Of a stretch of DNA of 64,000 nt, positions 1 through 64,000 are shown piece after piece. Source of the stretch: Snodgrassella communis (GTDB lineage: Bacteria; Pseudomonadota; Gammaproteobacteria; Burkholderiales; Neisseriaceae). The position numbers were made by a program, and so were the translations under genes. Numbering within the stretch: the first letter of the stretch is position 1; each line of letters starts with the position of its first letter. The stretch is from assembly GCF_914768045.1 (NCBI RefSeq), contig NZ_CAJZCD010000002.1, positions 248,001 to 312,000 on the forward strand, given 5' to 3'. A model generated the notes under the pieces. The model was not told the DNA's origin, did no database searches, and was given only the letters and a program-made list of their open reading frames with translations.

Positions 1-561
1 TTCGCTCCAGTTAATGATTTCCCAGAAATTACTTAAGTAATTTGGACGACTGTTACGATAATCAATATAGTAAGCATGTTCCCAAACATCACATGTCAAA
101 AGCGGAGTATTGGTACTGGTGAGTGGTGTAGCTGCATTACTGGTTGATACTAAATCCAGCTCACCAGCCGGTGTTTTTACCAGCCAAGCCCAGCCAGAAC
201 CAAAAGTGCTTGCTGCCACTTGATCAAATGCCTTTTTAAATGCATCAAAGCTACCCCATTTAGCATTAATTGCCTTGGCCAAAGCACCGTTTTCTGCCAA
301 AGGTACACCTTTCGGTGAAAAACCAAACCAGTAAAAAGTGTGATTCCAAGTTTGCGCTGCGTTATTAAACAACCCGCCGGAAGATTTTTTTACAATCTCT
401 TCCAGAGGCATGTCTTCAAATTCAGTTCCCTTAATCAGATTATTCATATTGGTAATATAAGTCTGATGATGCTTACCATAATGGTATTCCATTGTTTCTT
501 TAGAAATATGTGGCGCTAGTGCATCAAGAGCATAGGGCAGTACCGGTAATTTGTGTTCCAT
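1..561 (-). CDS. sodB: Iron superoxide dismutase, 3' end cut by window edge
   Basis: Converts superoxide to hydrogen peroxide and oxygen in the cytoplasm. The frame reads from an ATG at 559-561 leftward to base 1 without a stop, giving 187 codons. Family proteins are about 193 residues, so only the last few residues are missing. Visible family marks are the N-terminal [13 protein letters not shown] and [10 protein letters not shown] (metal-binding His), NHTFYW in the middle, and the C-terminal [13 protein letters not shown] metal ligands. The message has an AGAAGG ribosome site about 10 bases before the ATG. It is divergent from dnaB, with about 200 bases between them that must hold both promoters. 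Fe versus cambialistic metal use cannot be settled from sequence alone. Confidence 0.95.
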
Positions 562-774
562 GGTTGAGATTCCTTCTGACAGAGTGATTGTTTAGTGTTT
601 TACAATGAGTCTATTATTCAGGCAAACTGGATTAATTTGCAAATATAAAAAATGTTTAACTCACATTAAACCATTATATGGTTCATTAATATTGTAATAC
701 ACTGCACTTATTAGCAGCAAATAATCTCAAGCTTAATGGTAAAATTAAAAAAGGAGTTCTTAAAGTTAAAAGAC

Positions 775-2166
775 ATGGAAGAAATTAATATAAGTAACGA
801 AGAGACAAACCAGCTGGCAGTACCTCCGCATTCAATGGAAGCAGAACAATCCGTTCTTGGGGGACTGATGCTGGAAAACAGTGCCTGGGATCGAATTGCG
901 GATTTAATTGATGAAGATGATTTTTATCGTCATGAGCATCGCCTCATATTTAGAGGAATTAAAACACTGGTTGAGCTGTCACGTCCTGCTGACGTGATTA
1001 CAGTACAAGAGGAATTGCAGCGACGCGAAGAGCTGGAATCAGCGGGTGGTCTGGAGTATCTGATTACACTGGCACAGAATACCCCTTCCGCCGCGAACAT
1101 CCGCCGTTATGGGGAAATTGTCCGAGAGCGTTCCATCATGCGTCAGCTAGCACAGGTCGGCACACAAATTGCCCGTTCTGCTTATAGCCCTCAGGGTAAA
1201 GATGCCGCACAGATGTTGGATGAAGCAGAAAACAGCGTATTTCAGATTGCCGAATCAACCGCACGCTCCAAGCAAGGCTTCCTAAGTATGCCTGTTTTAC
1301 TTAAAGAAGTTGTGACCCGAATTGATTATCTGTACTCTCGTGACAACAAAAACGATGTTACCGGCATATCAACCGGATTTATTGATCTGGATAAAATGAC
1401 ATCCGGTCTACAACCAGGTGATTTGATAATTGTAGCTGGTCGTCCTTCTATGGGTAAAACCGCCTTTTCCTTAAATATCGCCGAACATGTAGCTATTTCA
1501 GAAAAATTACCAGTAGCCGTGTTTTCGATGGAAATGGGGGGAGCACAGCTGGTACTGCGAATGTTAGGTTCAGTAGGCCGAGTTGATCAAAGCGTACTCA
1601 AAACCGGACAATTGCAGGATGAGCATTGGGGCAAACTTAATGATGCCGTAGTTAAACTAACCGACGCACCAATGTTTATTGATGAAACCCCCGGATTAAC
1701 GGCTCTGGAAGTGCGTGCACGTGCGCGAAGATTGGCTCGGCAGCAGGGCGGTAAACTGGGGCTGATTGTGCTTGATTACTTACAGTTAATGTCTGGTTCT
1801 GGCCGATCAGACAACCGCGCGTCAGAGCTTGGGGAAATTTCCCGCTCCCTAAAATCATTAGCTAAAGAGTTGCAAGTTCCTATCATCGCTTTGTCACAGT
1901 TATCACGTACAGTAGAACAAAGAACTGATAAACGGCCAATGATGTCAGATTTACGCGAATCCGGTGCAATTGAGCAGGATGCTGACTTGATAATGTTTAT
2001 GTATCGTGATGAATACTATCACCCCGACAGTCAGTTTAAAGGTTTAGCTGAGTGTATTATCGGTAAACACCGTAACGGTCCAACCGGAAAAGTACATTTG
2101 ACTTTTCAGGGGCAATTTACTAAATTTGACAATGCAGCCATGCCTGATGGGTATTTTGATGATTAA
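775..2166 (+). CDS. dnaB: Replicative DNA helicase DnaB
   Basis: Hexameric 5'-3' helicase that unwinds DNA at the replication fork and recruits primase. The N-terminal domain begins near PPHSMEAEQSVLGG. The RecA-like C-terminal domain has Walker A GRPSMGKT near residue 222, Walker B LIVLDYLQLM, and the conserved DLRESGAIEQDAD. The frame is open further upstream to an ATG at 736, which would add 13 Lys-rich residues. I prefer 775 because the extra stretch contains an AAGGAG run (751-756) and reads like a leader, but that site is 18 bases from the ATG, so the start is uncertain. It is followed by minor pilin genes in the same orientation, as in Neisseria. Confidence 0.96.
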   Translation: MEEINISNEETNQLAVPPHSMEAEQSVLGGLMLENSAWDRIADLIDEDDFYRHEHRLIFRGIKTLVELSRPADVITVQEELQRREELESAGGLEYLITLAQNTPSAANIRRYGEIVRERSIMRQLAQVGTQIARSAYSPQGKDAAQMLDEAENSVFQIAESTARSKQGFLSMPVLLKEVVTRIDYLYSRDNKNDVTGISTGFIDLDKMTSGLQPGDLIIVAGRPSMGKTAFSLNIAEHVAISEKLPVAVFSMEMGGAQLVLRMLGSVGRVDQSVLKTGQLQDEHWGKLNDAVVKLTDAPMFIDETPGLTALEVRARARRLARQQGGKLGLIVLDYLQLMSGSGRSDNRASELGEISRSLKSLAKELQVPIIALSQLSRTVEQRTDKRPMMSDLRESGAIEQDADLIMFMYRDEYYHPDSQFKGLAECIIGKHRNGPTGKVHLTFQGQFTKFDNAAMPDGYFDD

Positions 2167-2272
2167 TTCTGAATTTCTCAGAAATAATTAGTTCAAGACA
2201 GGTGAAATGTTGTAAAATTACCTGAATATAATTGTAAGTTAATTTATGTCTGGCAACTTTAAGGTTGAATTT

Positions 2273-2953
2273 ATGGTTCCATCCAAACCTACAAATGCTG
2301 GTTTTACCTTGATAGAACTGTTAATTGTAGTTGCAATTACAGCAGTACTGGCTGCAATTGCGTTACCGAATATGGAAAGAATGATCGCTTCGCAGCGAAT
2401 CAATAATCGTGCGGAGCAAATGCTTGCTTTGTTTCAGTTTGCTCGTGCAGAAGCTATCCGCGCCAATAAACCAGTATTAATCTGTCCTACAAAAATCAGA
2501 AAGAATACCACTGATCCTAATGGCTGCCAAAATTTTTCAGCCTATAATGAGGGTAAGGGCTGGCAAGGGTTTTTAGCATTCATTGATAATGATATAAATG
2601 GGAAGTATGCCGCAGCTACAGATTCTTCTGTTCGTGTGGTAGCTTTAAACCAGAATACTGATGATATTAACAAAATTAAAGTGAAGATCAAATGGCAAAA
2701 CTATAAAGCAGATCAAAGCACCTATCGCAACAATATAGCAGATGAAAACAAACTGGGTTTCCTGCCTAATGGTCAGTTTGGTTTTGGTAAAGGAGCAAAT
2801 GGCTGGACTATCGGACAATCGTACGTAGTAATGGAAGTTAGCGATAGCAAATATCCGAATTTAAGCCGTCGTGTTGTCACTACACCAAGTGGCAAACCGG
2901 TGTTATGTCAAAATGACACCTCCAACTCATTCTGTACAGTGCCGTTGCCTTAA
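2273..2953 (+). CDS. pilH: Minor type IV pseudopilin, FimT/PilH (GspH) family
   Basis: Minor pilin thought to prime type IV pilus assembly at the inner membrane. A 10-residue leader ends in Gly before FTLIELL, the type III prepilin signal cut and N-methylated by PilD, with Glu at +5. One hydrophobic helix follows, then SQRINNRAEQMLALFQFARAEA, typical of FimT/GspH, and a globular C-terminus with Cys residues near its end that may pair. The ATG at 2273 is chosen because AAGG lies 8 bases before it; an upstream ATG at 2246 would add nine residues. It is first in a five-gene co-directional cluster right after dnaB, the layout known for Neisseria pilHIJKX. Confidence 0.88.
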   Translation: MVPSKPTNAGFTLIELLIVVAITAVLAAIALPNMERMIASQRINNRAEQMLALFQFARAEAIRANKPVLICPTKIRKNTTDPNGCQNFSAYNEGKGWQGFLAFIDNDINGKYAAATDSSVRVVALNQNTDDINKIKVKIKWQNYKADQSTYRNNIADENKLGFLPNGQFGFGKGANGWTIGQSYVVMEVSDSKYPNLSRRVVTTPSGKPVLCQNDTSNSFCTVPLP

Positions 2954-2976
2954 TTTTGATATATAGGGAAATTGAC

Positions 2977-3462
2977 ATGTCTCAGCATAATATTAAAAAA
3001 ACGCAATACAACAGTTTGTATGCATATCAAACGCAACAAGGAACTACTATAATTGAGGCTGTTGTAGCAATATTTGTGCTTTCTTTTGGCGTACTTGCAT
3101 TAATGCTGGCGCAGATTACTGCGGTAAATACAACAATTAATGCAGCTAATCAGAGTGAGGTAACCAGAGCCGTGCAAAATTATGTAGAAAAAATGCGCTC
3201 TCAGCCTGGTTTAACGATTCGAGAAACTACTGATTCAAAAAATGTTAAAATACGATATCTTGCTAAAGATTATTCTCACTATGCCACCACTAATACCGCT
3301 ACTTGTTCAAACAAATTAGGTATCCATCTAGTTAATGCAAGTTTAAATAGTTGTACTATTAATGCCAATGGCGAGATTACGGTTACATGGGGAGGACAAT
3401 CTCTGAGTAATGATGTAAGTGATGATGAATTTTCATATAGTTTAACAGCAGGTCAGTCATGA
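2977..3462 (+). CDS. pilI: Minor type IV pilin, PilV/PilI (GspI-like) family
   Basis: Second minor pilin of the cluster, predicted to join the priming complex at the pilus base or tip. A leader of about 21 residues ends QQG before TTIIEAVVAIF, a prepilin cleavage site with Glu at +5, followed by a single hydrophobic helix containing LSFGVLALMLAQ, the PilV signature. The rest is a small soluble domain. The ATG at 2977 has AGGGAA seven bases upstream; a TTG in frame at 2956 is less likely. Its last four bases overlap the next gene (ATGA), so the two are probably translationally coupled. Confidence 0.85.
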   Translation: MSQHNIKKTQYNSLYAYQTQQGTTIIEAVVAIFVLSFGVLALMLAQITAVNTTINAANQSEVTRAVQNYVEKMRSQPGLTIRETTDSKNVKIRYLAKDYSHYATTNTATCSNKLGIHLVNASLNSCTINANGEITVTWGGQSLSNDVSDDEFSYSLTAGQS

Positions 3463-4349
3463 AAACAGCTTATCATGGGCAGATTAATCAGGGTAAAACC
3501 ACAAATAAATTCGCCTCAGACTTGGTAACAACGTTAAGTAAACAAAGTGGATTTAGCCTTGTTGAAGTGATGGTTGCTTCAATTATCAGTATAATTATAT
3601 TATTGGCTGCCAGCTCAACGTTCTTAACTACATATAAACTGAAAGAACAGGTTAAAACTAGAATCAGTTATGAGCAGGATGTAAGAAATACGGCAAACCT
3701 ATTACGTAGTGATGCTCGCCAATTAGGTAATTTCAGCTGCATGAGTCCTCCAACAGCAAGTGATTTAAATAATATATTCAACGGTTCTTTTACGGACACG
3801 AATAACAAACAATTTTTATCAACCAGTTTTGTTAACACAAGTATAGGTGTTACTCCTACTACAGGTAATCAGCCTTTAGTAATAACCTATATTAATGAAA
3901 AATATGCAAGTAACCTTGTCGCTACAGATTGTTATAAAAATATACCACAGTTGAGGCAGCATGTAGATGCTGCTGTATATGTGGTTGGTACCACAAATTC
4001 AGACGACGAACCCGGATTATATCGCGTAAATTATAGTGGTGGTATTTGGAGTGCTCCCCAACTTCTCGTAAGCAATGTATTAAATATACGATATAATTTT
4101 CATTACGATGGGCATAATGCAGTCCCAAATACAAACTTAAGCTGCCCGCCGCCAACAATGCAAGCAAGCTCTCCTGCTAAGCATGTTGAGAATCCAGAAA
4201 GAAATCAGCTTGATTTTAACTTTGCTCAACCACCTGTTTTAATAACAGCAACATTATCCATAACCCAGAATGGGGAGACAGTGAATTATGCCATTAATGC
4301 AATGGTTAGACAGGGCGAGGTTTGTGTCAATAATCAGGTTCAACCGTAG
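3459..4349 (+). CDS. pilJ: Minor type IV pilin, PilW/PilJ (GspJ-like) family
   Basis: Third and largest minor pilin of the cluster. The leader is long, about 31 residues, ending SG before FSLVEVMVASI with Glu at +5, then a hydrophobic helix. The periplasmic part carries RNTANLLRSDARQLGNFSCM, resembling the PilW region after the helix, and ends MVRQGEVCVNNQVQP. Several Cys residues could form disulfides. It starts inside the stop codon of the PilV-like gene. The product is expected in the inner membrane before assembly; its exact place in the pilus cannot be read from sequence. Confidence 0.85.
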   Translation: MKTAYHGQINQGKTTNKFASDLVTTLSKQSGFSLVEVMVASIISIIILLAASSTFLTTYKLKEQVKTRISYEQDVRNTANLLRSDARQLGNFSCMSPPTASDLNNIFNGSFTDTNNKQFLSTSFVNTSIGVTPTTGNQPLVITYINEKYASNLVATDCYKNIPQLRQHVDAAVYVVGTTNSDDEPGLYRVNYSGGIWSAPQLLVSNVLNIRYNFHYDGHNAVPNTNLSCPPPTMQASSPAKHVENPERNQLDFNFAQPPVLITATLSITQNGETVNYAINAMVRQGEVCVNNQVQP

Positions 4350-4383
4350 TTTTTTAAATAGTTCTAGACTAATGGCGGCAAAC

Positions 4384-4980
4384 ATGAAAACTAATTATAA
4401 ATCTTTACCAATTAAGCAATCCGGCTTTGCACTCTTTTTAGTGCTGATTATGATGATTGTTATTGCTTTTCTAGTTGTTGCTACAATGCAGAGTACTTCA
4501 ATGGACTCACGTACAAGCGCAAATGATAGTGACCATCAATTTGCTCTTCAAAATGCGCAATTAGGAATAATGGCAGCTGAGGAGCTTATCAGTGGCTGGC
4601 CTGCTGTAATTACTTCAGAAGGTGCAAGAAAAAAATTTTCCTGTAATTGTACAGACGGCTTATGTGCAGCCAATGATATACAACCATCAGAGGCCAATAG
4701 TAAGTTGGCAACTGTAGAAAATTGTTCTAGTTTGCCTGAAGTCTGGAAGAGACAGAATGTATTTACCGATACAGAGAATGATCCATCTATTCAATCATCT
4801 TTATCAGAAACTCGAGACGGAAAGAAATATCGATATGTTATAGAATATTTAGGTCCGGATAAAACAGCAGGCGCGGGCATATATCTATTTCGTATTACAG
4901 CTAAAGGGTGGGGGAGTAATGAGTCAACAACCAGTTTAGTTGAGGAAAATATACAAGCTGCTCTGTATGAAAAATATTAA
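4384..4980 (+). CDS. pilK: Minor type IV pilin, PilK/PilX-like
   Basis: Fourth minor pilin. After a short leader ending SG comes FALFLVLIMMIVIAFLVVAT, a prepilin helix in which the usual Glu at +5 is replaced by Leu. This matches Neisseria PilK and GspK-type pseudopilins, which sit at the tip where no Glu contact is needed. Next comes SANDSDHQFALQNAQLGIMAAEE, typical of PilK/PilX, then a Cys-rich stretch (CNCTDGLCAAN). The ATG at 4384 is preceded by GGCGG; an ATG at 4372 is an alternative adding four residues. The gap after pilJ is only about 35 bases. Confidence 0.82.
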   Translation: MKTNYKSLPIKQSGFALFLVLIMMIVIAFLVVATMQSTSMDSRTSANDSDHQFALQNAQLGIMAAEELISGWPAVITSEGARKKFSCNCTDGLCAANDIQPSEANSKLATVENCSSLPEVWKRQNVFTDTENDPSIQSSLSETRDGKKYRYVIEYLGPDKTAGAGIYLFRITAKGWGSNESTTSLVEENIQAALYEKY

Positions 4981-5011
4981 TATATTAAAACAGATATAAA
5001 GATCTACATTT

Positions 5012-5461
5012 ATGAATAACAAGCTTTTAAACAATGGTTTTACTTTAGTAGAGTTAATGGTTATAGTCATTATTATCGGGATATTATCTGCTATTACTAT
5101 ACCTAGTTACAGAACTTATACCGAAAAAGCAAATTTAACTGATGCGAGTACTATATTGACAAATGTGAGTCTAAAAATTGCTGAACAAAAATTGCAACGA
5201 TTTAGCAACAGTCTTGTTCAGAATGATTTAAGTGGTATTGTAGCGCAACAGGTTGGTAGCGGCAGTAATAAATATAGCTTTGGTGTTAAATGTAAAAGCG
5301 ATGATGATTGTTCAACTTATTACTTATATGCTGAGCCCCAAAATAGTAGCTTAAAAAAGTCAGTATGGTTGGGAAGTAATATCGGTATTTATATTTGTGA
5401 TATGAGAAGTGTTAGTAGCATAAGTGATGCATCTAACAATAATAAATGCACAAAAGCATAA
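5012..5461 (+). CDS. Type IV pilin-like protein (PilE/PilX/ComP class)
   Basis: Last gene of the minor pilin cluster. The leader MNNKLLNNG is followed by FTLVELMVIVIIIGILSAI, a classical type IVa prepilin helix with Glu at +5, then IPSYRTYTEKANLTDA, the usual pilin start of the globular domain. Four Cys residues in the C-terminal third (KCKSDDDC, ICD, KCTKA) could form the D-region disulfides. At 149 residues it is the size of PilX, PilL or ComP. Position suggests the PilX slot of pilHIJKX. ComP-like DNA binding is possible, but I see no decisive electropositive motif, so no symbol is assigned. Confidence 0.82.
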   Translation: MNNKLLNNGFTLVELMVIVIIIGILSAITIPSYRTYTEKANLTDASTILTNVSLKIAEQKLQRFSNSLVQNDLSGIVAQQVGSGSNKYSFGVKCKSDDDCSTYYLYAEPQNSSLKKSVWLGSNIGIYICDMRSVSSISDASNNNKCTKA

Positions 5462-5574
5462 TACAGATTTGTATATTTAAAAATTAATTTATTCTTACAA
5501 TTTAAAAAAGATTTAACAAATGTATCATTAAAGAAGATTGTGAGAATCCAACTAATATCAATTAAAATTAATAA

Positions 5575-5976
5575 TTAACGTAGACAATTATTGATCCAGT
5601 TTTTACGTTGTTGATGATTTAAAACCTGTAAAAATTCATATTGAACTTTTAATTCATCAACATCCTGCTGTAGGCGTGACATGTAATGATTCAACACATA
5701 GCGTTTGGCTTCAGTCTCGTCAAACCTAGGCTGCATTAGGATTTGATTCAAGTGCTCATATTTACGTCTGTTGTTTGCAGTGTGTTGTAAATTTGTATTT
5801 TGATTTCGCTTATATTGTATTCTGATCAATCTAAGTCTTGTTTTTTGCATTTGAGTTAAATCAAGTTTGCGGATATCGCAATTAATTTGCCCAGACGCAA
5901 AAGTTGAGCAGGAAAATGCCAGTATGACAAAACTAGTCCAATAGCGTACTAATTTTTGCCAACTTAGGACTACCAT
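5575..5976 (-). CDS. Spy/CpxP-like small periplasmic protein
   Basis: A 133-residue protein with a clear signal peptide (YWTSFVILAFSCSTFASG, cut before QINCD). The mature part is helical and basic. It has LDLTQMQ near the start and a second related stretch HQQRKNWINNC near the end, resembling the paired LTxxQ motifs of Spy/CpxP periplasmic chaperones. The two Cys residues bracket the mature chain and could pair. The ATG at 5976 is chosen because AAGGG lies upstream at normal spacing; the frame extends 16 codons further but without a ribosome site. It is convergent with the pilin cluster. The family call is by motif only and moderate. Confidence 0.6.
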   Translation of the reverse strand: MVVLSWQKLVRYWTSFVILAFSCSTFASGQINCDIRKLDLTQMQKTRLRLIRIQYKRNQNTNLQHTANNRRKYEHLNQILMQPRFDETEAKRYVLNHYMSRLQQDVDELKVQYEFLQVLNHQQRKNWINNCLR

Positions 5977-6092
5977 TTTGTTTTTCCCTTTCATTTCAAC
6001 TAGAATGCTAAAAGTATACTTCAATAGCAGTCAAGCACCTATAATGGTAGTAAACTTGCGTAAATAGTATTATTTACTATAAGGCTTTTTAT

Positions 6093-6788
6093 ATGAATAA
6101 GTTAATAAAATCAGATTTTATTATAGCACCGAGTATTTTATCGGCTAATTTAGCCTGTCTGGGCAATGAAATCTCTTCAGTAATTGATAGTGGTGCCGAC
6201 TGGATACATTTTGATGTAATGGATAATCACTATGTGCCAAATCTCACTTTTGGTCCTATGGTTTGTCGGGCTATAAAACCTTATGCATCTGTACCAATTG
6301 ATGTACATTTGATGGTTGAACCCGTTGACGAAATGATTAATGCTTTTGCAGCTGCCGGAGCCAATATCATTACTTTTCATCCTGAAGCTAGTCGGCACAT
6401 AGACAGAAGCCTGAGTCTGATAAATGCAGCAGGATGTAAAGCAGGGCTGGTATTGAACCCGGCTACTCCAATTCATGTATTAAAAGAAGTAATAGACAAA
6501 CTTGATGTGGTATTGTTAATGTCAGTTAATCCGGGTTTTGGCGGTCAAAGCTTTATTCCATCAACCCTGAAAAAAATAAGGCAGGTTCGAACATTATTAG
6601 ATGAATATGCCAGAGAAAACGACAGATACATTCGTCTGGAAGTTGATGGAGGCATCAAGGTTGATAATATAGCTCAGGTTGCAGCAGCAGGTGCTGATAC
6701 ATTTGTAGCAGGATCTGCAATATTTGGACATGAAGACTATGCTAAACAAATTAGAGCGATGCGTGCACAACTAGCTGATATAAAATAG
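6093..6788 (+). CDS. rpe: Ribulose-phosphate 3-epimerase
   Basis: Interconverts ribulose 5-phosphate and xylulose 5-phosphate in the pentose phosphate pathway. It is a TIM barrel of 231 residues, a normal length. Visible are [13 protein letters not shown] at the N-terminus, the metal-site strands [16 protein letters not shown] and DVHLM, the phosphate loop [13 protein letters not shown], and EVDGGI with [14 protein letters not shown] at the end. It stands alone, divergent from the Spy/CpxP-like gene, with decayed transposase DNA downstream. Confidence 0.96.
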
Positions 6789-6802
6789 TGATTACCTAAT
6801 TA

Positions 6803-6991
6803 TAATTACCCCAAAAGTGGGTACAAAATTCAGTTGGCCAGTTAGCTAGATAACAGATAACTCTACTAGCTGGTAAACTGACCGCAATATCAATGCCTAA
6901 TACCTCACGATTAAAGTCATCGAAGACAGTAAAAATTTTAAATCTGGGGTTGATTGCGACTGTGGCCACTCATAAAATCCATTGAACCACA
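6803..6991 (-). pseudogene. Remnant of an IS3-family transposase (OrfB, DDE domain)
   Basis: Reading the minus strand, one frame gives SMDFMSGHSRNQPQI followed by a stop. A second frame then gives FTVFDDFNREVLGIDIAVS and LPASRVI, ending in a WPTEF stretch. These match the IS3/IS150 OrfB core, where WSMDFM precedes a VVDDFNRE..(L/I)xIxxxLPxxRV run and a DNGPEF motif. The fragment is frameshifted, lacks both gene ends, and no inverted repeats are visible, so it is a dead relic. It lies in the gap between rpe and polA. Confidence 0.7.
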
Positions 6992-7073
6992 TTTACCAAA
7001 AGATATGCTTACATATGCAAATTATCAAAAAAATATTGCTTATGCTTGTTTTAGATTTAAAAACCTATTTATA

Positions 7074-7104
7074 AAATGCAGCCTGATACCATCAGACTGC
7101 ATTT
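7074..7104 (-). terminator. Hairpin terminator after polA
   Basis: Arms AAATGCAGCCTGAT and ATCAGACTGCATTT pair over 14 bases with one mismatch around a 3-base loop. On the minus strand the hairpin is followed by TTTTAT. It lies about 45 bases beyond the polA stop, so it is the likely end of that transcript. Confidence 0.65.
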
Positions 7105-7149
7105 GTATTTTGGTAAATAAAACCATTTCAAAATAGTTTAATCCAGATT

Positions 7150-9939
7150 TTAATGAGCCTCATCCCAGTTATATCCAGTTCCAAGGTCGGCAATTAATGG
7201 TACTTTTAACTGGGCTACCCCAGACATTAATTCCGGTAAATGAGCCTGCAAGGTTGCTAATTCAGATTTTGGTACTTGTAATACAAGTTCATCATGTACT
7301 TGCATAATCAGTTTAGTTTGCATTTTTTTCTGCTCTAGCCAACTTTGTACGGCTATCATGGCTCGTTTAATCAAATCTGATGCAGTACCTTGCATTGGCG
7401 CATTGATTGCCGCTCTGAATGCGCCTGCGCGAACTGCACCGTTGCTACTTTTTAAGTCTGGTAAATAAAGGCGGCGGCCAAAAAGTGTTTCTACAAAGCC
7501 GCGCTGTAGTGCCAGTTCTTTGGTTTTTTCCATGTATTCATGAACACCCGGATAGCGGCTAAAATAGCGGGAAATGAAATGCTGAGCCGCCTGAAGTTCG
7601 ATCCCAAGAGATTTGGCCAAGCCATATTCACTCATGCCATAAATTAAACCAAAATTAATGGTTTTGGCATAGCGACGTTGCTCCGCGGTTATCAGCTCCT
7701 GACTACTTGCAAAAATTTCTGCTGCTGTACGCTTATGAATATCTTCATTTTTCTGAAACGCATCAATCAAAGTGGCATCATTGGAAAGATGAGCCATAAT
7801 GCGTAACTCAATCTGAGAATAATCTGCTGAAACTATGAGTTGGTCGGGCGGGGCAATAAAGCTTCTTCGTATACGCCGTCCTTCTTCAGTACGTACGGGA
7901 ATATTCTGCAAATTCGGATTATTACTGGCAAGACGTCCAGTAATGGCTACAGCCTGAGCATAAGTGGTATGTACACGTCCGGTGTGTGGATTGATTAGTT
8001 GAGGTAATTTATCTGTATAAGTAGATTTAAGTTTAGCCAGACTGCGCGTCTGTAAAATAAGTTTGGGTAGGGGATAATCGGCTGCAAGTTTTTCCAATAC
8101 TATTTCATTGGTTGAAATACCACCTGATGCGGTTTTTTTCAGGCCGGAAGTAGGGATTGCCATTTTTTCAAACAGTATGGATTGCAGTTGTTTCGGGGAG
8201 TTCAAATTAAAAGGTTGCCCGGCCAGTTGGTAAGCTTCTTCCTCCAGCGTAACCAGCTGCGTACCAAGCTCATGACTTTGCTGAGCCAGTTCCTGGCGAT
8301 CAATTAATACTCCTGTTCGCTCCATAATATATAAAATGTTTTCAACAGGAATTTCCAGTTCATGGTAAAGCTTAAGCTGAGCTTCATCCATCTGTTCTCT
8401 AAGTAAAATCTCAAGACGTAAAGATACATCTGCATCTTCAGCAGCGTAATTGACGGCATCTTCCAGTGCTACATCAGCAAAACTGATTTGTTTGGCTCCT
8501 TTACCACATAAATCTTCATAATGAATGGTTTGCCAGTCAAGATGCCGTAGAGCTAATTCATCTAAACCATGCCCCAGATGACTTTCAACAATATAAGAAG
8601 CCAGCATGGAGTCACCGGCAATACCTTTTAAATCAATGCTATAATTTGCCAATATATGTTGATCATATTTGATATTCTGGCCAATTTTGCCCGGTTTATC
8701 AGCTTCTAAATAAGGTTTGAGAACATTCAGAACCATTTCGAGTGGTAATTGTTCACTAACTGCGGTAGGGGTGTGACCAACAGGAATGTAGAATGCCTTT
8801 CCTGGCTCCAAAGCAATACTGATACCAACGAGACTGGCATTCATCGCATCCAGACTATCTGTCTCTGTGTCCAGAGCAATGGTATCTACTATTTCTAATT
8901 GTTTCTGTAATTCATTCAGTTGTGTGACTGTAGTAATCGCTGAATATTGCTTAGGAATATTCTTTAAATAATCTGCTGCCGATGTATTTGTTAAAATTTT
9001 ATTATCAGCACCTTCATTCGTTTCAATTTCGGCAAATAAGTCATCCGCTGGCTGCGAGATAGTTGTATTCTCATGATAATGAGTCTGTGCTTCCTTTAAC
9101 CAGTTTTTAAAACCAAGTTGCTCGAAATGCGGAATCAATTCAGCCCATGAAGGTGTATGCCGTTTGAGATCTTCAAGACCATGTGGCAATTCCTGCTGCA
9201 AATCAATATCTGTTTTGATGGTAATCAATTGATAAGATAACGGTAAATTTGGTAATGCAACACGTAGATTTTCACCAACTTTTCCTTTAATATCATTAGC
9301 ATGCTCAATAATTTTTTGCAAATTACCATATTCCTGTAACCATTTCACCGCAGTTTTGGGACCACATTTATCAACACCTGGTACATTATCGACTTTGTCT
9401 CCAATCAGACTAAGGTAATCAATTATTTGCTCAGGTTTGACCCCAAATTTTTCTAAAACTCCAATACTATCAAGCTTTTCATTACTCATGGTATTCACTA
9501 GAGTAATCTGATCATTAACCAGTTGAGCCATGTCTTTATCACCGGTTGAAATAATGACCTGATAGCCGGATTTTTGTGCACAACAGGCTAGCGTGCCAAT
9601 TACATCATCTGCTTCTACACCATTGATGGATAAAACAGGCCAACCCATTAACTTTACTAATTTCGGTAAAGCCTCAGCTTGCGGACGTAGATCTTCTGGC
9701 ATTGGTGGACGGTTAGCCTTATATTCAGGAAAAAGCTGATGCCGGAAATTTTCACCCTTAGCATCAAATACGCAACAAGCATAATCGTGCGGTGTATCCA
9801 GACGTAAACGCCTTAACATGTTTAGTACACCATATAATGCACCTGTAGGCATACCAGTTGGACTGGTCAATGGCGCTAAAGCATGGAATGCTCGATATAA
9901 ATATGATGAGCCGTCAACCAGTAATAATGTTTTTTGCAT
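7150..9939 (-). CDS. polA: DNA polymerase I
   Basis: Repair and Okazaki-fragment polymerase, 929 residues, full length. The 5'-3' exonuclease domain occupies roughly residues 1-290 (LLLVDGSSYLYRAFHA, GVEADDVIG, STGDKDMAQLV). The proofreading exonuclease shows the DTETDSLD metal motif near residue 355, so it appears active. The polymerase domain has motif A SADYSQIELRIMAHLS near 704, motif B RRYAKTINFGLIYGMS near 753 and motif C QVHDELVLQVP near 878. It is transcribed alone, with decayed accessory DNA upstream and an IS relic downstream. Confidence 0.97.
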   Translation of the reverse strand: MQKTLLLVDGSSYLYRAFHALAPLTSPTGMPTGALYGVLNMLRRLRLDTPHDYACCVFDAKGENFRHQLFPEYKANRPPMPEDLRPQAEALPKLVKLMGWPVLSINGVEADDVIGTLACCAQKSGYQVIISTGDKDMAQLVNDQITLVNTMSNEKLDSIGVLEKFGVKPEQIIDYLSLIGDKVDNVPGVDKCGPKTAVKWLQEYGNLQKIIEHANDIKGKVGENLRVALPNLPLSYQLITIKTDIDLQQELPHGLEDLKRHTPSWAELIPHFEQLGFKNWLKEAQTHYHENTTISQPADDLFAEIETNEGADNKILTNTSAADYLKNIPKQYSAITTVTQLNELQKQLEIVDTIALDTETDSLDAMNASLVGISIALEPGKAFYIPVGHTPTAVSEQLPLEMVLNVLKPYLEADKPGKIGQNIKYDQHILANYSIDLKGIAGDSMLASYIVESHLGHGLDELALRHLDWQTIHYEDLCGKGAKQISFADVALEDAVNYAAEDADVSLRLEILLREQMDEAQLKLYHELEIPVENILYIMERTGVLIDRQELAQQSHELGTQLVTLEEEAYQLAGQPFNLNSPKQLQSILFEKMAIPTSGLKKTASGGISTNEIVLEKLAADYPLPKLILQTRSLAKLKSTYTDKLPQLINPHTGRVHTTYAQAVAITGRLASNNPNLQNIPVRTEEGRRIRRSFIAPPDQLIVSADYSQIELRIMAHLSNDATLIDAFQKNEDIHKRTAAEIFASSQELITAEQRRYAKTINFGLIYGMSEYGLAKSLGIELQAAQHFISRYFSRYPGVHEYMEKTKELALQRGFVETLFGRRLYLPDLKSSNGAVRAGAFRAAINAPMQGTASDLIKRAMIAVQSWLEQKKMQTKLIMQVHDELVLQVPKSELATLQAHLPELMSGVAQLKVPLIADLGTGYNWDEAH

Positions 9940-10289
9940 GCTGATTCCAGAAATGTTAATTTAGCTTGGTAGTCTCGTTAAACTAGTTAGCCTGATGAAG
10001 ATATAAAAAGCTTTAATTAGTTTGTATTTTACGATAAAAAATATTGCTAGTGATTTTAAACTATGGATTTCTTAGTAAAGTCAGTATATAAAACATGGAA
10101 AACAATATTCATTAAAAGCAATCTGGCTAATTCATTATAGCAATAATAACTCAGCTTTTAACTTTGCTTATTTCGCATAATATATATTATGTTAAATTTT
10201 AATATTAAATTTAAGAGATGATACAAGTTTATAATTGACAGGCTTCTCCTACTGTTAACTTTTAAGTTTACTTGTCTATGTGTTGATTT
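9940..10289. other. AT-rich intergenic stretch, no gene seen
   Basis: About 350 bases upstream of polA. Many stops occur in all frames and I see no RNA gene or clear repeat. It should hold the polA promoter close to 9960-10000 on the minus strand, but I cannot point to convincing boxes. Confidence 0.5.
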
Positions 10290-10511
10290 TCACAAATTAT
10301 TTTTTCTATTTAAACCTCTATATGTTTCTTGAGGATGTTCAATTACTCTTAATGCTAAAACCATGTCCTTATAGTTTTGAATAATTGTTCGTTTAGGCGC
10401 TTCTGGTGATGTGATATTATTGTTTGAAGCATGGCAACTGAATGCTAATATACTAAATAAACAAGTGAAATTGTGGGTCTGGATAATATATATTATATGC
10501 AACTTGGCCAC
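10290..10511 (-). pseudogene. Possible Tai4-like T6SS immunity protein remnant
   Basis: A 73-codon frame beginning at a GTG. It encodes a hydrophobic, signal-like stretch (FTCLFSILAFSCHAS), then SNNNITSPEAPKR and QNYKDMVLAL, then a tail that ends after NRKNNL. QNYKDxVLA resembles the start of the mature Tai4 family, periplasmic immunity proteins against Tae4 amidases, which are usually about 120 residues. The rest of the family is missing and the first residues belong to a fused upstream fragment, so this looks like a truncated relic. The adjoining Tae4-like fragment supports the idea. The family call is from memory of motifs and could be wrong. Confidence 0.35.
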
Positions 10512-10629
10512 CAGTAATGTTAGCGACTCTTTGCCGTCTTTTTTCTTGATTATCAGCTTGATTGTAAATTATTTCTGAAGCTGCCCATGCTTTATCAAAA
10601 CAGGGGCGGATATATTTTAGAACGCCAAT
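10453..10629 (-). pseudogene. Possible Tae4-like T6SS amidase effector N-terminal remnant
   Basis: An open stretch of 58 codons without a good start codon. Its translation contains RPCFDKAWAASEIIYN and then RQRVANITGGQVAYII. Tae4 peptidoglycan amidases begin with a similar block: an aromatic residue, an AW or LW pair, then a VA..IGG.VA.NI run just before the catalytic NxCAxRMS segment. Here translation stops shortly after GGQVAYII and the catalytic Cys is absent. It overlaps the Tai4-like frame, as a deletion joining effector start to immunity start would produce. Effector followed by immunity gene is the normal order for such pairs. Confidence 0.35.
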
Positions 10630-10781
10630 TTAAACTTCCTTATATTATGTTCAGATTTTGCCTTTAAAATATGCTGCGAAACTTCAATATTAAAAGTATA
10701 AAAATTTCGCAGCTCATTTAGAGCTTTTTCCTGTTTATTAATATTTTACAGGTTATAGCTACCTAAATATTGTTTTTTATT

Positions 10782-11312
10782 TTATTGCTGTTGCCAACGC
10801 TGCTGAGATTCACGAATAACTTTTTTAGCTTCTTCGATGTCACCCCAGTGTGTTACTTGGGTGGTGCCAGCTTTTTTCAGATCTTTGTAGTGATTGAAGT
10901 GGAATTCAATCTGTTTGATCAATTGTGTTGGTAAATCTGCTAATGTTTTAATGGCATTACCATTGTTGCGATCATCTGCTGGGACTACAACAACTTTGTC
11001 ATCGACCTCTCCATCATCCACAAATTTCATTACACCAATAATCCGTGCTTCTAAAAAGATACCAGTGCTTAGAGGTTGATCGGTAACAATTAAGGCATCC
11101 AGCTCATCGCCATCTTCGTCTAGTGTTTGCGGGATAAAGCCATAGTTAGTTGGTTTAGCGAAAATAATGGGTTCTACGCGATCAAGCTTCATTGCACCTA
11201 GCTTGCGATCCCACTCTATTTTGTGGTTGGAACCTGCCGGAATTTCGACCACTACATTGATAATACCGCCGTCTACATCTCCGGCATCCAAAATCTGATT
11301 AAAATCTGCCAT
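10782..11312 (-). CDS. ppa: Inorganic pyrophosphatase
   Basis: Cytoplasmic family I enzyme that hydrolyses pyrophosphate and so pulls biosynthetic reactions forward. At 176 residues it is the usual bacterial length. Visible are VVVEIPAGSNHKIEWD, the YGFIPQTLDEDGDELDALI metal-binding signature, and VVPADDRN. The ATG at 11312 is preceded by AGGACATTTAATT, so the in-frame extension upstream to 11423 is rejected. It stands alone between the effector relic and the tRNA-Lys region. Confidence 0.96.
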   Translation of the reverse strand: MADFNQILDAGDVDGGIINVVVEIPAGSNHKIEWDRKLGAMKLDRVEPIIFAKPTNYGFIPQTLDEDGDELDALIVTDQPLSTGIFLEARIIGVMKFVDDGEVDDKVVVVPADDRNNGNAIKTLADLPTQLIKQIEFHFNHYKDLKKAGTTQVTHWGDIEEAKKVIRESQQRWQQQ

Positions 11313-11554
11313 AATTAAATGTCCTGCTTTTGAGTTTAAGTGACCGTATTGTAAACAATGGCTTTTTGTTTGCCCATATTTTATTAGAAATTTAATGGCT
11401 AAAATTATAAAAAGCCAAATCATGTCAGACTTGGCTTTTTCATTAATGCTAAATTTTATAACTATTTAGCTCTTTGATTTTGGCTTCAGATTTTTTATCA
11501 CCAATTAGCATAATAGTTGAGTTCTGGTAAACTCGTTAGCTGTCAGTTTGGATA

Positions 11555-11752
11555 TATAAAGAAATTGGAAGCTGGCAATTGTTAGAAATGGTGCAAAGGT
11601 ACGATCATCTGGACAATGAAAATTTGCACACACAAGCAGCAAAGATTAACCATCTCATGACAGATACATGTCAAAAAAATGTCAAAACTAGCAAACCAAA
11701 GGACTATTCATTAACATCGAAAGAGCTGTATAAAGCATTGAATATAATGTAA
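11555..11752 (+). pseudogene. C-terminal remnant of a tyrosine recombinase (phage-type integrase)
   Basis: The plus-strand frame reads YKEIGSWQLLEMVQRYDHL, then ENLHTQAAKINHLM and a Lys/Ser-rich tail up to a TAA. Tyrosine recombinases end with LxxLGGW.SLEMVQRYAHLx.E.L..AA, in which the Tyr is the catalytic nucleophile; that Tyr is kept here. Everything upstream, including the other catalytic residues, is gone. The fragment ends about 10 bases from the 3' end of tRNA-Lys and points at it, the usual place for an integrase at an attachment site. Confidence 0.72.
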
Positions 11753-11762
11753 TAATTGGTAG

Positions 11763-11835
11763 TGGGTCGTCAGGGGATCGAACCCTGGACAAATGGATTA
11801 AGAGTCCACTGCTCTACCAACTGAGCTAACGACCC
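11763..11835 (-). tRNA. tRNA-Lys (anticodon CTT)
   Basis: The minus strand folds as a full cloverleaf. The acceptor arm is GGGTCGT with ACGACCC, the D arm GCTC..GAGC, the anticodon stem GTGGA/TCCAT around loop CTCTTAA, and the T arm CAGGG TTCGATC CCCTG. The loop places CTT at positions 34-36, reading AAG lysine codons. CCA is not encoded. The neighbouring integrase remnant suggests the 3' end once served as an attachment site. Confidence 0.95.
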
Positions 11836-11929
11836 GAATTTTGCAGATAATTATACGCGTCTTTACATTGGAAGGCAATATCTATCACTGCGATTTAGAG
11901 ATATTGCCCTTCTTTATTTTATCTTGGGA

Positions 11930-13231
<1,302 letters not shown>

Positions 13232-13295
13232 TTATTTAGTGACAGGTTATAGCCGTTATTGTAAACGATTAGTGGCTGTAATGGAGGATTACCTC

Positions 13296-14357
13296 TTATT
13301 TGGCAAACTGGCTTGAGAAATTTAGTTGCGTAGCCAGCTGTTGTGTTTTCAGGATAAATTCAGTTTGTTTGGCTTTGGCCTTACCTGAATCAATGGCAGT
13401 AATCGCTAAATCAACGCCCTCTTCTAATGAGGAAGTGATATCAGCTGCGTAAATTGCTGCGGCAGCATTGAGTACTACTATGTCACGGCATGGTCCTTTT
13501 TCGCCATTTAGTACTGCATTCATAATATGCAGAGATTCTGCACTATTGGCAACTTTTAAGGGTTTCAGATCTTCAATAACAGGCATGTCAAATTGTGCTG
13601 GATGAATATCATATTCCATTATGGTGCCATTTTTCAGCTCGGCTACGCGAGTTGAACCAGTGAGCGTTATTTCATCCAGACCGTCACTACCATGGACTAC
13701 TAAAACGTGTTTGCTACCAAGTTGTTTTAATACCCGTGATAATATGCCTACTAAGTCAATATGAAATACTCCTAATACTTGATTGCAAGCCATTGCTGGA
13801 TTGGTTAGTGGTCCTAAAATATTAAATACTGTACGTACGCCTAGTGCACGACGTACAGGAGCAACATAGCGCATGCTGTTGTGATGGTTGGGTGCATACA
13901 TGAATCCAACCCCTAATATGTCAATGCACTCTCCCACTTGCTCGGGTGTTAATTCGAGTGCAGCACCCATGGCTTCTATTATGTCGGCTGAACCACTGGA
14001 TGATGATACAGAACGCCCGCCATGTTTTGCTACTTTGGCTCCCGCCGCAGCCACTACAAACATGCTGGTGGTGGAAATATTGAATGTATGTGCATTATCA
14101 CCACCGGTACCGACAATATCCACTAGGTTCTCACGCTGCTGCACTGGAACTTTTGTTGCAAATTCGCGCATTACTGTGGCTGCTGCCGCAATTTCCGATA
14201 CACTTTCTACTTTAACACGTAAGCCAATAAGGATGGCAGCAATGATTTCTGGCGCCACTTCTCCATTCATAATCTGGCGCATTAAATCAGTCATTTCATC
14301 ATAGAACAATTCGTTATTGTCCAGAAGACGGTTAAGTGCCTGTTGCGGCGTGATCAT
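13296..14357 (-). CDS. trpD: Anthranilate phosphoribosyltransferase
   Basis: Second step of tryptophan synthesis: joins anthranilate to PRPP. Its 353 residues span the whole family. Visible are the PRPP-binding loops [18 protein letters not shown], then [21 protein letters not shown], the [19 protein letters not shown] segment and GSDGLDE. It follows trpG with a 29-base gap, so the two are probably one transcript. trpE and trpC are not in this window. Confidence 0.96.
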
Positions 14358-14386
14358 ATTAATTCTTTCTAAGCGTAACTAGTCTG

Positions 14387-14980
14387 TTAAATGGTTTTAC
14401 TGCTGCTATCATTTTGGTGTTGTTGCAGAAAATTATGCAACATTTCATAGCCATTTTCGGTGAGTAGTCCCTCGGGATGAAACTGAACGCCTTCGATGGC
14501 CTGAGTCTTATGTCTGATGCCCATAATTTCATTATCATCAGTCCAGGCTGTGATTTCGAGACAATCCGGTAATGTTTCTTTGTCGATAACCAGACTATGA
14601 TAGCGGGTACAGTTTACAGGGTTGGGTAAGTTGGCAAACACGGAGCTATTGTGATGGTAAACCGGTGAAATTTTACCATGCATAACATGTTTAGCACGTA
14701 CAATATTAGCACCGAAAGCATATCCAATACTTTGATGTCCCAGACAAATTCCAAGAATAGGTACTTTGCCGCCAAAGTGTTTAATGGCTGCTACTGAGAT
14801 ACCTGCTTCTTTTGGGGTGCAAGGTCCCGGACCGATTACAATTTTTTCTGGAGCCAGAACACTTATATCTTGCAAAGTAATTTCATCATTATTTTTAACA
14901 ATTATTTCTTCTCCTAGCTGACCAAGGTATTGCACGATGTTGTAGGTAAAACTATCATAATTATCAATAAATAGCAGCAT
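14387..14980 (-). CDS. trpG: Anthranilate/aminodeoxychorismate synthase glutaminase subunit
   Basis: Class I glutamine amidotransferase supplying ammonia to TrpE and often also to PabB. The 197 residues contain [11 protein letters not shown] at the start, the oxyanion region GPGPCTP, the nucleophile Cys79 in GICLGHQ, and His168/Glu170 in QFHPEG, completing the triad. Position beside trpD argues for tryptophan synthesis; since trpE is elsewhere, sharing with folate synthesis as PabA is possible. Confidence 0.93.
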
Positions 14981-15037
14981 TGGTTATGCCTTCTAAGGTA
15001 GTATGATTTGTGTAGAACCAGTTTGTTGTCTGCTGTT

Positions 15038-16672
15038 TCAGAGTAAGCTTTCTAGTGGAAGCCACGAAAGCAATTTGACCCATACGCGCTGCCAAATACT
15101 GGTATCGGGTTCATGATGATAAACCTTGGTTTGATTTTTGTCGTTGGTTTTCAACCACTCGAGTTTGCCCTGTGCTGAAAGTTTTACCTGATAGGTTACA
15201 TCCGGCAAGGCTTCGTTGATGGCCTGATTCATGAATTTTGCCATCTCGGGTGACTGGATAACTACACCCATTTCTGTATTAAGCCGGGCTGAGCGCGGAT
15301 CAAAATTAAGGGAACCGATGTAGAGCTGCTGCCCGTCTATGGTAAAGGTTTTTGCATGTAGGCTAGATTCGGAATTACCTGTGAAAGCCCGATCACGTGG
15401 TCCTTTTAAGAAGCCCTGATTTTTAAGCTCATAAATCTCAACACCCTCTTTTAATAGTGGAATACGGTAATGTACATAACCTGAGTGCACGGCCGGTACG
15501 TCAGTTGCAGCCAGTGAGTTGGTAAGAATGCGCACTCTTACGCCTTCATCTCTGAGTTTGAACAAATATTCCAAACCTGTTTGTGTTGGCACAAAATAAG
15601 GTGTGATAATTAGTAAATCTTTTTGTGGTTCTACTACAGATGCAATAAGTTCGTTCAGGGTTAAGCTGGCTTTTTTATATTTGAATACTGGTGATTGTAC
15701 GGTTTCTGATGCAACTAAAAGGCTGTCGGCAGGCTGGTCGGCGTCTGATTGATTTTTGCCTTTGGGCAAAGCTTTATCTGGATTGTCGCTTACTAGAATC
15801 AGATGTGCCCACTGGTAATTGAGTGAGCCGTCTAGTAATCGGTTTATAAAATTGTCGCGGTTGTAGGCGTTATCATAGCTATCAGCTCGCAAGTAATTAA
15901 AACTTCGGCGCTTAAATACAGGTGTGCTGGCTTGTAGTTTGTTACGACGGTGAACGATTTTGCTGAAATCATACGCTGAAGCACTGTTCCAATAGCGATC
16001 GAAATTATTAGATACCTGATTGACGATTGGCCCTATGGTCAGAATATCCAGATCGACAAACAATGTACCTTTACCCATATCAAAATATTCATCGCCGATA
16101 TTCCGTCCGCCAAGAATCGTTATCTGGTTATCGGCTGTGATTGATTTGTTATGCATACGCCGGTTTAAACGGGCAAAATCTGTTAGGTAACTTAGTGCTC
16201 GCCAATGCCGGTGCATAAATGGATTGAATAATCGTATATGGATATTGGGTTCTTGATTAAGGGCAGTTAATACTTTATCCAGACCAACGGTATTGTTATC
16301 ATCCAGCAGTAAACGGATATGTACACCTCGTTGAGCGGCTAAAACAAGTTCATGGAAAAGTAGCTGGCCGGATGTGTCATTTCGCCAGATGTAATACTGT
16401 ACGTCTAAACTGTGTTCTGCGGCACGAATCAAAGCCAATCGTGCTGCAAATGCTTCATAGCCATCATCTAGAGGATAGAGGCCAGATAATCCTGGATGTT
16501 GGTTAACTAAAGAAGCATTTGCGTAAGCTAGGGAAGATGGAATATCGGCAGCTATATGAGTTTCGATGCTGCGCCCTTCCAGTGATGGCAAGGTTTGACA
16601 GGCGTTTAATATACACAGTATGCACAATTTGAGGCATAAGTTACAGGCAAGATTAATATATTTGCTGTTCAT
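15038..16672 (-). CDS. Phospholipase D-family lipoprotein, cardiolipin synthase-like (ClsC type)
   Basis: 544-residue protein with two PLD catalytic motifs: HNKSITADN with downstream GGRNIGDEYF, and HAKTFTIDG with GSLNFDPRS. Both keep HxKxxxxD followed by the Asn/Asp. The N-terminus has a signal peptide with a lipobox LNAC, so the mature protein is probably a lipoprotein facing the periplasm. Overall layout matches the YmdC/ClsC group, which makes cardiolipin from phosphatidylglycerol and phosphatidylethanolamine; phospholipase or nuclease activity is an alternative. It sits upstream of trpG with about 57 bases between them and no functional link I can see. Confidence 0.85.
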   Translation of the reverse strand: MNSKYINLACNLCLKLCILCILNACQTLPSLEGRSIETHIAADIPSSLAYANASLVNQHPGLSGLYPLDDGYEAFAARLALIRAAEHSLDVQYYIWRNDTSGQLLFHELVLAAQRGVHIRLLLDDNNTVGLDKVLTALNQEPNIHIRLFNPFMHRHWRALSYLTDFARLNRRMHNKSITADNQITILGGRNIGDEYFDMGKGTLFVDLDILTIGPIVNQVSNNFDRYWNSASAYDFSKIVHRRNKLQASTPVFKRRSFNYLRADSYDNAYNRDNFINRLLDGSLNYQWAHLILVSDNPDKALPKGKNQSDADQPADSLLVASETVQSPVFKYKKASLTLNELIASVVEPQKDLLIITPYFVPTQTGLEYLFKLRDEGVRVRILTNSLAATDVPAVHSGYVHYRIPLLKEGVEIYELKNQGFLKGPRDRAFTGNSESSLHAKTFTIDGQQLYIGSLNFDPRSARLNTEMGVVIQSPEMAKFMNQAINEALPDVTYQVKLSAQGKLEWLKTNDKNQTKVYHHEPDTSIWQRVWVKLLSWLPLESLL

Positions 16673-16727
16673 GTGTATATTTAGTGCGGGTTATTGAGCT
16701 GAAACACTGCATATTGCCTGTATAAAT

Positions 16728-18206
16728 TTATAAACCTAAATCCTGCCATAAGGCATCAACTTTGGCTATGGTTGCGGCATCTTTATAAATTACTTTACCC
16801 CATTCTCGATTTGTTTCTCCTGGCCATTTGTTGGTTGCATCTAGTCCCATTTTGCCGCCAAGTCCGCTGATAGGGCTAGCAAAATCCAGATAATCAATCG
16901 GGGTATGATTGATTAAAGTTGTATCTCGCACAGGATCCATACGTGTGGTAATAGCCCAGATAACTTCTTTCCAATCTCGTATATTTATGTCATTATCCAC
17001 GACGATAATGTACTTGGTATACATAAACTGGCGCAGATAGCTCCAGCAACCCATCATTATCCTTTTGGCGTGCCCTGCATATTGTTTTTTGATACTGACA
17101 ATAGCCATGCGATAAGAGCACCCTTCGGGAGGCAGATAAAAATCAATTATTTCTGGAAATTGTTTTTGCAGTAAGGGAATAAATACTTCATTTAGTGCCA
17201 CTCCCAATACTGCGGGTTCATCCGGTGGTTTACCGGTATAAGTACTGTGATAAATAGCATTTTCTCGCATGGTAATGCGTTCAACTGTAAATACCGGAAA
17301 GTAATCCTGCTCATTGTAATAACCGGTATGATCTCCATAAGGACCCTCAAGTGCCATTTCTTCTGGCTGTATAAACCCTTCCAGTATAATTTCCGCTCTG
17401 GCAGGAACGTGCAAATCATTGCCAATACATTTTACCAGTTCGGTACGTGAACCACGTAATAAGCCAGCAAACTGGTATTCGCTTAGGCTGTCCGGTACAG
17501 GGGTCACTGCGCCCAGTATGGTTGCCGGATCACAACCCAATACGACTGAGACTGGATAAGGCTTACCGGGATATTTTTGTTTAAACGCCTGAAAATCCAA
17601 AGCGCCACCTCGATGAGCCAGCCAGCGCATAATTAATTTATTTTTACTCAGTAATTGCTGACGGTAAATCCCCAGATTCTGGCGTTTTTTTTCTGGCCCA
17701 CGTGTAACAGTTAATCCCCACGTTATCAGTGGTGCTTCATCTTCTGGCCAGCATTTCTGAATAGGAAGTTGTGTTAAATCAACATTCTCGCCTTCAAGAA
17801 TGATTTGCTGACAAGGTGCCTTTTTTATAATATGCGGAGCCATGCTCCATAAGTCTTTGAGTAATGGCAATTTGGAAAATGCGTCTTTGATACCTTTTGG
17901 GGGTTCCGGTTCTTTCAGGTAAGCCAAAGTTTTGCCTATTTCCCGTAATTGACTAATACTATCTGCGCCCATCCCCATTGCCACACGTTCAGGTGTGCCG
18001 AACAGATTAGCTAAAACTGGAAAACGATATGGTTTTCCTGCTTGATTGACAGTCCGTTCAAACAATAATGCCGGCCCTTGCTTATGCAATACACGATCAG
18101 CAATTTCTGTTATTTCCAAATGGGGAGATACTGGCACATGAATCCGTTTTAAAAGTTGTTGCTGCTCTAGTGCCGCAATGAATTCACGTAAATCACGATA
18201 TTTCAT
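16728..18206 (-). CDS. ubiD: 4-hydroxy-3-polyprenylbenzoate decarboxylase
   Basis: Removes the carboxyl group from polyprenyl-hydroxybenzoate in ubiquinone synthesis, using prenylated FMN made by UbiX. 492 residues, close to E. coli UbiD. Seen are [14 protein letters not shown] at the start, [10 protein letters not shown] and [11 protein letters not shown] (cofactor pocket), [11 protein letters not shown], and the C-terminal [12 protein letters not shown]. It is followed by pth at 18 bases. The downstream ratA product also concerns ubiquinone, so the neighbourhood has a weak quinone theme. Confidence 0.95.
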
Positions 18207-18224
18207 GACATGAACTTTCTGGGT

Positions 18225-18800
18225 TTATTTGCTATGCAGTTGCTGCTGTACGCTACTATATTCACCTGTTAGCATTTGAGGTATAGCTGCCAGAGATTTT
18301 TGCATGGCCTCAGTTATTAAACTTTGTTCCTGTGCTTGAGGCTTATGCAACACATAATGGATAACCAGATTTTTGTCTCCGGGATGACCAATTCCTAGGC
18401 GCAGCCGATAAAATTCTGCTGTACCCAGCCAGGCCTGTATATCTTTTAAACCATTATGACCGCCGTTACTCCCGCCTTTTTTGAATCTTACCTGCCCACA
18501 AGGAATATCCAGTTCATCATGAATTATCAGAATCTCTTCAGGTAGTATTTTGTAGAACTTAGCCAGTGCTTGCACAGCAGTGCCTGACTTATTCATAAAT
18601 GTTAGTGGTTTAAGGAGCCAGACTTCACCTTCATTCAGGTTAACTCGTGCTACCTGTCCAAAAAATTTTTTTTCTTCTTTTAAACTGGTTTTCCATAATT
18701 TGGCCAGTTCGTCTATAAAATCAAAACCTATATTATGGCGTGTATGTTCATATTCTGAGCCCGGGTTGCCCAGACCTACTATGAGCCGGAGATGAGACAT
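18225..18800 (-). CDS. pth: Peptidyl-tRNA hydrolase
   Basis: Recycles tRNA from peptidyl-tRNAs dropped by ribosomes. 191 residues, full length. GLGNPG with Asn12, then [10 protein letters not shown] containing catalytic His22, [12 protein letters not shown], and [26 protein letters not shown] are all intact. The ATG has AGGATC upstream. The ubiD start lies only 18 bases past its stop, indicating one transcription unit. Confidence 0.97.
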
Positions 18801-18847
18801 GTGTGATCCTCAGTTATATTGCAAGCTGAATGAATTTTAAAAAGAAA

Positions 18848-19129
18848 CTAGTCTTTCTGTAGTGCTCGTCGCCGTCGGTTTTCTTTTGGATCGATAAGTA
18901 ATGGCCGATACACTTCTATGCGATCCCAGTCGCACAACATATAGTTATCTTTAACTTTTTTACCAAATATACCAATAGGTGCTGTATGAAAGTCAGTTAG
19001 CGGAAATCGTTGAGGTAAGTCTGATTGCAGTAAAGCCTGACGTACACAAGTCCCTGCAGGAACTCTACTCTGCCAGAGATGCTGAAGATCAGCTGTAGCA
19101 TATACTATTTCTATATTAATCTCAGTCAT
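18848..19129 (-). CDS. rnfH: RnfH/RatB family ubiquitin-like fold protein
   Basis: 93-residue protein of the RnfH family, beta-grasp fold, role not firmly known; it commonly sits beside ratA. Seen are INIEIVYATADLQHLWQSRV, GTCVRQALLQSDL, GIFGKKVKDNYMLCDWDRIEVYRPL and the basic tail DPKENRRRRALQKD, all typical. Two ATGs lie in tandem at 19132 and 19129 over the ratA stop (ATGATGACTGA); 19129 is better spaced from AGGCG. The overlap suggests translational coupling to ratA. Confidence 0.9.
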   Translation of the reverse strand: MTEINIEIVYATADLQHLWQSRVPAGTCVRQALLQSDLPQRFPLTDFHTAPIGIFGKKVKDNYMLCDWDRIEVYRPLLIDPKENRRRRALQKD

Positions 19130-19556
19130 CATAACGCCTGTCTGCTTCCTGAATAAAGGCATCAACCAGTGTGGTGGCAATGTGATTGAACACCGGACCA
19201 ATAAGCGCAGAAAGTACGGTATTTGAAAATTCATATTCTAGTTTGAAATCAATTTTACAGCCCAGATTGTCGATAGGGGTAAATTGCCAGATGCCTTCCA
19301 ATTTGCGAAAAGGGCCATTAAGTAAGCTCATCTGAATTTGATTTGGTCTGTGATTGATGTTTCTGGTAGCAAATGACTGACGGATTTTCATGTAGTCCAT
19401 GTGCAAAACAGCTTCCAGAAATTGCTCATCCCGTTTTAAGATATCGGTGCGATTGCACCAAGGTAAAAACTTTGGATAATCTTCTACTGTGTTGACTAGA
19501 TCGAATATGTGTTCGGCACTGTGTAGTACCAAAACGCTTTTTTCAACTGTTTTCAT
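19122..19556 (-). CDS. ratA: RatA/COQ10-like START-domain protein
   Basis: 144 residues of the polyketide cyclase/COQ10 fold. It begins MKTVEKSVLVLHSAEHIFDLVNTVEDYPKFLPWC, the family hallmark, and ends with a C-terminal helix (IATTLVDAFIQEADRRY). Homologues bind ubiquinone or its precursors and support respiration; E. coli RatA was also reported to block 70S ribosome formation, so a regulatory role is possible. It overlaps rnfH by a few bases and follows holA. Confidence 0.9.
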   Translation of the reverse strand: MKTVEKSVLVLHSAEHIFDLVNTVEDYPKFLPWCNRTDILKRDEQFLEAVLHMDYMKIRQSFATRNINHRPNQIQMSLLNGPFRKLEGIWQFTPIDNLGCKIDFKLEYEFSNTVLSALIGPVFNHIATTLVDAFIQEADRRYDD

Positions 19557-19603
19557 TTTTTGTCACATTAATAGCTTATATGATGAAGTTGTCTGCATAC
19601 TAT

Positions 19604-20587
19604 TTAAGCTGCCAAAGATAAAAATAAATGTTTAATTTCTGTCCATGCGTCGCCGTCTTCAACACCTTTAATTTGCCGGTCGATATGCGCACATGTCTGT
19701 AAAGCACTGAGTAGACGTTTAACTCCGATGCGTCTTGCTGCCTGCGGCGCCAGTGTTTGCCTGTCGCCCCATAAACGTAGACTGTGGCGTAATTCACTGA
19801 TCGCTTTACCCTGCTTTAATGCAGCAAGTAAACGCAACAGGATACGTATATCTTCGCTAATAACCCACAATAATAATACGGGTTCATTGCCCTCTGCTGC
19901 TAAACCATCAAGTAGGCGCAACATGCGCACTGAGTCCCCACTCATCCAAGCTGTTGATAACTGAAAAACATCGAAACGTGCCACATTGGCCACTGCTGTC
20001 TGCGCTTCGGTTAAGGTAACGACATGGCCTGCTGAATGAATAAGAGCTAGTTTATCAATTTCCTGTCGCGCTGCTAAAAGATTGCCCTCCACTTTTTCTG
20101 CAAATAACTCCAGAGCATCATTGTCGATGGCCAACTTAACATCAGCAAGACGGCTCCTAATCCATTGCGGTAAAGCGGTTTGACTAACTGCTTTTGCTTC
20201 CAATACACGAGCAACTTTGGCCCAGCTCGAAAACCATTTACTTTGAATTTGCAGACGTTCTAGTTTAGGTAGTATTAGAAGCAGGCAGGTATTTTCCGGC
20301 AATTGTTCTGCCAGATGTTGTAGTACGGCTGCACCCTCTTTACCAGGTTTACCTGAGGGTATATGTATTTCCAATAATTTTTTATCCGCAAATAAGCCAA
20401 CAGATTGTATCGAAGCCAGCAGAGATGACCAGTCGAAACCAGTCTCTACAACTACAGTTTCTCGCTCGTCGTAGTGCTGTTCGCGTGCTGCTATACGAAT
20501 GCTGTCTATAGCCTCTAGCCGCAGCAGATCTTCTTCACCATGAATCAAATAGGCTGTGGCTAAAGGCTGGGTAGATAAGCCGCTCAT
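19604..20587 (-). CDS. holA: DNA polymerase III delta subunit
   Basis: Clamp-loader subunit that opens the beta sliding clamp. 327 residues, the usual size. Typical pieces are YLIHGEEDLLRLEAIDSIR at the N-terminus, KLLEIHIPSGKPGKEG, IDNDALELFAEKVEGNLLAARQEIDKLAL, and the C-terminal helices ending WTEIKHLFLSLAA. Its ATG overlaps the lptE stop as ATGA; lptE-holA is a widely conserved pair. Confidence 0.94.
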   Translation of the reverse strand: MSGLSTQPLATAYLIHGEEDLLRLEAIDSIRIAAREQHYDERETVVVETGFDWSSLLASIQSVGLFADKKLLEIHIPSGKPGKEGAAVLQHLAEQLPENTCLLLILPKLERLQIQSKWFSSWAKVARVLEAKAVSQTALPQWIRSRLADVKLAIDNDALELFAEKVEGNLLAARQEIDKLALIHSAGHVVTLTEAQTAVANVARFDVFQLSTAWMSGDSVRMLRLLDGLAAEGNEPVLLLWVISEDIRILLRLLAALKQGKAISELRHSLRLWGDRQTLAPQAARRIGVKRLLSALQTCAHIDRQIKGVEDGDAWTEIKHLFLSLAA

Positions 20588-21072
20588 TCGTCGGTAGTCA
20601 TTACGGGCAGAAAAGCCAGACGGCGTACAATTTGCTCAGCCGCATCTGTGCGCATATCACGCCAGATCATGCGCTGTTCATCTTCCTTAGCCAAGACTTC
20701 GTGATCAGAATAATCCATATAGCGGTTTACAGTTACCTGAATTGGATCCCCCAGTGGCTTATCATGACGATAGGCTTGTACACTGACATTTAGTGACAAC
20801 ATGTATTCGCTGGTTCCACCAGACAAGTCAACTGCTGATGTAGACGAATTCTGAGTAGCTGAAATGACTTTTATCACCACTTCCGGCTTTTCGGCATCCA
20901 CGACAATATCTGGCTGTCGTCGCAGTGCGACTTCCAGTGCTCGTTGCATACTACCGCCATCAATTTTCCAGCTATGATACGGCATTGGGGCATCAAATGC
21001 AGAAGTGCCTTTCAGATGAAAGCCACAGCTAGTTAATCCGAATAAGATAATCAATACCAGCCAGTTTTTCAT
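20584..21072 (-). CDS. lptE: LPS-assembly lipoprotein LptE
   Basis: Outer-membrane lipoprotein that plugs the LptD barrel and helps place LPS on the cell surface. 162 residues with a signal peptide and lipobox LTSCGFHL; FHLKG right after the Cys is characteristic of LptE (RlpB). The mature part is mostly beta with a final helix. It starts 19 bases after gatB and overlaps holA. Confidence 0.92.
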   Translation of the reverse strand: MKNWLVLIILFGLTSCGFHLKGTSAFDAPMPYHSWKIDGGSMQRALEVALRRQPDIVVDAEKPEVVIKVISATQNSSTSAVDLSGGTSEYMLSLNVSVQAYRHDKPLGDPIQVTVNRYMDYSDHEVLAKEDEQRMIWRDMRTDAAEQIVRRLAFLPVMTTDE

Positions 21073-21090
21073 ATTTGATCCTTATAAAGC

Positions 21091-22518
21091 TCAGGCCAGT
21101 TTGCTGCGCAGTAGAGATTGAACCTGTTGTGGGTTAGCTTTACCACGTGAAGCTTTCATGACTTGTCCAACTAAAGCATTGAATGCTTTCTCTTTCCCAG
21201 ATTTGAATTCTTCTACAGATTTCTGGTTAGCGGCAAGTACTTCATCAATAATTTTCTCAATTGCGCCAGTATCAGTCATCTGTTTGAGGCCATCACGTTC
21301 AATAATAGCATCTGCAGTAAGATCACTGTCCCACATGGTTTCAAAAACCTGTTTAGCCAGTTTGTTACTTAAGGTATTGTCTGCAATCCGGCTTATCAAA
21401 CCGGCCAGACGTTCGGCGCTGATTGGGCTGGCTGAGATATCTACACCGGCTTTGTTCAGTGCAGCGGCAAGTTCTCCCAACATCCAGTTAGCAACTAGCT
21501 TGCCATGTCCGCTTAATTTAGCTGCCTGTTCAAACCAGTCGGCCTGAATGTGATTGCTGGTTAGCAACCTTGCATCATAGTCAGAAATACCATACTGTTC
21601 GATAAATCGGCTAGCCATTTCTTTTGGCAACTCCGGCATGGCTGCTTTAGCAGCATCCAGCATGGCATCGGTAATTATTACTGGCAATAAATCTGGGTCG
21701 GGGAAATAACGATAGTCATGTGCATCTTCTTTGCTGCGCATGGCTCGGGTTTCACCTTTATTCGGATCAAAAAGGCGGGTTTGCTGGATAACTTTACTAC
21801 CGTCCTCAATCAATTCAATTTGCCGCCCCACTTCATAATTAATCGCCTGTTCCAGAAAACGGAATGAGTTTAGGTTTTTAATTTCACAACGGGTGCCAAA
21901 CTCTGTCTGACCTTTCGGGCGCACTGAAACGTTGGCATCAATTCGGAAAGAACCTTCTGCCATATTCCCGTCACAAATGTCCAGCCACGTTACCAGACTA
22001 TGCATTGCCCGGGCATATGCAACAGCATCAGCAGCTGAACGCATTTCTGGTTCGGATACTACTTCAAGCAAAGGTGTGCCAGCACGATTCAGGTCAATAC
22101 CTGTAAATTGTTCAAATTCATCATGAATAGATTTACCGGCATCTTCTTCCATGTGTGCTCTGGTTACGTTAATGGTTTTTACTTCGTTACCTACTACAAT
22201 TTCCAGCTGACCATGCTCTACAATAGGCAACTCCAACTGGCTGATTTGATATCCCTTGGGTAAATCAGGATAAAAGTAGTTTTTGCGATCAAAAACATTT
22301 TTCCGGTTAATCGTGGCACCTAATGCCAGCCCAAGTTTAATGGCTTTATTAACTACTTCACGATTCATTACTGGTAAGGCACCAGGCAAAGCACAGTCCA
22401 CGACATTTGCCTGAGCATTAGGAGCAGCACCAAATGCAGTTGATGAGCCGCTAAAAATTTTTGACTGTGTATTCAACTGAACGTGGATTTCCAGACCAAT
22501 TACAGTTTCCCAATTCAT
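21091..22518 (-). CDS. gatB: Asp/Glu-tRNA amidotransferase subunit B
   Basis: tRNA-binding kinase subunit of GatCAB, which converts Glu-tRNA(Gln) and sometimes Asp-tRNA(Asn) to the amidated form. 475 residues from the ATG at 22518; an in-frame TTG five codons earlier is less likely since AAAGAAGA lies before the ATG. Seen are [20 protein letters not shown], the [11 protein letters not shown] segment, [18 protein letters not shown], and the C-terminal YqeY-like tail ([18 protein letters not shown]). Gene order gatC-gatA-gatB on the minus strand. Confidence 0.97.
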
Positions 22519-22548
22519 TCTGTCTTCTTTCAATTCGTATACTGGCAG

Positions 22549-24006
22549 TTAATGTTCAAATGGTGTTCTGGTATGCCAGTCACTATGTTGCTGAATCTGA
22601 TGTGCAACACCAAGCAAACGGCTCTCTGCAAAGTAATTACCAATAAGTTGAACACCTACTGGCAGTCCGCTGGAAGTGAAGCCAGCAGGTATTGCGATAC
22701 CCGGCAAACCAGCTAAATTAAGTGAAACAGTATATATATCGGATAAATACATTTGTACTGGATCATTATTATGACTTGCTAATGCAGGTGCCGCAGTAGG
22801 TGCAACAGGTGCAAGAATGATATCGCACTGATGTAGTACAGTCTGAAAATCATTTGCGACCATCCGGCGTAATTTTTGTGCTTTCAGGTAGTAGGCATCA
22901 TAGTAACCATGAGATAAAACATAAGTTCCAATCATGATCCGGCGTTTCACCTCATCGCCAAAACCTTCTGCGCGACTGTTACTATACATTTCATCCAGAT
23001 TGCTAAATTCAGTCGCACGATGACCATAACGGACACCATCATAACGAGACAAATTGGTACTGGCTTCAGCTGATGCAAGTACGTAATAGGCAGGTATGGA
23101 TAATTCAGTATGAGGCAAGGTGACATCGACAATTTCTGCCCCTTGTTTTTTCAGTAATTCTAAAACATTATCGATAGATGCATGAACCTGAGTATCAAGC
23201 CCCTCTCCAAAAAATTCACGAGGCAAGCCTACTTTCAGTCCTTGTAACGGACGGTTTAAATCTCGAGTATAGTCTTCTTTATCACGCTCAATACTGGTTG
23301 AGTCATATTTATCAAAGCCTGCCATGCTGTTCAGTAACAGAGCACAGTCTTCAGCTGTCTGTGCCATTGGCCCAGCCTGATCAAAGCTGGAAGCATAAGC
23401 AATCATGCCAAAACGACTGACTACGCCATACGTTGGTTTTAGGCCGGTGATACCACAATGAGATGCTGGCTGGCGGATAGAACCGCCGGTATCTGATCCC
23501 AGTGCTGCCGGAGCTAGACGTGCAGCAATAACTGCTGCAGAACCACCGGAAGAACCACCCGGTACATGTTCATGCTGCCATGGATTACGGGTAATACCAT
23601 AGTGGGAAGACTCAGTAGTTGATCCCATGGCAAATTCATCCATATTGGTTCGCCCAAGGGTAACCATGCCTGCATCAAGCAGATTTTGCACAACAGTAGC
23701 TGTATAGGGGGCAATAAAATTGTCCAGCATTTTGCTGCAACAGGCACTGCGCCAACCTTGCTGGCAAAAGATATCTTTATAAGCTATAGGTATACCTGTT
23801 AAGGGTGTAGCTAAGCCTTGTTGAATAAGTGTATCAGCAGCTTTGGCTTCAGCAATGGTACGATCTTTATCCAATGTTACAAATGCATTTAGGCCGGCAT
23901 TGTCCTGTGCAATTGCTGCCAGATATTCTTGCGCCAATTCGCTGGCGGAAGCCTGTTTTGATTGCAGTAAATCACTGCACTGTTTTAATGTATAATTTTT
24001 CGGCAT
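22549..24006 (-). CDS. gatA: Asp/Glu-tRNA amidotransferase subunit A
   Basis: Amidase subunit releasing ammonia from glutamine for GatB. 485 residues. The Ser-cisSer-Lys site is complete: Lys near 77 in IAYKDIFC and the [10 protein letters not shown] loop near 149-158, with the following [13 protein letters not shown]. It lies between gatC and gatB, about 30 bases from gatB. Confidence 0.97.
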
Positions 24007-24098
24007 AAGATTATATAGCTTTCAGGTAACACTTGCTTGAGGTTGCCTGCAATGAATTCAATCGGAGTAATGTAAGGTTAATGGAATAAAATATGGGC

Positions 24099-24386
24099 TT
24101 ATTCTATAACCTTAGGGACGAGGTACAGATCTCTGTCTACTAGTGGGGCACATGACTGTAATGCATAGTGCTGATCTTTTTCGGTAACACTGTCTTCGCG
24201 TAAACGTAGTGCCAGTTCATGCGGATGCGCCATCGGTTCAACCCCGTCAGTATTGACTTCCTGCATTTTTTCCACCAGCTCAAATACATGATTAAGTTCT
24301 ACCAACATGTTATTTCGCTCGGTTTCTGAAAGACTCAAGCGAGAGAGGCGTGCGAGCTTATCTACATCACTTAATGTTAAAGCCAT
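24099..24386 (-). CDS. gatC: Asp/Glu-tRNA amidotransferase subunit C
   Basis: Small subunit that wraps GatA and GatB together. 95 residues, normal. It has LSDVDKLARLSRLSLSE and MQEVNTDGVEPMAHP and ends in LYLVPKVIE, all family marks. The ATG at 24386 is used; a TTG just before it is in frame but needless. It is first of the gatCAB operon. The divergent gap of about 190 bases to mreB must contain both promoters. Confidence 0.96.
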   Translation of the reverse strand: MALTLSDVDKLARLSRLSLSETERNNMLVELNHVFELVEKMQEVNTDGVEPMAHPHELALRLREDSVTEKDQHYALQSCAPLVDRDLYLVPKVIE

Positions 24387-24568
24387 CAAAAAATCCTTAA
24401 ATTTGATTTAGCAAAACGGGCAAACTGCGGTATCATTGCGCGTTCTGATTTGGTTATTACATAGTGTCAGATTATAACCGAAAACCCTATTCTTTGGCGC
24501 ATTGATTTGCTTTGGGTAATGTGTCACACAATAGCTTTTGCCATACTTATAATTTTAAAGTTCATTAG

Positions 24569-25615
<1,047 letters not shown>

Positions 25616-25644
25616 AAGCCGTAGTTTTTTTATTGTAATTAATA

Positions 25645-26535
25645 ATGGCAGAGCCTTCTCTCAATTTTGTCCACAATGGCCTGCGCAGTACCAGTAAACT
25701 AGTTGTCTTGTCTCTGGTTGCGGTTGCATTGCTGTTGCTTGATAATCGATATGATGTGGTTAAAATCAGCCGCAATTATATCGGTACGGCTTTATATCCC
25801 TTGCAATGGCTGGCTATGCAGCCAGTAAATATTGTTTCTAATGGTATGGTTTTTTTTGAGAAACAGCAAAATCTGAGCAGTGAAAACAAGATGCTAAAGG
25901 TTCAGAATGCGCAGCTAAAATTACAAATCAGCCAGCAGGAGGTACGGTTAAAGTCTATGGTGAATCTGGATAATCTGATTCAGCTACAGAAAACAGCACT
26001 ACCTCAGGCACAAGTGGCTCAGATTGTATCTAGTGATACTAATCCACTGGCTGATCGCTTTGTTATTGATAAAGGCAGTCATCATCAGATTCGTCAGGGC
26101 GATGCTGTAAGTGACGAACATGGGTTAATTGGGCAGGTCACATCTGTTCAGCCATTGAGTTCTGAAGTAACGCTGATAACCAATAGTAATGCGGTTATTC
26201 CGGCAATGGTGATGCGAACCGGAGTACGTACATTGGTTTATGGCCGTTCAGGCAGTCTGGATCTGCGCTATTTTCCGGCGAATGCCAGCCTATTGCGTAA
26301 TGACTTGCTGGTCACTTCAGGAATGGATAGTATTTATCCGGCTGGTATACCTATTGCTACTGTGACACAAGCACAAAGTGGTAATGGTTCGCCTTATTAT
26401 CGTGCACAGATTGAACCTATTGCGCAATTACGTAATAGCAATTTTGTACTTGTTATTCCACAAAAGCATGGGCAGACTGCTCATTATTCTGCTGATGCAG
26501 CAGTTACCAACCTATCATCTGCCAATCATGACTGA
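25645..26535 (+). CDS. mreC: Rod shape-determining protein MreC
   Basis: Bitopic inner-membrane protein that scaffolds the elongasome. 296 residues: a short cytoplasmic tail, one membrane segment (SLVAVALLLLDN), a coiled coil around residues 70-110 (QNLSSENKMLKVQNAQLKLQ), and beta domains with DRFVIDKGSHHQIRQGDAV and GLIGQV. It is 29 bases past mreB and overlaps mreD. Confidence 0.95.
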   Translation: MAEPSLNFVHNGLRSTSKLVVLSLVAVALLLLDNRYDVVKISRNYIGTALYPLQWLAMQPVNIVSNGMVFFEKQQNLSSENKMLKVQNAQLKLQISQQEVRLKSMVNLDNLIQLQKTALPQAQVAQIVSSDTNPLADRFVIDKGSHHQIRQGDAVSDEHGLIGQVTSVQPLSSEVTLITNSNAVIPAMVMRTGVRTLVYGRSGSLDLRYFPANASLLRNDLLVTSGMDSIYPAGIPIATVTQAQSGNGSPYYRAQIEPIAQLRNSNFVLVIPQKHGQTAHYSADAAVTNLSSANHD

Positions 26536-27025
26536 AGTTGACAGCCTGCACCGTCATACCCGAAAACGGCTTATTATTTTAAGCCTGATGGCTGCACTAT
26601 TTTTTGACCTGATTCCTTTTCCGCAGCCATTAGCTGGCTGGCTGCCAGCCTCGACGGCTATGATGACCTTGTACTGGAGTTTACACCGGCCACAAAATAT
26701 TGGTATCGGTATGGCTTTTTTATTGGGTCTAATAATGGATGTTGGTCTAGGAACGCCGTTTGGTCAACATGCGTTGGGTATAATGGCAGCAGTATATCTG
26801 GTTGAGCATAACAGGCATCAGATGCTTGGTTATTCTTATGGATATCAGGCACTAACTATTTTGGGTTGTCTGATGCTGATGACACTGGTACTGGTGATTG
26901 TACATTTCTTCGCTACCCATCAGTTTACTGGCTGGAATCTGTTTGTTTCTCCATTTATCAGTGCTCTGCTCTGGCCTCTTTTATCCAAATTCATGCTTTA
27001 TCTCGCCTATTCCAGACGTCTATGA
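26528..27025 (+). CDS. mreD: Rod shape-determining protein MreD
   Basis: Integral membrane partner of MreC. 165 residues from the ATG at 26528 that overlaps the mreC stop; the longer frame upstream lies wholly inside mreC. Hydrophobic helices are spread along the length, with LGLIMDVGLGTPFGQHALG, the MreD signature. Its stop overlaps the start of mrdA as ATGA. Confidence 0.93.
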   Translation: MTEVDSLHRHTRKRLIILSLMAALFFDLIPFPQPLAGWLPASTAMMTLYWSLHRPQNIGIGMAFLLGLIMDVGLGTPFGQHALGIMAAVYLVEHNRHQMLGYSYGYQALTILGCLMLMTLVLVIVHFFATHQFTGWNLFVSPFISALLWPLLSKFMLYLAYSRRL

Positions 27026-29061
27026 AAGCACTGCAATTTCGAACCAAAAAAAAACGTCCGTCCAAACCTACCCAGTATGGTGATTTAGGGCTACGGATTG
27101 CGGCTGCTTTTATATTAATAATTATCTGTTTTTGCCTGTTGATTGCACGCTTTGTATATCTACAGGTAATTAAATATGATGACTATGTCACTGCTGCTAC
27201 AAATAACCGCATTTCATTGATATCCATCCCACCAATTAGAGGGGAAATAGTTGATATCAATGGTGTGGTACTGGCGCATAATTATCCAGCTTATTCGCTG
27301 GAATTAATCCCAAATCAGGTACCGGGTAAGCTTGAAGATACAATTAATGCATTGCGAGCATATGTAGACATCAGCAATGGTGACCTGAAACGTTTTAATA
27401 AATTCCGTGCTGATTATCGTTCTTATGACAAAGTTCCATTAAAACTCAAATTAACTATGGAGGAAGCCAGCCGTCTGGCAGCTGAGCTGTATCGTTTTCC
27501 AGGTGTAGAAATTAATGCGCGAACTTTTCGAGATTATCCGTACGGCGAATTGCTGGCTCATATAGTGGGCTATATCGGCCGTATTAGTGACCGCGATATG
27601 ACGGCTCTTGATAAAGCGAATTTGACTAGCTTATACCGTGGTAGCACACATATCGGCAAAATGGGATTGGAAGATTACTATGAGCGGCAGCTGCATGGTA
27701 TACCAGGTTATCGTGAAGTTGAAAAAGATGCTCAGGGGCATATTGTCCGTACAATTAAAACTGTACCGGCAATTCCTGGACAAACACTTCGTTTAGGATT
27801 GGATATCCGTATGCAGCAGGAAGCAGACCGCCTGATGGGAAATAAACGAGGTGCTTTGGTGGCCATCAATCCACAGTCGGGTGCAATACTGGCGATGGTA
27901 TCTAAGCCAAGTTATAACCCCAACCTGTTTATTGATGGAATTGATACGGATACTTGGAAAAGCCTGAATGAAGACTGGCGTCACCCCTTGCTAAATCGCG
28001 CTACTCAGGGAATGTACCCACCCGGCTCAACCTTCAAACCATTTTTGGCCATGGCCGCACTTGAAAGTGGCAAACTGACCCAAAGTACTGTTTTGCCAGC
28101 ACCCGGTTTTTGGAGTATTCCCGGTTCTACCCATCAGTTTCGCGACGCTGCCCGCGGTGGGCATGGTTCAGCTAATCTGAGCAAAGCTATTCAAGTCTCG
28201 TCTGATACATTTTTTTATCGTCTAGGTTATGAAATGGGTGTTGACCGCATGTCACCCTATTTAGCCCAGTTTAATCTGGGGAAACAGACTGGCATTGATA
28301 TTAATCATGAATATGCGGGTGTATTGCCCACGCGTGCTTGGAAAGAAAAAAGATTTGCCCGAAATAAACCACAGGCACGGGTATGGCAGCCGGCAGACAG
28401 CGTTAGTATGGCTATTGGGCAGGGTTATAATGCCTATACTCCTTTGCAGATCGCTTTTGCAACAGCAATTCTGAGTAATGATGGCGTTGTTTATCGCCCT
28501 CACCTAGTTCAAGCGTTGCTTGATCACAACTCACAAAAAATGACTTTGATCGACCCTCAGCCGGTTCGAACAGTACCATTTAAGCGCAGCAATTTTGAAT
28601 ATGTTAAGGATGCGATGCAAAAGGTATTGAAACCAGGCGGTACTGCAGCAGCTGTTGGTTCTGGTCTGAGTTATACCATGGGCGGCAAAACCGGCACAGC
28701 ACAGGTAGTACAGATTAAACAGGGTGCTCGTTATAATGCTGCGGCGCTTAAAATGCAGCTACGCGACCATGCTTGGTTTATTGCATTTGCACCAGTGGAA
28801 AAACCACAGATCGCTATTGCTGTCATTCTCGAAAATAATGGTTGGGGTGCTACAGCTGCACCGATTGCACGGCAATTGGCTGATTTTTATCTATTGAAAT
28901 TAAAAAATTTACCTAGTGCCGGTCAGGCAACCAATACTGCGGATTTACCCGTAAATGATTTATCCAATGATGCCATGATGGATGCCTTGCGACACGATGA
29001 ACACAGTCAAGCTGCTTTGCCACCATTACTGCGCGCTTATCGTCCTCAGTCTGGCTTGTGA
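27022..29061 (+). CDS. mrdA: Penicillin-binding protein 2 (peptidoglycan transpeptidase)
   Basis: Cross-links peptidoglycan during cell elongation. 679 residues: a cytoplasmic basic tail, one membrane anchor (residues about 25-45), a dimerisation domain starting PPIRGEIVDINGVVLAHN, and the transpeptidase with SxxK at Ser336-Lys339 (GSTFKPF), SSDTFFY, and KTG at 556-558 (GGKTGTAQ). The ATG overlaps the mreD stop, so the earlier frame is not used. It is paired with rodA immediately downstream. Confidence 0.97.
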   Translation: MKALQFRTKKKRPSKPTQYGDLGLRIAAAFILIIICFCLLIARFVYLQVIKYDDYVTAATNNRISLISIPPIRGEIVDINGVVLAHNYPAYSLELIPNQVPGKLEDTINALRAYVDISNGDLKRFNKFRADYRSYDKVPLKLKLTMEEASRLAAELYRFPGVEINARTFRDYPYGELLAHIVGYIGRISDRDMTALDKANLTSLYRGSTHIGKMGLEDYYERQLHGIPGYREVEKDAQGHIVRTIKTVPAIPGQTLRLGLDIRMQQEADRLMGNKRGALVAINPQSGAILAMVSKPSYNPNLFIDGIDTDTWKSLNEDWRHPLLNRATQGMYPPGSTFKPFLAMAALESGKLTQSTVLPAPGFWSIPGSTHQFRDAARGGHGSANLSKAIQVSSDTFFYRLGYEMGVDRMSPYLAQFNLGKQTGIDINHEYAGVLPTRAWKEKRFARNKPQARVWQPADSVSMAIGQGYNAYTPLQIAFATAILSNDGVVYRPHLVQALLDHNSQKMTLIDPQPVRTVPFKRSNFEYVKDAMQKVLKPGGTAAAVGSGLSYTMGGKTGTAQVVQIKQGARYNAAALKMQLRDHAWFIAFAPVEKPQIAIAVILENNGWGATAAPIARQLADFYLLKLKNLPSAGQATNTADLPVNDLSNDAMMDALRHDEHSQAALPPLLRAYRPQSGL

Positions 29062-29066
29062 GATAA

Positions 29067-30176
29067 ATGATGATTAATGAAAAACAATGGCTGAAACGCT
29101 TCTGGTACAAATTATGGGCACCAATGGATGTATGGTTGTTCTATGCCATGCTGATTATTTATGTTATGAGCCTATTTCTACTGTATTCTGCTGACGGACA
29201 GGATTTTGGACAGCTGGAAAATAAAACTCTGCATACTATTCTCAGCTTTATTCTACTGTGGGTGATTGCCCGTACGCCACCGCAGATATTAAGTAATTTT
29301 GCTTTACCTGCATATTGTTTGGGTGTTTTGTTGCTGCTTTGTGTGCATTTTGTCGGAATTACTGTCAATGGCTCAACTCGCTGGCTGAATATTGGCATTG
29401 CTCGTATTCAACCGTCTGAAATCATGAAAATTGCCGTACCCATGCTATTAGCTTGGTTTTTTCAGAAAAATGAAAGCAATATTCGCTGGTACCACTACAT
29501 CAGTGCCTTTGTACTGATTCTTATTCCCGTGGCACTGATATTAAAACAGCCGGATCTGGGTACAGCCACGCTGATTATGGCTTCTGGTCTGTTTGTGATA
29601 TTTTTTGCCGGTTTGCCGTGGAAAGTCATTATTTCAGCGGTTATTGGCTTTATAGCCATGCTTCCTGTAATTTGGAATTATGGAATGCATGATTATCAAC
29701 GTATGCGAGTTTTAACCCTGCTTGACCCCACTAAAGACCGCCTCGGAGCCGGATACCATATTCTACAATCCATGACAGCAATTGGTTCGGGCGGCATTTG
29801 GGGTAAGGGCTGGCTAGAAGGTTCTCAAACCCATCTTGATTATATTCCTGAATCTACGACAGACTTTATTTTTGCGGTCTTCGGTGAAGAATTTGGTCTA
29901 ATCGGAAATATTCTGCTAGTGACTGTATACACATTTATTCTTATGCGAGGATTATATATTACCTTTAAAGCACCAACTCTGTATTGTCGTACTTTGGCTG
30001 GTGCGTTAACCATGACCTTATTTTGTTATGCATTTGTCAATATGGGTATGGTTAGCGGTATTTTGCCGGTGGTTGGCGTGCCTTTGCCATTGGTAAGCTA
30101 TGGCGGTACGGCCACTTTATCGGTAATGGTTATTCTGGCGATGCTGATGGGGATCAGTAATCAGCGCAAACAGTAA
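29067..30176 (+). CDS. mrdB: Peptidoglycan glycosyltransferase RodA (SEDS family)
   Basis: Polymerises lipid II for the elongasome together with PBP2. 369 residues with about ten membrane helices. Family motifs include GSTRWLNIGIARIQPSEIMKI, KQPDLGTATLIM, the catalytic loop region GKGWLEGSQTHLDYIPESTTDFIFAV with its Asp, and the final LPLVSYGGTATLS. It starts five bases after mrdA and is the last gene before a strong terminator. Confidence 0.97.
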   Translation: MMINEKQWLKRFWYKLWAPMDVWLFYAMLIIYVMSLFLLYSADGQDFGQLENKTLHTILSFILLWVIARTPPQILSNFALPAYCLGVLLLLCVHFVGITVNGSTRWLNIGIARIQPSEIMKIAVPMLLAWFFQKNESNIRWYHYISAFVLILIPVALILKQPDLGTATLIMASGLFVIFFAGLPWKVIISAVIGFIAMLPVIWNYGMHDYQRMRVLTLLDPTKDRLGAGYHILQSMTAIGSGGIWGKGWLEGSQTHLDYIPESTTDFIFAVFGEEFGLIGNILLVTVYTFILMRGLYITFKAPTLYCRTLAGALTMTLFCYAFVNMGMVSGILPVVGVPLPLVSYGGTATLSVMVILAMLMGISNQRKQ

Positions 30177-30220
30177 CAGATATCAGACTGCTATTTAATT
30201 TGTGCGTTTATAGCAACAAT

Positions 30221-30262
30221 AAAAAAATCGAAACCTTTAAATATTAAGGTTTCGATTTTTTT
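30221..30262. terminator. Bidirectional rho-independent terminator between rodA and clpP
   Basis: A 17-base perfect stem, AAAAAAATCGAAACCTT paired with AAGGTTTCGATTTTTTT, encloses an 8-base loop. The A and T runs at either end make it usable from both strands, closing the mre operon and the clpP transcript. Confidence 0.92.
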
Positions 30263-30305
30263 GATTAAATATCAAAGCTAAATCTAAATAGCTATCTAAA
30301 ATTTT

Positions 30306-30917
30306 TTACTTAGATCTGTGAGTTAAGACTTCATCAATCAGACCATATTTTTTCGCCTCTTCCGCAGACATAAAATTATCGCGATCGGTATCTTTTTCAA
30401 TTTGAGCCAGTTTTTGTCCGGTATGCTGTGCCAGATGTTCGTTTAACTGCTTTTTCAGTTTGAGTAATTCACGCGCATGGATTTCTATATCCGAAGCCTG
30501 ACCACCTAGTCCACCACTGATAAGTGGTTGATGAATCATAACCCGACTGTTTGGTAAGGCAAATCGTTTACCCTTTGCTCCAGCGGACAGGAGGAAAGCA
30601 CCCATACTTGCAGCTTGCCCCAGACATAAAGTTGCTACATCTGGCTTAATAAAATTCATGGTGTCAAATATGGACATCCCAGCAGTTACTGACCCACCGG
30701 GGGAGTTGATATAAAGTGAAATATCCTTATCAGGATTTTCACTTTCCAGAAATAGTAACTGAGCTACAACCAGATTGGCGGTTTCATCAGTAACCGGACC
30801 AACCATAAATATAATCCGTTCCTTTAATAGGCGTGAATAGATATCATACGCACGTTCTCCGCGTCCACTCTGCTCTACAACCATAGGTACCAGACCCAGA
30901 TTTTCAATATGTGACAT
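30306..30917 (-). CDS. clpP: ATP-dependent Clp protease proteolytic subunit
   Basis: Serine peptidase of the ClpXP/ClpAP machines. 203 residues. Catalytic triad Ser104 (GQAASMGAF), His129 (MIHQP) and Asp178 (DTDRDN) is complete, with [13 protein letters not shown] forming the oxyanion strand. GAGGG precedes the ATG. It lies downstream of tig, as in many proteobacteria; clpX is not adjacent here. Confidence 0.98.
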
Positions 30918-30938
30918 GTTTTTCCCTCAATTGAAATA

Positions 30939-30976
30939 AAAGCACCCAAGCAGCTTCACAACTACTTCGGTGCTTT
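30939..30976 (-). terminator. Hairpin terminator after tig
   Basis: On the minus strand AAAGCACC and GGTGCTTT close a longer imperfect stem followed by TTTTATTT. It lies between tig and clpP, so clpP is at least partly expressed from its own promoter. Confidence 0.75.
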
Positions 30977-31001
30977 GGTCGTTGTTTAATGCGTATTACA
31001 T

Positions 31002-32321
31002 TCAGGCTTGAGCCTGTTGTCCCATAACTTCATCAAAAGTCAGTACTTTATCTGCCACTTTTGCTTTACTTAAAACGTAGTCAACTACATTCTGCTCTAT
31101 AGCCAGTGAAGTAGGTGCCTGCAAATTCTTTTTATCGCTATAATACCAGTCGATAACTTCTTGCGGGTCTTCATAGCTATCAGCAAACTCGTTGATTACG
31201 TTACGTACCTGTTCTTCTGATGGTTCCAGTTTTTCTTCACGCACCAGTTCGCCCATAATCAGGCTGATGGCCACACGACGGCTTGCCTGCTCATTGAACA
31301 TATCCAATGGCAATTCCAAATCTTTCTGATCCATACCCTGCGCCGCAAAATTTTCTTTCATGCGCGCGGCCATGGTTTTTGCTTCTTCTGTAACCATTGA
31401 TGAAGGAACATCAACCGGAGTAGCAGCCAGCAAAGCATTGATGGCACTGTCTTTAGTCATTTCACTTACGCGGCGGTTTACTTCACGACTGACATTTTTC
31501 TTGATTTCAGCACGCATTTTTTGTACATCGCCGTCTTCAATACCCAGTGATTTGGCAAATTCTTCATTTACTTCAGGCAACACTGCTTCAGAAACATTTT
31601 TTAGGGTAATGGTGAAAATAGCTGTTTTACCGGCAATATCCTTGCTCTGGTAATCTTCCGGGAATGTTACGGAAACTTCTTTTACATCACCCTCTTTCAT
31701 GCCAGCAATACCCGCTTCGAAGTCAGGTAGCATCTGACCTTTACCCAGCAAGAATGGGTAGTTTTCTGCACTACCACCTGCAAATACTTCACCGTCAATC
31801 TTACCGGCAAAATCGATAATTACACGATCGCCATTACGCGCTTCACGTTCTACATGATTGAAACGGGTACGCTGCTGACGCAGGATATCTACGGTTTTGT
31901 CAATTTCCGCGTCGCCAATTTCAGTACTGAATTTAGTTACTTCCTGAGTACTCAAATCACCAAGTTTAATTTCAGGAAATTCTTCAAATACGACCGCAAT
32001 TTTATAGACTTTTTCATCGTCCTGATCAGCGTCTTCCAGTGCAGTAAGGCTTTTCAGGCCGGCAACTTTCAGTTTTTCAGCTACGATAAGTTCTTCAAAT
32101 GCTTTATGAGTCATTTCATTCAGCACTTCATCGCGAATGCCGTAACCATACATGGAATCAATTATTCTCAGCGGTGCTTTACCTGGGCGAAAGCCATCAA
32201 TGCGAGCACGTTTCTGTGCCACTTTCATGCGTGCGTTGACTTTTGCTCGGATGTCTTCCCAGTTCAGAGCCAAAACAATTTTACGCTCTAAATTATCTAA
32301 TTTTTCTACTGTTACGCTCAT
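31002..32321 (-). CDS. tig: Trigger factor
   Basis: Ribosome-bound chaperone and prolyl isomerase meeting nascent chains. 439 residues. The N-terminal ribosome-binding domain carries the signature RIDGFRPGKAPLRII. The FKBP-type isomerase domain runs from about residue 160 to 245 (GDRVIIDFAGKIDGEVFAGG). The remaining helices form the arms. AAGGG lies nine bases before the ATG. Confidence 0.97.
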   Translation of the reverse strand: MSVTVEKLDNLERKIVLALNWEDIRAKVNARMKVAQKRARIDGFRPGKAPLRIIDSMYGYGIRDEVLNEMTHKAFEELIVAEKLKVAGLKSLTALEDADQDDEKVYKIAVVFEEFPEIKLGDLSTQEVTKFSTEIGDAEIDKTVDILRQQRTRFNHVEREARNGDRVIIDFAGKIDGEVFAGGSAENYPFLLGKGQMLPDFEAGIAGMKEGDVKEVSVTFPEDYQSKDIAGKTAIFTITLKNVSEAVLPEVNEEFAKSLGIEDGDVQKMRAEIKKNVSREVNRRVSEMTKDSAINALLAATPVDVPSSMVTEEAKTMAARMKENFAAQGMDQKDLELPLDMFNEQASRRVAISLIMGELVREEKLEPSEEQVRNVINEFADSYEDPQEVIDWYYSDKKNLQAPTSLAIEQNVVDYVLSKAKVADKVLTFDEVMGQQAQA

Positions 32322-32493
32322 CGTAAACCCTTAGATGTCAGTTGATCTGATTTGGTTCATTTGTCTTAAAAGTACTGCTTGAGGGTGTACGCACACGGGC
32401 ATTCACTCATGCAGACAAAAATTAAATGGCAAGTGTACCATAAGCCTATATAAAAGCCTATGTAATGACGAAAACACTTGTGGCTGCTTATGG

Positions 32494-33360
32494 CTAATTG
32501 CAGTTATGGCTTGTTTTCATTATCCGTTCTACTTCATACCAATAGCCATCATTACGTTGTTGTACCAATGCTATCATGCCCTGCCGGATTTGCTTAATCT
32601 GATTGAAATTAACAATAGCATTACTGCTTACACGTACTGGTGATATAAAGGATAAGTGATCAAGTACATAGAATCGATTGTGCGCCTGAGATTCAAATTC
32701 TGCCCAGTTTTCAATATGGCGTCCCTGCCAACACAAGGGATTTAAAGGTAGCTGAAAGTGCTGGCTGGCTGAGGGGGTGAATAGCATGCCACGGATAATG
32801 CTTGCATGTTGTAACTGGCTGGATTCAGGTATCAAGTCTTTCAATACACTTTCAGCAGCAGGCTGCGTACTTAATGCCAATTGCTGTCTGATTTTGTGCA
32901 TTTTGTCTATCAGCCGGTCTGCTTTGTTCAGACCAATGAAGCTTTCTGTCTTGTCTGACTGACTAGCATAATATTTGCACGCTAATTCTAGATGATATAT
33001 CTGGTTATTAAGCTGCACGATAAAATCAAAAGCGCCGATTGTGCGCTGATTATTCTGAACAGGTAGATTATGGACAATTAAGCGGCTGTGTGGTGCATGT
33101 AAAAACCAGTAATGAAGTAAACGTTCGGCGTATACCCCCAGATGAGTGTGGTAAGCACCATGCTTTTTCAGGAACAGGTATAAATCATCCGGTTTTTCAT
33201 CCAGAGACAGCAGAAATCGAAATCCGTCGTCTCCTAATAATATCGAAACCGGTAGCTCAGCAGATGATATCCAAGGTGATGGTGCGGTCAGTAAACTGGC
33301 CAAATCCCGTACAATCGTTTTTTTCAAACGCCACCAGAGTGCATCAGAAGCATAATTCAT
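32494..33360 (-). CDS. DUF1853 family protein
   Basis: 288-residue conserved protein of unknown function. Family features are the N-terminal VRDLASLLTAPS and the block GAYHTHLGVYAERLLHYWF, then GAFDFIVQLNNQIYHLELACKYY, whose DF...E.K-like pattern recalls a PD-(D/E)XK nuclease core, although that resemblance is my inference. No signal peptide or membrane segment. It sits between tig and trmJ on the same strand without overlap. Confidence 0.75.
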   Translation of the reverse strand: MNYASDALWWRLKKTIVRDLASLLTAPSPWISSAELPVSILLGDDGFRFLLSLDEKPDDLYLFLKKHGAYHTHLGVYAERLLHYWFLHAPHSRLIVHNLPVQNNQRTIGAFDFIVQLNNQIYHLELACKYYASQSDKTESFIGLNKADRLIDKMHKIRQQLALSTQPAAESVLKDLIPESSQLQHASIIRGMLFTPSASQHFQLPLNPLCWQGRHIENWAEFESQAHNRFYVLDHLSFISPVRVSSNAIVNFNQIKQIRQGMIALVQQRNDGYWYEVERIMKTSHNCN

Positions 33361-33400
33361 GAGTTTTTCTCTCTATATCGGTAAATCTTGCAATTAGATG

Positions 33401-34213
33401 CTAATTTTGCTTTTTCTGTATTTGCTGATTTACGGTGTTATAAAAGCCGCGTAGGATGTCGATATCTTCTGTGCTTAGCTGAGCCCGATCAAACATGGCA
33501 GCCATGCGCCGCATCAGTCGTTCTTCATTGCGACGGTTAAAAAATCCGGCTGTATCCATCACCTGACGTAAATGCTCCACCATACTACTGGTCTGCTGAT
33601 GTGTGGCCAGATTTGGCTGCTGCTTTAAATAAGCCATGCTGATATCGACATGGCTGAAGAGTTCATAACAGATTACCTGCACTGCCTGAGCCAAGTTAAG
33701 AGAAAAATAATCAGGATTACCATTGATGGTAATCAGACGATTGCAACTTTGTACTTCTTCGATACTCAAACCAAAAGTTTCATTACCAAATACCAGTGCT
33801 ATTTTTTGCCCTGTTCGCGCGGCATCAATCAGCGATGGCATAATCTCACGTGGCGTATGTAATGGCGCAGTCAGTTCTCGACGCCGGCTGGTTAAAGCAC
33901 ACGACAGCGTTGTATCAGCCAGTGCTTCATTGAGTGAAGCAAAAATTAGTGCATTTTCCAACACATCGCATGCACCAGATGCAAGAGTAAAACTTTCTTC
34001 AGGCAAAACAAATGCAGCAGGATTGGTATGATCAAACACGGCAGGCCGTGGTGTCATTGGAGTTTGCATCAGATTCGGAGCCACCAGTATCAATCTGTTT
34101 AATCCCATTGTTTTCATGGCTCGTGCTGCGGAACCGATATTGGCCGGGTGGCTGGTGCGTGTAAGTACAACTGTAATGTTATTAAGAAAATCGGGGAGTA
34201 TGGGTTTATTCAT
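33401..34213 (-). CDS. trmJ: tRNA/rRNA 2'-O-methyltransferase, TrmJ-like SPOUT family
   Basis: Predicted to methylate the ribose at position 32 of certain tRNAs. 270 residues. It has the SPOUT start VVLTRTSHPANIGSAARAMKTMG, the motif IALVFGNETFGL, and the knotted C-terminal block YFSLNLAQAVQVICYEL. The C-terminal helical extension (residues about 195-265) is the TrmJ-specific tail. RNA methyltransferases of this group are hard to assign by sequence alone, so the substrate is inferred. Confidence 0.85.
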   Translation of the reverse strand: MNKPILPDFLNNITVVLTRTSHPANIGSAARAMKTMGLNRLILVAPNLMQTPMTPRPAVFDHTNPAAFVLPEESFTLASGACDVLENALIFASLNEALADTTLSCALTSRRRELTAPLHTPREIMPSLIDAARTGQKIALVFGNETFGLSIEEVQSCNRLITINGNPDYFSLNLAQAVQVICYELFSHVDISMAYLKQQPNLATHQQTSSMVEHLRQVMDTAGFFNRRNEERLMRRMAAMFDRAQLSTEDIDILRGFYNTVNQQIQKKQN

Positions 34214-34465
34214 GTTTGCAATTTTAAGAATGAGGGCACTCTGGCAGCTGGACGTAGATAAATACTGTATATTATAGCAAAATCATTCTATGCAAACGGT
34301 AGCTCTGGTGTGCCGGTTTGGGAAAAAATGCTTTTTGCCGTATAATTGCTTTCTATCTATTCTGTTTAATTGCCGCAATGTTTTTTGAGATGCGGCTTTT
34401 GTTCTTTAACACACGTCATTTTGTATCTGTTATAAGCTTTTATCAGTCCTATCACGAGAATGAGC

Positions 34466-35257
34466 ATGAATCCTATTTTAACTACTGCCTGGAAAGCAGC
34501 ACGCAAGGCCGGCCAAATGATGCATCGAGCCAGCAGCAACTTAAATACTATTAAAATTGATAATAAAGCTGCCAATGATTTTGTTTCAGATGTTGATCGT
34601 GAAGCAGAACGTATTATTGTTAATACTCTTCAGGAAGTATACCCTCACCATGCCATTTTGAGTGAGGAAGCTGGTCATCTGGGTAACGAAAATGCTGAGT
34701 ATCAATGGATTATCGATCCGCTGGATGGTACGACAAATTATTTGCATGGTCATAAACAGTATGCCATTTCAATGGCTTTACTGCATAAGGGAACTTTAGC
34801 TGAAGCACTAATTTACGCGCCGGAACAAAATGATCTGTATGTCGCCAGCCGTGGTCAGGGGGCTTTGCTGAATGATAAACGCATTCGAGTAAGTAGTCGC
34901 ATTGATTTGCTGCGCAGTCTAATTGCAACGGGTTTTCCAGTTGTTGATCAGACTATGATGGACACTTATCTGGCTATTTTAAAAGATGTGCTGGCAAAAA
35001 CAGCTGGTGGGCGCCGTGAAGGATCGGCTGCGCTAGACTTATGTAATGTGGCCTGTGGCCGTGTAGATGGTTATTTTGAGTTTAATTTGAAGTCGTGGGA
35101 TATTGCAGCTGGTGCTTTGATTGTGCAGGAAGCCGGCGGTATTGTTACTGACATGCAAGGCGAGCAGACTTGGCTGGACAGTGGCGATATTGTGGCTGCC
35201 AATCCGAAAATTTTGGCACAATTATTGCAAATAATTGCACCACATTTAGTAATATAA
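34466..35257 (+). CDS. suhB: Inositol-1-monophosphatase family protein SuhB
   Basis: Metal-dependent phosphatase of the IMPase family; in E. coli SuhB also works in rRNA transcription antitermination. 263 residues. Metal-binding motifs are SEEAG, DPLDGTTNYLHG and WDIAAGALIVQEAGG. Two in-frame ATGs lie at 34460 and 34466; the second gives the family-like MNPIL start. It is divergent from trmJ. Confidence 0.94.
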   Translation: MNPILTTAWKAARKAGQMMHRASSNLNTIKIDNKAANDFVSDVDREAERIIVNTLQEVYPHHAILSEEAGHLGNENAEYQWIIDPLDGTTNYLHGHKQYAISMALLHKGTLAEALIYAPEQNDLYVASRGQGALLNDKRIRVSSRIDLLRSLIATGFPVVDQTMMDTYLAILKDVLAKTAGGRREGSAALDLCNVACGRVDGYFEFNLKSWDIAAGALIVQEAGGIVTDMQGEQTWLDSGDIVAANPKILAQLLQIIAPHLVI

Positions 35258-35329
35258 TATATTTTGTGGTGGTTTAAGTGGTTAAACCACCACCAAATTT
35301 TATATCTGCCTTGATTAGGGGTAGTAGTC

Positions 35330-35803
35330 ATGAAAAAAATTCTGTTTACCACTTTGTTGGCTTCATATGCCGGTCTGGTGATGGCACAAGATATCATTGC
35401 CAATAATGCATGGGCACGATTCAGTGTATCCGGCATGTCTTCCAGCGGCGTATTTATGGATTTGGACAATCATTCTGGTAAAGATGATGTATTACTGAGT
35501 GCATCCTCACCGATAGCCAAGTCCAGTGAAATACATGAAACTGTTGAAGTAAATGGTGTGATGAAAATGCGTCCTTTAGCGCATGGTCTGTCTCTGCCTG
35601 CCGGACAGGTAACTCAGCTACAACCGGGCAAAATGCATATTATGTTGCTGGGTTTGAAAAAACCTCTGGTAAAAGGGACTACTATTCCAATTCGCTTAAC
35701 TTTTCGCCATGCCAAACCGGTTACGCTTAATGTGCCGGTTAGTGTAGCTCCTGTTACTAAAACAGATCCAACCATGCCAGAACATTCGCATATGCATCAC
35801 TAA
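35330..35803 (+). CDS. PCuAC-type periplasmic copper chaperone
   Basis: Copper(I)-binding protein that helps load cytochrome oxidase. 157 residues with a signal peptide (ending GLVMA before QDI). It contains EIHETVEVNGVMKMRPL and, 22 residues after the second Met of MKM, HIM, giving the His/Met ligand set of the family. A neighbouring Met found in many homologues (HxM) is Thr here. The C-terminal tail EHSHMHH adds likely extra metal ligands. It stands alone downstream of suhB. Confidence 0.88.
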   Translation: MKKILFTTLLASYAGLVMAQDIIANNAWARFSVSGMSSSGVFMDLDNHSGKDDVLLSASSPIAKSSEIHETVEVNGVMKMRPLAHGLSLPAGQVTQLQPGKMHIMLLGLKKPLVKGTTIPIRLTFRHAKPVTLNVPVSVAPVTKTDPTMPEHSHMHH

Positions 35804-36036
35804 GTTAGCCTCCTAGCTAGATAATTGAACTAATCTTGCTTAAATTGCAAACCTGAGTTGGTTAAGGTGACGTGGTGTAACTTTTGTTGAATTTAAGCTG
35901 TTTAACTTAGTGTTTAATCTCTGCTGTGCGTTTAGCATAGATGATCTTTGCTGTCCGTAACAGATATTTCTCTAAATACATAATTTTGTATTAAGCAGAT
36001 TGCTGCTTTTTGAAAATAATTTTATTTTAACTGTTT

Positions 36037-38199
36037 ATGATTTCCTTATTGCATTCAGGCAAATTCTGGCTGAAATTGGTAGTATTTAGCTGCCTGAGCA
36101 TTATTTCGCTCTTAATCATTGATATGATTGTGCTACATTATTTGTTTAATGCAGAAGAAATCAATAAGCGTGCTAATGCACTCGTGGCTGAAAGTGGACG
36201 TCAGGTGGTTTTTGACTCCGATATCAGCCGCTCAATGTTTCCACGTCCAACTGTAACCTTGCATCAGGTACACATCAGAGATAAAGCTACCAAAACAGAT
36301 GATATCAGTATTGGTAATATGAAAATTGGTCTAGGCTGGCAGAGTCTGTTTGGCCGTCTGACCATTGAAAAATTGCAGCTAACAGATGCGCATATTAGTC
36401 TGACTCGCAATAATCAGGGACAATGGAATTTAGCTGATTTATGGAAAAAGCCACGTCAGGGCAATAATTTACAGCTTAATCGTCTGATTTTGGAAAATGC
36501 CAGTCTCCGTATTCATGATGGAATTAATCTGCAACAGATTAATCAGCTAAATCTAAAATGGCGTAATCTTGGCCGTACCGGTCTGCTTCAGTTGAACGCT
36601 ACATCAAGTGTTTCAGATATACCAACTATGCAATACCAGCTGAGTGCCGTATACCACCCTGATGCAGTAATGCAGTGGCAGGATGTTAAGCTCGGTATAG
36701 TAACCTACCTATCAGCTTTGGGTGAAAGTAATGGCCAGTGGCATTTCAATGCTCGCTGGCTGCCGCAACAGCAGTTATTACAGACAACTGCTGTGCAATG
36801 GCAGTGGCACAGTCAGCGTAATCAATTACATGTTACTGGTAACGGGCAAAACTGGCAGGTAGGATGGACAAAACTGTTCTTACCGCAGGTAAATGGTGTG
36901 GCCACGGCACAGATTGGCGATAATGAAATTAATGCAACCTTATCGGCAAGCAATATCAGTTGGTTGCAGAATCGTTGGTCTCTGCCTCAGTTTCAAATCG
37001 ACAGTGGCTGGCAAAGTCATTTATATCAGACTGCATTGACCTTGAGTGGTCAATTATCTTGGCTGGATGTGCGTCACTGGAAAATTGATAATTTTTCCGT
37101 GAGCAGCCATCAAGATACCGTAAATGCCCTACCCAATTCACGTTTTATTAGTGATTTATCAGGTATCGTACAAGGTGATGATGCTGGTAATGGCCAACTC
37201 AATCTGCAAGGTCAGTTTGATAATCAACCAATAAATATTGCACTGGATTACCAAAATGACCGGCATCAAAGCAAAATAAGTGGCAATATTCACCTAGCAC
37301 AGTTAAATTTACGTCCTTACGTAGAGACGACTACAGGTTTGCTACCATCTGACTGGCAACAACTCTGGCATCGCTGGTTCAAAAACAATTTGCTGAAAAC
37401 ACAACTGGCTATTGATTCCATCTTCACGCCGACAATACAGCTAAACCAGTTTAAAACTCAACTAGCTATAGATGAGCGTAATTTCACTTTGACACCAATC
37501 AACGTGCAAATGTATGGTGGTAGCAGTAATGGTATGTTGCAGGTAACTAATGCCAATCCATTGATATGGAAAGTACAGCAACACGCCAAACGTGTGCAAA
37601 TGAAGTCTTTTCTACAGGACACATTTGGTTTGCATAATCTGGATGGTAATGGCGATGCAGACTTTGATTTTCATGGTATTGGCATTAACCGTCAGCAGTG
37701 GTTATCCAGCCTGAGTGGGCTGGCACGAATCCAAATTCATCAAGGTGTTTGGAATGGCATTGATATCAATAATATTCTACAGAACAGTGATAACCAGACT
37801 ACAGTAACCTATAACGAGACCAACCAAACACCATTTCGGTTTATTAAACTGGCTATTCCATTAAATAATGGCTACACCAAAAACAGTCGTATTGAATTGC
37901 ATGCCGATAATTTTGATATTAAAGGTACGGGCAATGTTAAGTGGTTGCAACAGCAGATGGATTACAATGTGTTGATTGCTACACGACGGGAAAAACAGCA
38001 AAACCTGTTACCATTACGTATCAATGGTACATTTACCCGCCCCGCTTTTACCATTGATTATCAGCGTTTGACTGCTGGCCTGCATACATCCCAGCAAAAA
38101 CAAGACAGTTTGCGGCAAACATTGCAGCAGCAATGGCTGTGGTTGAATCAGGGAAGTAGTGCATCATCCGAAAACCATGAGCCAGCACACCAACAATGA
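36037..38199 (+). CDS. AsmA family protein
   Basis: 720-residue envelope protein of the AsmA group, bridge-like proteins connected with phospholipid transport to and assembly of the outer membrane. An N-terminal membrane anchor (residues about 10-35) is followed by a long beta-rich periplasmic region and the C-terminal AsmA block around NLDGNGDADFDFHGIG and LARIQIHQGVWNGIDI. It has many glutamines near the C-terminus. It overlaps mnmC by four bases (ATGA). Which paralogue it is cannot be told. Confidence 0.87.
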   Translation: MISLLHSGKFWLKLVVFSCLSIISLLIIDMIVLHYLFNAEEINKRANALVAESGRQVVFDSDISRSMFPRPTVTLHQVHIRDKATKTDDISIGNMKIGLGWQSLFGRLTIEKLQLTDAHISLTRNNQGQWNLADLWKKPRQGNNLQLNRLILENASLRIHDGINLQQINQLNLKWRNLGRTGLLQLNATSSVSDIPTMQYQLSAVYHPDAVMQWQDVKLGIVTYLSALGESNGQWHFNARWLPQQQLLQTTAVQWQWHSQRNQLHVTGNGQNWQVGWTKLFLPQVNGVATAQIGDNEINATLSASNISWLQNRWSLPQFQIDSGWQSHLYQTALTLSGQLSWLDVRHWKIDNFSVSSHQDTVNALPNSRFISDLSGIVQGDDAGNGQLNLQGQFDNQPINIALDYQNDRHQSKISGNIHLAQLNLRPYVETTTGLLPSDWQQLWHRWFKNNLLKTQLAIDSIFTPTIQLNQFKTQLAIDERNFTLTPINVQMYGGSSNGMLQVTNANPLIWKVQQHAKRVQMKSFLQDTFGLHNLDGNGDADFDFHGIGINRQQWLSSLSGLARIQIHQGVWNGIDINNILQNSDNQTTVTYNETNQTPFRFIKLAIPLNNGYTKNSRIELHADNFDIKGTGNVKWLQQQMDYNVLIATRREKQQNLLPLRINGTFTRPAFTIDYQRLTAGLHTSQQKQDSLRQTLQQQWLWLNQGSSASSENHEPAHQQ

Positions 38200-39761
38200 G
38201 TATTTACATTTTTCATGAATGGCCACAGCCAGATGAGTTAGCCCAGCAGCTAGGCAATGATAAACAGGCAGAGATAGTGGTTGTGACTGAAAAGTGGCCA
38301 GAATCGTTGACAGCAAGATCTTCTGCTGGCCAGAACATTGCACAGTTATGGCTTGAGGCAAAAGTATTCTGGCAACAACAGCCGGTATTCAGCTATCCCT
38401 TTGGTGATGCCGGTAAATTCACGCTTATTCAGCCGCAAGTATATGAACAGTGGTGCCAGTTTAATCCTAATATGGTCTGCACCACACCTGAATACTCTAA
38501 ATTTATTTATAAACCTTGGCTTACTTTGCCAACCCCAATACCGGTTAAATCGGTAGTAATTATTGGTGCCGGTATTGCCGGAGCAAGCACGGCTTTTGCA
38601 CTGGCAAAACGCGGTATAGCGGTAACAGTGATTGAGCAACACTCAATTGCCAGTGCGGCATCAGGCAATCATCTTGGTCTTTTATATGCGAAAATCTCAG
38701 CACACGCGACTATACAAACGGAATTGTTACTGGCCAGCTATGGGTACAGCCGTGCGCTTCTGAAAAACTGTCTGCCAGCTGGGAAAGGCTGGCTGGACTG
38801 TGGTGTTATCCATTTGGATTACAACGCAGCCGAAAAGCAGCGTAATACTTTGTTGGCACAGCAAAATCCTCACAATACACTTTTTCAGACTGTAACAAAA
38901 GCTGAGGCTGAACGGATTGCTGGTATTGATGTGCCTTATGGTGGTTTGTGGTGGCCTTATGGTGCAGCAATTAATCCATTTAGTTTAACTGAGGCTTTAC
39001 TCAGGCATCCGTTGATAAGCGTGTTAACTGCCACTAAAGCAAATACAATCTCCCGTCAGAATGATTTATGGCAGATTGGCTGTCAGAATCAGCAAAAGTC
39101 ATTTTATCTTGATGCATCTCATATTGTGATTTGTGCTGGCGCTGAGAGTAACTCCCTCTATCCTGTGGCTGGATGGCCACTGCATAAGATACGCGGGCAG
39201 ACAACCACAGCCAGCTTACGCTCGGGAGCCACTCAGATAAAGTGTGCACTCAGTGGTAATAGCTATATTACGCCACCATGGCAGCATAAACTATGCTTTG
39301 GCGCCACATTTCACCCTAACCAAACCAATGATGATTTATCCGTCGCGGATGAACATTTTAACTGGGAACAATTACGTCAATGGCTGCCACATCTGGCTGC
39401 AAACTTAAATCCGAATACTAGCCCACAGGGACATGCAGCAATACGTTGCGATGCTTTCGACCATCTACCAGTAGTGGGGCCTGTTGGAGACACAGCTGCC
39501 ATGCTGGTGCAGTATGCACAATTACGTCTGGACAAAAACTACCCGCTTACCCAGCCCTGTCCGTGGCAGCCGGGTGTATTTGTTAATACGGCTCATGGCA
39601 GCCGTGGGTTGGTAACCGCACCACTATGTGCAGAAGCCATAGCCGCAACTATGCTTGGCCTGCCATCACCATTATCAGTACGGCTGCAACAGGCACTCCA
39701 CCCTAATCGCCTGCCCATCAGATCGCTGACGCATCACCAGTCATTCCGATTATCAACTTAA
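38196..39761 (+). CDS. mnmC: FAD-dependent cmnm5s2U34 oxidoreductase MnmC, lacking methyltransferase domain
   Basis: Removes the carboxymethyl group of cmnm5s2U34 in tRNA to give nm5s2U34. 521 residues against about 668 for the two-domain E. coli enzyme. The FAD motif SVVIIGAGIAGASTAFALA begins near residue 118, followed by SGNHLGLLYAKIS and a C-terminal NTAHGSRGLVTAPLCAEAIA. The first 115 residues hold no recognisable SAM-binding site, so the methyl-transfer half is missing. An MnmM-like methyltransferase at 63.3 kb could supply that step. Coupled to the asmA-family gene by ATGA. Confidence 0.88.
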   Translation: MSIYIFHEWPQPDELAQQLGNDKQAEIVVVTEKWPESLTARSSAGQNIAQLWLEAKVFWQQQPVFSYPFGDAGKFTLIQPQVYEQWCQFNPNMVCTTPEYSKFIYKPWLTLPTPIPVKSVVIIGAGIAGASTAFALAKRGIAVTVIEQHSIASAASGNHLGLLYAKISAHATIQTELLLASYGYSRALLKNCLPAGKGWLDCGVIHLDYNAAEKQRNTLLAQQNPHNTLFQTVTKAEAERIAGIDVPYGGLWWPYGAAINPFSLTEALLRHPLISVLTATKANTISRQNDLWQIGCQNQQKSFYLDASHIVICAGAESNSLYPVAGWPLHKIRGQTTTASLRSGATQIKCALSGNSYITPPWQHKLCFGATFHPNQTNDDLSVADEHFNWEQLRQWLPHLAANLNPNTSPQGHAAIRCDAFDHLPVVGPVGDTAAMLVQYAQLRLDKNYPLTQPCPWQPGVFVNTAHGSRGLVTAPLCAEAIAATMLGLPSPLSVRLQQALHPNRLPIRSLTHHQSFRLST

Positions 39762-39766
39762 ACACA

Positions 39767-39794
39767 ATAACATTTTGCGCTGGCGCAATGTTAT
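39767..39794. other. Imperfect inverted repeat after mnmC
   Basis: ATAACATTTTGCGC and GCGCAATGTTAT face each other across two bases, a stem with a two-base bulge. It begins six bases past the mnmC stop. There is no T-run, so it may be a weak terminator, or its AATGTTAT half may be part of a second degenerate Zur-like site continuing to about 39805. Confidence 0.4.
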
Positions 39795-39810
39795 AAGGTA
39801 TCATTGCTGT

Positions 39811-39829
39811 AATGTTATATAGTAACATT
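39811..39829. promoter_or_regulatory. Zur-like operator upstream of znuCBA
   Basis: AATGTTATATAGTAACATT has perfect 7-base arms (AATGTTA and TAACATT) around TATAG. Known Zur boxes centre on TGTTATA-N-TATAACA, matched at 13 of 15 positions by my count. It lies just upstream of the first reading frame of the zinc uptake operon, so zinc-dependent repression is the expected role. The binding protein itself is not in this window. Confidence 0.75.
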
Positions 39830-39861
39830 TATTTCTAGACTGAATTTGGTAAGGGCATAAC

Positions 39862-39966
39862 ATGTTTTCTCTTTTGCTGTGTGGCGTGGGTAAACGCTTA
39901 TCCTGGGTGGGTGTGATGCTTGGATTATTGTGGTTAATGTATGCATGGGCAGTATCCGCATCATGA
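39862..39966 (+). CDS. 34-residue membrane peptide coupled to znuC
   Basis: Short frame with AAGGG at good spacing before its ATG, ending in a TGA that overlaps the znuC ATG (ATGA). The product starts MFSLLLCGVGKRLSWVG and continues as one hydrophobic helix (VMLGLLWLMYAWAVSAS), so it would be a single-span membrane peptide with a KR pair near its middle. It begins about 30 bases after the Zur-like box. It may simply deliver ribosomes to znuC, act as a leader peptide, or have its own role; I know no named family. Confidence 0.55.
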   Translation: MFSLLLCGVGKRLSWVGVMLGLLWLMYAWAVSAS

Positions 39967-40691
39967 GTATTCAAGTTGAGAATGTTACTGTGAGCTATCG
40001 GCACCGTCCGGCTATTCACCATATTAGTATCGATTTTAATCCCAATGAAATGTGGGCTATATTTGGCCCTAATGGTGCGGGTAAATCAACATTGCTGAAA
40101 GCCATCATGCATCTTGTCCCCCTTGATAGTGGTGAGATTCGCTGGCAACACTTGCAACGGTCGGATATTGCCTATCTACCCCAACAATCTGATATTGATC
40201 GCAGCCAGCCAATGAGTGTTTTTGAGCTGGTAGCAATGGGACTATGGTATGAAACCGGCTTTTTTTCCGGTATATCTACAAACATGCATCAACGTATTCT
40301 GAGCGTATTAAATGAGGTAGGCATGCTGCAATATAAGCAGCGCAGTATTGCCCAATTATCCAACGGACAGTTTCAACGTGTATTACTGGCACGCATGCTG
40401 ATTCAGAATGCCAAAGTACTATTGCTGGATGAGCCATTTAATGCCGTAGACGCTGCCACTACTTTTGCTTTGCTTGATATTCTCAAAGCGCACCAACAGC
40501 AACAGCATTGTACAGTGATTACCGTTTTGCATGATTACGAACAGGTACAAGCCTATTTCCCCAATACCCTGCTGATTGCGCGTGAAAAAATTGCCGCTGG
40601 AAAAACTGACAGCGTATTAACAGATCAATATTTGCAACAGGCTGCAAAAGCCATGCAACAATATGAACAGAACCAGTGGTGTGATAGGTAA
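39963..40691 (+). CDS. znuC: Zinc ABC transporter ATP-binding protein
   Basis: Energises ZnuB-mediated zinc import. 242 residues from the ATG at 39963. Walker A GPNGAGKST near residue 35, a Q-loop YLPQQ, signature LSNGQFQRVLLARML and Walker B VLLLDEPFNAVD are all present. An upstream in-frame GTG/ATG set at 39930 is inside the small peptide frame and is not chosen. The znuB ATG follows the stop by four bases. Confidence 0.94.
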   Translation: MSIQVENVTVSYRHRPAIHHISIDFNPNEMWAIFGPNGAGKSTLLKAIMHLVPLDSGEIRWQHLQRSDIAYLPQQSDIDRSQPMSVFELVAMGLWYETGFFSGISTNMHQRILSVLNEVGMLQYKQRSIAQLSNGQFQRVLLARMLIQNAKVLLLDEPFNAVDAATTFALLDILKAHQQQQHCTVITVLHDYEQVQAYFPNTLLIAREKIAAGKTDSVLTDQYLQQAAKAMQQYEQNQWCDR

Positions 40692-40695
40692 ATCA

Positions 40696-41571
40696 ATGAA
40701 TATTGCCCAATTACTTCTAGAGCCTTTTGCTGATTACGATTTTATGCGTTTTGCCCTGTGCTCAATAGTATTCTTGGCTGTAGGGGCAGCACCGGTAGGT
40801 GTTTTTCTGATGATGCGGCGAATGAGTTTGGTAGGAGATGCTCTGGGGCATGCTATTTTACCGGGTGCAGCAGTAGGTTATATGTTGGCAGGTTTAAGTC
40901 TGCCAGCCATGAGTATAGGTGGCTTTATGGCTGGCCTACTAATGGCTTTACTGGCTGGGCTTGCCAGCCGCTTTGCCAATGTACGAGAAGATGCCAGTTT
41001 TGCAGCTTTTTTTCTTACCTGTCTGGCACTTGGTGTTGTATTGGTAAGTAGAGGTGGTAATAGCGTAGATTTGCTTAATTTATTGTTTGGATCCATTCTT
41101 TCAGTGGATCGGGCGGCATTAACTTTGGTCGCCATTGTCAGCAGTATTACCATGGTGGTACTGGCGGTTATATATCGGCCTCTTATGCTCGAAAGTATCG
41201 ACCCTTTGTTTTTACGTTCTGTAAATGGCAAGGGAGCACTATGGCATATTATATTCTTGATACTTGTGGTACTGAATCTAGTCTCAGGCTTTCAGGCACT
41301 GGGCACACTGATGTCAGTAGGTTTAATGATGCTGCCCGCCATCAGTGCACGCTTATGGCATAGAACCATGGGCGGCATGATGGCAATAGCAGCCATTATT
41401 GCAGTAGTTTGTGGCTACATTGGCCTGTTATTGTCTTACTATATTGATTTGCCTTCCGGCCCAGCCATTATTTTGTGCTGTGGCTTTGTCTATATTTTGT
41501 CATTATTTGTCGGCAGCGAAAGTGGTATTTTACGGCGTTTATACAGACGCCAACGCCACCATGTTGCCTGA
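40696..41571 (+). CDS. znuB: Zinc ABC transporter permease
   Basis: Inner-membrane channel of the zinc importer, ABC-3 family. 291 residues with eight or nine hydrophobic helices; RRMSLVGDALGHAILPGAAVGY and ALGTLMSVGLMMLPAISARLW are family signatures. The ATG at 40696 lies four bases after znuC with AGG before it. Between znuC and znuA. Confidence 0.94.
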   Translation: MNIAQLLLEPFADYDFMRFALCSIVFLAVGAAPVGVFLMMRRMSLVGDALGHAILPGAAVGYMLAGLSLPAMSIGGFMAGLLMALLAGLASRFANVREDASFAAFFLTCLALGVVLVSRGGNSVDLLNLLFGSILSVDRAALTLVAIVSSITMVVLAVIYRPLMLESIDPLFLRSVNGKGALWHIIFLILVVLNLVSGFQALGTLMSVGLMMLPAISARLWHRTMGGMMAIAAIIAVVCGYIGLLLSYYIDLPSGPAIILCCGFVYILSLFVGSESGILRRLYRRQRHHVA

Positions 41572-41611
41572 AATAGAGTATTGATTAATAAACATTTTAG
41601 GAGATATGATA

Positions 41612-42499
41612 ATGAAACGTGGCTTTTTTATCTGCTTGTTAACCTTTTGTCTGACGGGCTTTGCACGCATGATTTATGCTGCCCCTGTACCCGTCATTAC
41701 CAGCTTCAGTATTCTCGGTGATATAACTCAGCAAATTGGTGGTGAACGCGTTCAAGTAGATAGCCTGATTGGCACCGATCAGGATGCGCACATGTATCAG
41801 CTGGTAAGCAAGGATTTGCGCAAAATGCGTACAGCCAAGCTGATTTTGCTCAATGGTTTAGGACTGGAACCATTATCTTTACAACGTGCAGCCCAGCAAA
41901 GCCGTATTCCCGTATTCATTATTACTAAGGGAATTCAGCCTTTGATGATGACAGATGATGGACACAATCACCATCAGCATACCGATCCGCATGTGTGGAA
42001 TGATCCGGTGCTGATGCAGACCTATGCGCGTAATATTGCCAATGCACTAATCAGTGTAGACCCGCAAGGTAAAGCCTATTACCAGCAGCGGCTGGCCATC
42101 TATCAACAGCAGCTTGCGGAATTAAATAGCTGGGCCAGCAAAATGTTTAATGCTGTACCGCCAGAAAAACGAAAAGTACTGACCGGACACGATGCTTTTG
42201 CCTACATGGCTAAACGTTATCGGATTCAATTCATCGCTCCGCAGGGCGTAAGTACAGAAGCAGAACCGTCAGCGAGACAAGTAGCAGCAATCATCAACCA
42301 GATTCGGCGCGAGCATATTAAAGCCATTTTTATTGAAAATATAAAAAATCCGAAAATGGTACAGCGGATTGCCAGTGAAACTCAAACCAGAATCAGCGGC
42401 CGCCTGTATTCCGATGCATTAAGTAAAAGCACGCCTGCTGCTACCTATATTGATATGTTCCGTTATAATGTCAATGCTCTAACTGCTGCAATGAAATAA
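41612..42499 (+). CDS. znuA: Zinc ABC transporter substrate-binding protein
   Basis: Periplasmic zinc receptor, cluster A-I family. 295 residues with a signal peptide ending near IYAAPVP. Zinc ligands are suggested by GTDQDAHMYQ, the TDPHVWNDP site and TGHDAFAYMAKRY, and by the His-rich loop GHNHHQHTDPH typical of zinc (not manganese) binders. AGGAG is correctly spaced for the ATG at 41612, not for the ATG at 41606. Last gene of the operon. Confidence 0.95.
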   Translation: MKRGFFICLLTFCLTGFARMIYAAPVPVITSFSILGDITQQIGGERVQVDSLIGTDQDAHMYQLVSKDLRKMRTAKLILLNGLGLEPLSLQRAAQQSRIPVFIITKGIQPLMMTDDGHNHHQHTDPHVWNDPVLMQTYARNIANALISVDPQGKAYYQQRLAIYQQQLAELNSWASKMFNAVPPEKRKVLTGHDAFAYMAKRYRIQFIAPQGVSTEAEPSARQVAAIINQIRREHIKAIFIENIKNPKMVQRIASETQTRISGRLYSDALSKSTPAATYIDMFRYNVNALTAAMK

Positions 42500-42557
42500 A
42501 CTGACAAACTCTCGTATAACACAGTAACTTTAGATACTATTTATATAGCGATTACAT

Positions 42558-43415
42558 TTAATTTTGCAGAGCCAGCCGCCAGTTGTGTATATCAGACTGG
42601 CGGTTTTGCTCAAAATTTTCCAGCATTTCCAGTTCGAAACGTGAGAAACCTGCCTGCTCGCGTGCATCCATATTTACATAGCCACGAAAAATAAATAAAT
42701 CATAGCGACTGAGTAAGCGCCGAAATAAAGCCAATGGTTCCAGACCACGCAGTCTGCATAGATACTGATACCAATAATTTCCCACCTGCACATGACCTAC
42801 TTCATCGTGATAAATAATATCCAGAACGGCACATGTAGCATCATCGCCCTTTTGCGCTATTTTAGCACGCATTCCCGGAGTAACATCCAATCCACGCGCT
42901 TCCAGCACTCTGGGTACCAGAGCCATACGCAGCAGCGGATCAAATGCAGTTTTATAAGCCATGTCCCACAAATGATTATGCGCGGAAAAATCACCGTAAT
43001 CGTAACCGAGTGTCTGTAAACGCTTTCGCATAAGCTGGAAATGATGAGCTTCTTCAGCGGCAATGCGCACCCAATCGCGCGTAAATTCTTCCGGTAACAA
43101 CCTGAAACGATAGGCTGCATCAAGCGCCAGATTGATTGCATTAAACTCAATATGACAAACCGCATGCAGTAAAGCTGCATAGCCTTCTGCTGTCGTAAAT
43201 TTGCGACTTGTAACTTTGTCCGGCGATACTAATTCTGGCTTCACCGGATGGCCGGCAAAACGAAAATCTTTGATTACAGCGCATTCATCCCGTTGCAAGG
43301 CATTTGCTGGCGTTTGTGCACACATCTGTTGTGCTTCGATACTCAGAGTACATTTTTCAGCTGGCTGACAACTTAGTAAGGCTGATTCCAGCAAAACAGC
43401 AATAGACATTTTCAA
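42558..43415 (-). CDS. DUF455 family ferritin-like protein
   Basis: 285 residues of a conserved family with a ferritin-like four-helix core and unknown role. Likely metal ligands are in HAVCHIEFNAINLALD, RIAAEEAHHFQLMRKRL and IIYHDEVGHVQVGN, three Glu/His helices typical of di-iron proteins such as MiaE. An initial Cys-rich part (CQPAEKCTL) is less conserved. It is convergent with znuA. Two Met codons near the start leave the exact initiation open by two codons. Confidence 0.82.
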   Translation of the reverse strand: MKMSIAVLLESALLSCQPAEKCTLSIEAQQMCAQTPANALQRDECAVIKDFRFAGHPVKPELVSPDKVTSRKFTTAEGYAALLHAVCHIEFNAINLALDAAYRFRLLPEEFTRDWVRIAAEEAHHFQLMRKRLQTLGYDYGDFSAHNHLWDMAYKTAFDPLLRMALVPRVLEARGLDVTPGMRAKIAQKGDDATCAVLDIIYHDEVGHVQVGNYWYQYLCRLRGLEPLALFRRLLSRYDLFIFRGYVNMDAREQAGFSRFELEMLENFEQNRQSDIHNWRLALQN

Positions 43416-43561
43416 AAATAAACGTAAAATAAATTATTAATAAGTATACATGCCCTGCCCATATAAATTAAACTGCCATTTAAATAGATTTAACTTTACA
43501 TGCAGCACAAAGTGTCTATTGGTTTCACAATATAAAATCGTTAACGCAAAAGGATAAATAC

Positions 43562-43975
43562 ATGAATCACTCACGTACGCTCAAAGGTACCCTGCTTGTT
43601 CTGGCTTTATCAGTTACCTTTCCTGCCATGGCGGATAACAATTGGCAAACCTGTAAAGAAAAACAACAACAGATTGAACAACAGCTGCAATATGCTCGCG
43701 CCAACAATAATCAGAAACAGATTAATCGATTAAACAGAAAAAAAGCTAATATTGCCCAAAACTGTAGCAACGAAGATTTACGGCGCAAATATACCCTGAG
43801 AATCGACAAATTAAACTATAACCTTAACGATACTCAGCGTAAATTGGACAAGGCTCAGGCTAAAAATGACAGCCATAAAATCGCTCATTTGCAAAATAAA
43901 CTGAATGAAAACAAAATTAAACTTCAGCAAGCAAAACAGGATTTTGCTCGTTTTGAGCAGGCAGCAAAACGTTAA
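43562..43975 (+). CDS. DUF1090 family periplasmic protein
   Basis: 137-residue protein with a signal peptide (LLVLALSVTFPAMA cut before DNN). The mature part is almost all charged coiled coil, with Cys in QTCKEKQQQIEQQL and QNCSNEDL, the YqjC/DUF1090 pattern. Function is not known. AAAGGA lies before the ATG. It stands alone, followed by a hairpin. Confidence 0.85.
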   Translation: MNHSRTLKGTLLVLALSVTFPAMADNNWQTCKEKQQQIEQQLQYARANNNQKQINRLNRKKANIAQNCSNEDLRRKYTLRIDKLNYNLNDTQRKLDKAQAKNDSHKIAHLQNKLNENKIKLQQAKQDFARFEQAAKR

Positions 43976-43986
43976 TTAGTTAAACC

Positions 43987-44032
43987 AATACTAATGAGAA
44001 ATCTAATAGAATAATGATTTTTCATTAGTATT
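43987..44032 (+). terminator. Hairpin after the DUF1090 gene
   Basis: AATACTAATGAGAAAT pairs with ATTTTTCATTAGTATT with a single wobble, 16 bases, around a 14-base loop, starting 12 bases past the stop. AT-rich and without a long T-run, so probably a weak terminator or transcript-protecting stem. Confidence 0.5.
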
Positions 44033-44409
44033 TATATTGCGCAATTAATCTTATTTGGTTCTTACATAATTAAAATATAATTCAAATGTAAAAAAATACT
44101 GTCATAACAAATGATTTATTTTATGCAATGGACAATGCATGACATATTTTAAGATTAGTATTATTAATTTATAACTCTGTTTCAAGCCGCTTATTCTAGC
44201 TGGCATCAACCTGAAAAGCATAAAACTGCAAATTATTTTCATAAAATCGATTAGAATAATTTTGCCATTTTGTTGGTCGATTGGGAAATAATTTTCACCC
44301 ACCATTCCTAAATTAACCTACTGAACCGGCAATTATCTGTCAATTTCTGGTTGAACTTTAGCTATAACCCGCTAAAATATTCACCAATAGTTAAACAAAG
44401 GAGTAATCA
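44033..44409. other. AT-rich intergenic stretch upstream of lolA
   Basis: About 375 bases. A 67-codon frame on the minus strand here has no ribosome site and no recognisable content, so I leave it out. The lolA promoter should lie in the last hundred bases. Confidence 0.5.
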
Positions 44410-45024
44410 ATGCGAATTTTGAGTAAAGCTGTGCTTAGTGGCGTAATGGTCATCAGTTGTGCACTGGTTAATGCTGGCGGTTTAGATACTCTGCAGAAGT
44501 TCAACTCTGATACAGATGGTATATCAGGCCAGTTTACCCAGACAGTTCACAGTAAAAAACGTACTCAAACCACATCTGGGACATTTGCCATTCAACGCCC
44601 GGGGCTTTTTCGCTGGGAATACACGCAGCCTTATAAACAGACTATTGTTGGTGACGGTAAAACCGTCTGGTTATATGATCAAGATTTGGCTCAGGTAACC
44701 AAACAAGAGCAAAATCAGACAATTGGTGATTCACCGGCAGCCATTCTATCCAACAAATCAGCATTGAACGCCAACTATTCTTTGTCAGACGATGGCAATA
44801 GCGATGGCATCGACTATGTTCGTGCCATACCAAAACGCAGTAATACCGGCTATCAGAATATTCGTATAGGCTTTCGTGGCGATAATCTGGCCAACATGCA
44901 ATTAAAAGACAGTTTTGGCAATCAAACTACCATCACTTTTAGCAAAATCAATACCCATCCACAATTTAACCGCAGCCAGTTTAAATTTACCCCACCCAAG
45001 GGCGTAGATGTACTGAGCCAATAA
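44410..45024 (+). CDS. lolA: Outer-membrane lipoprotein carrier protein LolA
   Basis: Periplasmic shuttle carrying lipoproteins from LolCDE to LolB. 204 residues with a signal peptide ending LVNA-GG. GQFTQTVHSKKRTQTTSGTF and RPGLFRWEYTQPYKQTIVGDGKTVWLYD are the family core. AAAGGAG precedes the ATG at ideal spacing. Followed by a strong bidirectional terminator. Confidence 0.95.
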   Translation: MRILSKAVLSGVMVISCALVNAGGLDTLQKFNSDTDGISGQFTQTVHSKKRTQTTSGTFAIQRPGLFRWEYTQPYKQTIVGDGKTVWLYDQDLAQVTKQEQNQTIGDSPAAILSNKSALNANYSLSDDGNSDGIDYVRAIPKRSNTGYQNIRIGFRGDNLANMQLKDSFGNQTTITFSKINTHPQFNRSQFKFTPPKGVDVLSQ

Positions 45025-45040
45025 TAGCAAGTGTGATTAA

Positions 45041-45073
45041 ATAAAACAGGCAGCTAAAATCTGCCTGTTTTAT
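45041..45073. terminator. Bidirectional terminator between lolA and a lipoprotein gene
   Basis: Perfect 13-base stem ATAAAACAGGCAG / CTGCCTGTTTTAT with a 7-base loop, placed between convergent genes. T-runs are available on both strands. Confidence 0.9.
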
Positions 45074-45080
45074 TTCGCTG

Positions 45081-45509
45081 TCAGCACCGGTATACATATG
45101 TATGTCCGTTATGGGAGCTGCGACACCAGCGTGGCCTGAACATCATCCAATTCATGTCATCATCCCATCTGCGCTGCATTGCCCAGTCTCGCGCCTGTTG
45201 TAATTTAACCTGATTCACATAATTATTCCAAGCCAGTTTATAACAGCTCTGAAAAATCGGCAGATTAATCTTTTGCCGGTATTCTTCCGCTATTCTGGCA
45301 TTGGCAGGATCAGAAAAAAAAGCCGGATTTTGCATTTGTGCCTGCATCAATTCAGCAGTACGCGCATCACATTGTGCAGCCAAATCCAGCTGAAGTTTCT
45401 GTTCAGCCGCTTTTTCCGCCGCCGCCCGAGCAGCTTTTTGTTCCGGCGTAGCACAAGCAGCCATCAATAGCCCCATCAAGCCCAAAGAACAAATTCTACG
45501 CCAATGCAT
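45081..45509 (-). CDS. Small lipoprotein of unknown function
   Basis: 142 residues with a signal peptide and lipobox LMAACATP. The mature part has an Ala/Glu/Lys-rich helix (EQKAARAAAEKAAEQKL), four Cys residues beyond the lipobox one, and a Trp/Arg-rich end (MQRRWDDDMNWMMFRPRWC). The ATG at 45509 fits the signal peptide; an earlier start adds ten residues before it. I do not recognise a named family. It lies between lolA and comEC, transcribed like comEC. Confidence 0.75.
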   Translation of the reverse strand: MHWRRICSLGLMGLLMAACATPEQKAARAAAEKAAEQKLQLDLAAQCDARTAELMQAQMQNPAFFSDPANARIAEEYRQKINLPIFQSCYKLAWNNYVNQVKLQQARDWAMQRRWDDDMNWMMFRPRWCRSSHNGHTYVYRC

Positions 45510-45591
45510 CTTGAGTCCTTCAATCCGACCAACAAACAATTATCATTATACGCCAATATATTATCCCATTTAGAGGACTAATGGTATAAGG

Positions 45592-47856
45592 CTATTGTAG
45601 TATTTTTTCTGACACCGGTTTACGCTGCCAGTAAGGTCGATAGTTATGCAATGGATTCCAATGTAATGGACTGGCAGATAAACGTGTCTGCAAACCTCCC
45701 ATCCGATCTGTGCGTAACAGCATAATACTTTCCTGCGCCAGTAATTGCTGTACCTCTACATGAGGGTGACCATAAGGATTGGCAAAACCGGCACTGACAA
45801 CAGCATATTGTGGCGCTACAGTACGAATAAAATTTATATCGCTTGAATTACGGCTACCATGATGACCTAAAATTAAAATCTGGCTAAATAAATTATCACC
45901 ATAAGCCGTCACTAAAGCACGTTCACCTTTTTTACCTAAATCACCAGTAATCAGTATGGCTTTATCTGAACTCACAACGCGTAACACACAGCTATGGTCA
46001 TTTTTTCCGCTTTTGGCTTCCACTGGCAGGTTGAGAAATTCAAACCATACTCCATCCCATTGCCAGTTGGTACCACCCTTACATGCTTGTACTGGAAATG
46101 AATATGCTTGCGGTTGCCCGACAATAATGCTTCGCGGTTGCAGATGCTGCTTAATCAGCAGCGTACCACCATCATGGTCGCTATCATTATGCGACAACAC
46201 CAGCGTATCCAGCTGTCTGATACCGGCAGCACGTAAATTGGGTAATAATGCAGATTGTGCCGCATACGCGGTTCCTGTATCAAACAATAATTCATGTTTT
46301 GCCGTACTAATACTTACAGCCAAACCCTGTCCGATATCCCATATTCTGACAACGGTCTCACCCTGAGCTGGGCGTGGTGGCTGATAACAGAGCAATAGCA
46401 GCACAATCAACAGACATAATGGACGTAAATACCAGCCCCGCGGCAGCAGTAATAGCAAAACGGCAATAATCGCCAACACCCACAATGCCAGAGGTGCGTG
46501 GGCTGGATAATATTCAGGGGCATAATCAGCTATTGTGTATAGCAAACGCATGGTTTGTTCACTCAGATAAGCGGCAACTGTACGCAAAATATCCAAGGGA
46601 ATAATTAATGACAGTAAAGCCAGCGGTACCAGAATCAGCGTGAACCAAGGAATTGCCAATGCATTCACAAGCGGGGATATTATCGGTACCGAACCAAAAC
46701 AAAAAGCCACCAGTACCACCGAAGCCAGCCCAGCTGCCCACTGTGCCAGTACCAACTGCCGCCATTTGGCAGTATGGCCATAGCCCTCACCTGCCCACAT
46801 CAACACAGCAACCAGTAGAAAAGACAACCAGAATCCAACGCTTAACACAGCCAGAGGGTCAAACAGCAACACAATCGCTATCGTTAACCACCATAGCTGA
46901 AAAGCACGCAAATACCCGCGTCGCCACGTTAATGCCAGAATAATAATCATCAGCATACTGCGCTGGGTGGGCACAGCAAAACCAGCCAGTGCACTGTAGA
47001 TAATAGCGGTAAGCACAGCTGTACATCGTGTGTAAATCCATGGCTGGTACACACGTATGGGTAAATACAGCAAGCATTTGCCGCATAACCATGCAGCTAA
47101 CATCGCTAGCATACCGACATGCAGACCAGAAATACTAACCAAATGATTCAATCCAAGTGGGCGAAATATTTGCCATGCTGCTGCGGGTAATGCAGACTGC
47201 TCACCGACGGCAAGCGCTTTGAGCAAAGCAACACCCTGCGGGTAAGCCTGAATCTGTGCCTGCCAGCGTGCACTACACCATACACGCCATTGAACCAGCC
47301 ATTGCTGCCAGCCAGTTGACGCAGGTAATGCTTTACGCTGCCCTTTGACAATAGTACCCATCGCACCAATATGATTAGCCAGTGCCCAGGCTTCCCTGTT
47401 GAAACCAACCTTATTGTTTTCGCCAATAATAGCACGTACTTTTGCCCTTATCTGCCATCTGCTGCCCGGTGGCCATGATTGTTTTGTGTAATCAGTCAGT
47501 AGCCATTGCTGCTGTTGGCCATTTGGTAACGTTACCTGTGCCACAAAGCGGCTGCGCTGCTGATCCTGCTGGGGAATATCTGCTACTTGAATAACAACAT
47601 CTAGTAACTGTGCTTTATCAGTTAGTGGCCATTGCTGTTGCAATACTATATCAGTGCGCCATAACGCAAATATCACACCAGCACAGATTGCACAGCCAAA
47701 TCGACACCATTGCCAGCCTGTCCACACTGTCAATACAACCAAAGTAACAAAAGCATATAACCACGGCAAAATTACAGGCGAGGGTAATAGATAAGATCCA
47801 CAGACACCCACAACCCACCACGGTAACCAAGCACTGGCAAAACGCATACTTGTCAT
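45592..47856 (-). CDS. comEC: DNA internalisation protein ComEC/Rec2
   Basis: Inner-membrane channel that takes in single-stranded DNA during natural transformation. 754 residues: an N-terminal soluble/OB region (about 90-190), the Competence domain of multiple helices with HLVSISGLHVGMLA and FAVPTQRSMLMI, and a C-terminal metallo-beta-lactamase-like domain with LSHNDSDHDGG and ILGHHGSRNSSD. It appears intact, so together with the minor pilins at 2-5.5 kb the organism is probably naturally competent. Confidence 0.95.
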   Translation of the reverse strand: MTSMRFASAWLPWWVVGVCGSYLLPSPVILPWLYAFVTLVVLTVWTGWQWCRFGCAICAGVIFALWRTDIVLQQQWPLTDKAQLLDVVIQVADIPQQDQQRSRFVAQVTLPNGQQQQWLLTDYTKQSWPPGSRWQIRAKVRAIIGENNKVGFNREAWALANHIGAMGTIVKGQRKALPASTGWQQWLVQWRVWCSARWQAQIQAYPQGVALLKALAVGEQSALPAAAWQIFRPLGLNHLVSISGLHVGMLAMLAAWLCGKCLLYLPIRVYQPWIYTRCTAVLTAIIYSALAGFAVPTQRSMLMIIILALTWRRGYLRAFQLWWLTIAIVLLFDPLAVLSVGFWLSFLLVAVLMWAGEGYGHTAKWRQLVLAQWAAGLASVVLVAFCFGSVPIISPLVNALAIPWFTLILVPLALLSLIIPLDILRTVAAYLSEQTMRLLYTIADYAPEYYPAHAPLALWVLAIIAVLLLLLPRGWYLRPLCLLIVLLLLCYQPPRPAQGETVVRIWDIGQGLAVSISTAKHELLFDTGTAYAAQSALLPNLRAAGIRQLDTLVLSHNDSDHDGGTLLIKQHLQPRSIIVGQPQAYSFPVQACKGGTNWQWDGVWFEFLNLPVEAKSGKNDHSCVLRVVSSDKAILITGDLGKKGERALVTAYGDNLFSQILILGHHGSRNSSDINFIRTVAPQYAVVSAGFANPYGHPHVEVQQLLAQESIMLLRTDRMGGLQTRLSASPLHWNPLHNYRPYWQRKPVSEKILQ

Positions 47857-48660
47857 ATCGACAGTTATAGCTTCCCTAAAAATATATAATTAAATTTTAT
47901 ATTTACACCAAATATATTATACCAAATAAATTTACATTAGTTTTTACTGGTAATCTATTGAAAATCAAGTAAAAATAATAAATAATTCAAGCGTTTCTAG
48001 ATTAGAAATTTAAATTGACATCAGGTTGTATATTGAATTTCCAAATTTCCCAATAAGCTTTTCCTAAGCGCGAGAGAATATCGGTTCATACATCCGATAA
48101 TGATTTATTGATAGAAAATACTACCATAACTGATTTGAGCAGAAGATTTAAAGAACCCTGTAACGATCTAGATAAAGATATGTGCAAGCTTATTGACACT
48201 ATTTCGATGAAAGTTCAGGTAATCCGATTTAAAAGATACAAATAGTGAAACATTAGACATTATTCTTTTATAATTAAATATTTATATAAATATTACTCAT
48301 GCAACCATTCTCATGCGTAAACTAAAAATTTGAATTGCATATAAAAAACTTGAAATATCTATAATAGAATACCATCATATAATAAAAGACACTTCCCGAA
48401 TCATACTGAATAAATAGCATATCGGTTTTCAACTTATCGGACACATCTCATTAAAACTAATTTACCGCAAACTGTGTTTATGCTTAGAAGATTAATTACG
48501 CGTAAAGACTGATAAAGACAGCTTATATCTGCACAAACTATCCGTTTAAAATTGAATTTAATCAACTTCAGTAATAGTCGGTGTGAAAACAACCAAATGT
48601 AGGTATAATATAGAATTTGATATTTGTAAACTGAGCAGACTAAAAGGACATAACTACACC
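47857..48660. other. Long AT-rich gap between comEC and the DUF502 gene
   Basis: About 800 bases, divergent flanks. Apart from one open stretch at 48057-48245, all frames are closed by frequent stops. No tRNA, repeat or IS feature was recognised. Promoters of both neighbours must lie here. Confidence 0.5.
48057..48245 (+). other. Unrecognised open stretch, possible gene remnant
   Basis: 62 codons between two stops, without a good start codon. The translation is protein-like: a start FPKRERISVH, then DLSRRFKEPCNDLDKDMCKL and a basic end RFKRYK. I do not recognise a family. It could be the tail of a decayed gene or chance. Confidence 0.2.
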
Positions 48661-49377
48661 ATGGCGCAACAGCCTGCCGAGAGCGGAAAACTGAAAAAAT
48701 CCCTAAAGAAATACATGCTCACTGGAGTGCTGGTATGGCTGCCCATTATTGTAACAATCTGGGTAATCAGTTACATCATTGGCATGGCAGACCAGCTTGT
48801 CAACATTTTACCGGCACGCTGGCAACCACAGGCATTTTTGGGGTTTAAACTTCATGGTATAGGTTTGCTGGCGGCGCTTATAATTGTATTTTTTACCGGT
48901 TTACTGACAGCAAATGTGTTAGGACGCAGAATATTGGCTGCTTGGGACGCTTTTTGGGGACGTATTCCGGTCGTAAAAAGCATTTATTCCGGCGTTAAAA
49001 AAGTATCTGAATCATTATTGTCAGATTCCCGCCAGTCGTTTAAAACACCTGTACTGATACCGTTTCCGCATCATGATATCTGGACTATAGGATTTGTTTC
49101 TGGCCACATACCAGATAATATTGCGTCTGCCCTGCCTCATCAGACTGGCGATACACCAACAGACGAATATATTTCTGTATATGTACCTACTACGCCCAAT
49201 CCTACTGGTGGCTACTATATTATGGTCAACAAGAAAGATGTACGCGAAATAGATATGAGTGTGGACGATGCACTGAAATATGTTATTTCGCTAGGCATGG
49301 TACAGCCAGATGAACCTCCACATAAACAGTCACTACAGGCTATTTTCCCGTTACACAACCCAGCCAAACCGCACTAG
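48661..49377 (+). CDS. DUF502 family membrane protein
   Basis: 238 residues. Two membrane helices ([20 protein letters not shown] and [20 protein letters not shown]) are followed by the conserved [20 protein letters not shown], a soluble domain with [16 protein letters not shown], and [20 protein letters not shown]. Function is unknown. The ATG at 48661 starts the conserved part; the 26 codons before it are AT-rich. About 70 bases separate it from aspS, so the two may be co-transcribed. Confidence 0.88.
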
Positions 49378-49447
49378 TACCGCACTTGGCAGGGATAATA
49401 TTCCTGATGACAAAATTAACCGTAATCACTGCAACAAAGGCATTAAA

Positions 49448-51256
49448 ATGCGAACCAACTATTGTGGCTTAATTAACGAGCAATACCTCGACCAGACTGT
49501 CACCGTACAAGGCTGGGTACATCGCCGCCGTGACCATGGCGGTGTAATATTTATTGACTTGCGTGACCGAGAAGGCATTGTACAAGTAGTTATAGACCCG
49601 GATACACCCGAAGCATTTACCTTGGCCGACTCTGCCCGTAATGAATATGTCCTGAGCATTACTGGTCGTGTTCGCGCACGCCCAGAAGGTACCAAAAACG
49701 ATAAAATGATCTCTGGCGGCATTGAACTCTTAGCCAAAGAAATTGATATACTCAATACTGCCGCTACCCCTCCTTTTCTGATTGATGATGAAAGCATCAG
49801 TGAAAATGTGCGCCTAACCAACAGGGTAATTGATTTGCGCCGTCCAGTTATGCAGAATAATCTGCGTCTGCGCTACCGTGTCGCTATGGCTGTACGCCGT
49901 TATCTGGATAGTCAGGGATTTATTGATATCGAAACACCGATGCTTACCCGCTCCACTCCGGAAGGCGCCCGCGATTATCTGGTGCCAAGCCGTGTCTTCC
50001 CGGGTGAGTTTTTTGCCCTGCCTCAGTCTCCTCAATTATTCAAACAATTACTGATGGTGGCGGGATTTGACCGTTACTACCAGATTGTTAAATGTTTCCG
50101 TGATGAAGATTTACGTGCTGACCGTCAACCTGAATTTACCCAGATTGACTTAGAGACTTCGTTCCTTAGCGAAAACGAAATCATGGATATCACGGAAAAC
50201 ATGGTTAAACTGGTATTTCAGGAAGCATTATCCGTAGATCTGCCAACTTTCCCACGCATGAGCTGGCATGACGCCATGTTCCTGTATGGTTCAGACAAGC
50301 CGGATTTACGAGTAAACCTGCAATTTACCGAGCTTACAGATGTCATGAAAACGGAAGAATTTAAAGTATTCCGTGCTGCTGCCGACATGAAAAACGGCCG
50401 AGTTGTGGCATTGCGCGTACCTAACGGTGCCGGATTGAGCCGTAAAGAAATCGATACTTATACCGAGTTTGTAGGCATCTATGGTGCCAAAGGTCTGGCT
50501 TATATCAAGGTTAACGATATCAGCAAGATAAACAATAGCGAAGACAGTGGCTTGCAGTCTCCGATTGTGAAATTTCTCTCTGATAGCGCATTGCAGTCGA
50601 TTATTGTAAAAACCGGCGCTCAGAATGGCGATATCATTTTCTTTGGCGCAGACAAGGCAAAAGTCGTGAATGAAGCCATTGGTGCCCTGCGTATCAAAAT
50701 TGGCCATGAACACGGTGCAGCCAATGGCTACTTTACCGAAGAATGGCGCCCATTATGGGTAGTTGATTTCCCCATGTTTGAATATGATGAAGAAGAACAA
50801 CGCTGGTCTGCCATGCATCACCCGTTTACTGCACCCAAAGCGGGCCATGAAGACCTACTGGTAAGCGCACCTGAACAATGTCTTGCCCGTGCTTATGATA
50901 TGGTGTTAAACGGCTGGGAAATCGGTGGTGGTTCCATCCGTATTCATCGTGCTGACATTCAGGAAAAAGTATTTGCTGCATTAAAAATTGCGCCAGAAGA
51001 ACAACAGAATAAATTCGGTTTTCTACTAAGCAACCTGAAATTCGGTGCGCCACCTCATGGTGGTCTGGCTTTCGGTCTGGATCGTCTGGTTACATTGATG
51101 GCTGGTGCTGACTCTATTCGTGACGTTATTGCTTTCCCGAAAACACAACGTTCACAGGACTTACTGGTAGATGCACCAAATCATGTTGATGAAAAACAAC
51201 TGCGTGAATTAGGCTTGCGCTTACGTCAGAAAGCTCAAACTGAAGAACAGAATTAA
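49448..51256 (+). CDS. aspS: Aspartyl-tRNA synthetase
   Basis: Class IIb synthetase. 602 residues, bacterial type. N-terminal OB fold ([23 protein letters not shown]), catalytic core with [33 protein letters not shown], the GAD insert (residues about 290-420), and motif 3 [15 protein letters not shown]. Since GatCAB is encoded nearby, AspS may be non-discriminating and also charge tRNA-Asn, but that depends on whether asnS exists elsewhere. Confidence 0.97.
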
Positions 51257-51270
51257 TTGCTTTATGCAAT

Positions 51271-51306
51271 AAAAAACTGCCTGATAGCTGTCAGGCAGTT
51301 TTTTTT
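51271..51306 (+). terminator. Rho-independent terminator after aspS
   Basis: AAAAACTGCCTGA and TCAGGCAGTTTTT form a 13-base stem with a short loop, then a T-run. It starts about 15 bases past the aspS stop. Confidence 0.92.
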
Positions 51307-51431
51307 ATCAGAATCATCATTGATGATGAGAGTTAAAATAGAATGGGTATCAAAGCTAAATCAAGCCAGAATCAGCGCGCTTTAAAATTCAGAGCACTGG
51401 ATTAAACCGAATAATATTAATTATTGATTAA

Positions 51432-52523
51432 TCAACGCTTTTTTAACCAGACACCCGATTCAATATGTGGTGTAAAAGGAAATTGGTCAAACATCGCCGC
51501 CCGCTTAACTTCATGCGTCGTTAGAAGTATTTGCAGGTTTTCGTGCAAAGTCACAGGATTACAGGACACATAAATGATATTGTCAAATTTTTGTAACAAT
51601 TCAAGCGTTGCCTGATCAATACCGGCTCGCGGAGGATCGACAAAAACCGAACTGAACTGATAATCAGCCAGATTAATGTGCTCGCTTGCCAGACGCTGAA
51701 AAGTTCTGACACCGGTATAAGCCTCAGTAAATTCCTCAGCCGACAGCCGAGCCAGCGCAATATTAGTTATCTGGTTGATTGCAATATTCCAGCGTGCAGC
51801 CTGCACAGAAGTTTTTGATACCTCAGTAGCCAGTACTCGGCGAAAATGGCGAGATAGAGGCAGAGTAAAATTACCATTACCGCAATATAGTTCCAGCAAG
51901 TCTCCGGTATTAATCGTTTGCGCCACATTTACAGCCCAACTCAGCATAGACTGACACACTTCTGCATTGGGTTGAGTAAAGCCCCCTTCCAACTGTTTAT
52001 ACTGAAATATCTCCTGATTTACATTTAAGCGTTCAATAACATAATCACGCTCCAAAACCACTTTCTGCCCCCGACTGCGTCCCAAAACCTGAACACCCAG
52101 TTTAGCAGCCAATTTTCTGGCTGCGTGCATCCAGCCATCATCCAGCTTTTTGTGATAAATCAGCGTTACCAGCGTGTCACCTGCCAGCGTGGTTAAAAAC
52201 TCAACCTGAAACAGCCGTGCCTTTAACAACTCGCTGGCCTGTATACAATCCAACAGCTTGGGCATCAATGAATTTATATTTTCATGGGCGACAGAAAAAT
52301 TACGCAATTTGTGAACATTGCCGGCGCTGGCTTTTTCACCCGGCGTAAACATAGCATAACTGCACTCATCCCCATCATGCCAGATGCGAAATTCAGCGCG
52401 CATCCGGTAATGCGATGCAGGCGAAGTAAAAACCTGCACTGGCGGGAAAGCGCAGTCAGCAAATAAATGTTCCAGATAAAGTTGTTTGTCAGACAATTGT
52501 TGTTGGTAAGCGGCAGTCGTCAT
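51432..52523 (-). CDS. trmA: tRNA (uracil-54-C5)-methyltransferase
   Basis: Makes ribothymidine at position 54 of tRNA. 363 residues. Matches include SPASHYRMRAEFRIWHDGDE at the start, LLELYCGNGNFTLPLS (SAM site), VFVDPPRAGID and catalytic Cys near 321 in YVSCNPVTL, with the final HIESGVWLKKR. The ATG at 52523 is used; an in-frame TTG five codons upstream is an alternative. Confidence 0.95.
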   Translation of the reverse strand: MTTAAYQQQLSDKQLYLEHLFADCAFPPVQVFTSPASHYRMRAEFRIWHDGDECSYAMFTPGEKASAGNVHKLRNFSVAHENINSLMPKLLDCIQASELLKARLFQVEFLTTLAGDTLVTLIYHKKLDDGWMHAARKLAAKLGVQVLGRSRGQKVVLERDYVIERLNVNQEIFQYKQLEGGFTQPNAEVCQSMLSWAVNVAQTINTGDLLELYCGNGNFTLPLSRHFRRVLATEVSKTSVQAARWNIAINQITNIALARLSAEEFTEAYTGVRTFQRLASEHINLADYQFSSVFVDPPRAGIDQATLELLQKFDNIIYVSCNPVTLHENLQILLTTHEVKRAAMFDQFPFTPHIESGVWLKKR

Positions 52524-52570
52524 GAAATTAACAGGCAAAACAAAAGGGAACTATTATAACAAACCCCTGT

Positions 52571-53287
52571 TTATTCCCGCACATCACGCTGAGTTTGCTG
52601 CCCATAATCTTCCGCTGCAATCATGGTCGCAACCTGATATGCCGTATCTTCAGCACTTTGTAATTGATTTTTCGCCTTTAAATTAATGAAATTATGTACC
52701 AGCGGAAATTTTTCCGCATTCGCCGAACGAATATTCTGCTGCATATTGGTATCCACCACTCCGGGCGCAATACTGGCAATACGTACGCGTGGATGATTCT
52801 CGGCAGCTACAACTGCTGCATGCTGATCCAGCGCAGCCTTGGTAGCACCATAAACACTCCAGCCGGCTATAGCATGACGGCCAGCGCCACTACTGATATG
52901 TGCAATACGAATATCTGCTTTAGTAGCTGCTGCAATAACTGCATTGGTTAATAATAATGGTGCAGTAATATTTACCGCTATCGCTTTAATAATCGCATCA
53001 TAGTCCTGCTGACCAGTCAGTGCATTCGGTTCCACGATTCCAGCATTATTAATTAGAATCACCTCATTCTTATTTTCCAGATTATTCTGCCAACTGGCTG
53101 ATTGTACAAGTGTAGCTAAAGCCTCAGCATCAGCAAAATCAATCACATATTGCAATAATCGTTCTGGCGGATTGTCCCAGCCATGTCGCGACAGACCAAC
53201 CACCCTGATTTCCTGAGTCAGATAATATTCAGCCAGAGCGCGCCCCAAACCGCGATTATGACCAGTAATAATCACACAATTTTGCAT
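52571..53287 (-). CDS. Short-chain dehydrogenase/reductase
   Basis: 238 residues with a Rossmann fold. The nucleotide loop is ITGHNRGLGRAL, then NNAGI, a catalytic Ser in ISSGAGR and the YGATK pair (YxxxK). VDTNM after the PG loop is as in sepiapterin reductase-like and BzrD-like enzymes. The substrate cannot be told. AAGGA precedes the ATG at 53287. The first part of this gene and its upstream region recur in degraded form at 54.8-55.0 kb. Confidence 0.85.
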   Translation of the reverse strand: MQNCVIITGHNRGLGRALAEYYLTQEIRVVGLSRHGWDNPPERLLQYVIDFADAEALATLVQSASWQNNLENKNEVILINNAGIVEPNALTGQQDYDAIIKAIAVNITAPLLLTNAVIAAATKADIRIAHISSGAGRHAIAGWSVYGATKAALDQHAAVVAAENHPRVRIASIAPGVVDTNMQQNIRSANAEKFPLVHNFINLKAKNQLQSAEDTAYQVATMIAAEDYGQQTQRDVRE

Positions 53288-53590
53288 ATCAAATTCCTTT
53301 TCCAAGATTAACCAGATTCACAGCAGAATAATGCCCTAGCCAGACAGAATACTACTTCTGGTTCTCAACCAGAATCATTTTAAAACAGCTTGATATACAT
53401 TGCGTAAAAGATTTACCTCAGCGCGATACCATTACCGTTATTATGCCTTTAAAATTTAAAAATATTAGCATAGTCACAAATGATAGCGTATTATCGCAAT
53501 TTCCAATGCTGAGGAGAAAACCGATGCGAACAGACATTAACTTTTGATAAAACAACATCCGTCTGCACACCTATCCCCATTTCTTGTCAA
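53046..53590. repeat. Left copy of a divergent duplication flanking bioB
   Basis: Carries the SDR 5' part, the SDR/tadA intergenic region and a degraded tadA 5' part. It aligns by eye with 54790-55290 over most of its length, with small indels and a deletion of about 70 bases in the right copy. Best-matching stretches include AAAACAGCTTGATATACA in both, at 53386 and 55078, and TTATTTTCCAGA..ATTCTGCCAAC near 53071 and 54815. Confidence 0.8.
53386..53590 (+). pseudogene. Broken N-terminal copy of tadA
   Basis: The stretch parallels codons of the intact tadA N-terminal domain downstream. AAAACAGCTTGATATACATTG corresponds to the KQLDIHC codons, then AAGATTTACCTCAGCGCGATACCATTACCG follows the same order as in the real gene. 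The start codon region is missing and frameshifts are present, so it is dead. It precedes bioB directly. Confidence 0.7.
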
Positions 53591-53675
53591 TTTAATAATT
53601 TTAAATGGTTGGCAATATAGCATTGAATTGTATGCAGTATTGAAAATCCCAAGCTTATTACTAAAGGAAATTATT

Positions 53676-54701
53676 ATGTCATTGGGCATTATTCGTCATA
53701 ACTGGGTCTTGCCTGAAGTTATGGAACTATTTCAACTACCTTTTAACGATCTTATCTTTAAGGCTCAAACTGTACACCGGCAACACTTCAATTCAAATGA
53801 AGTACAAGTATCAACCTTATTATCGATTAAAACAGGTGCCTGCCCGGAAGATTGTAAATATTGTCCCCAGTCCGGCCATTACAATACAGGATTAGATAAA
53901 GAAAAATTACTTGAGGTACAAAAAGTCATAGAGAAAGCCAAAGCGGCTAAAGCCATAGGTTCAACCCGTTTTTGCATGGGAGCAGCATGGAAACAGCCTA
54001 CCGTCAGAGATATGCCTTATGTCTTAGAGATGATAAAAGGTGTAAAAGAATTAGGCATGGAAACTTGTATGACTTTAGGTAAATTAACATCAGATCAAGC
54101 CCATGCTTTGGCCGAAGCCGGATTAGACTACTATAATCATAACTTGGATACTTCACCCGAATTTTATAGTCACATCATCACTACTCATACATACAATGAT
54201 CGATTGCAGACATTGGCTTACGTGAGAGATGCAGGTATGAAAATTTGTTCAGGTGGTATTCTGGGTATGGGAGAGTCAGTCAGTGATCGCGCAAATTTAT
54301 TAATTCAATTAGCCAATTTACCACCACATCCAGAAAGCGTTCCCATTAATAATCTAGTTAAAGTTAAAGGTACACCTCTAGAAAATGAACCAGATATAGA
54401 ACCGTTTGATTTTATCAGAATGATTGCTGTTGCCCGTATTATGATGCCAGAATCCTATGTACGTTTATCGGCAGGAAGGCAACAAATGAATGAACAGACA
54501 CAGGCATTAGCTTTTTTAGCAGGAGCTAATTCTATATTCTATGGAGATAAATTATTAACAACAGCTAATCCTCAGATAGAAAAAGATCAGGCATTATTTA
54601 TTAAATTAGGGATTATGGCGGAACAACAGCAGGATTACAGCGATGAAGTGCATCAAGCTGCTATAGAACAAGCTGTTATCGAGCAACATCAAGCCAAATA
54701 A
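53676..54701 (+). CDS. bioB: Biotin synthase
   Basis: Radical-SAM enzyme inserting sulfur into dethiobiotin. 341 residues from the ATG at 53676 with AAAGGA upstream. The radical-SAM cluster is Cys56, Cys60, Cys63 (CPEDCKYC); second-cluster ligands lie in [15 protein letters not shown] and KICSGG, and YVRLSAGR follows. Wording such as [44 protein letters not shown] and [15 protein letters not shown] is closer to gammaproteobacterial BioB than to what I recall of Neisseria BioB. The gene is more AT-rich than its neighbours and lies between duplicated sequences. No other biotin genes are nearby. Confidence 0.96.
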
Positions 54702-54789
54702 CAAATCAAAAGTTATCGAATTATAACTTTTTAAAATGAACTCAATCATTTCACTTTGCAGAATAGAAATTATTTAGTTGTATCAATGT

Positions 54790-54967
54790 GGCTTAATTAT
54801 TCAATACCTCAGTTTTATTTTCCAGACAATTCTGCCAACAGGCAGATTGTCCCACCCTCATGCCACAACATGAACTGCTGGATTTACTGAGTAAGATATT
54901 ACATTTAATCTGTACATACACAAACCATATTCAGTAATAATCACATAATTTACGCAGATCAAATTCT
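54790..54967 (-). pseudogene. Broken 5' copy of the SDR gene
   Basis: On the minus strand this follows the first codons of the intact SDR gene (antisense CAGTAATAATCACAT near 54932 matches CAGTAATAATCACAC near 53263) and later codons near 54805-54850, with a deletion between them and frame damage. No start codon in frame. A remnant of the duplication. Confidence 0.7.
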
Positions 54968-55290
54968 TTTTTAAATCGACCAGATTTATAGTAGGATAAT
55001 GGGCAACATTCATTCCATTTGCTTATGATTACGCCATTTACTACCCCCCCCTTAACGCCTAAAACCATAGCTATCCTAAAACAGCTTGATATACACTGTG
55101 TAGAAGATTTACAGCGGCGTGGTGCCATTACCGCTTTTTTACAGTTAAAAAACATCAGCACAAGTAGTACTGAAAGCGTGTTATGGCAATTTATCGCTTT
55201 AGTGGAAAACCGTGCTGCACAAAGCTTGAGCGCTGAAGAGAAAACATTTTGGCGTCAACAAATAAAACAGCATCCACCAGTAGCCCTGTT
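54790..55290. repeat. Right copy of the divergent duplication flanking bioB
   Basis: Same order as the left copy (SDR 5' part, intergenic region, tadA 5' part), but here the SDR part is degraded and tadA is intact. Identity looks like roughly three quarters by eye, with gaps. Confidence 0.8.
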
Positions 55291-55792
55291 TCCGTCTGCA
55301 AAAATCATGCAACACTGGATGCAACAGGCATTACATGCAGCGCAGCAGGCACAGTTACTGAATGAAGTGCCGGTAGGTGCAGTTGTGGTATACGAAAATA
55401 ATCTCATTGGTTGTGGCTATAATCGTTGTATTACCGACCATAATATCAGCCACCATGCTGAAATACAGGCGCTAACCGCTGCCAGTAAAGCACTGAGTAA
55501 TTATCGCTTACAGGATTGTGATGTATATGTCACTCTGGAGCCTTGTGCCATGTGTGCCAGCGCCTTAATACAGGCCAGAGTGAAAAGAGTGATCTATGGT
55601 ACTGCTGAAATCAAAACCGGTGCTGCTGGCAGTGTAATTAATTTATTTAACAATCGCCAGCTTAATACGCATACCGCCGTTCTGGGCGGTGTACTGGCGG
55701 CTGAATCCAAAGAATTATTGCAGCAATTTTTCCGGCACAAACGCAAATCTAACCAAATAACAAATACGTCTGCCAGCAATACAGAGCTTTAA
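55025..55792 (+). CDS. tadA: tRNA-specific adenosine deaminase with TfoX-C-like N-terminal domain
   Basis: Deaminates adenosine 34 of tRNA-Arg(ACG) to inosine. 255 residues, longer than the usual 150-170. Residues 1-80 carry LTPKTIAILKQLDIHCVEDL, then RGAITAFLQLK, resembling the C-terminal helical domain of TfoX competence regulators. The deaminase part has HAE at about 144-146 and PCAMC near 173-177, the zinc site, with VPVGAVVV before. The ATG at 55025 is preferred over a TTG two codons earlier. A run of eight C lies in codons 7-9. Confidence 0.93.
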   Translation: MITPFTTPPLTPKTIAILKQLDIHCVEDLQRRGAITAFLQLKNISTSSTESVLWQFIALVENRAAQSLSAEEKTFWRQQIKQHPPVALFPSAKIMQHWMQQALHAAQQAQLLNEVPVGAVVVYENNLIGCGYNRCITDHNISHHAEIQALTAASKALSNYRLQDCDVYVTLEPCAMCASALIQARVKRVIYGTAEIKTGAAGSVINLFNNRQLNTHTAVLGGVLAAESKELLQQFFRHKRKSNQITNTSASNTEL

Positions 55793-55852
55793 ACAAGCAA
55801 CCGAAGACGATAAAACTATAATATACCGAGAAAATATTATTTTAAATAAAAA

Positions 55853-56626
55853 TTAAAGTAAATCGCAGCCAAATTTACCAATCATAATACATAATAAAAT
55901 AATAAATCCTTTGCGCAATAGTTTACTGCCACCACGCATAGCCAATCTGGCACCGATTAACCCGCCAGTTAAATTAGCGACAGCCAATGGAATTGCCCAG
56001 TGCCACACCACATAATGGTTTGGAATAAAGAAAATCAGTGCGGCCAGATTGGTCGTAAGATTGATGACTTTTGAAGATGCGGTAGCAGTAATGAAATCAA
56101 AGGCAAAAAAGCGCACAAATATAAAAGCCAGCAAACTACCAGTACCTGGACCAAAAATACCATCATACAGACCGATTAATGCACCCATAAACAGACCAAA
56201 AACATATTCGCGCCGGCTAAGATGGCTCTGACGCTGAACTTGTCCAAGATCTTTTTTCAGAAAAGTATAAACCGCCATCACAATTAAAATAACCAGAATG
56301 GACGGTTTCATCCATGCTGTAGGCAGATACACCACAACATGCGAACCCAGATAGGAAAAAATAAACGCAAGAACGGCAGCTGGCAACAACATTGCCCATG
56401 GTACCGGAATACGCCTAGTGTATTGTACCGCGGCTACCAACGTACCACTGGCTGATGCAAATTTATTGACCCCCAAAACAACAGGTACACTGGTTTGTGC
56501 TGGTAAGGCTCCAAAAAGTCCTGGTATCTGTAACAACCCACCACCGCCTACAGCGGCATCCATCAAACCGGCACTAAAACCAATAATTAGCAACCACCAG
56601 ATATGAGCATCACTGAACCATTCCAC
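55853..56626 (-). CDS. TSUP family membrane transporter (TauE/SafE, YfcA-like)
   Basis: 257 residues with about eight membrane helices in two related halves, each with the family motif: GFSAGLMDAAVGGGGLLQIP near residue 20 and LIGLYDGIFGPGTGSLLAF near 155. Homologues export or import sulfur compounds or organic anions such as sulfite or taurine; the substrate here is unknown. Thirteen bases downstream of the CNP1-like gene on the minus strand. Confidence 0.88.
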   Translation of the reverse strand: MEWFSDAHIWWLLIIGFSAGLMDAAVGGGGLLQIPGLFGALPAQTSVPVVLGVNKFASASGTLVAAVQYTRRIPVPWAMLLPAAVLAFIFSYLGSHVVVYLPTAWMKPSILVILIVMAVYTFLKKDLGQVQRQSHLSRREYVFGLFMGALIGLYDGIFGPGTGSLLAFIFVRFFAFDFITATASSKVINLTTNLAALIFFIPNHYVVWHWAIPLAVANLTGGLIGARLAMRGGSKLLRKGFIILLCIMIGKFGCDLL

Positions 56627-56638
56627 GATAAGTCCTGT

Positions 56639-57169
56639 CTAGCGCATTGCGCGGGTAGTTATACGTTTCATCAATTCCTGCTGATTACGTGGCAATCCGT
56701 CTTCACAGAAAGTCTGATACAGCACAGAACGCACTTTATCCAGCTGATTTAGAGTAGTACCGATTACTTTCCACTGGCTATTGCGTGGTTGTATCCAGCG
56801 TTTATTAACATCATCTCCAAAACCGAATACTTTCATGCGTCGTGTAGGACAATGGATGGCTTCAGTAGAGAGATTATTAATACCCTGATTGGATTGCTGA
56901 TTCAAAATATAATGTACAGTATGGTCAGTATGAATAGAAATACTGTTTAGCATTAATTTTGGCTGGCCTGTATACGTCTGGTTAACATAAATGTTTGCCC
57001 ATTGCTCATTAGCAGTCGGATAGGCTGGCATCGGCACAGCAAGTTCTTCCCATGCCTGATTCTCATCCGGGCCAATGTAATGTTCGTTATACAAAGTTTC
57101 CTTACGAGCTAATGCCAGAGTACAAACACTAAGTAGCATAGTCACCAGCACAGTTTTGGCAATATTCAT
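56639..57169 (-). CDS. CNP1-like family protein
   Basis: 176 residues with a signal peptide (TVLVTMLLSVCTLALA). The mature protein begins near RKETLYNEHYIGPDENQAWEE, with two Cys in the second half (HCPTRR and FCEDG). The pattern is that of the cryptic neisserial protein 1 (CNP1) group, periplasmic or exported proteins of unknown role. GGAGA precedes the ATG at 57169; an in-frame extension to 57295 has no such site. Between adk and a transporter gene. Confidence 0.75.
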   Translation of the reverse strand: MNIAKTVLVTMLLSVCTLALARKETLYNEHYIGPDENQAWEELAVPMPAYPTANEQWANIYVNQTYTGQPKLMLNSISIHTDHTVHYILNQQSNQGINNLSTEAIHCPTRRMKVFGFGDDVNKRWIQPRNSQWKVIGTTLNQLDKVRSVLYQTFCEDGLPRNQQELMKRITTRAMR

Positions 57170-57299
57170 ACCAAAGTCTCCGAGACTGAATATTTTATTC
57201 AGCTTAATTATTTGGAAAAAGTATTGGCACAGTGTAACCAAAATTAAAGACTGCCTGCGCTTGAAATTAAATCCGGAAACAGACAGCCTGAACAAAGAA

Positions 57300-57947
<648 letters not shown>

Positions 57948-58001
57948 TTAAACTCCTGAATATATCTATAATTTAATCTAATATACTGTAAATAATAATA
58001 T

Positions 58002-58769
58002 TTATTTATATGTATCCAGCCAACTGGCTCGTACACGCTCCAGATCTGTCAACGTATCAACTCCCGCAGCAGGTGCATGAGGTGTGATTTGTACGGCAAT
58101 GTTAAAGCCATGCCATAATACCCGTAGTTGCTCAAGCGATTCTGCCTGCTCTAATGGAGAGGGTGTTAAACCAGAATACTGATGCAGAAATTGTACCCGA
58201 TAACCATAAATTCCAATATGACGATAGACCGGTATATCCTTCGGCAACACTTCGGCACCGCTGCGCATCAGGTCACGTGGCCAAGGAATGCAAGCACGGC
58301 TGAAATACAATGCATTGTGCTGGCTATTCAGCACCACCTTAACACAATTAGCATCAATAAAATCTGCATAATCAGTTAACAAGTGTGCAGCTGTTGCCAT
58401 TGGAGCACTGCTTTGTTGTAATTGCGTAGCCACTGCATTAATTAGTTCCGGTTCAATCAGCGGTTCATCACCCTGTACATTGACTACACAGTCATTATCA
58501 GCCAAATTCAGGATAGTAGCTGCTTCCGCCAGACGTGTAGTACCACTTTCGTGGTCTGTACCCGTTAATACGGCTTTAATTCCATGAGCTTCACACGCAG
58601 CCTGAATGTCTATATGGTCGGTGGCCACAACAACATTACTGGCTTTACTCAGGCGGGCACGTTCTGCTACCCGCACAACCATCGGTTTACCATGAATATC
58701 TGCTAAAGCCTTGTTGGGCAAGCGGCTGGAAGACAGTCGCGCCGGAATCAATACGACAAAATTACTCAT
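58002..58769 (-). CDS. kdsB: CMP-KDO synthetase
   Basis: Activates KDO with CTP for lipid A-core synthesis. 255 residues from the ATG at 58769, which overlaps the stop of the Trm112-like gene. [22 protein letters not shown] at the start, [21 protein letters not shown] and the final [12 protein letters not shown] are diagnostic. lpxK lies upstream on the same strand, fitting an LPS gene group. Confidence 0.96.
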
Positions 58770-58954
58770 TTGCTCGCTGTGCATTCCTCATCAGATAATT
58801 CACGCGCCTCATTTACCAGCATATAGGGAATGCCGTCTTTAACCGGATAAGCCAGCCGCGAAGCCTTACACCACAGTTCCTGTTGCTGTGGATGCCATTG
58901 CAATTTTCCCTTGCATTGGGGGCATACCAGAATATCCAGATATTTTTGATCCAT
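58766..58954 (-). CDS. Trm112/YcaR family small zinc-ribbon-like protein
   Basis: 62 residues. [36 protein letters not shown] and the acidic end are the YcaR pattern; in E. coli and Neisseria it also lies between lpxK and kdsB. Eukaryotic Trm112 activates methyltransferases, but a bacterial role is unclear. Three Cys are present, so a full four-Cys zinc site is not obvious. ATGA overlap with kdsB. Confidence 0.88.
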
Positions 58955-59228
58955 TTTTTATCCTTTAATACCACACAAGTGGTAAGCGATATCTATCTTT
59001 TTTCATTCAGCCTGATGGCCGAATAAGGCATTGCCTGTTAATAATCGACACATAACATTAATGAATGACTTTACCATATATTGAAATGACGATACAGACT
59101 ACACTGAAATATCCAGCCTGAACAAAATTTTCCTTGTATCCTGATTTCTGTACCATCCATCAATCCTGTACTGACAAGTCAATCTATAGAAATTTTACCA
59201 GTAGCCAGCATTAATGACATCTTTTTCA

Positions 59229-60296
59229 TTATGAGCATGTTTTCAATGTATCAGTAGCGCACAATTGTAATCGGGTCTGAATAAATTCAGCCAAATCCGG
59301 ACAGATTTGTGCCGAAAGAGGCAAAACCCAGATATTATGTTGCAAAGGTGCTGCCAACTTCACTGCATCCTTTTCGGTAATAAAAATCACATCTGCTTGA
59401 GGCCAGTCTGCTGACTTAATCACAGCGTGATCGCTCAGCGCGATAGTCTGCTTCAGCTCAATGCCCAAAGTCTGTAATGCCTGAAAAAAACGTTCTGGTC
59501 GGCCAATAGCAGCGATAGCTGCACAATTCTTACCAGCAAAGTCTGTTGCTTGTGCAGTCTGTTGTGGCTGGTTCAGGCAATAAAAATCAGCATAATTTAA
59601 TCTACTGTAACCACACCACTGTGTTTTTAGTATGCCTAACTGCTGCGCTCGCTGCATCGCTATTGCATCGCCCTGACTGAATATTATCCCATCAGCCAAA
59701 TGCAAACGACCAAGTGGTTCACGTAATGGTCCATTAGGTAATAAATCCATGTTTCTGCCAATATCTGCTGCCGGAAACACCACAATTTCCAGATCCCGCT
59801 TAAGGGCATAATGTTGCAGACCATCATCACTTAGCAAGAGCTGCAAATTCGGATGTGCCTGTAGCAATGCTTTACCCGCAGCCTCACGTGTACTGGCAAC
59901 AGCAATCGGTGCCTGAGTTTGCTGAAACAGCATCAGCGGTTCATCTCCGACTTCTGAAGCAGTAGTACAGGCATTGATAATTATCGTATCGTTGCTGGAA
60001 CGTCCATAGCCGCGGCTAATGATACCAACCTTAATCTGCCGCTGCTGCAACGCCTGAACTAATGTAGCCACTAAAGGGGTTTTACCCACACCGCCAACAT
60101 GAATATTGCCGATTACCACCACCGGACAGGACAACCGTTTACTGGATAATAGCCCGACTCGATAAAGCCAGCGGCGCAGCATGGCTATTATTTGAAAAAT
60201 CCGTGCCAGCGGCCATAACAGTATGGTCAGCCCTGTATGTGGATGTTGCCAGTGGCGTTGTATCAAACCGGCTAACCAGCCCATAATTCTGCTCAT
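59229..60296 (-). CDS. lpxK: Tetraacyldisaccharide 4'-kinase
   Basis: Phosphorylates the lipid A precursor at 4' in the inner membrane. 355 residues from the ATG at 60296. N-terminal hydrophobic/basic helix, Walker A GNIHVGGVGKTP, SRGYGRSS, VGDEPLMLFQQT and LLSDDGLQHYALKRD, then LLPNGPLREPLGR. About 275 bases of non-coding sequence separate it from the Trm112-like gene. Confidence 0.94.
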   Translation of the reverse strand: MSRIMGWLAGLIQRHWQHPHTGLTILLWPLARIFQIIAMLRRWLYRVGLLSSKRLSCPVVVIGNIHVGGVGKTPLVATLVQALQQRQIKVGIISRGYGRSSNDTIIINACTTASEVGDEPLMLFQQTQAPIAVASTREAAGKALLQAHPNLQLLLSDDGLQHYALKRDLEIVVFPAADIGRNMDLLPNGPLREPLGRLHLADGIIFSQGDAIAMQRAQQLGILKTQWCGYSRLNYADFYCLNQPQQTAQATDFAGKNCAAIAAIGRPERFFQALQTLGIELKQTIALSDHAVIKSADWPQADVIFITEKDAVKLAAPLQHNIWVLPLSAQICPDLAEFIQTRLQLCATDTLKTCS

Positions 60297-60401
60297 AAAT
60301 GACAAAATGGCACTATACCACGGTGTATACACAGAACTGAAACCCTGTTGAAAAGGCCGTATAATATGTGCACCACAATATCGCTCGAAATATGGTGTTT
60401 T

Positions 60402-61754
60402 ATGTCTGATTTCTTTGCTCCAGCTGCATTAAGCGTCTCTGAACTCAATGCATGTGCCCGGCAATTACTCGAACAGAATCTGGTTGGTTTATGGATTGGC
60501 GGCGAAGTCTCCAATCTTACCCGTGCCGCCAGCGGACACTATTATTTCTCTTTAAAAGATGCCCGCGCACAGGTTCGATGTGTACTGTTTAAAGGCGTGG
60601 CACAGCAACTTAGCCAGCCCTTACAGGAAGGCGATGACCTTGAAGTATCTGGAAAAATCAGCATTTATGAGGCTCGTGGTGAATTTCAGATCACCATCAA
60701 TGCCGTCCGGCATAAAGGTTTGGGGCAATTATACGAAGCTTATGAACGACTGAAACAACAATTAACTGCGGAAGGTTTATTCTCTCCTCAACGTAAACGC
60801 CAGCTACCACCCCATCCAAAAGTAGTGGGCGTAGTCACCAGTCTGGCCGCAGCAGCTTTGCGTGACGTGGTAACAACGTTACGTCGACGTCATAGCGGCA
60901 TCAGCGTGATTGTCTATCCGACTGCGGTACAGGGCGCCGGCAGTGAACAGCAGATTGCAGCTGCCATAGCCACAGCCAACGAACATGCACAGGCAGATGT
61001 ACTGATTATCTGCCGTGGTGGTGGCAGTATTGAGGATTTATGGTCTTACAATGAAGAAATCGTGGTACGAGCCGTAGCAGAAAGTGCTATCCCTAGCGTT
61101 AGTGGTGTTGGCCATGAAACCGATTTTACCCTCACCGATTTTGCTGCCGATGTGCGCGCTCCTACCCCTACAGCAGCCGCAGAACTGGTTAGTCCAGATA
61201 TGGCACAATTACGGCATACCGTTGCTCAATGGCAAACCCGCATTTGCCAATTACTGCAACAGCGCTATTACGATGCTTCACAGAAACTCGACTGGTTGGC
61301 GCGTCAGTTAAAACATCCGCAACAAAACTGGCAGCAACAACAGCAGCAACTATCAGACTTGCAACGCCAATTACAACTAAGCATGCAACGTCAGCTCAGA
61401 CAGCAACAACAAAGTCTGATACAGCAACAGCGCAACCTAAACAGCTTACGGCCACAGACTACCCATGCGCAGCAGGCACTTGCTTACCGTGAACAGCAGT
61501 TGCGGCAATTTTGGCAAAATATTCTGTTGCGAGCTCAGCAGCGATTACAACAGCAAGCTTCAGTACTGGAGGCTGTTTCACCTTTGCAGATTCTGGCCAG
61601 AGGTTACAGCGTGGTAACCAATCAGCGCGGACACATTATTAATGATGGCAGCAAACTGAAAACCGGTCAGTATCTTAATATCCGCTTCGCCACAGGTGAA
61701 CGACGTGTACAAGTAGCTCCTGCCAAAGTCCAGTCTGATTTATTTGATAATTAA
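60402..61754 (+). CDS. xseA: Exodeoxyribonuclease VII large subunit
   Basis: Degrades single-stranded DNA with XseB. 450 residues from the ATG at 60402. N-terminal OB fold (LVGLWIGGEVSNLTRAASGHYYFSLKD), catalytic domain with VVGVVTSLAAAALRDVV, GGGSIEDLWSYNEE and VSGVGHETDFTLTDFAADVRAPTPTAAAE. The coiled-coil part (residues about 275-390) is very rich in Gln. Divergent from lpxK. Confidence 0.95.
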   Translation: MSDFFAPAALSVSELNACARQLLEQNLVGLWIGGEVSNLTRAASGHYYFSLKDARAQVRCVLFKGVAQQLSQPLQEGDDLEVSGKISIYEARGEFQITINAVRHKGLGQLYEAYERLKQQLTAEGLFSPQRKRQLPPHPKVVGVVTSLAAAALRDVVTTLRRRHSGISVIVYPTAVQGAGSEQQIAAAIATANEHAQADVLIICRGGGSIEDLWSYNEEIVVRAVAESAIPSVSGVGHETDFTLTDFAADVRAPTPTAAAELVSPDMAQLRHTVAQWQTRICQLLQQRYYDASQKLDWLARQLKHPQQNWQQQQQQLSDLQRQLQLSMQRQLRQQQQSLIQQQRNLNSLRPQTTHAQQALAYREQQLRQFWQNILLRAQQRLQQQASVLEAVSPLQILARGYSVVTNQRGHIINDGSKLKTGQYLNIRFATGERRVQVAPAKVQSDLFDN

Positions 61755-62407
61755 GCTTTACTGATATAAATCAATAATTTTAAAACGAAAAGACAACCAT
61801 TAAACGATGAAAATCTATATCGTACTTTCTTAATATTGTTAACAATAAAAATCAATATTAAGCGCAGTAATTAATCAGATTATTTGCTAGCTGAAATTGG
61901 CATTTTTCTAACAGATTATTTTATTACCATAACGAGTAAGTGAGCACTAATTCCCCTCTATAGTATAATTGAATATTATTTTGGCAAAAAGCCATATCGC
62001 ATCTTGCAAAAGTAAAAATCAAAGAAAATTTATATTGACAAAATCAACATAAACATATACTTATCTAAAATACAGAGTGGAAATAATCACCTAATTAATA
62101 AATTAAAACCGATCAGTAAACTCATTTACAGCATTGAAATCAAAAAACAACACAACACGATTCAACACCATCAATGAAATAGAATCAGATTGTGATAATG
62201 TTTATTTTCAAGGAGTAAAAAAGACAGCACTTTATATACAGCCCAAAGGAAAACAATAAATAATTATTTAAATTCTGTTCAAAAAAATTCATTAATAATA
62301 TATAAGAAAAATCAATTATTACCAAAGAATTTATTCAAACTACTTCATAATTAATTAAGATAGTTTTTAAGTTGAAAAGTCAATAAAAAAATCTTCTCTC
62401 AAAAAAA
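61755..62407. other. Very AT-rich gap of about 650 bases
   Basis: No frame longer than a few dozen codons and no recognisable protein or RNA. It lies between the 3' ends of convergent xseA and the DUF815 gene, so promoters are not expected. A perfect inverted repeat sits at 61829-61862. Confidence 0.6.
61829..61862. repeat. Nested inverted repeat downstream of xseA
   Basis: CTTAATATTG and CAATATTAAG are perfect 10-base arms with 14 bases between. Overlapping the left arm is the 12-base palindrome ATTGTTAACAAT (61835-61846). It may be a terminator stem without T-run or a protein site. Confidence 0.5.
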
Positions 62408-63271
62408 TCAAACTTTTCTTTCTTGTGGTTCCCGTCCAACCCAGTCACAGACAAATTGCCACGCCACCCTGCCCGAGCGGCTGCCTCGACTCTGGCTCCA
62501 GTTAAGTGCTGCACGTTTAGTAGTGTCATCCAGATGTAAACCAGCTTGTGCCAGCCAATTTTCTACTGCCTGCAAATAAGCATCCTGATCAAATGGGTAA
62601 AAGCTCAGCCACAAACCAAAGCGATCAGACAATGATACCTTTTCTTCTACTGCCTCTTGTGGGTGGACTTCGCCACCACTACCTGTCTGGGCAGTATTGT
62701 CAGCCATATATTCAGGCATCAGATGCCGACGATTAGAAGTAGCATAAACCAGCACATTGTCACAACGTTGCGACAAGCCACCATCAAGTGTGGTTTTCAG
62801 AGCCTTGTAAGCATCGTCACCGTCTTCAAACGACAAATCATCACAGAACAAAATAAATTTTTCTGCTCGTTGCGCCAGCATAGTCAACAGTGCCGGTAAA
62901 GTGAGCAAATCACCTTTATCCACTTCCACCAGACGCAAGCCCTGAGCAGCATACTGATGCAATAATGCTTTAACCAGTGATGACTTACCCGTACCACGTG
63001 CACCAGTCATTAATACATTATTTGCTGGCCGGCCTACCAGAAATTGTTCAGTATTACGTACCAGTTGACGTCGTTGCTCATCTACTGCTGCCAGACAGTT
63101 CAGGGCAAAAGTATGTGGATGAGGCAGGCTTTCCAGAATACCTTTATTACCCAGCTTATGCCAGCGATAAGCAACCGCCGTCCAGTCTGGTTCCTGAGCT
63201 AATGGAGGTAAGATAGCATCGAGTCGCTGTAATACAGTTGTAGCCAGCTGTATCAATTCCTTGCGTTTCAT
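62408..63271 (-). CDS. DUF815 family AAA+ ATPase
   Basis: 287 residues. Walker A GARGTGKSS near residue 91, Walker B FILFCDDLSFE, sensor YATSNRRHLMPE, then EKVSLSDRFGLWLSFYPFDQDAYLQAV. Role unknown; the family is widespread in proteobacteria. The mnmM-like gene is next upstream on the same strand by about 30 bases. Confidence 0.88.
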   Translation of the reverse strand: MKRKELIQLATTVLQRLDAILPPLAQEPDWTAVAYRWHKLGNKGILESLPHPHTFALNCLAAVDEQRRQLVRNTEQFLVGRPANNVLMTGARGTGKSSLVKALLHQYAAQGLRLVEVDKGDLLTLPALLTMLAQRAEKFILFCDDLSFEDGDDAYKALKTTLDGGLSQRCDNVLVYATSNRRHLMPEYMADNTAQTGSGGEVHPQEAVEEKVSLSDRFGLWLSFYPFDQDAYLQAVENWLAQAGLHLDDTTKRAALNWSQSRGSRSGRVAWQFVCDWVGREPQERKV

Positions 63272-63302
63272 CTCTAGTTTCCTGTTACTTTAATTCGTGG
63301 TC

Positions 63303-63863
63303 TTATGCCTGCTTCTGTAACAACAAAGCATATGGTGCATTATGTACCCGATTAATAAAAGCATATTTTAATACTGCTATCTGCTGTTGTGGTAAGCCAG
63401 CAGCCCATTCTTGTACTGCTTGAGCCTCAATTCTACCCTGTTCATGCCCCGGATATAAAACCGCAGCCAATACCCCATTGATCGCCAAATGAGCCAAGCC
63501 CGCCTGCATGGCTTTTAATGTTGTACTGGCTGTAGTTGTACAGTTTTTATCTGCTCCCGGTAAATATCCCAGATTAAACATGATAGCACTGACCTCACCT
63601 TCAATATAATTATCCAGATACTCATGTCCGGCCTCAATCAGCTCAATCCGTTCACTCAAACCAGCATTTTTCAGTCTTTTATGGGTTGCCTGCAATGCAG
63701 CTTTCTGGATATCAAAGGCCATTACCTTACCTTGTTCACCAACACAGGTAGCCAGAAAAAGAGTATCGTGCCCGTTACCCGCTGTAGCATCTACCACCGT
63801 ATCACCAACCTGCACTACTTGCTGAATACTGGTATGCACAAAGTCCAGAATATTTAAAAGCAT
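63303..63863 (-). CDS. mnmM: Class I SAM methyltransferase, MnmM (YtqB) family
   Basis: 186 residues. SAM motif I VVDATAGNGHDTLFLA, an acidic strand VMAFDIQ and the family motif MFNLGYLPGADKN place it in the rRNA_methylase/YtqB group. MnmM proteins of this group methylate nm5s2U34 to mnm5s2U34 in tRNA. MnmC in this window lacks its methyltransferase half, so the assignment makes sense. The ATG at 63863 begins the conserved region. Confidence 0.8.
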   Translation of the reverse strand: MLLNILDFVHTSIQQVVQVGDTVVDATAGNGHDTLFLATCVGEQGKVMAFDIQKAALQATHKRLKNAGLSERIELIEAGHEYLDNYIEGEVSAIMFNLGYLPGADKNCTTTASTTLKAMQAGLAHLAINGVLAAVLYPGHEQGRIEAQAVQEWAAGLPQQQIAVLKYAFINRVHNAPYALLLQKQA

Positions 63864-64000
63864 AAACCTATTATTATTTGTAGTTGATACATAGCAATAT
63901 CTGATTACATTTACCAACCAATGCCTATCAAAGGCATCAGCATATTTTCATGTAAACAAAATACCTGCGCCCACAAAGTGAATAGTATTCTTGTCCGTAC

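Follow-up and report, generated by a model that had tools for sequence, protein, structure and literature searches.

The biotin synthase gene bioB of Snodgrassella communis lies between two copies of a single SDR/tadA junction. It was probably captured there by insertion-duplication: a Pseudomonas-like bioB-bioF' piece would have entered at the SDR/tadA promoter, the target being doubled and the surplus copies decaying afterwards, to leave a BioB that would complete dethiobiotin to biotin.

The bioB locus and its repeated flanks

In the window, the whole stretch of 64,000 nucleotides that was analysed, the genes at 52571-55792 are ordered SDR (intact), tadA' (fragment), bioB, SDR' (fragment) and tadA (intact). 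A direct repeat of the target flanks the insert on both sides, as follows.

52571..53287, minus strand: SDR, the intact left working copy (Pfam adh_short, 7.7e-29)
53288..53366, no strand assigned: left copy of the SDR/tadA divergent promoter region, from which TATAGTA, the -10-like element of tadA, is absent
53367..53566, plus strand: tadA' fragment, 5' part, decayed (88 nt at 76%; tblastn 59.5%, 2e-10; alignment of relatives)
53600..53675, plus strand: leader of bioB, about 75 nt, similar among bioB-holding Snodgrassella (alignment of 11 leaders)
53676..54701, plus strand: bioB, biotin synthase, intact, Pseudomonas-like (TIGR00433, 413.7 bits, cut-off 225; Radical_SAM and BATS)
54703..54781, plus strand: bioF relic, very decayed (DNA alignment with the relic-bearing spacers of relatives)
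54806..54977, minus strand: SDR' fragment, the decayed 5' part together with the region upstream of it (flank matches, blastn, tblastn)
54978..55024, plus strand: right copy of the SDR/tadA divergent promoter region, before the working tadA (TATAGTA at 54987-54993)
55025..55792, plus strand: tadA, the intact right working copy (Pfam MafB19-deam 2.3e-36, dCMP_cyt_deam_1 9.6e-26, TfoX_C 1.7e-9)

The gene order and coordinates agree with an initial annotation made from the DNA letters, the SDR, bioB and tadA genes being well matched by Pfam, and so does its description of an insert between two copies of one junction, with one working copy of each gene and the other decayed. The tadA product, whose N-terminal part resembles TfoX_C, is of the tRNA adenosine deaminase type. 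The right end of tadA' (53566) is approximate, the strict alignment stopping earlier and looser ones later; in relatives, alignment extends tadA' to about codon 87 and SDR' to about codon 86-90. Between the junction copies there are only the leader, in which a -35-like TTGGCA/TTGACA was read by eye as part of a putative promoter, bioB, short spacers and the truncated bioF relic. In the spacers of the window, no element, mobility or replication gene was recognised, and the canonical DNA uptake word has no occurrence in the window.

Four gapless matches link the two flanks and are collinear in both: 53061-53105 with 54806-54850 (45 nt, 87%), 53263-53282 with 54932-54951 (20 nt, 95%), 53284-53301 with 54954-54971 (18 nt, 89%) and 53367-53454 with 55063-55150 (88 nt, 76%). 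Pairwise alignment, which the initial annotation had named as the check on its claim, gave a best local score of 95, a value that 200 dinucleotide shuffles did not approach (highest 37, mean 23.2, standard deviation 2.7), and the three best blastn pieces have E-values of 3.7e-18, 3.4e-12 and 1.2e-11. Chance similarity is rejected by the score, and common promoter motifs alone would not lead to repeated coding parts, seen by tblastn for tadA' in six genomes and for SDR' in five; we regard either explanation as having next to no probability. Both example matches quoted in the annotation were found. Its statement that the flanks are alike over about 500 bases holds in so far as the similarity is far above chance, but this similarity is patchy and not even over that length, because decay, including deletions, has affected both surplus copies. 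Longer repeats are present in relatives (SDR' of 306 nt at 73.5% in G002; tadA' of 155 nt at 75.5% in G010).

The locus was compared over 14 Snodgrassella genomes (G000-G013, G000 being that of the window), of which G003 is 86% and G006 60% complete. All 14 have tadA, and an SDR homologue adjoins the slot in 13, the contig of G004 ending inside bioB. The window-type bioB is present in 12 genomes, 11 of them with both sides assembled, the other being G004. In the remaining two, G011 and G012, the slot is without bioB, and SDR directly neighbours tadA at one junction, as had been expected for genomes lacking the gene. G011 is without any bioB, and G012 has one of Neisseriaceae type elsewhere in its genome. 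In 16 tadA loci of other Neisseriaceae, SDR was found near tadA in none (flanks of up to 1.5 kb on each side).

Both remnants are found in six of the 11 assembled holders (G000, G002, G003, G008, G009 and G010). These six, the window's own genome included, make up clade C; tblastn detects tadA' in all of them and SDR' in five, and the SDR' of the sixth, G009, was detected by blastn. The other five (G001, G005, G006, G007 and G013) have no clear remnants in within-genome searches, except for a 13-nt exact match in G005. The initial annotation had missed these five holders; it had also missed two points described below, the relic of bioF and bioB's foreign origin.

An rpoB tree rooted on G012 contains 12 of the 14 genomes, rpoB not being found in G001 and G003. 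G011 branches next, followed by clades A (G005, G006), B (G004, G007, G013) and C, so both genomes with an empty slot branch before the bioB holders. Clade C is monophyletic (99/97; five of its six genomes are in the tree). The bioB tree, rooted on Pseudomonas-type genes, contains the same clades (A 81/99, B 100/99, C 96/99) and adds G001 to A and G003 to C. The occupation of one slot in clades A, B and C, with bioB clades matching those of rpoB, suggests one acquisition.

Source of bioB and the bioF relic

By its sequence relationships, bioB is foreign to the genus and nearest to Pseudomonas-type genes. The closest bioB outside the genus, among the matches listed, are 76-79% identical and belong to Pseudomonas-type chromosomes; full-length bioB from other members of the family, like that of G012 itself, are 52-61% identical, with two partial matches at 64%. 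The 80 bioB loci among the matches listed comprise one from S. alvi and 79 with gammaproteobacterial names, nearly all from Pseudomonas or close genera and two from Pantoea. In a tree of 42 proteins, the bioB of the genus joins 11 Pseudomonas-type sequences (100/100), apart from the Neisseriaceae bioB, within which G012's own bioB nests; the gammaproteobacteria in this tree were picked from the best matches, which does not fix the exact donor. No close bioB was met on plasmids (68.4% at best, among the best 30 of 285 records) or phages (67.3% at best, among the best 10 of 12 matches), sets that may lack records near to that genome of which the window is part. As the listed matches fall below the values of the chromosomal Pseudomonas-type genes, an origin from a known plasmid or phage was rejected.

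The gene is intact: its product matches the solved biotin synthase 1r30 with an E-value of 5e-149, keeping the CxxxCxxC motif and further cysteines. Purifying selection on bioB is suggested by the dN/dS values among six genomes, 0.03-0.10 in 11 of the 15 pairs, with several dS values saturated and the other four pairs not computable. In clade A only, bioB is preceded by an inverted repeat, perfect or nearly so, that is a candidate BirA operator; the BirA-CoaX fusion gave no HTH match over the cut-off. Donor DNA before bioB was considered and rejected, the only match (left spacer of G009 with Pseudomonas upstream DNA, on the opposite strand, E 0.004-0.04) being taken as chance.

In the Pseudomonas-type loci, bioF is present in the flank of 78 of the 79 and follows bioB (for example in L121). 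Behind the bioB of G002, G008 and G010, the spacers match positions 121-150 or 121-144 of the bioF model, scoring 12.3 bits (0/300 shuffles as good), 11.4 bits (0/60) and 10.5 bits (0/300), respectively; the G010 spacer also matches positions 36-58, and that of G009 scores 2.2 bits, with 0/60 shuffles as good. The relic has the strand and order seen in the Pseudomonas-type loci. On its own, the spacer of the window is not recognisable as bioF (-4.0 bits, 184/300 shuffles as good); the same model gave 247/300 shuffles as good for G005 and 262/300 for G007, and no match for the other clade A and B spacers. When aligned as DNA to the relic-bearing reference spacers (those of G002, G008 and G010), window positions 54703-54781 have a best score reached by 0/1000 shuffles and a mean reached by 1/1000. 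The corresponding values are 3 and 0 for G003 and 97 and 95 for G005, and G001, G007 and G013 are at chance. Neither the model nor the DNA alignment found a bioF relic in clades A and B. Between the relic and the start of SDR' there are no more than about 30 bases. The bioF relic behind bioB indicates that the incoming DNA would have been part of an operon whose end, so far as visible, lay inside bioF.

Origin of the duplication and of the insertion

Trees combining the remnants with the intact 5' parts, and the AU and SH tests applied to them, show that tadA' and SDR' are Snodgrassella's own DNA, from one event. Placement of the remnants with G011 or G012 is rejected by the AU test (p 0.004 and 0.005), as is a separate duplication in each species (p 4e-6), while the SH test, which is more conservative, leaves an outside placement standing (p 0.0515). 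Import of the remnants from outside the genus was rejected on the AU results, though not by SH, and independent duplication per species likewise on AU. Positions as sister to clade C (p-AU 0.43) and as sister to A, B and C together (0.27) are both allowed. When each gene is taken separately, the remnants of tadA make up a single clade (97/96) and those of SDR are not resolved as one; the best tadA tree splits the group of clade C plus remnants, and holding it together, with p 0.206 for tadA and 0.379 for SDR, is neither demonstrated nor rejected.

Traces of the remnants in clades A and B were sought in three ways. A first, unanchored test found no tadA or SDR trace in the spacers of either clade (300 shuffles). 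A test anchored at the SDR start, against an empty-type junction, gave means equalled by 0/60 shuffles in G001 and 1/60 in G005, and by 44/60 and 41/60 in clade B. In a narrow test of the tadA start region, 19 of 21 nt are found in the homologous place in G005 (1/2000 shuffles); the counts are 23/2000 for G006, 118/2000 for G001 and about 890/2000 for clade B. Applied to known remnants, the narrow test gave 1/2000 for G009 and only 282/2000 for G002, and one of its four control stretches, behind bioB in G001, scored 24/500. Clade A keeps the tadA start region before its working tadA, and the trace would therefore be a second copy. The tadA' trace in clade A is weak, coming from the later, narrower tests and mainly from one genome; clade B has a remnant trace in none of the three tests.

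We propose that the ancestor of most Snodgrassella took up a piece of a Pseudomonas-like biotin operon, consisting of bioB and about the first 150 codons of bioF, and that this piece was joined into the SDR/tadA divergent promoter. About 0.6 kb of the target, from SDR codon ~90 (86-90) to tadA codon ~87, would then have come to lie on both sides, looser alignments reaching further into tadA. As the repeat gave SDR and tadA a complete upstream region and 5' end each, nothing would have been broken. The surplus tadA', SDR' and bioF' would have decayed afterwards, remaining readable in clade C and being mostly or wholly erased in A and B, and BioB would have stayed under purifying selection. For the joining, a linear fragment that bridged sister chromosomes or filled a staggered break would be likelier than a circle: with a linear operon fragment on overlapping target ends, two joints would suffice. 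On this reading, a plasmid or circle is needless for the insertion, and none is seen. That capture and duplication were one event is a conclusion we draw with moderate confidence, a later duplication in the clade C stem also being allowed.

Such a later duplication is part of a two-step alternative, in which bioB entered cleanly in the ancestor of A, B and C, and a rearrangement then added tadA' and SDR' in clade C. The five clade A and B genomes without clear remnants agree with it, and so do the trees, but both junctions in clade C are of the empty type, with the SDR upstream region joined directly to that of tadA, and duplication of SDR-bioB-tadA would not give the order tadA'-bioB-SDR'. 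Clean insertion into a short divergent promoter would also be expected to cut one of the promoters, and the tadA start trace in clade A speaks against a later duplication. We consider this sequence of events unlikely.

The initial annotation had proposed a Campbell-type single crossover, in which a circle of DNA brought in bioB together with a segment of SDR/tadA. Its junction copies, and the single junction in G011 and G012, stand; the circle does not follow from them. No element gene was recognised in the spacers of the window, a result compatible with a circle as well as with a linear piece, and the linear piece fits at least equally well, the two being alike in the sequence they leave. Such a crossover would produce exactly the observed order and host-type remnants, and S. 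alvi recombines electroporated DNA, both linear and circular, in a recA-dependent manner (PMC11389375, which also describes knocking out genes in one step in strain wkB2); this lends the crossover of a circle some plausibility. The circle must, however, already have joined the foreign bioB-bioF' to 0.6 kb of Snodgrassella chromosome, so that the same two illegitimate joints are needed plus a crossover, and no close bioB is present among the best 30 of 285 plasmid records or the best 10 of 12 phage matches. We consider a circle unlikely, somewhat more so than the two-step alternative.

An older tandem duplication of the junction, with the bioB piece inserted later between the copies, would lead to the same final order. 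It requires two independent events at one spot, and two junction copies are seen in neither G011 nor G012; we hold it to be improbable, more so than the crossover of a circle.

Promoter, biotin supply and comparable systems

In the empty form, the starts of SDR and tadA are about 80-110 nt apart, and their promoter elements must therefore overlap or adjoin. TATAGTA is present in all 14 tadA-side stretches and in none of the 11 SDR-side stretches (70 nt), so each junction copy seems to retain just the half that is needed. It is conceivable, and we put it forward tentatively, that target-duplicating capture lets a foreign gene enter a tight divergent promoter without harming its neighbours, the promoter then being split between the copies; if this is true, the left copy kept the SDR half and the right copy the tadA half. 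With their close starts, SDR and tadA resemble genes under bidirectional bacterial promoters as described in PMC12825309 and PMC10268837; unlike there, promoter function is here read from conservation alone.

bioD was found in G012 and in none of the other 13 genomes; bioA was over the cut-off in G012 and in none of these 13, in which related aminotransferases match below it. G012 alone has a convincing bioF, at 389.7 bits, which is short of the curated cut-off (426); the best E-value among the other 13 is 1.6e-7, with no match in G006. The 12 holders of the window-type bioB are thus genomes in which bioA, bioF and bioD were not found. The transporter BioY is over the cut-off in 12 of the 14 genomes, including that of the window, and is missing in G012 and the 60%-complete G006; 11 of the 12 holders have it. 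The presence of BioY with bioA, bioF and bioD missing suggests that the orphan BioB probably converts scavenged dethiobiotin to biotin, a role assigned from gene content, and the organism of the window should not make biotin de novo. From the tree, the genus appears to have started with full synthesis, as in G012, to have relied next on transport alone, as in G011, and to have added an imported last step to transport afterwards.

Bacteria that carry bioB and lack the earlier biotin genes are reported to be able to grow on dethiobiotin (Wienhausen et al. 2022, PMC9561691), a report that leaves open a possible second activity of BioB. The orphan bioB described there is like the one found here in lacking the preceding genes; it is discussed as retained while the rest were lost, whereas in Snodgrassella the sole bioB of these genomes was imported and its operon partner bioF decayed afterwards. 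Among the matches listed in literature on Snodgrassella and biotin, no paper on bioB in the genus was found.

The locus combines known kinds of event: horizontal transfer, insertion-duplication and an orphan bioB. Duplications by transformation are known from another species as merodiploids (Johnston et al. 2013, PMC3784515), in which, as here, recipient DNA is duplicated in tandem and the surplus is free to decay. Those duplications span about 100-900 kb and form on repeats common to donor and chromosome; the one in Snodgrassella is of about 0.6 kb and old, has foreign DNA at the joint and may or may not have come by transformation. Homology-facilitated illegitimate recombination also integrates foreign linear DNA with an illegitimate joint. 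As described, one end is homologous in that process and the other illegitimate, whereas here both foreign joints look illegitimate and the target is duplicated.

The genus holds an unusually readable record of gene capture, with the donor neighbour, the target duplication, the empty sites and stages of clean-up all in view. On the tentative promoter reading above, these stages, from readable remnants in clade C to near-clean loci in A and B, would imply that many clean-looking insertions may have begun in the same way, and the locus suggests that apparently clean foreign insertions can start as insertion-duplications. For a core bee-gut symbiont, it also provides a testable biotin story, with bioA, bioF, bioD and an own bioB in G012, and BioY without bioB in G011.

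Insertions in the bioB-SDR' spacer

In two relatives within the window's clade, the spacer to the right of bioB, which holds the decayed 5' SDR fragment (SDR'), carries additional DNA. One of these, G009, has a further open reading frame:

L114:4263-4793 (G009), additional open reading frame of 176 amino acids, between bioB and SDR'

We take its product to resemble a DinB/ClbS-type protein; a search of this product against the NCBIfam models returned zero matches. In G008 (locus L113), an insertion of about 1.2 kb interrupts the SDR' remnant and, judged by eye from its sequence, appears transposon-like. The bioB-SDR' spacer seems to tolerate insertions.

Uptake words and the rpoB gene of G012

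The canonical Neisseria uptake word, GCCGTCTGAA, has 0 copies across the whole 64 kb window. Among the 10-mers with at least 6 copies in the whole window, CATTACTGGT is the most over-represented, its 6 copies amounting to about 37 times the expectation. In the early-branching G012, rpoB (G012:C26:3795-7939) is split into two model matches, covering 1-1107 and 1080-1237; this split is a frameshift, a break or an assembly fault.

Biotin genes and the bioB leader

Among 16 tadA loci of other Neisseriaceae, three (L237, L238 and L239) also carry a bioB, at a distance of about 1.2 kb. A single 575-residue protein, encoded at L234:400-2127, fuses a BirA-type biotin ligase to a type III pantothenate kinase. 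The bioB leader of clade A (G001, G005 and G006) contains a long inverted repeat, with arms of 10-11 nt spaced 20-22 nt apart, which is absent or weaker at the same place in the remaining genomes (window 53600-53675). This clade A repeat is a possible operator.
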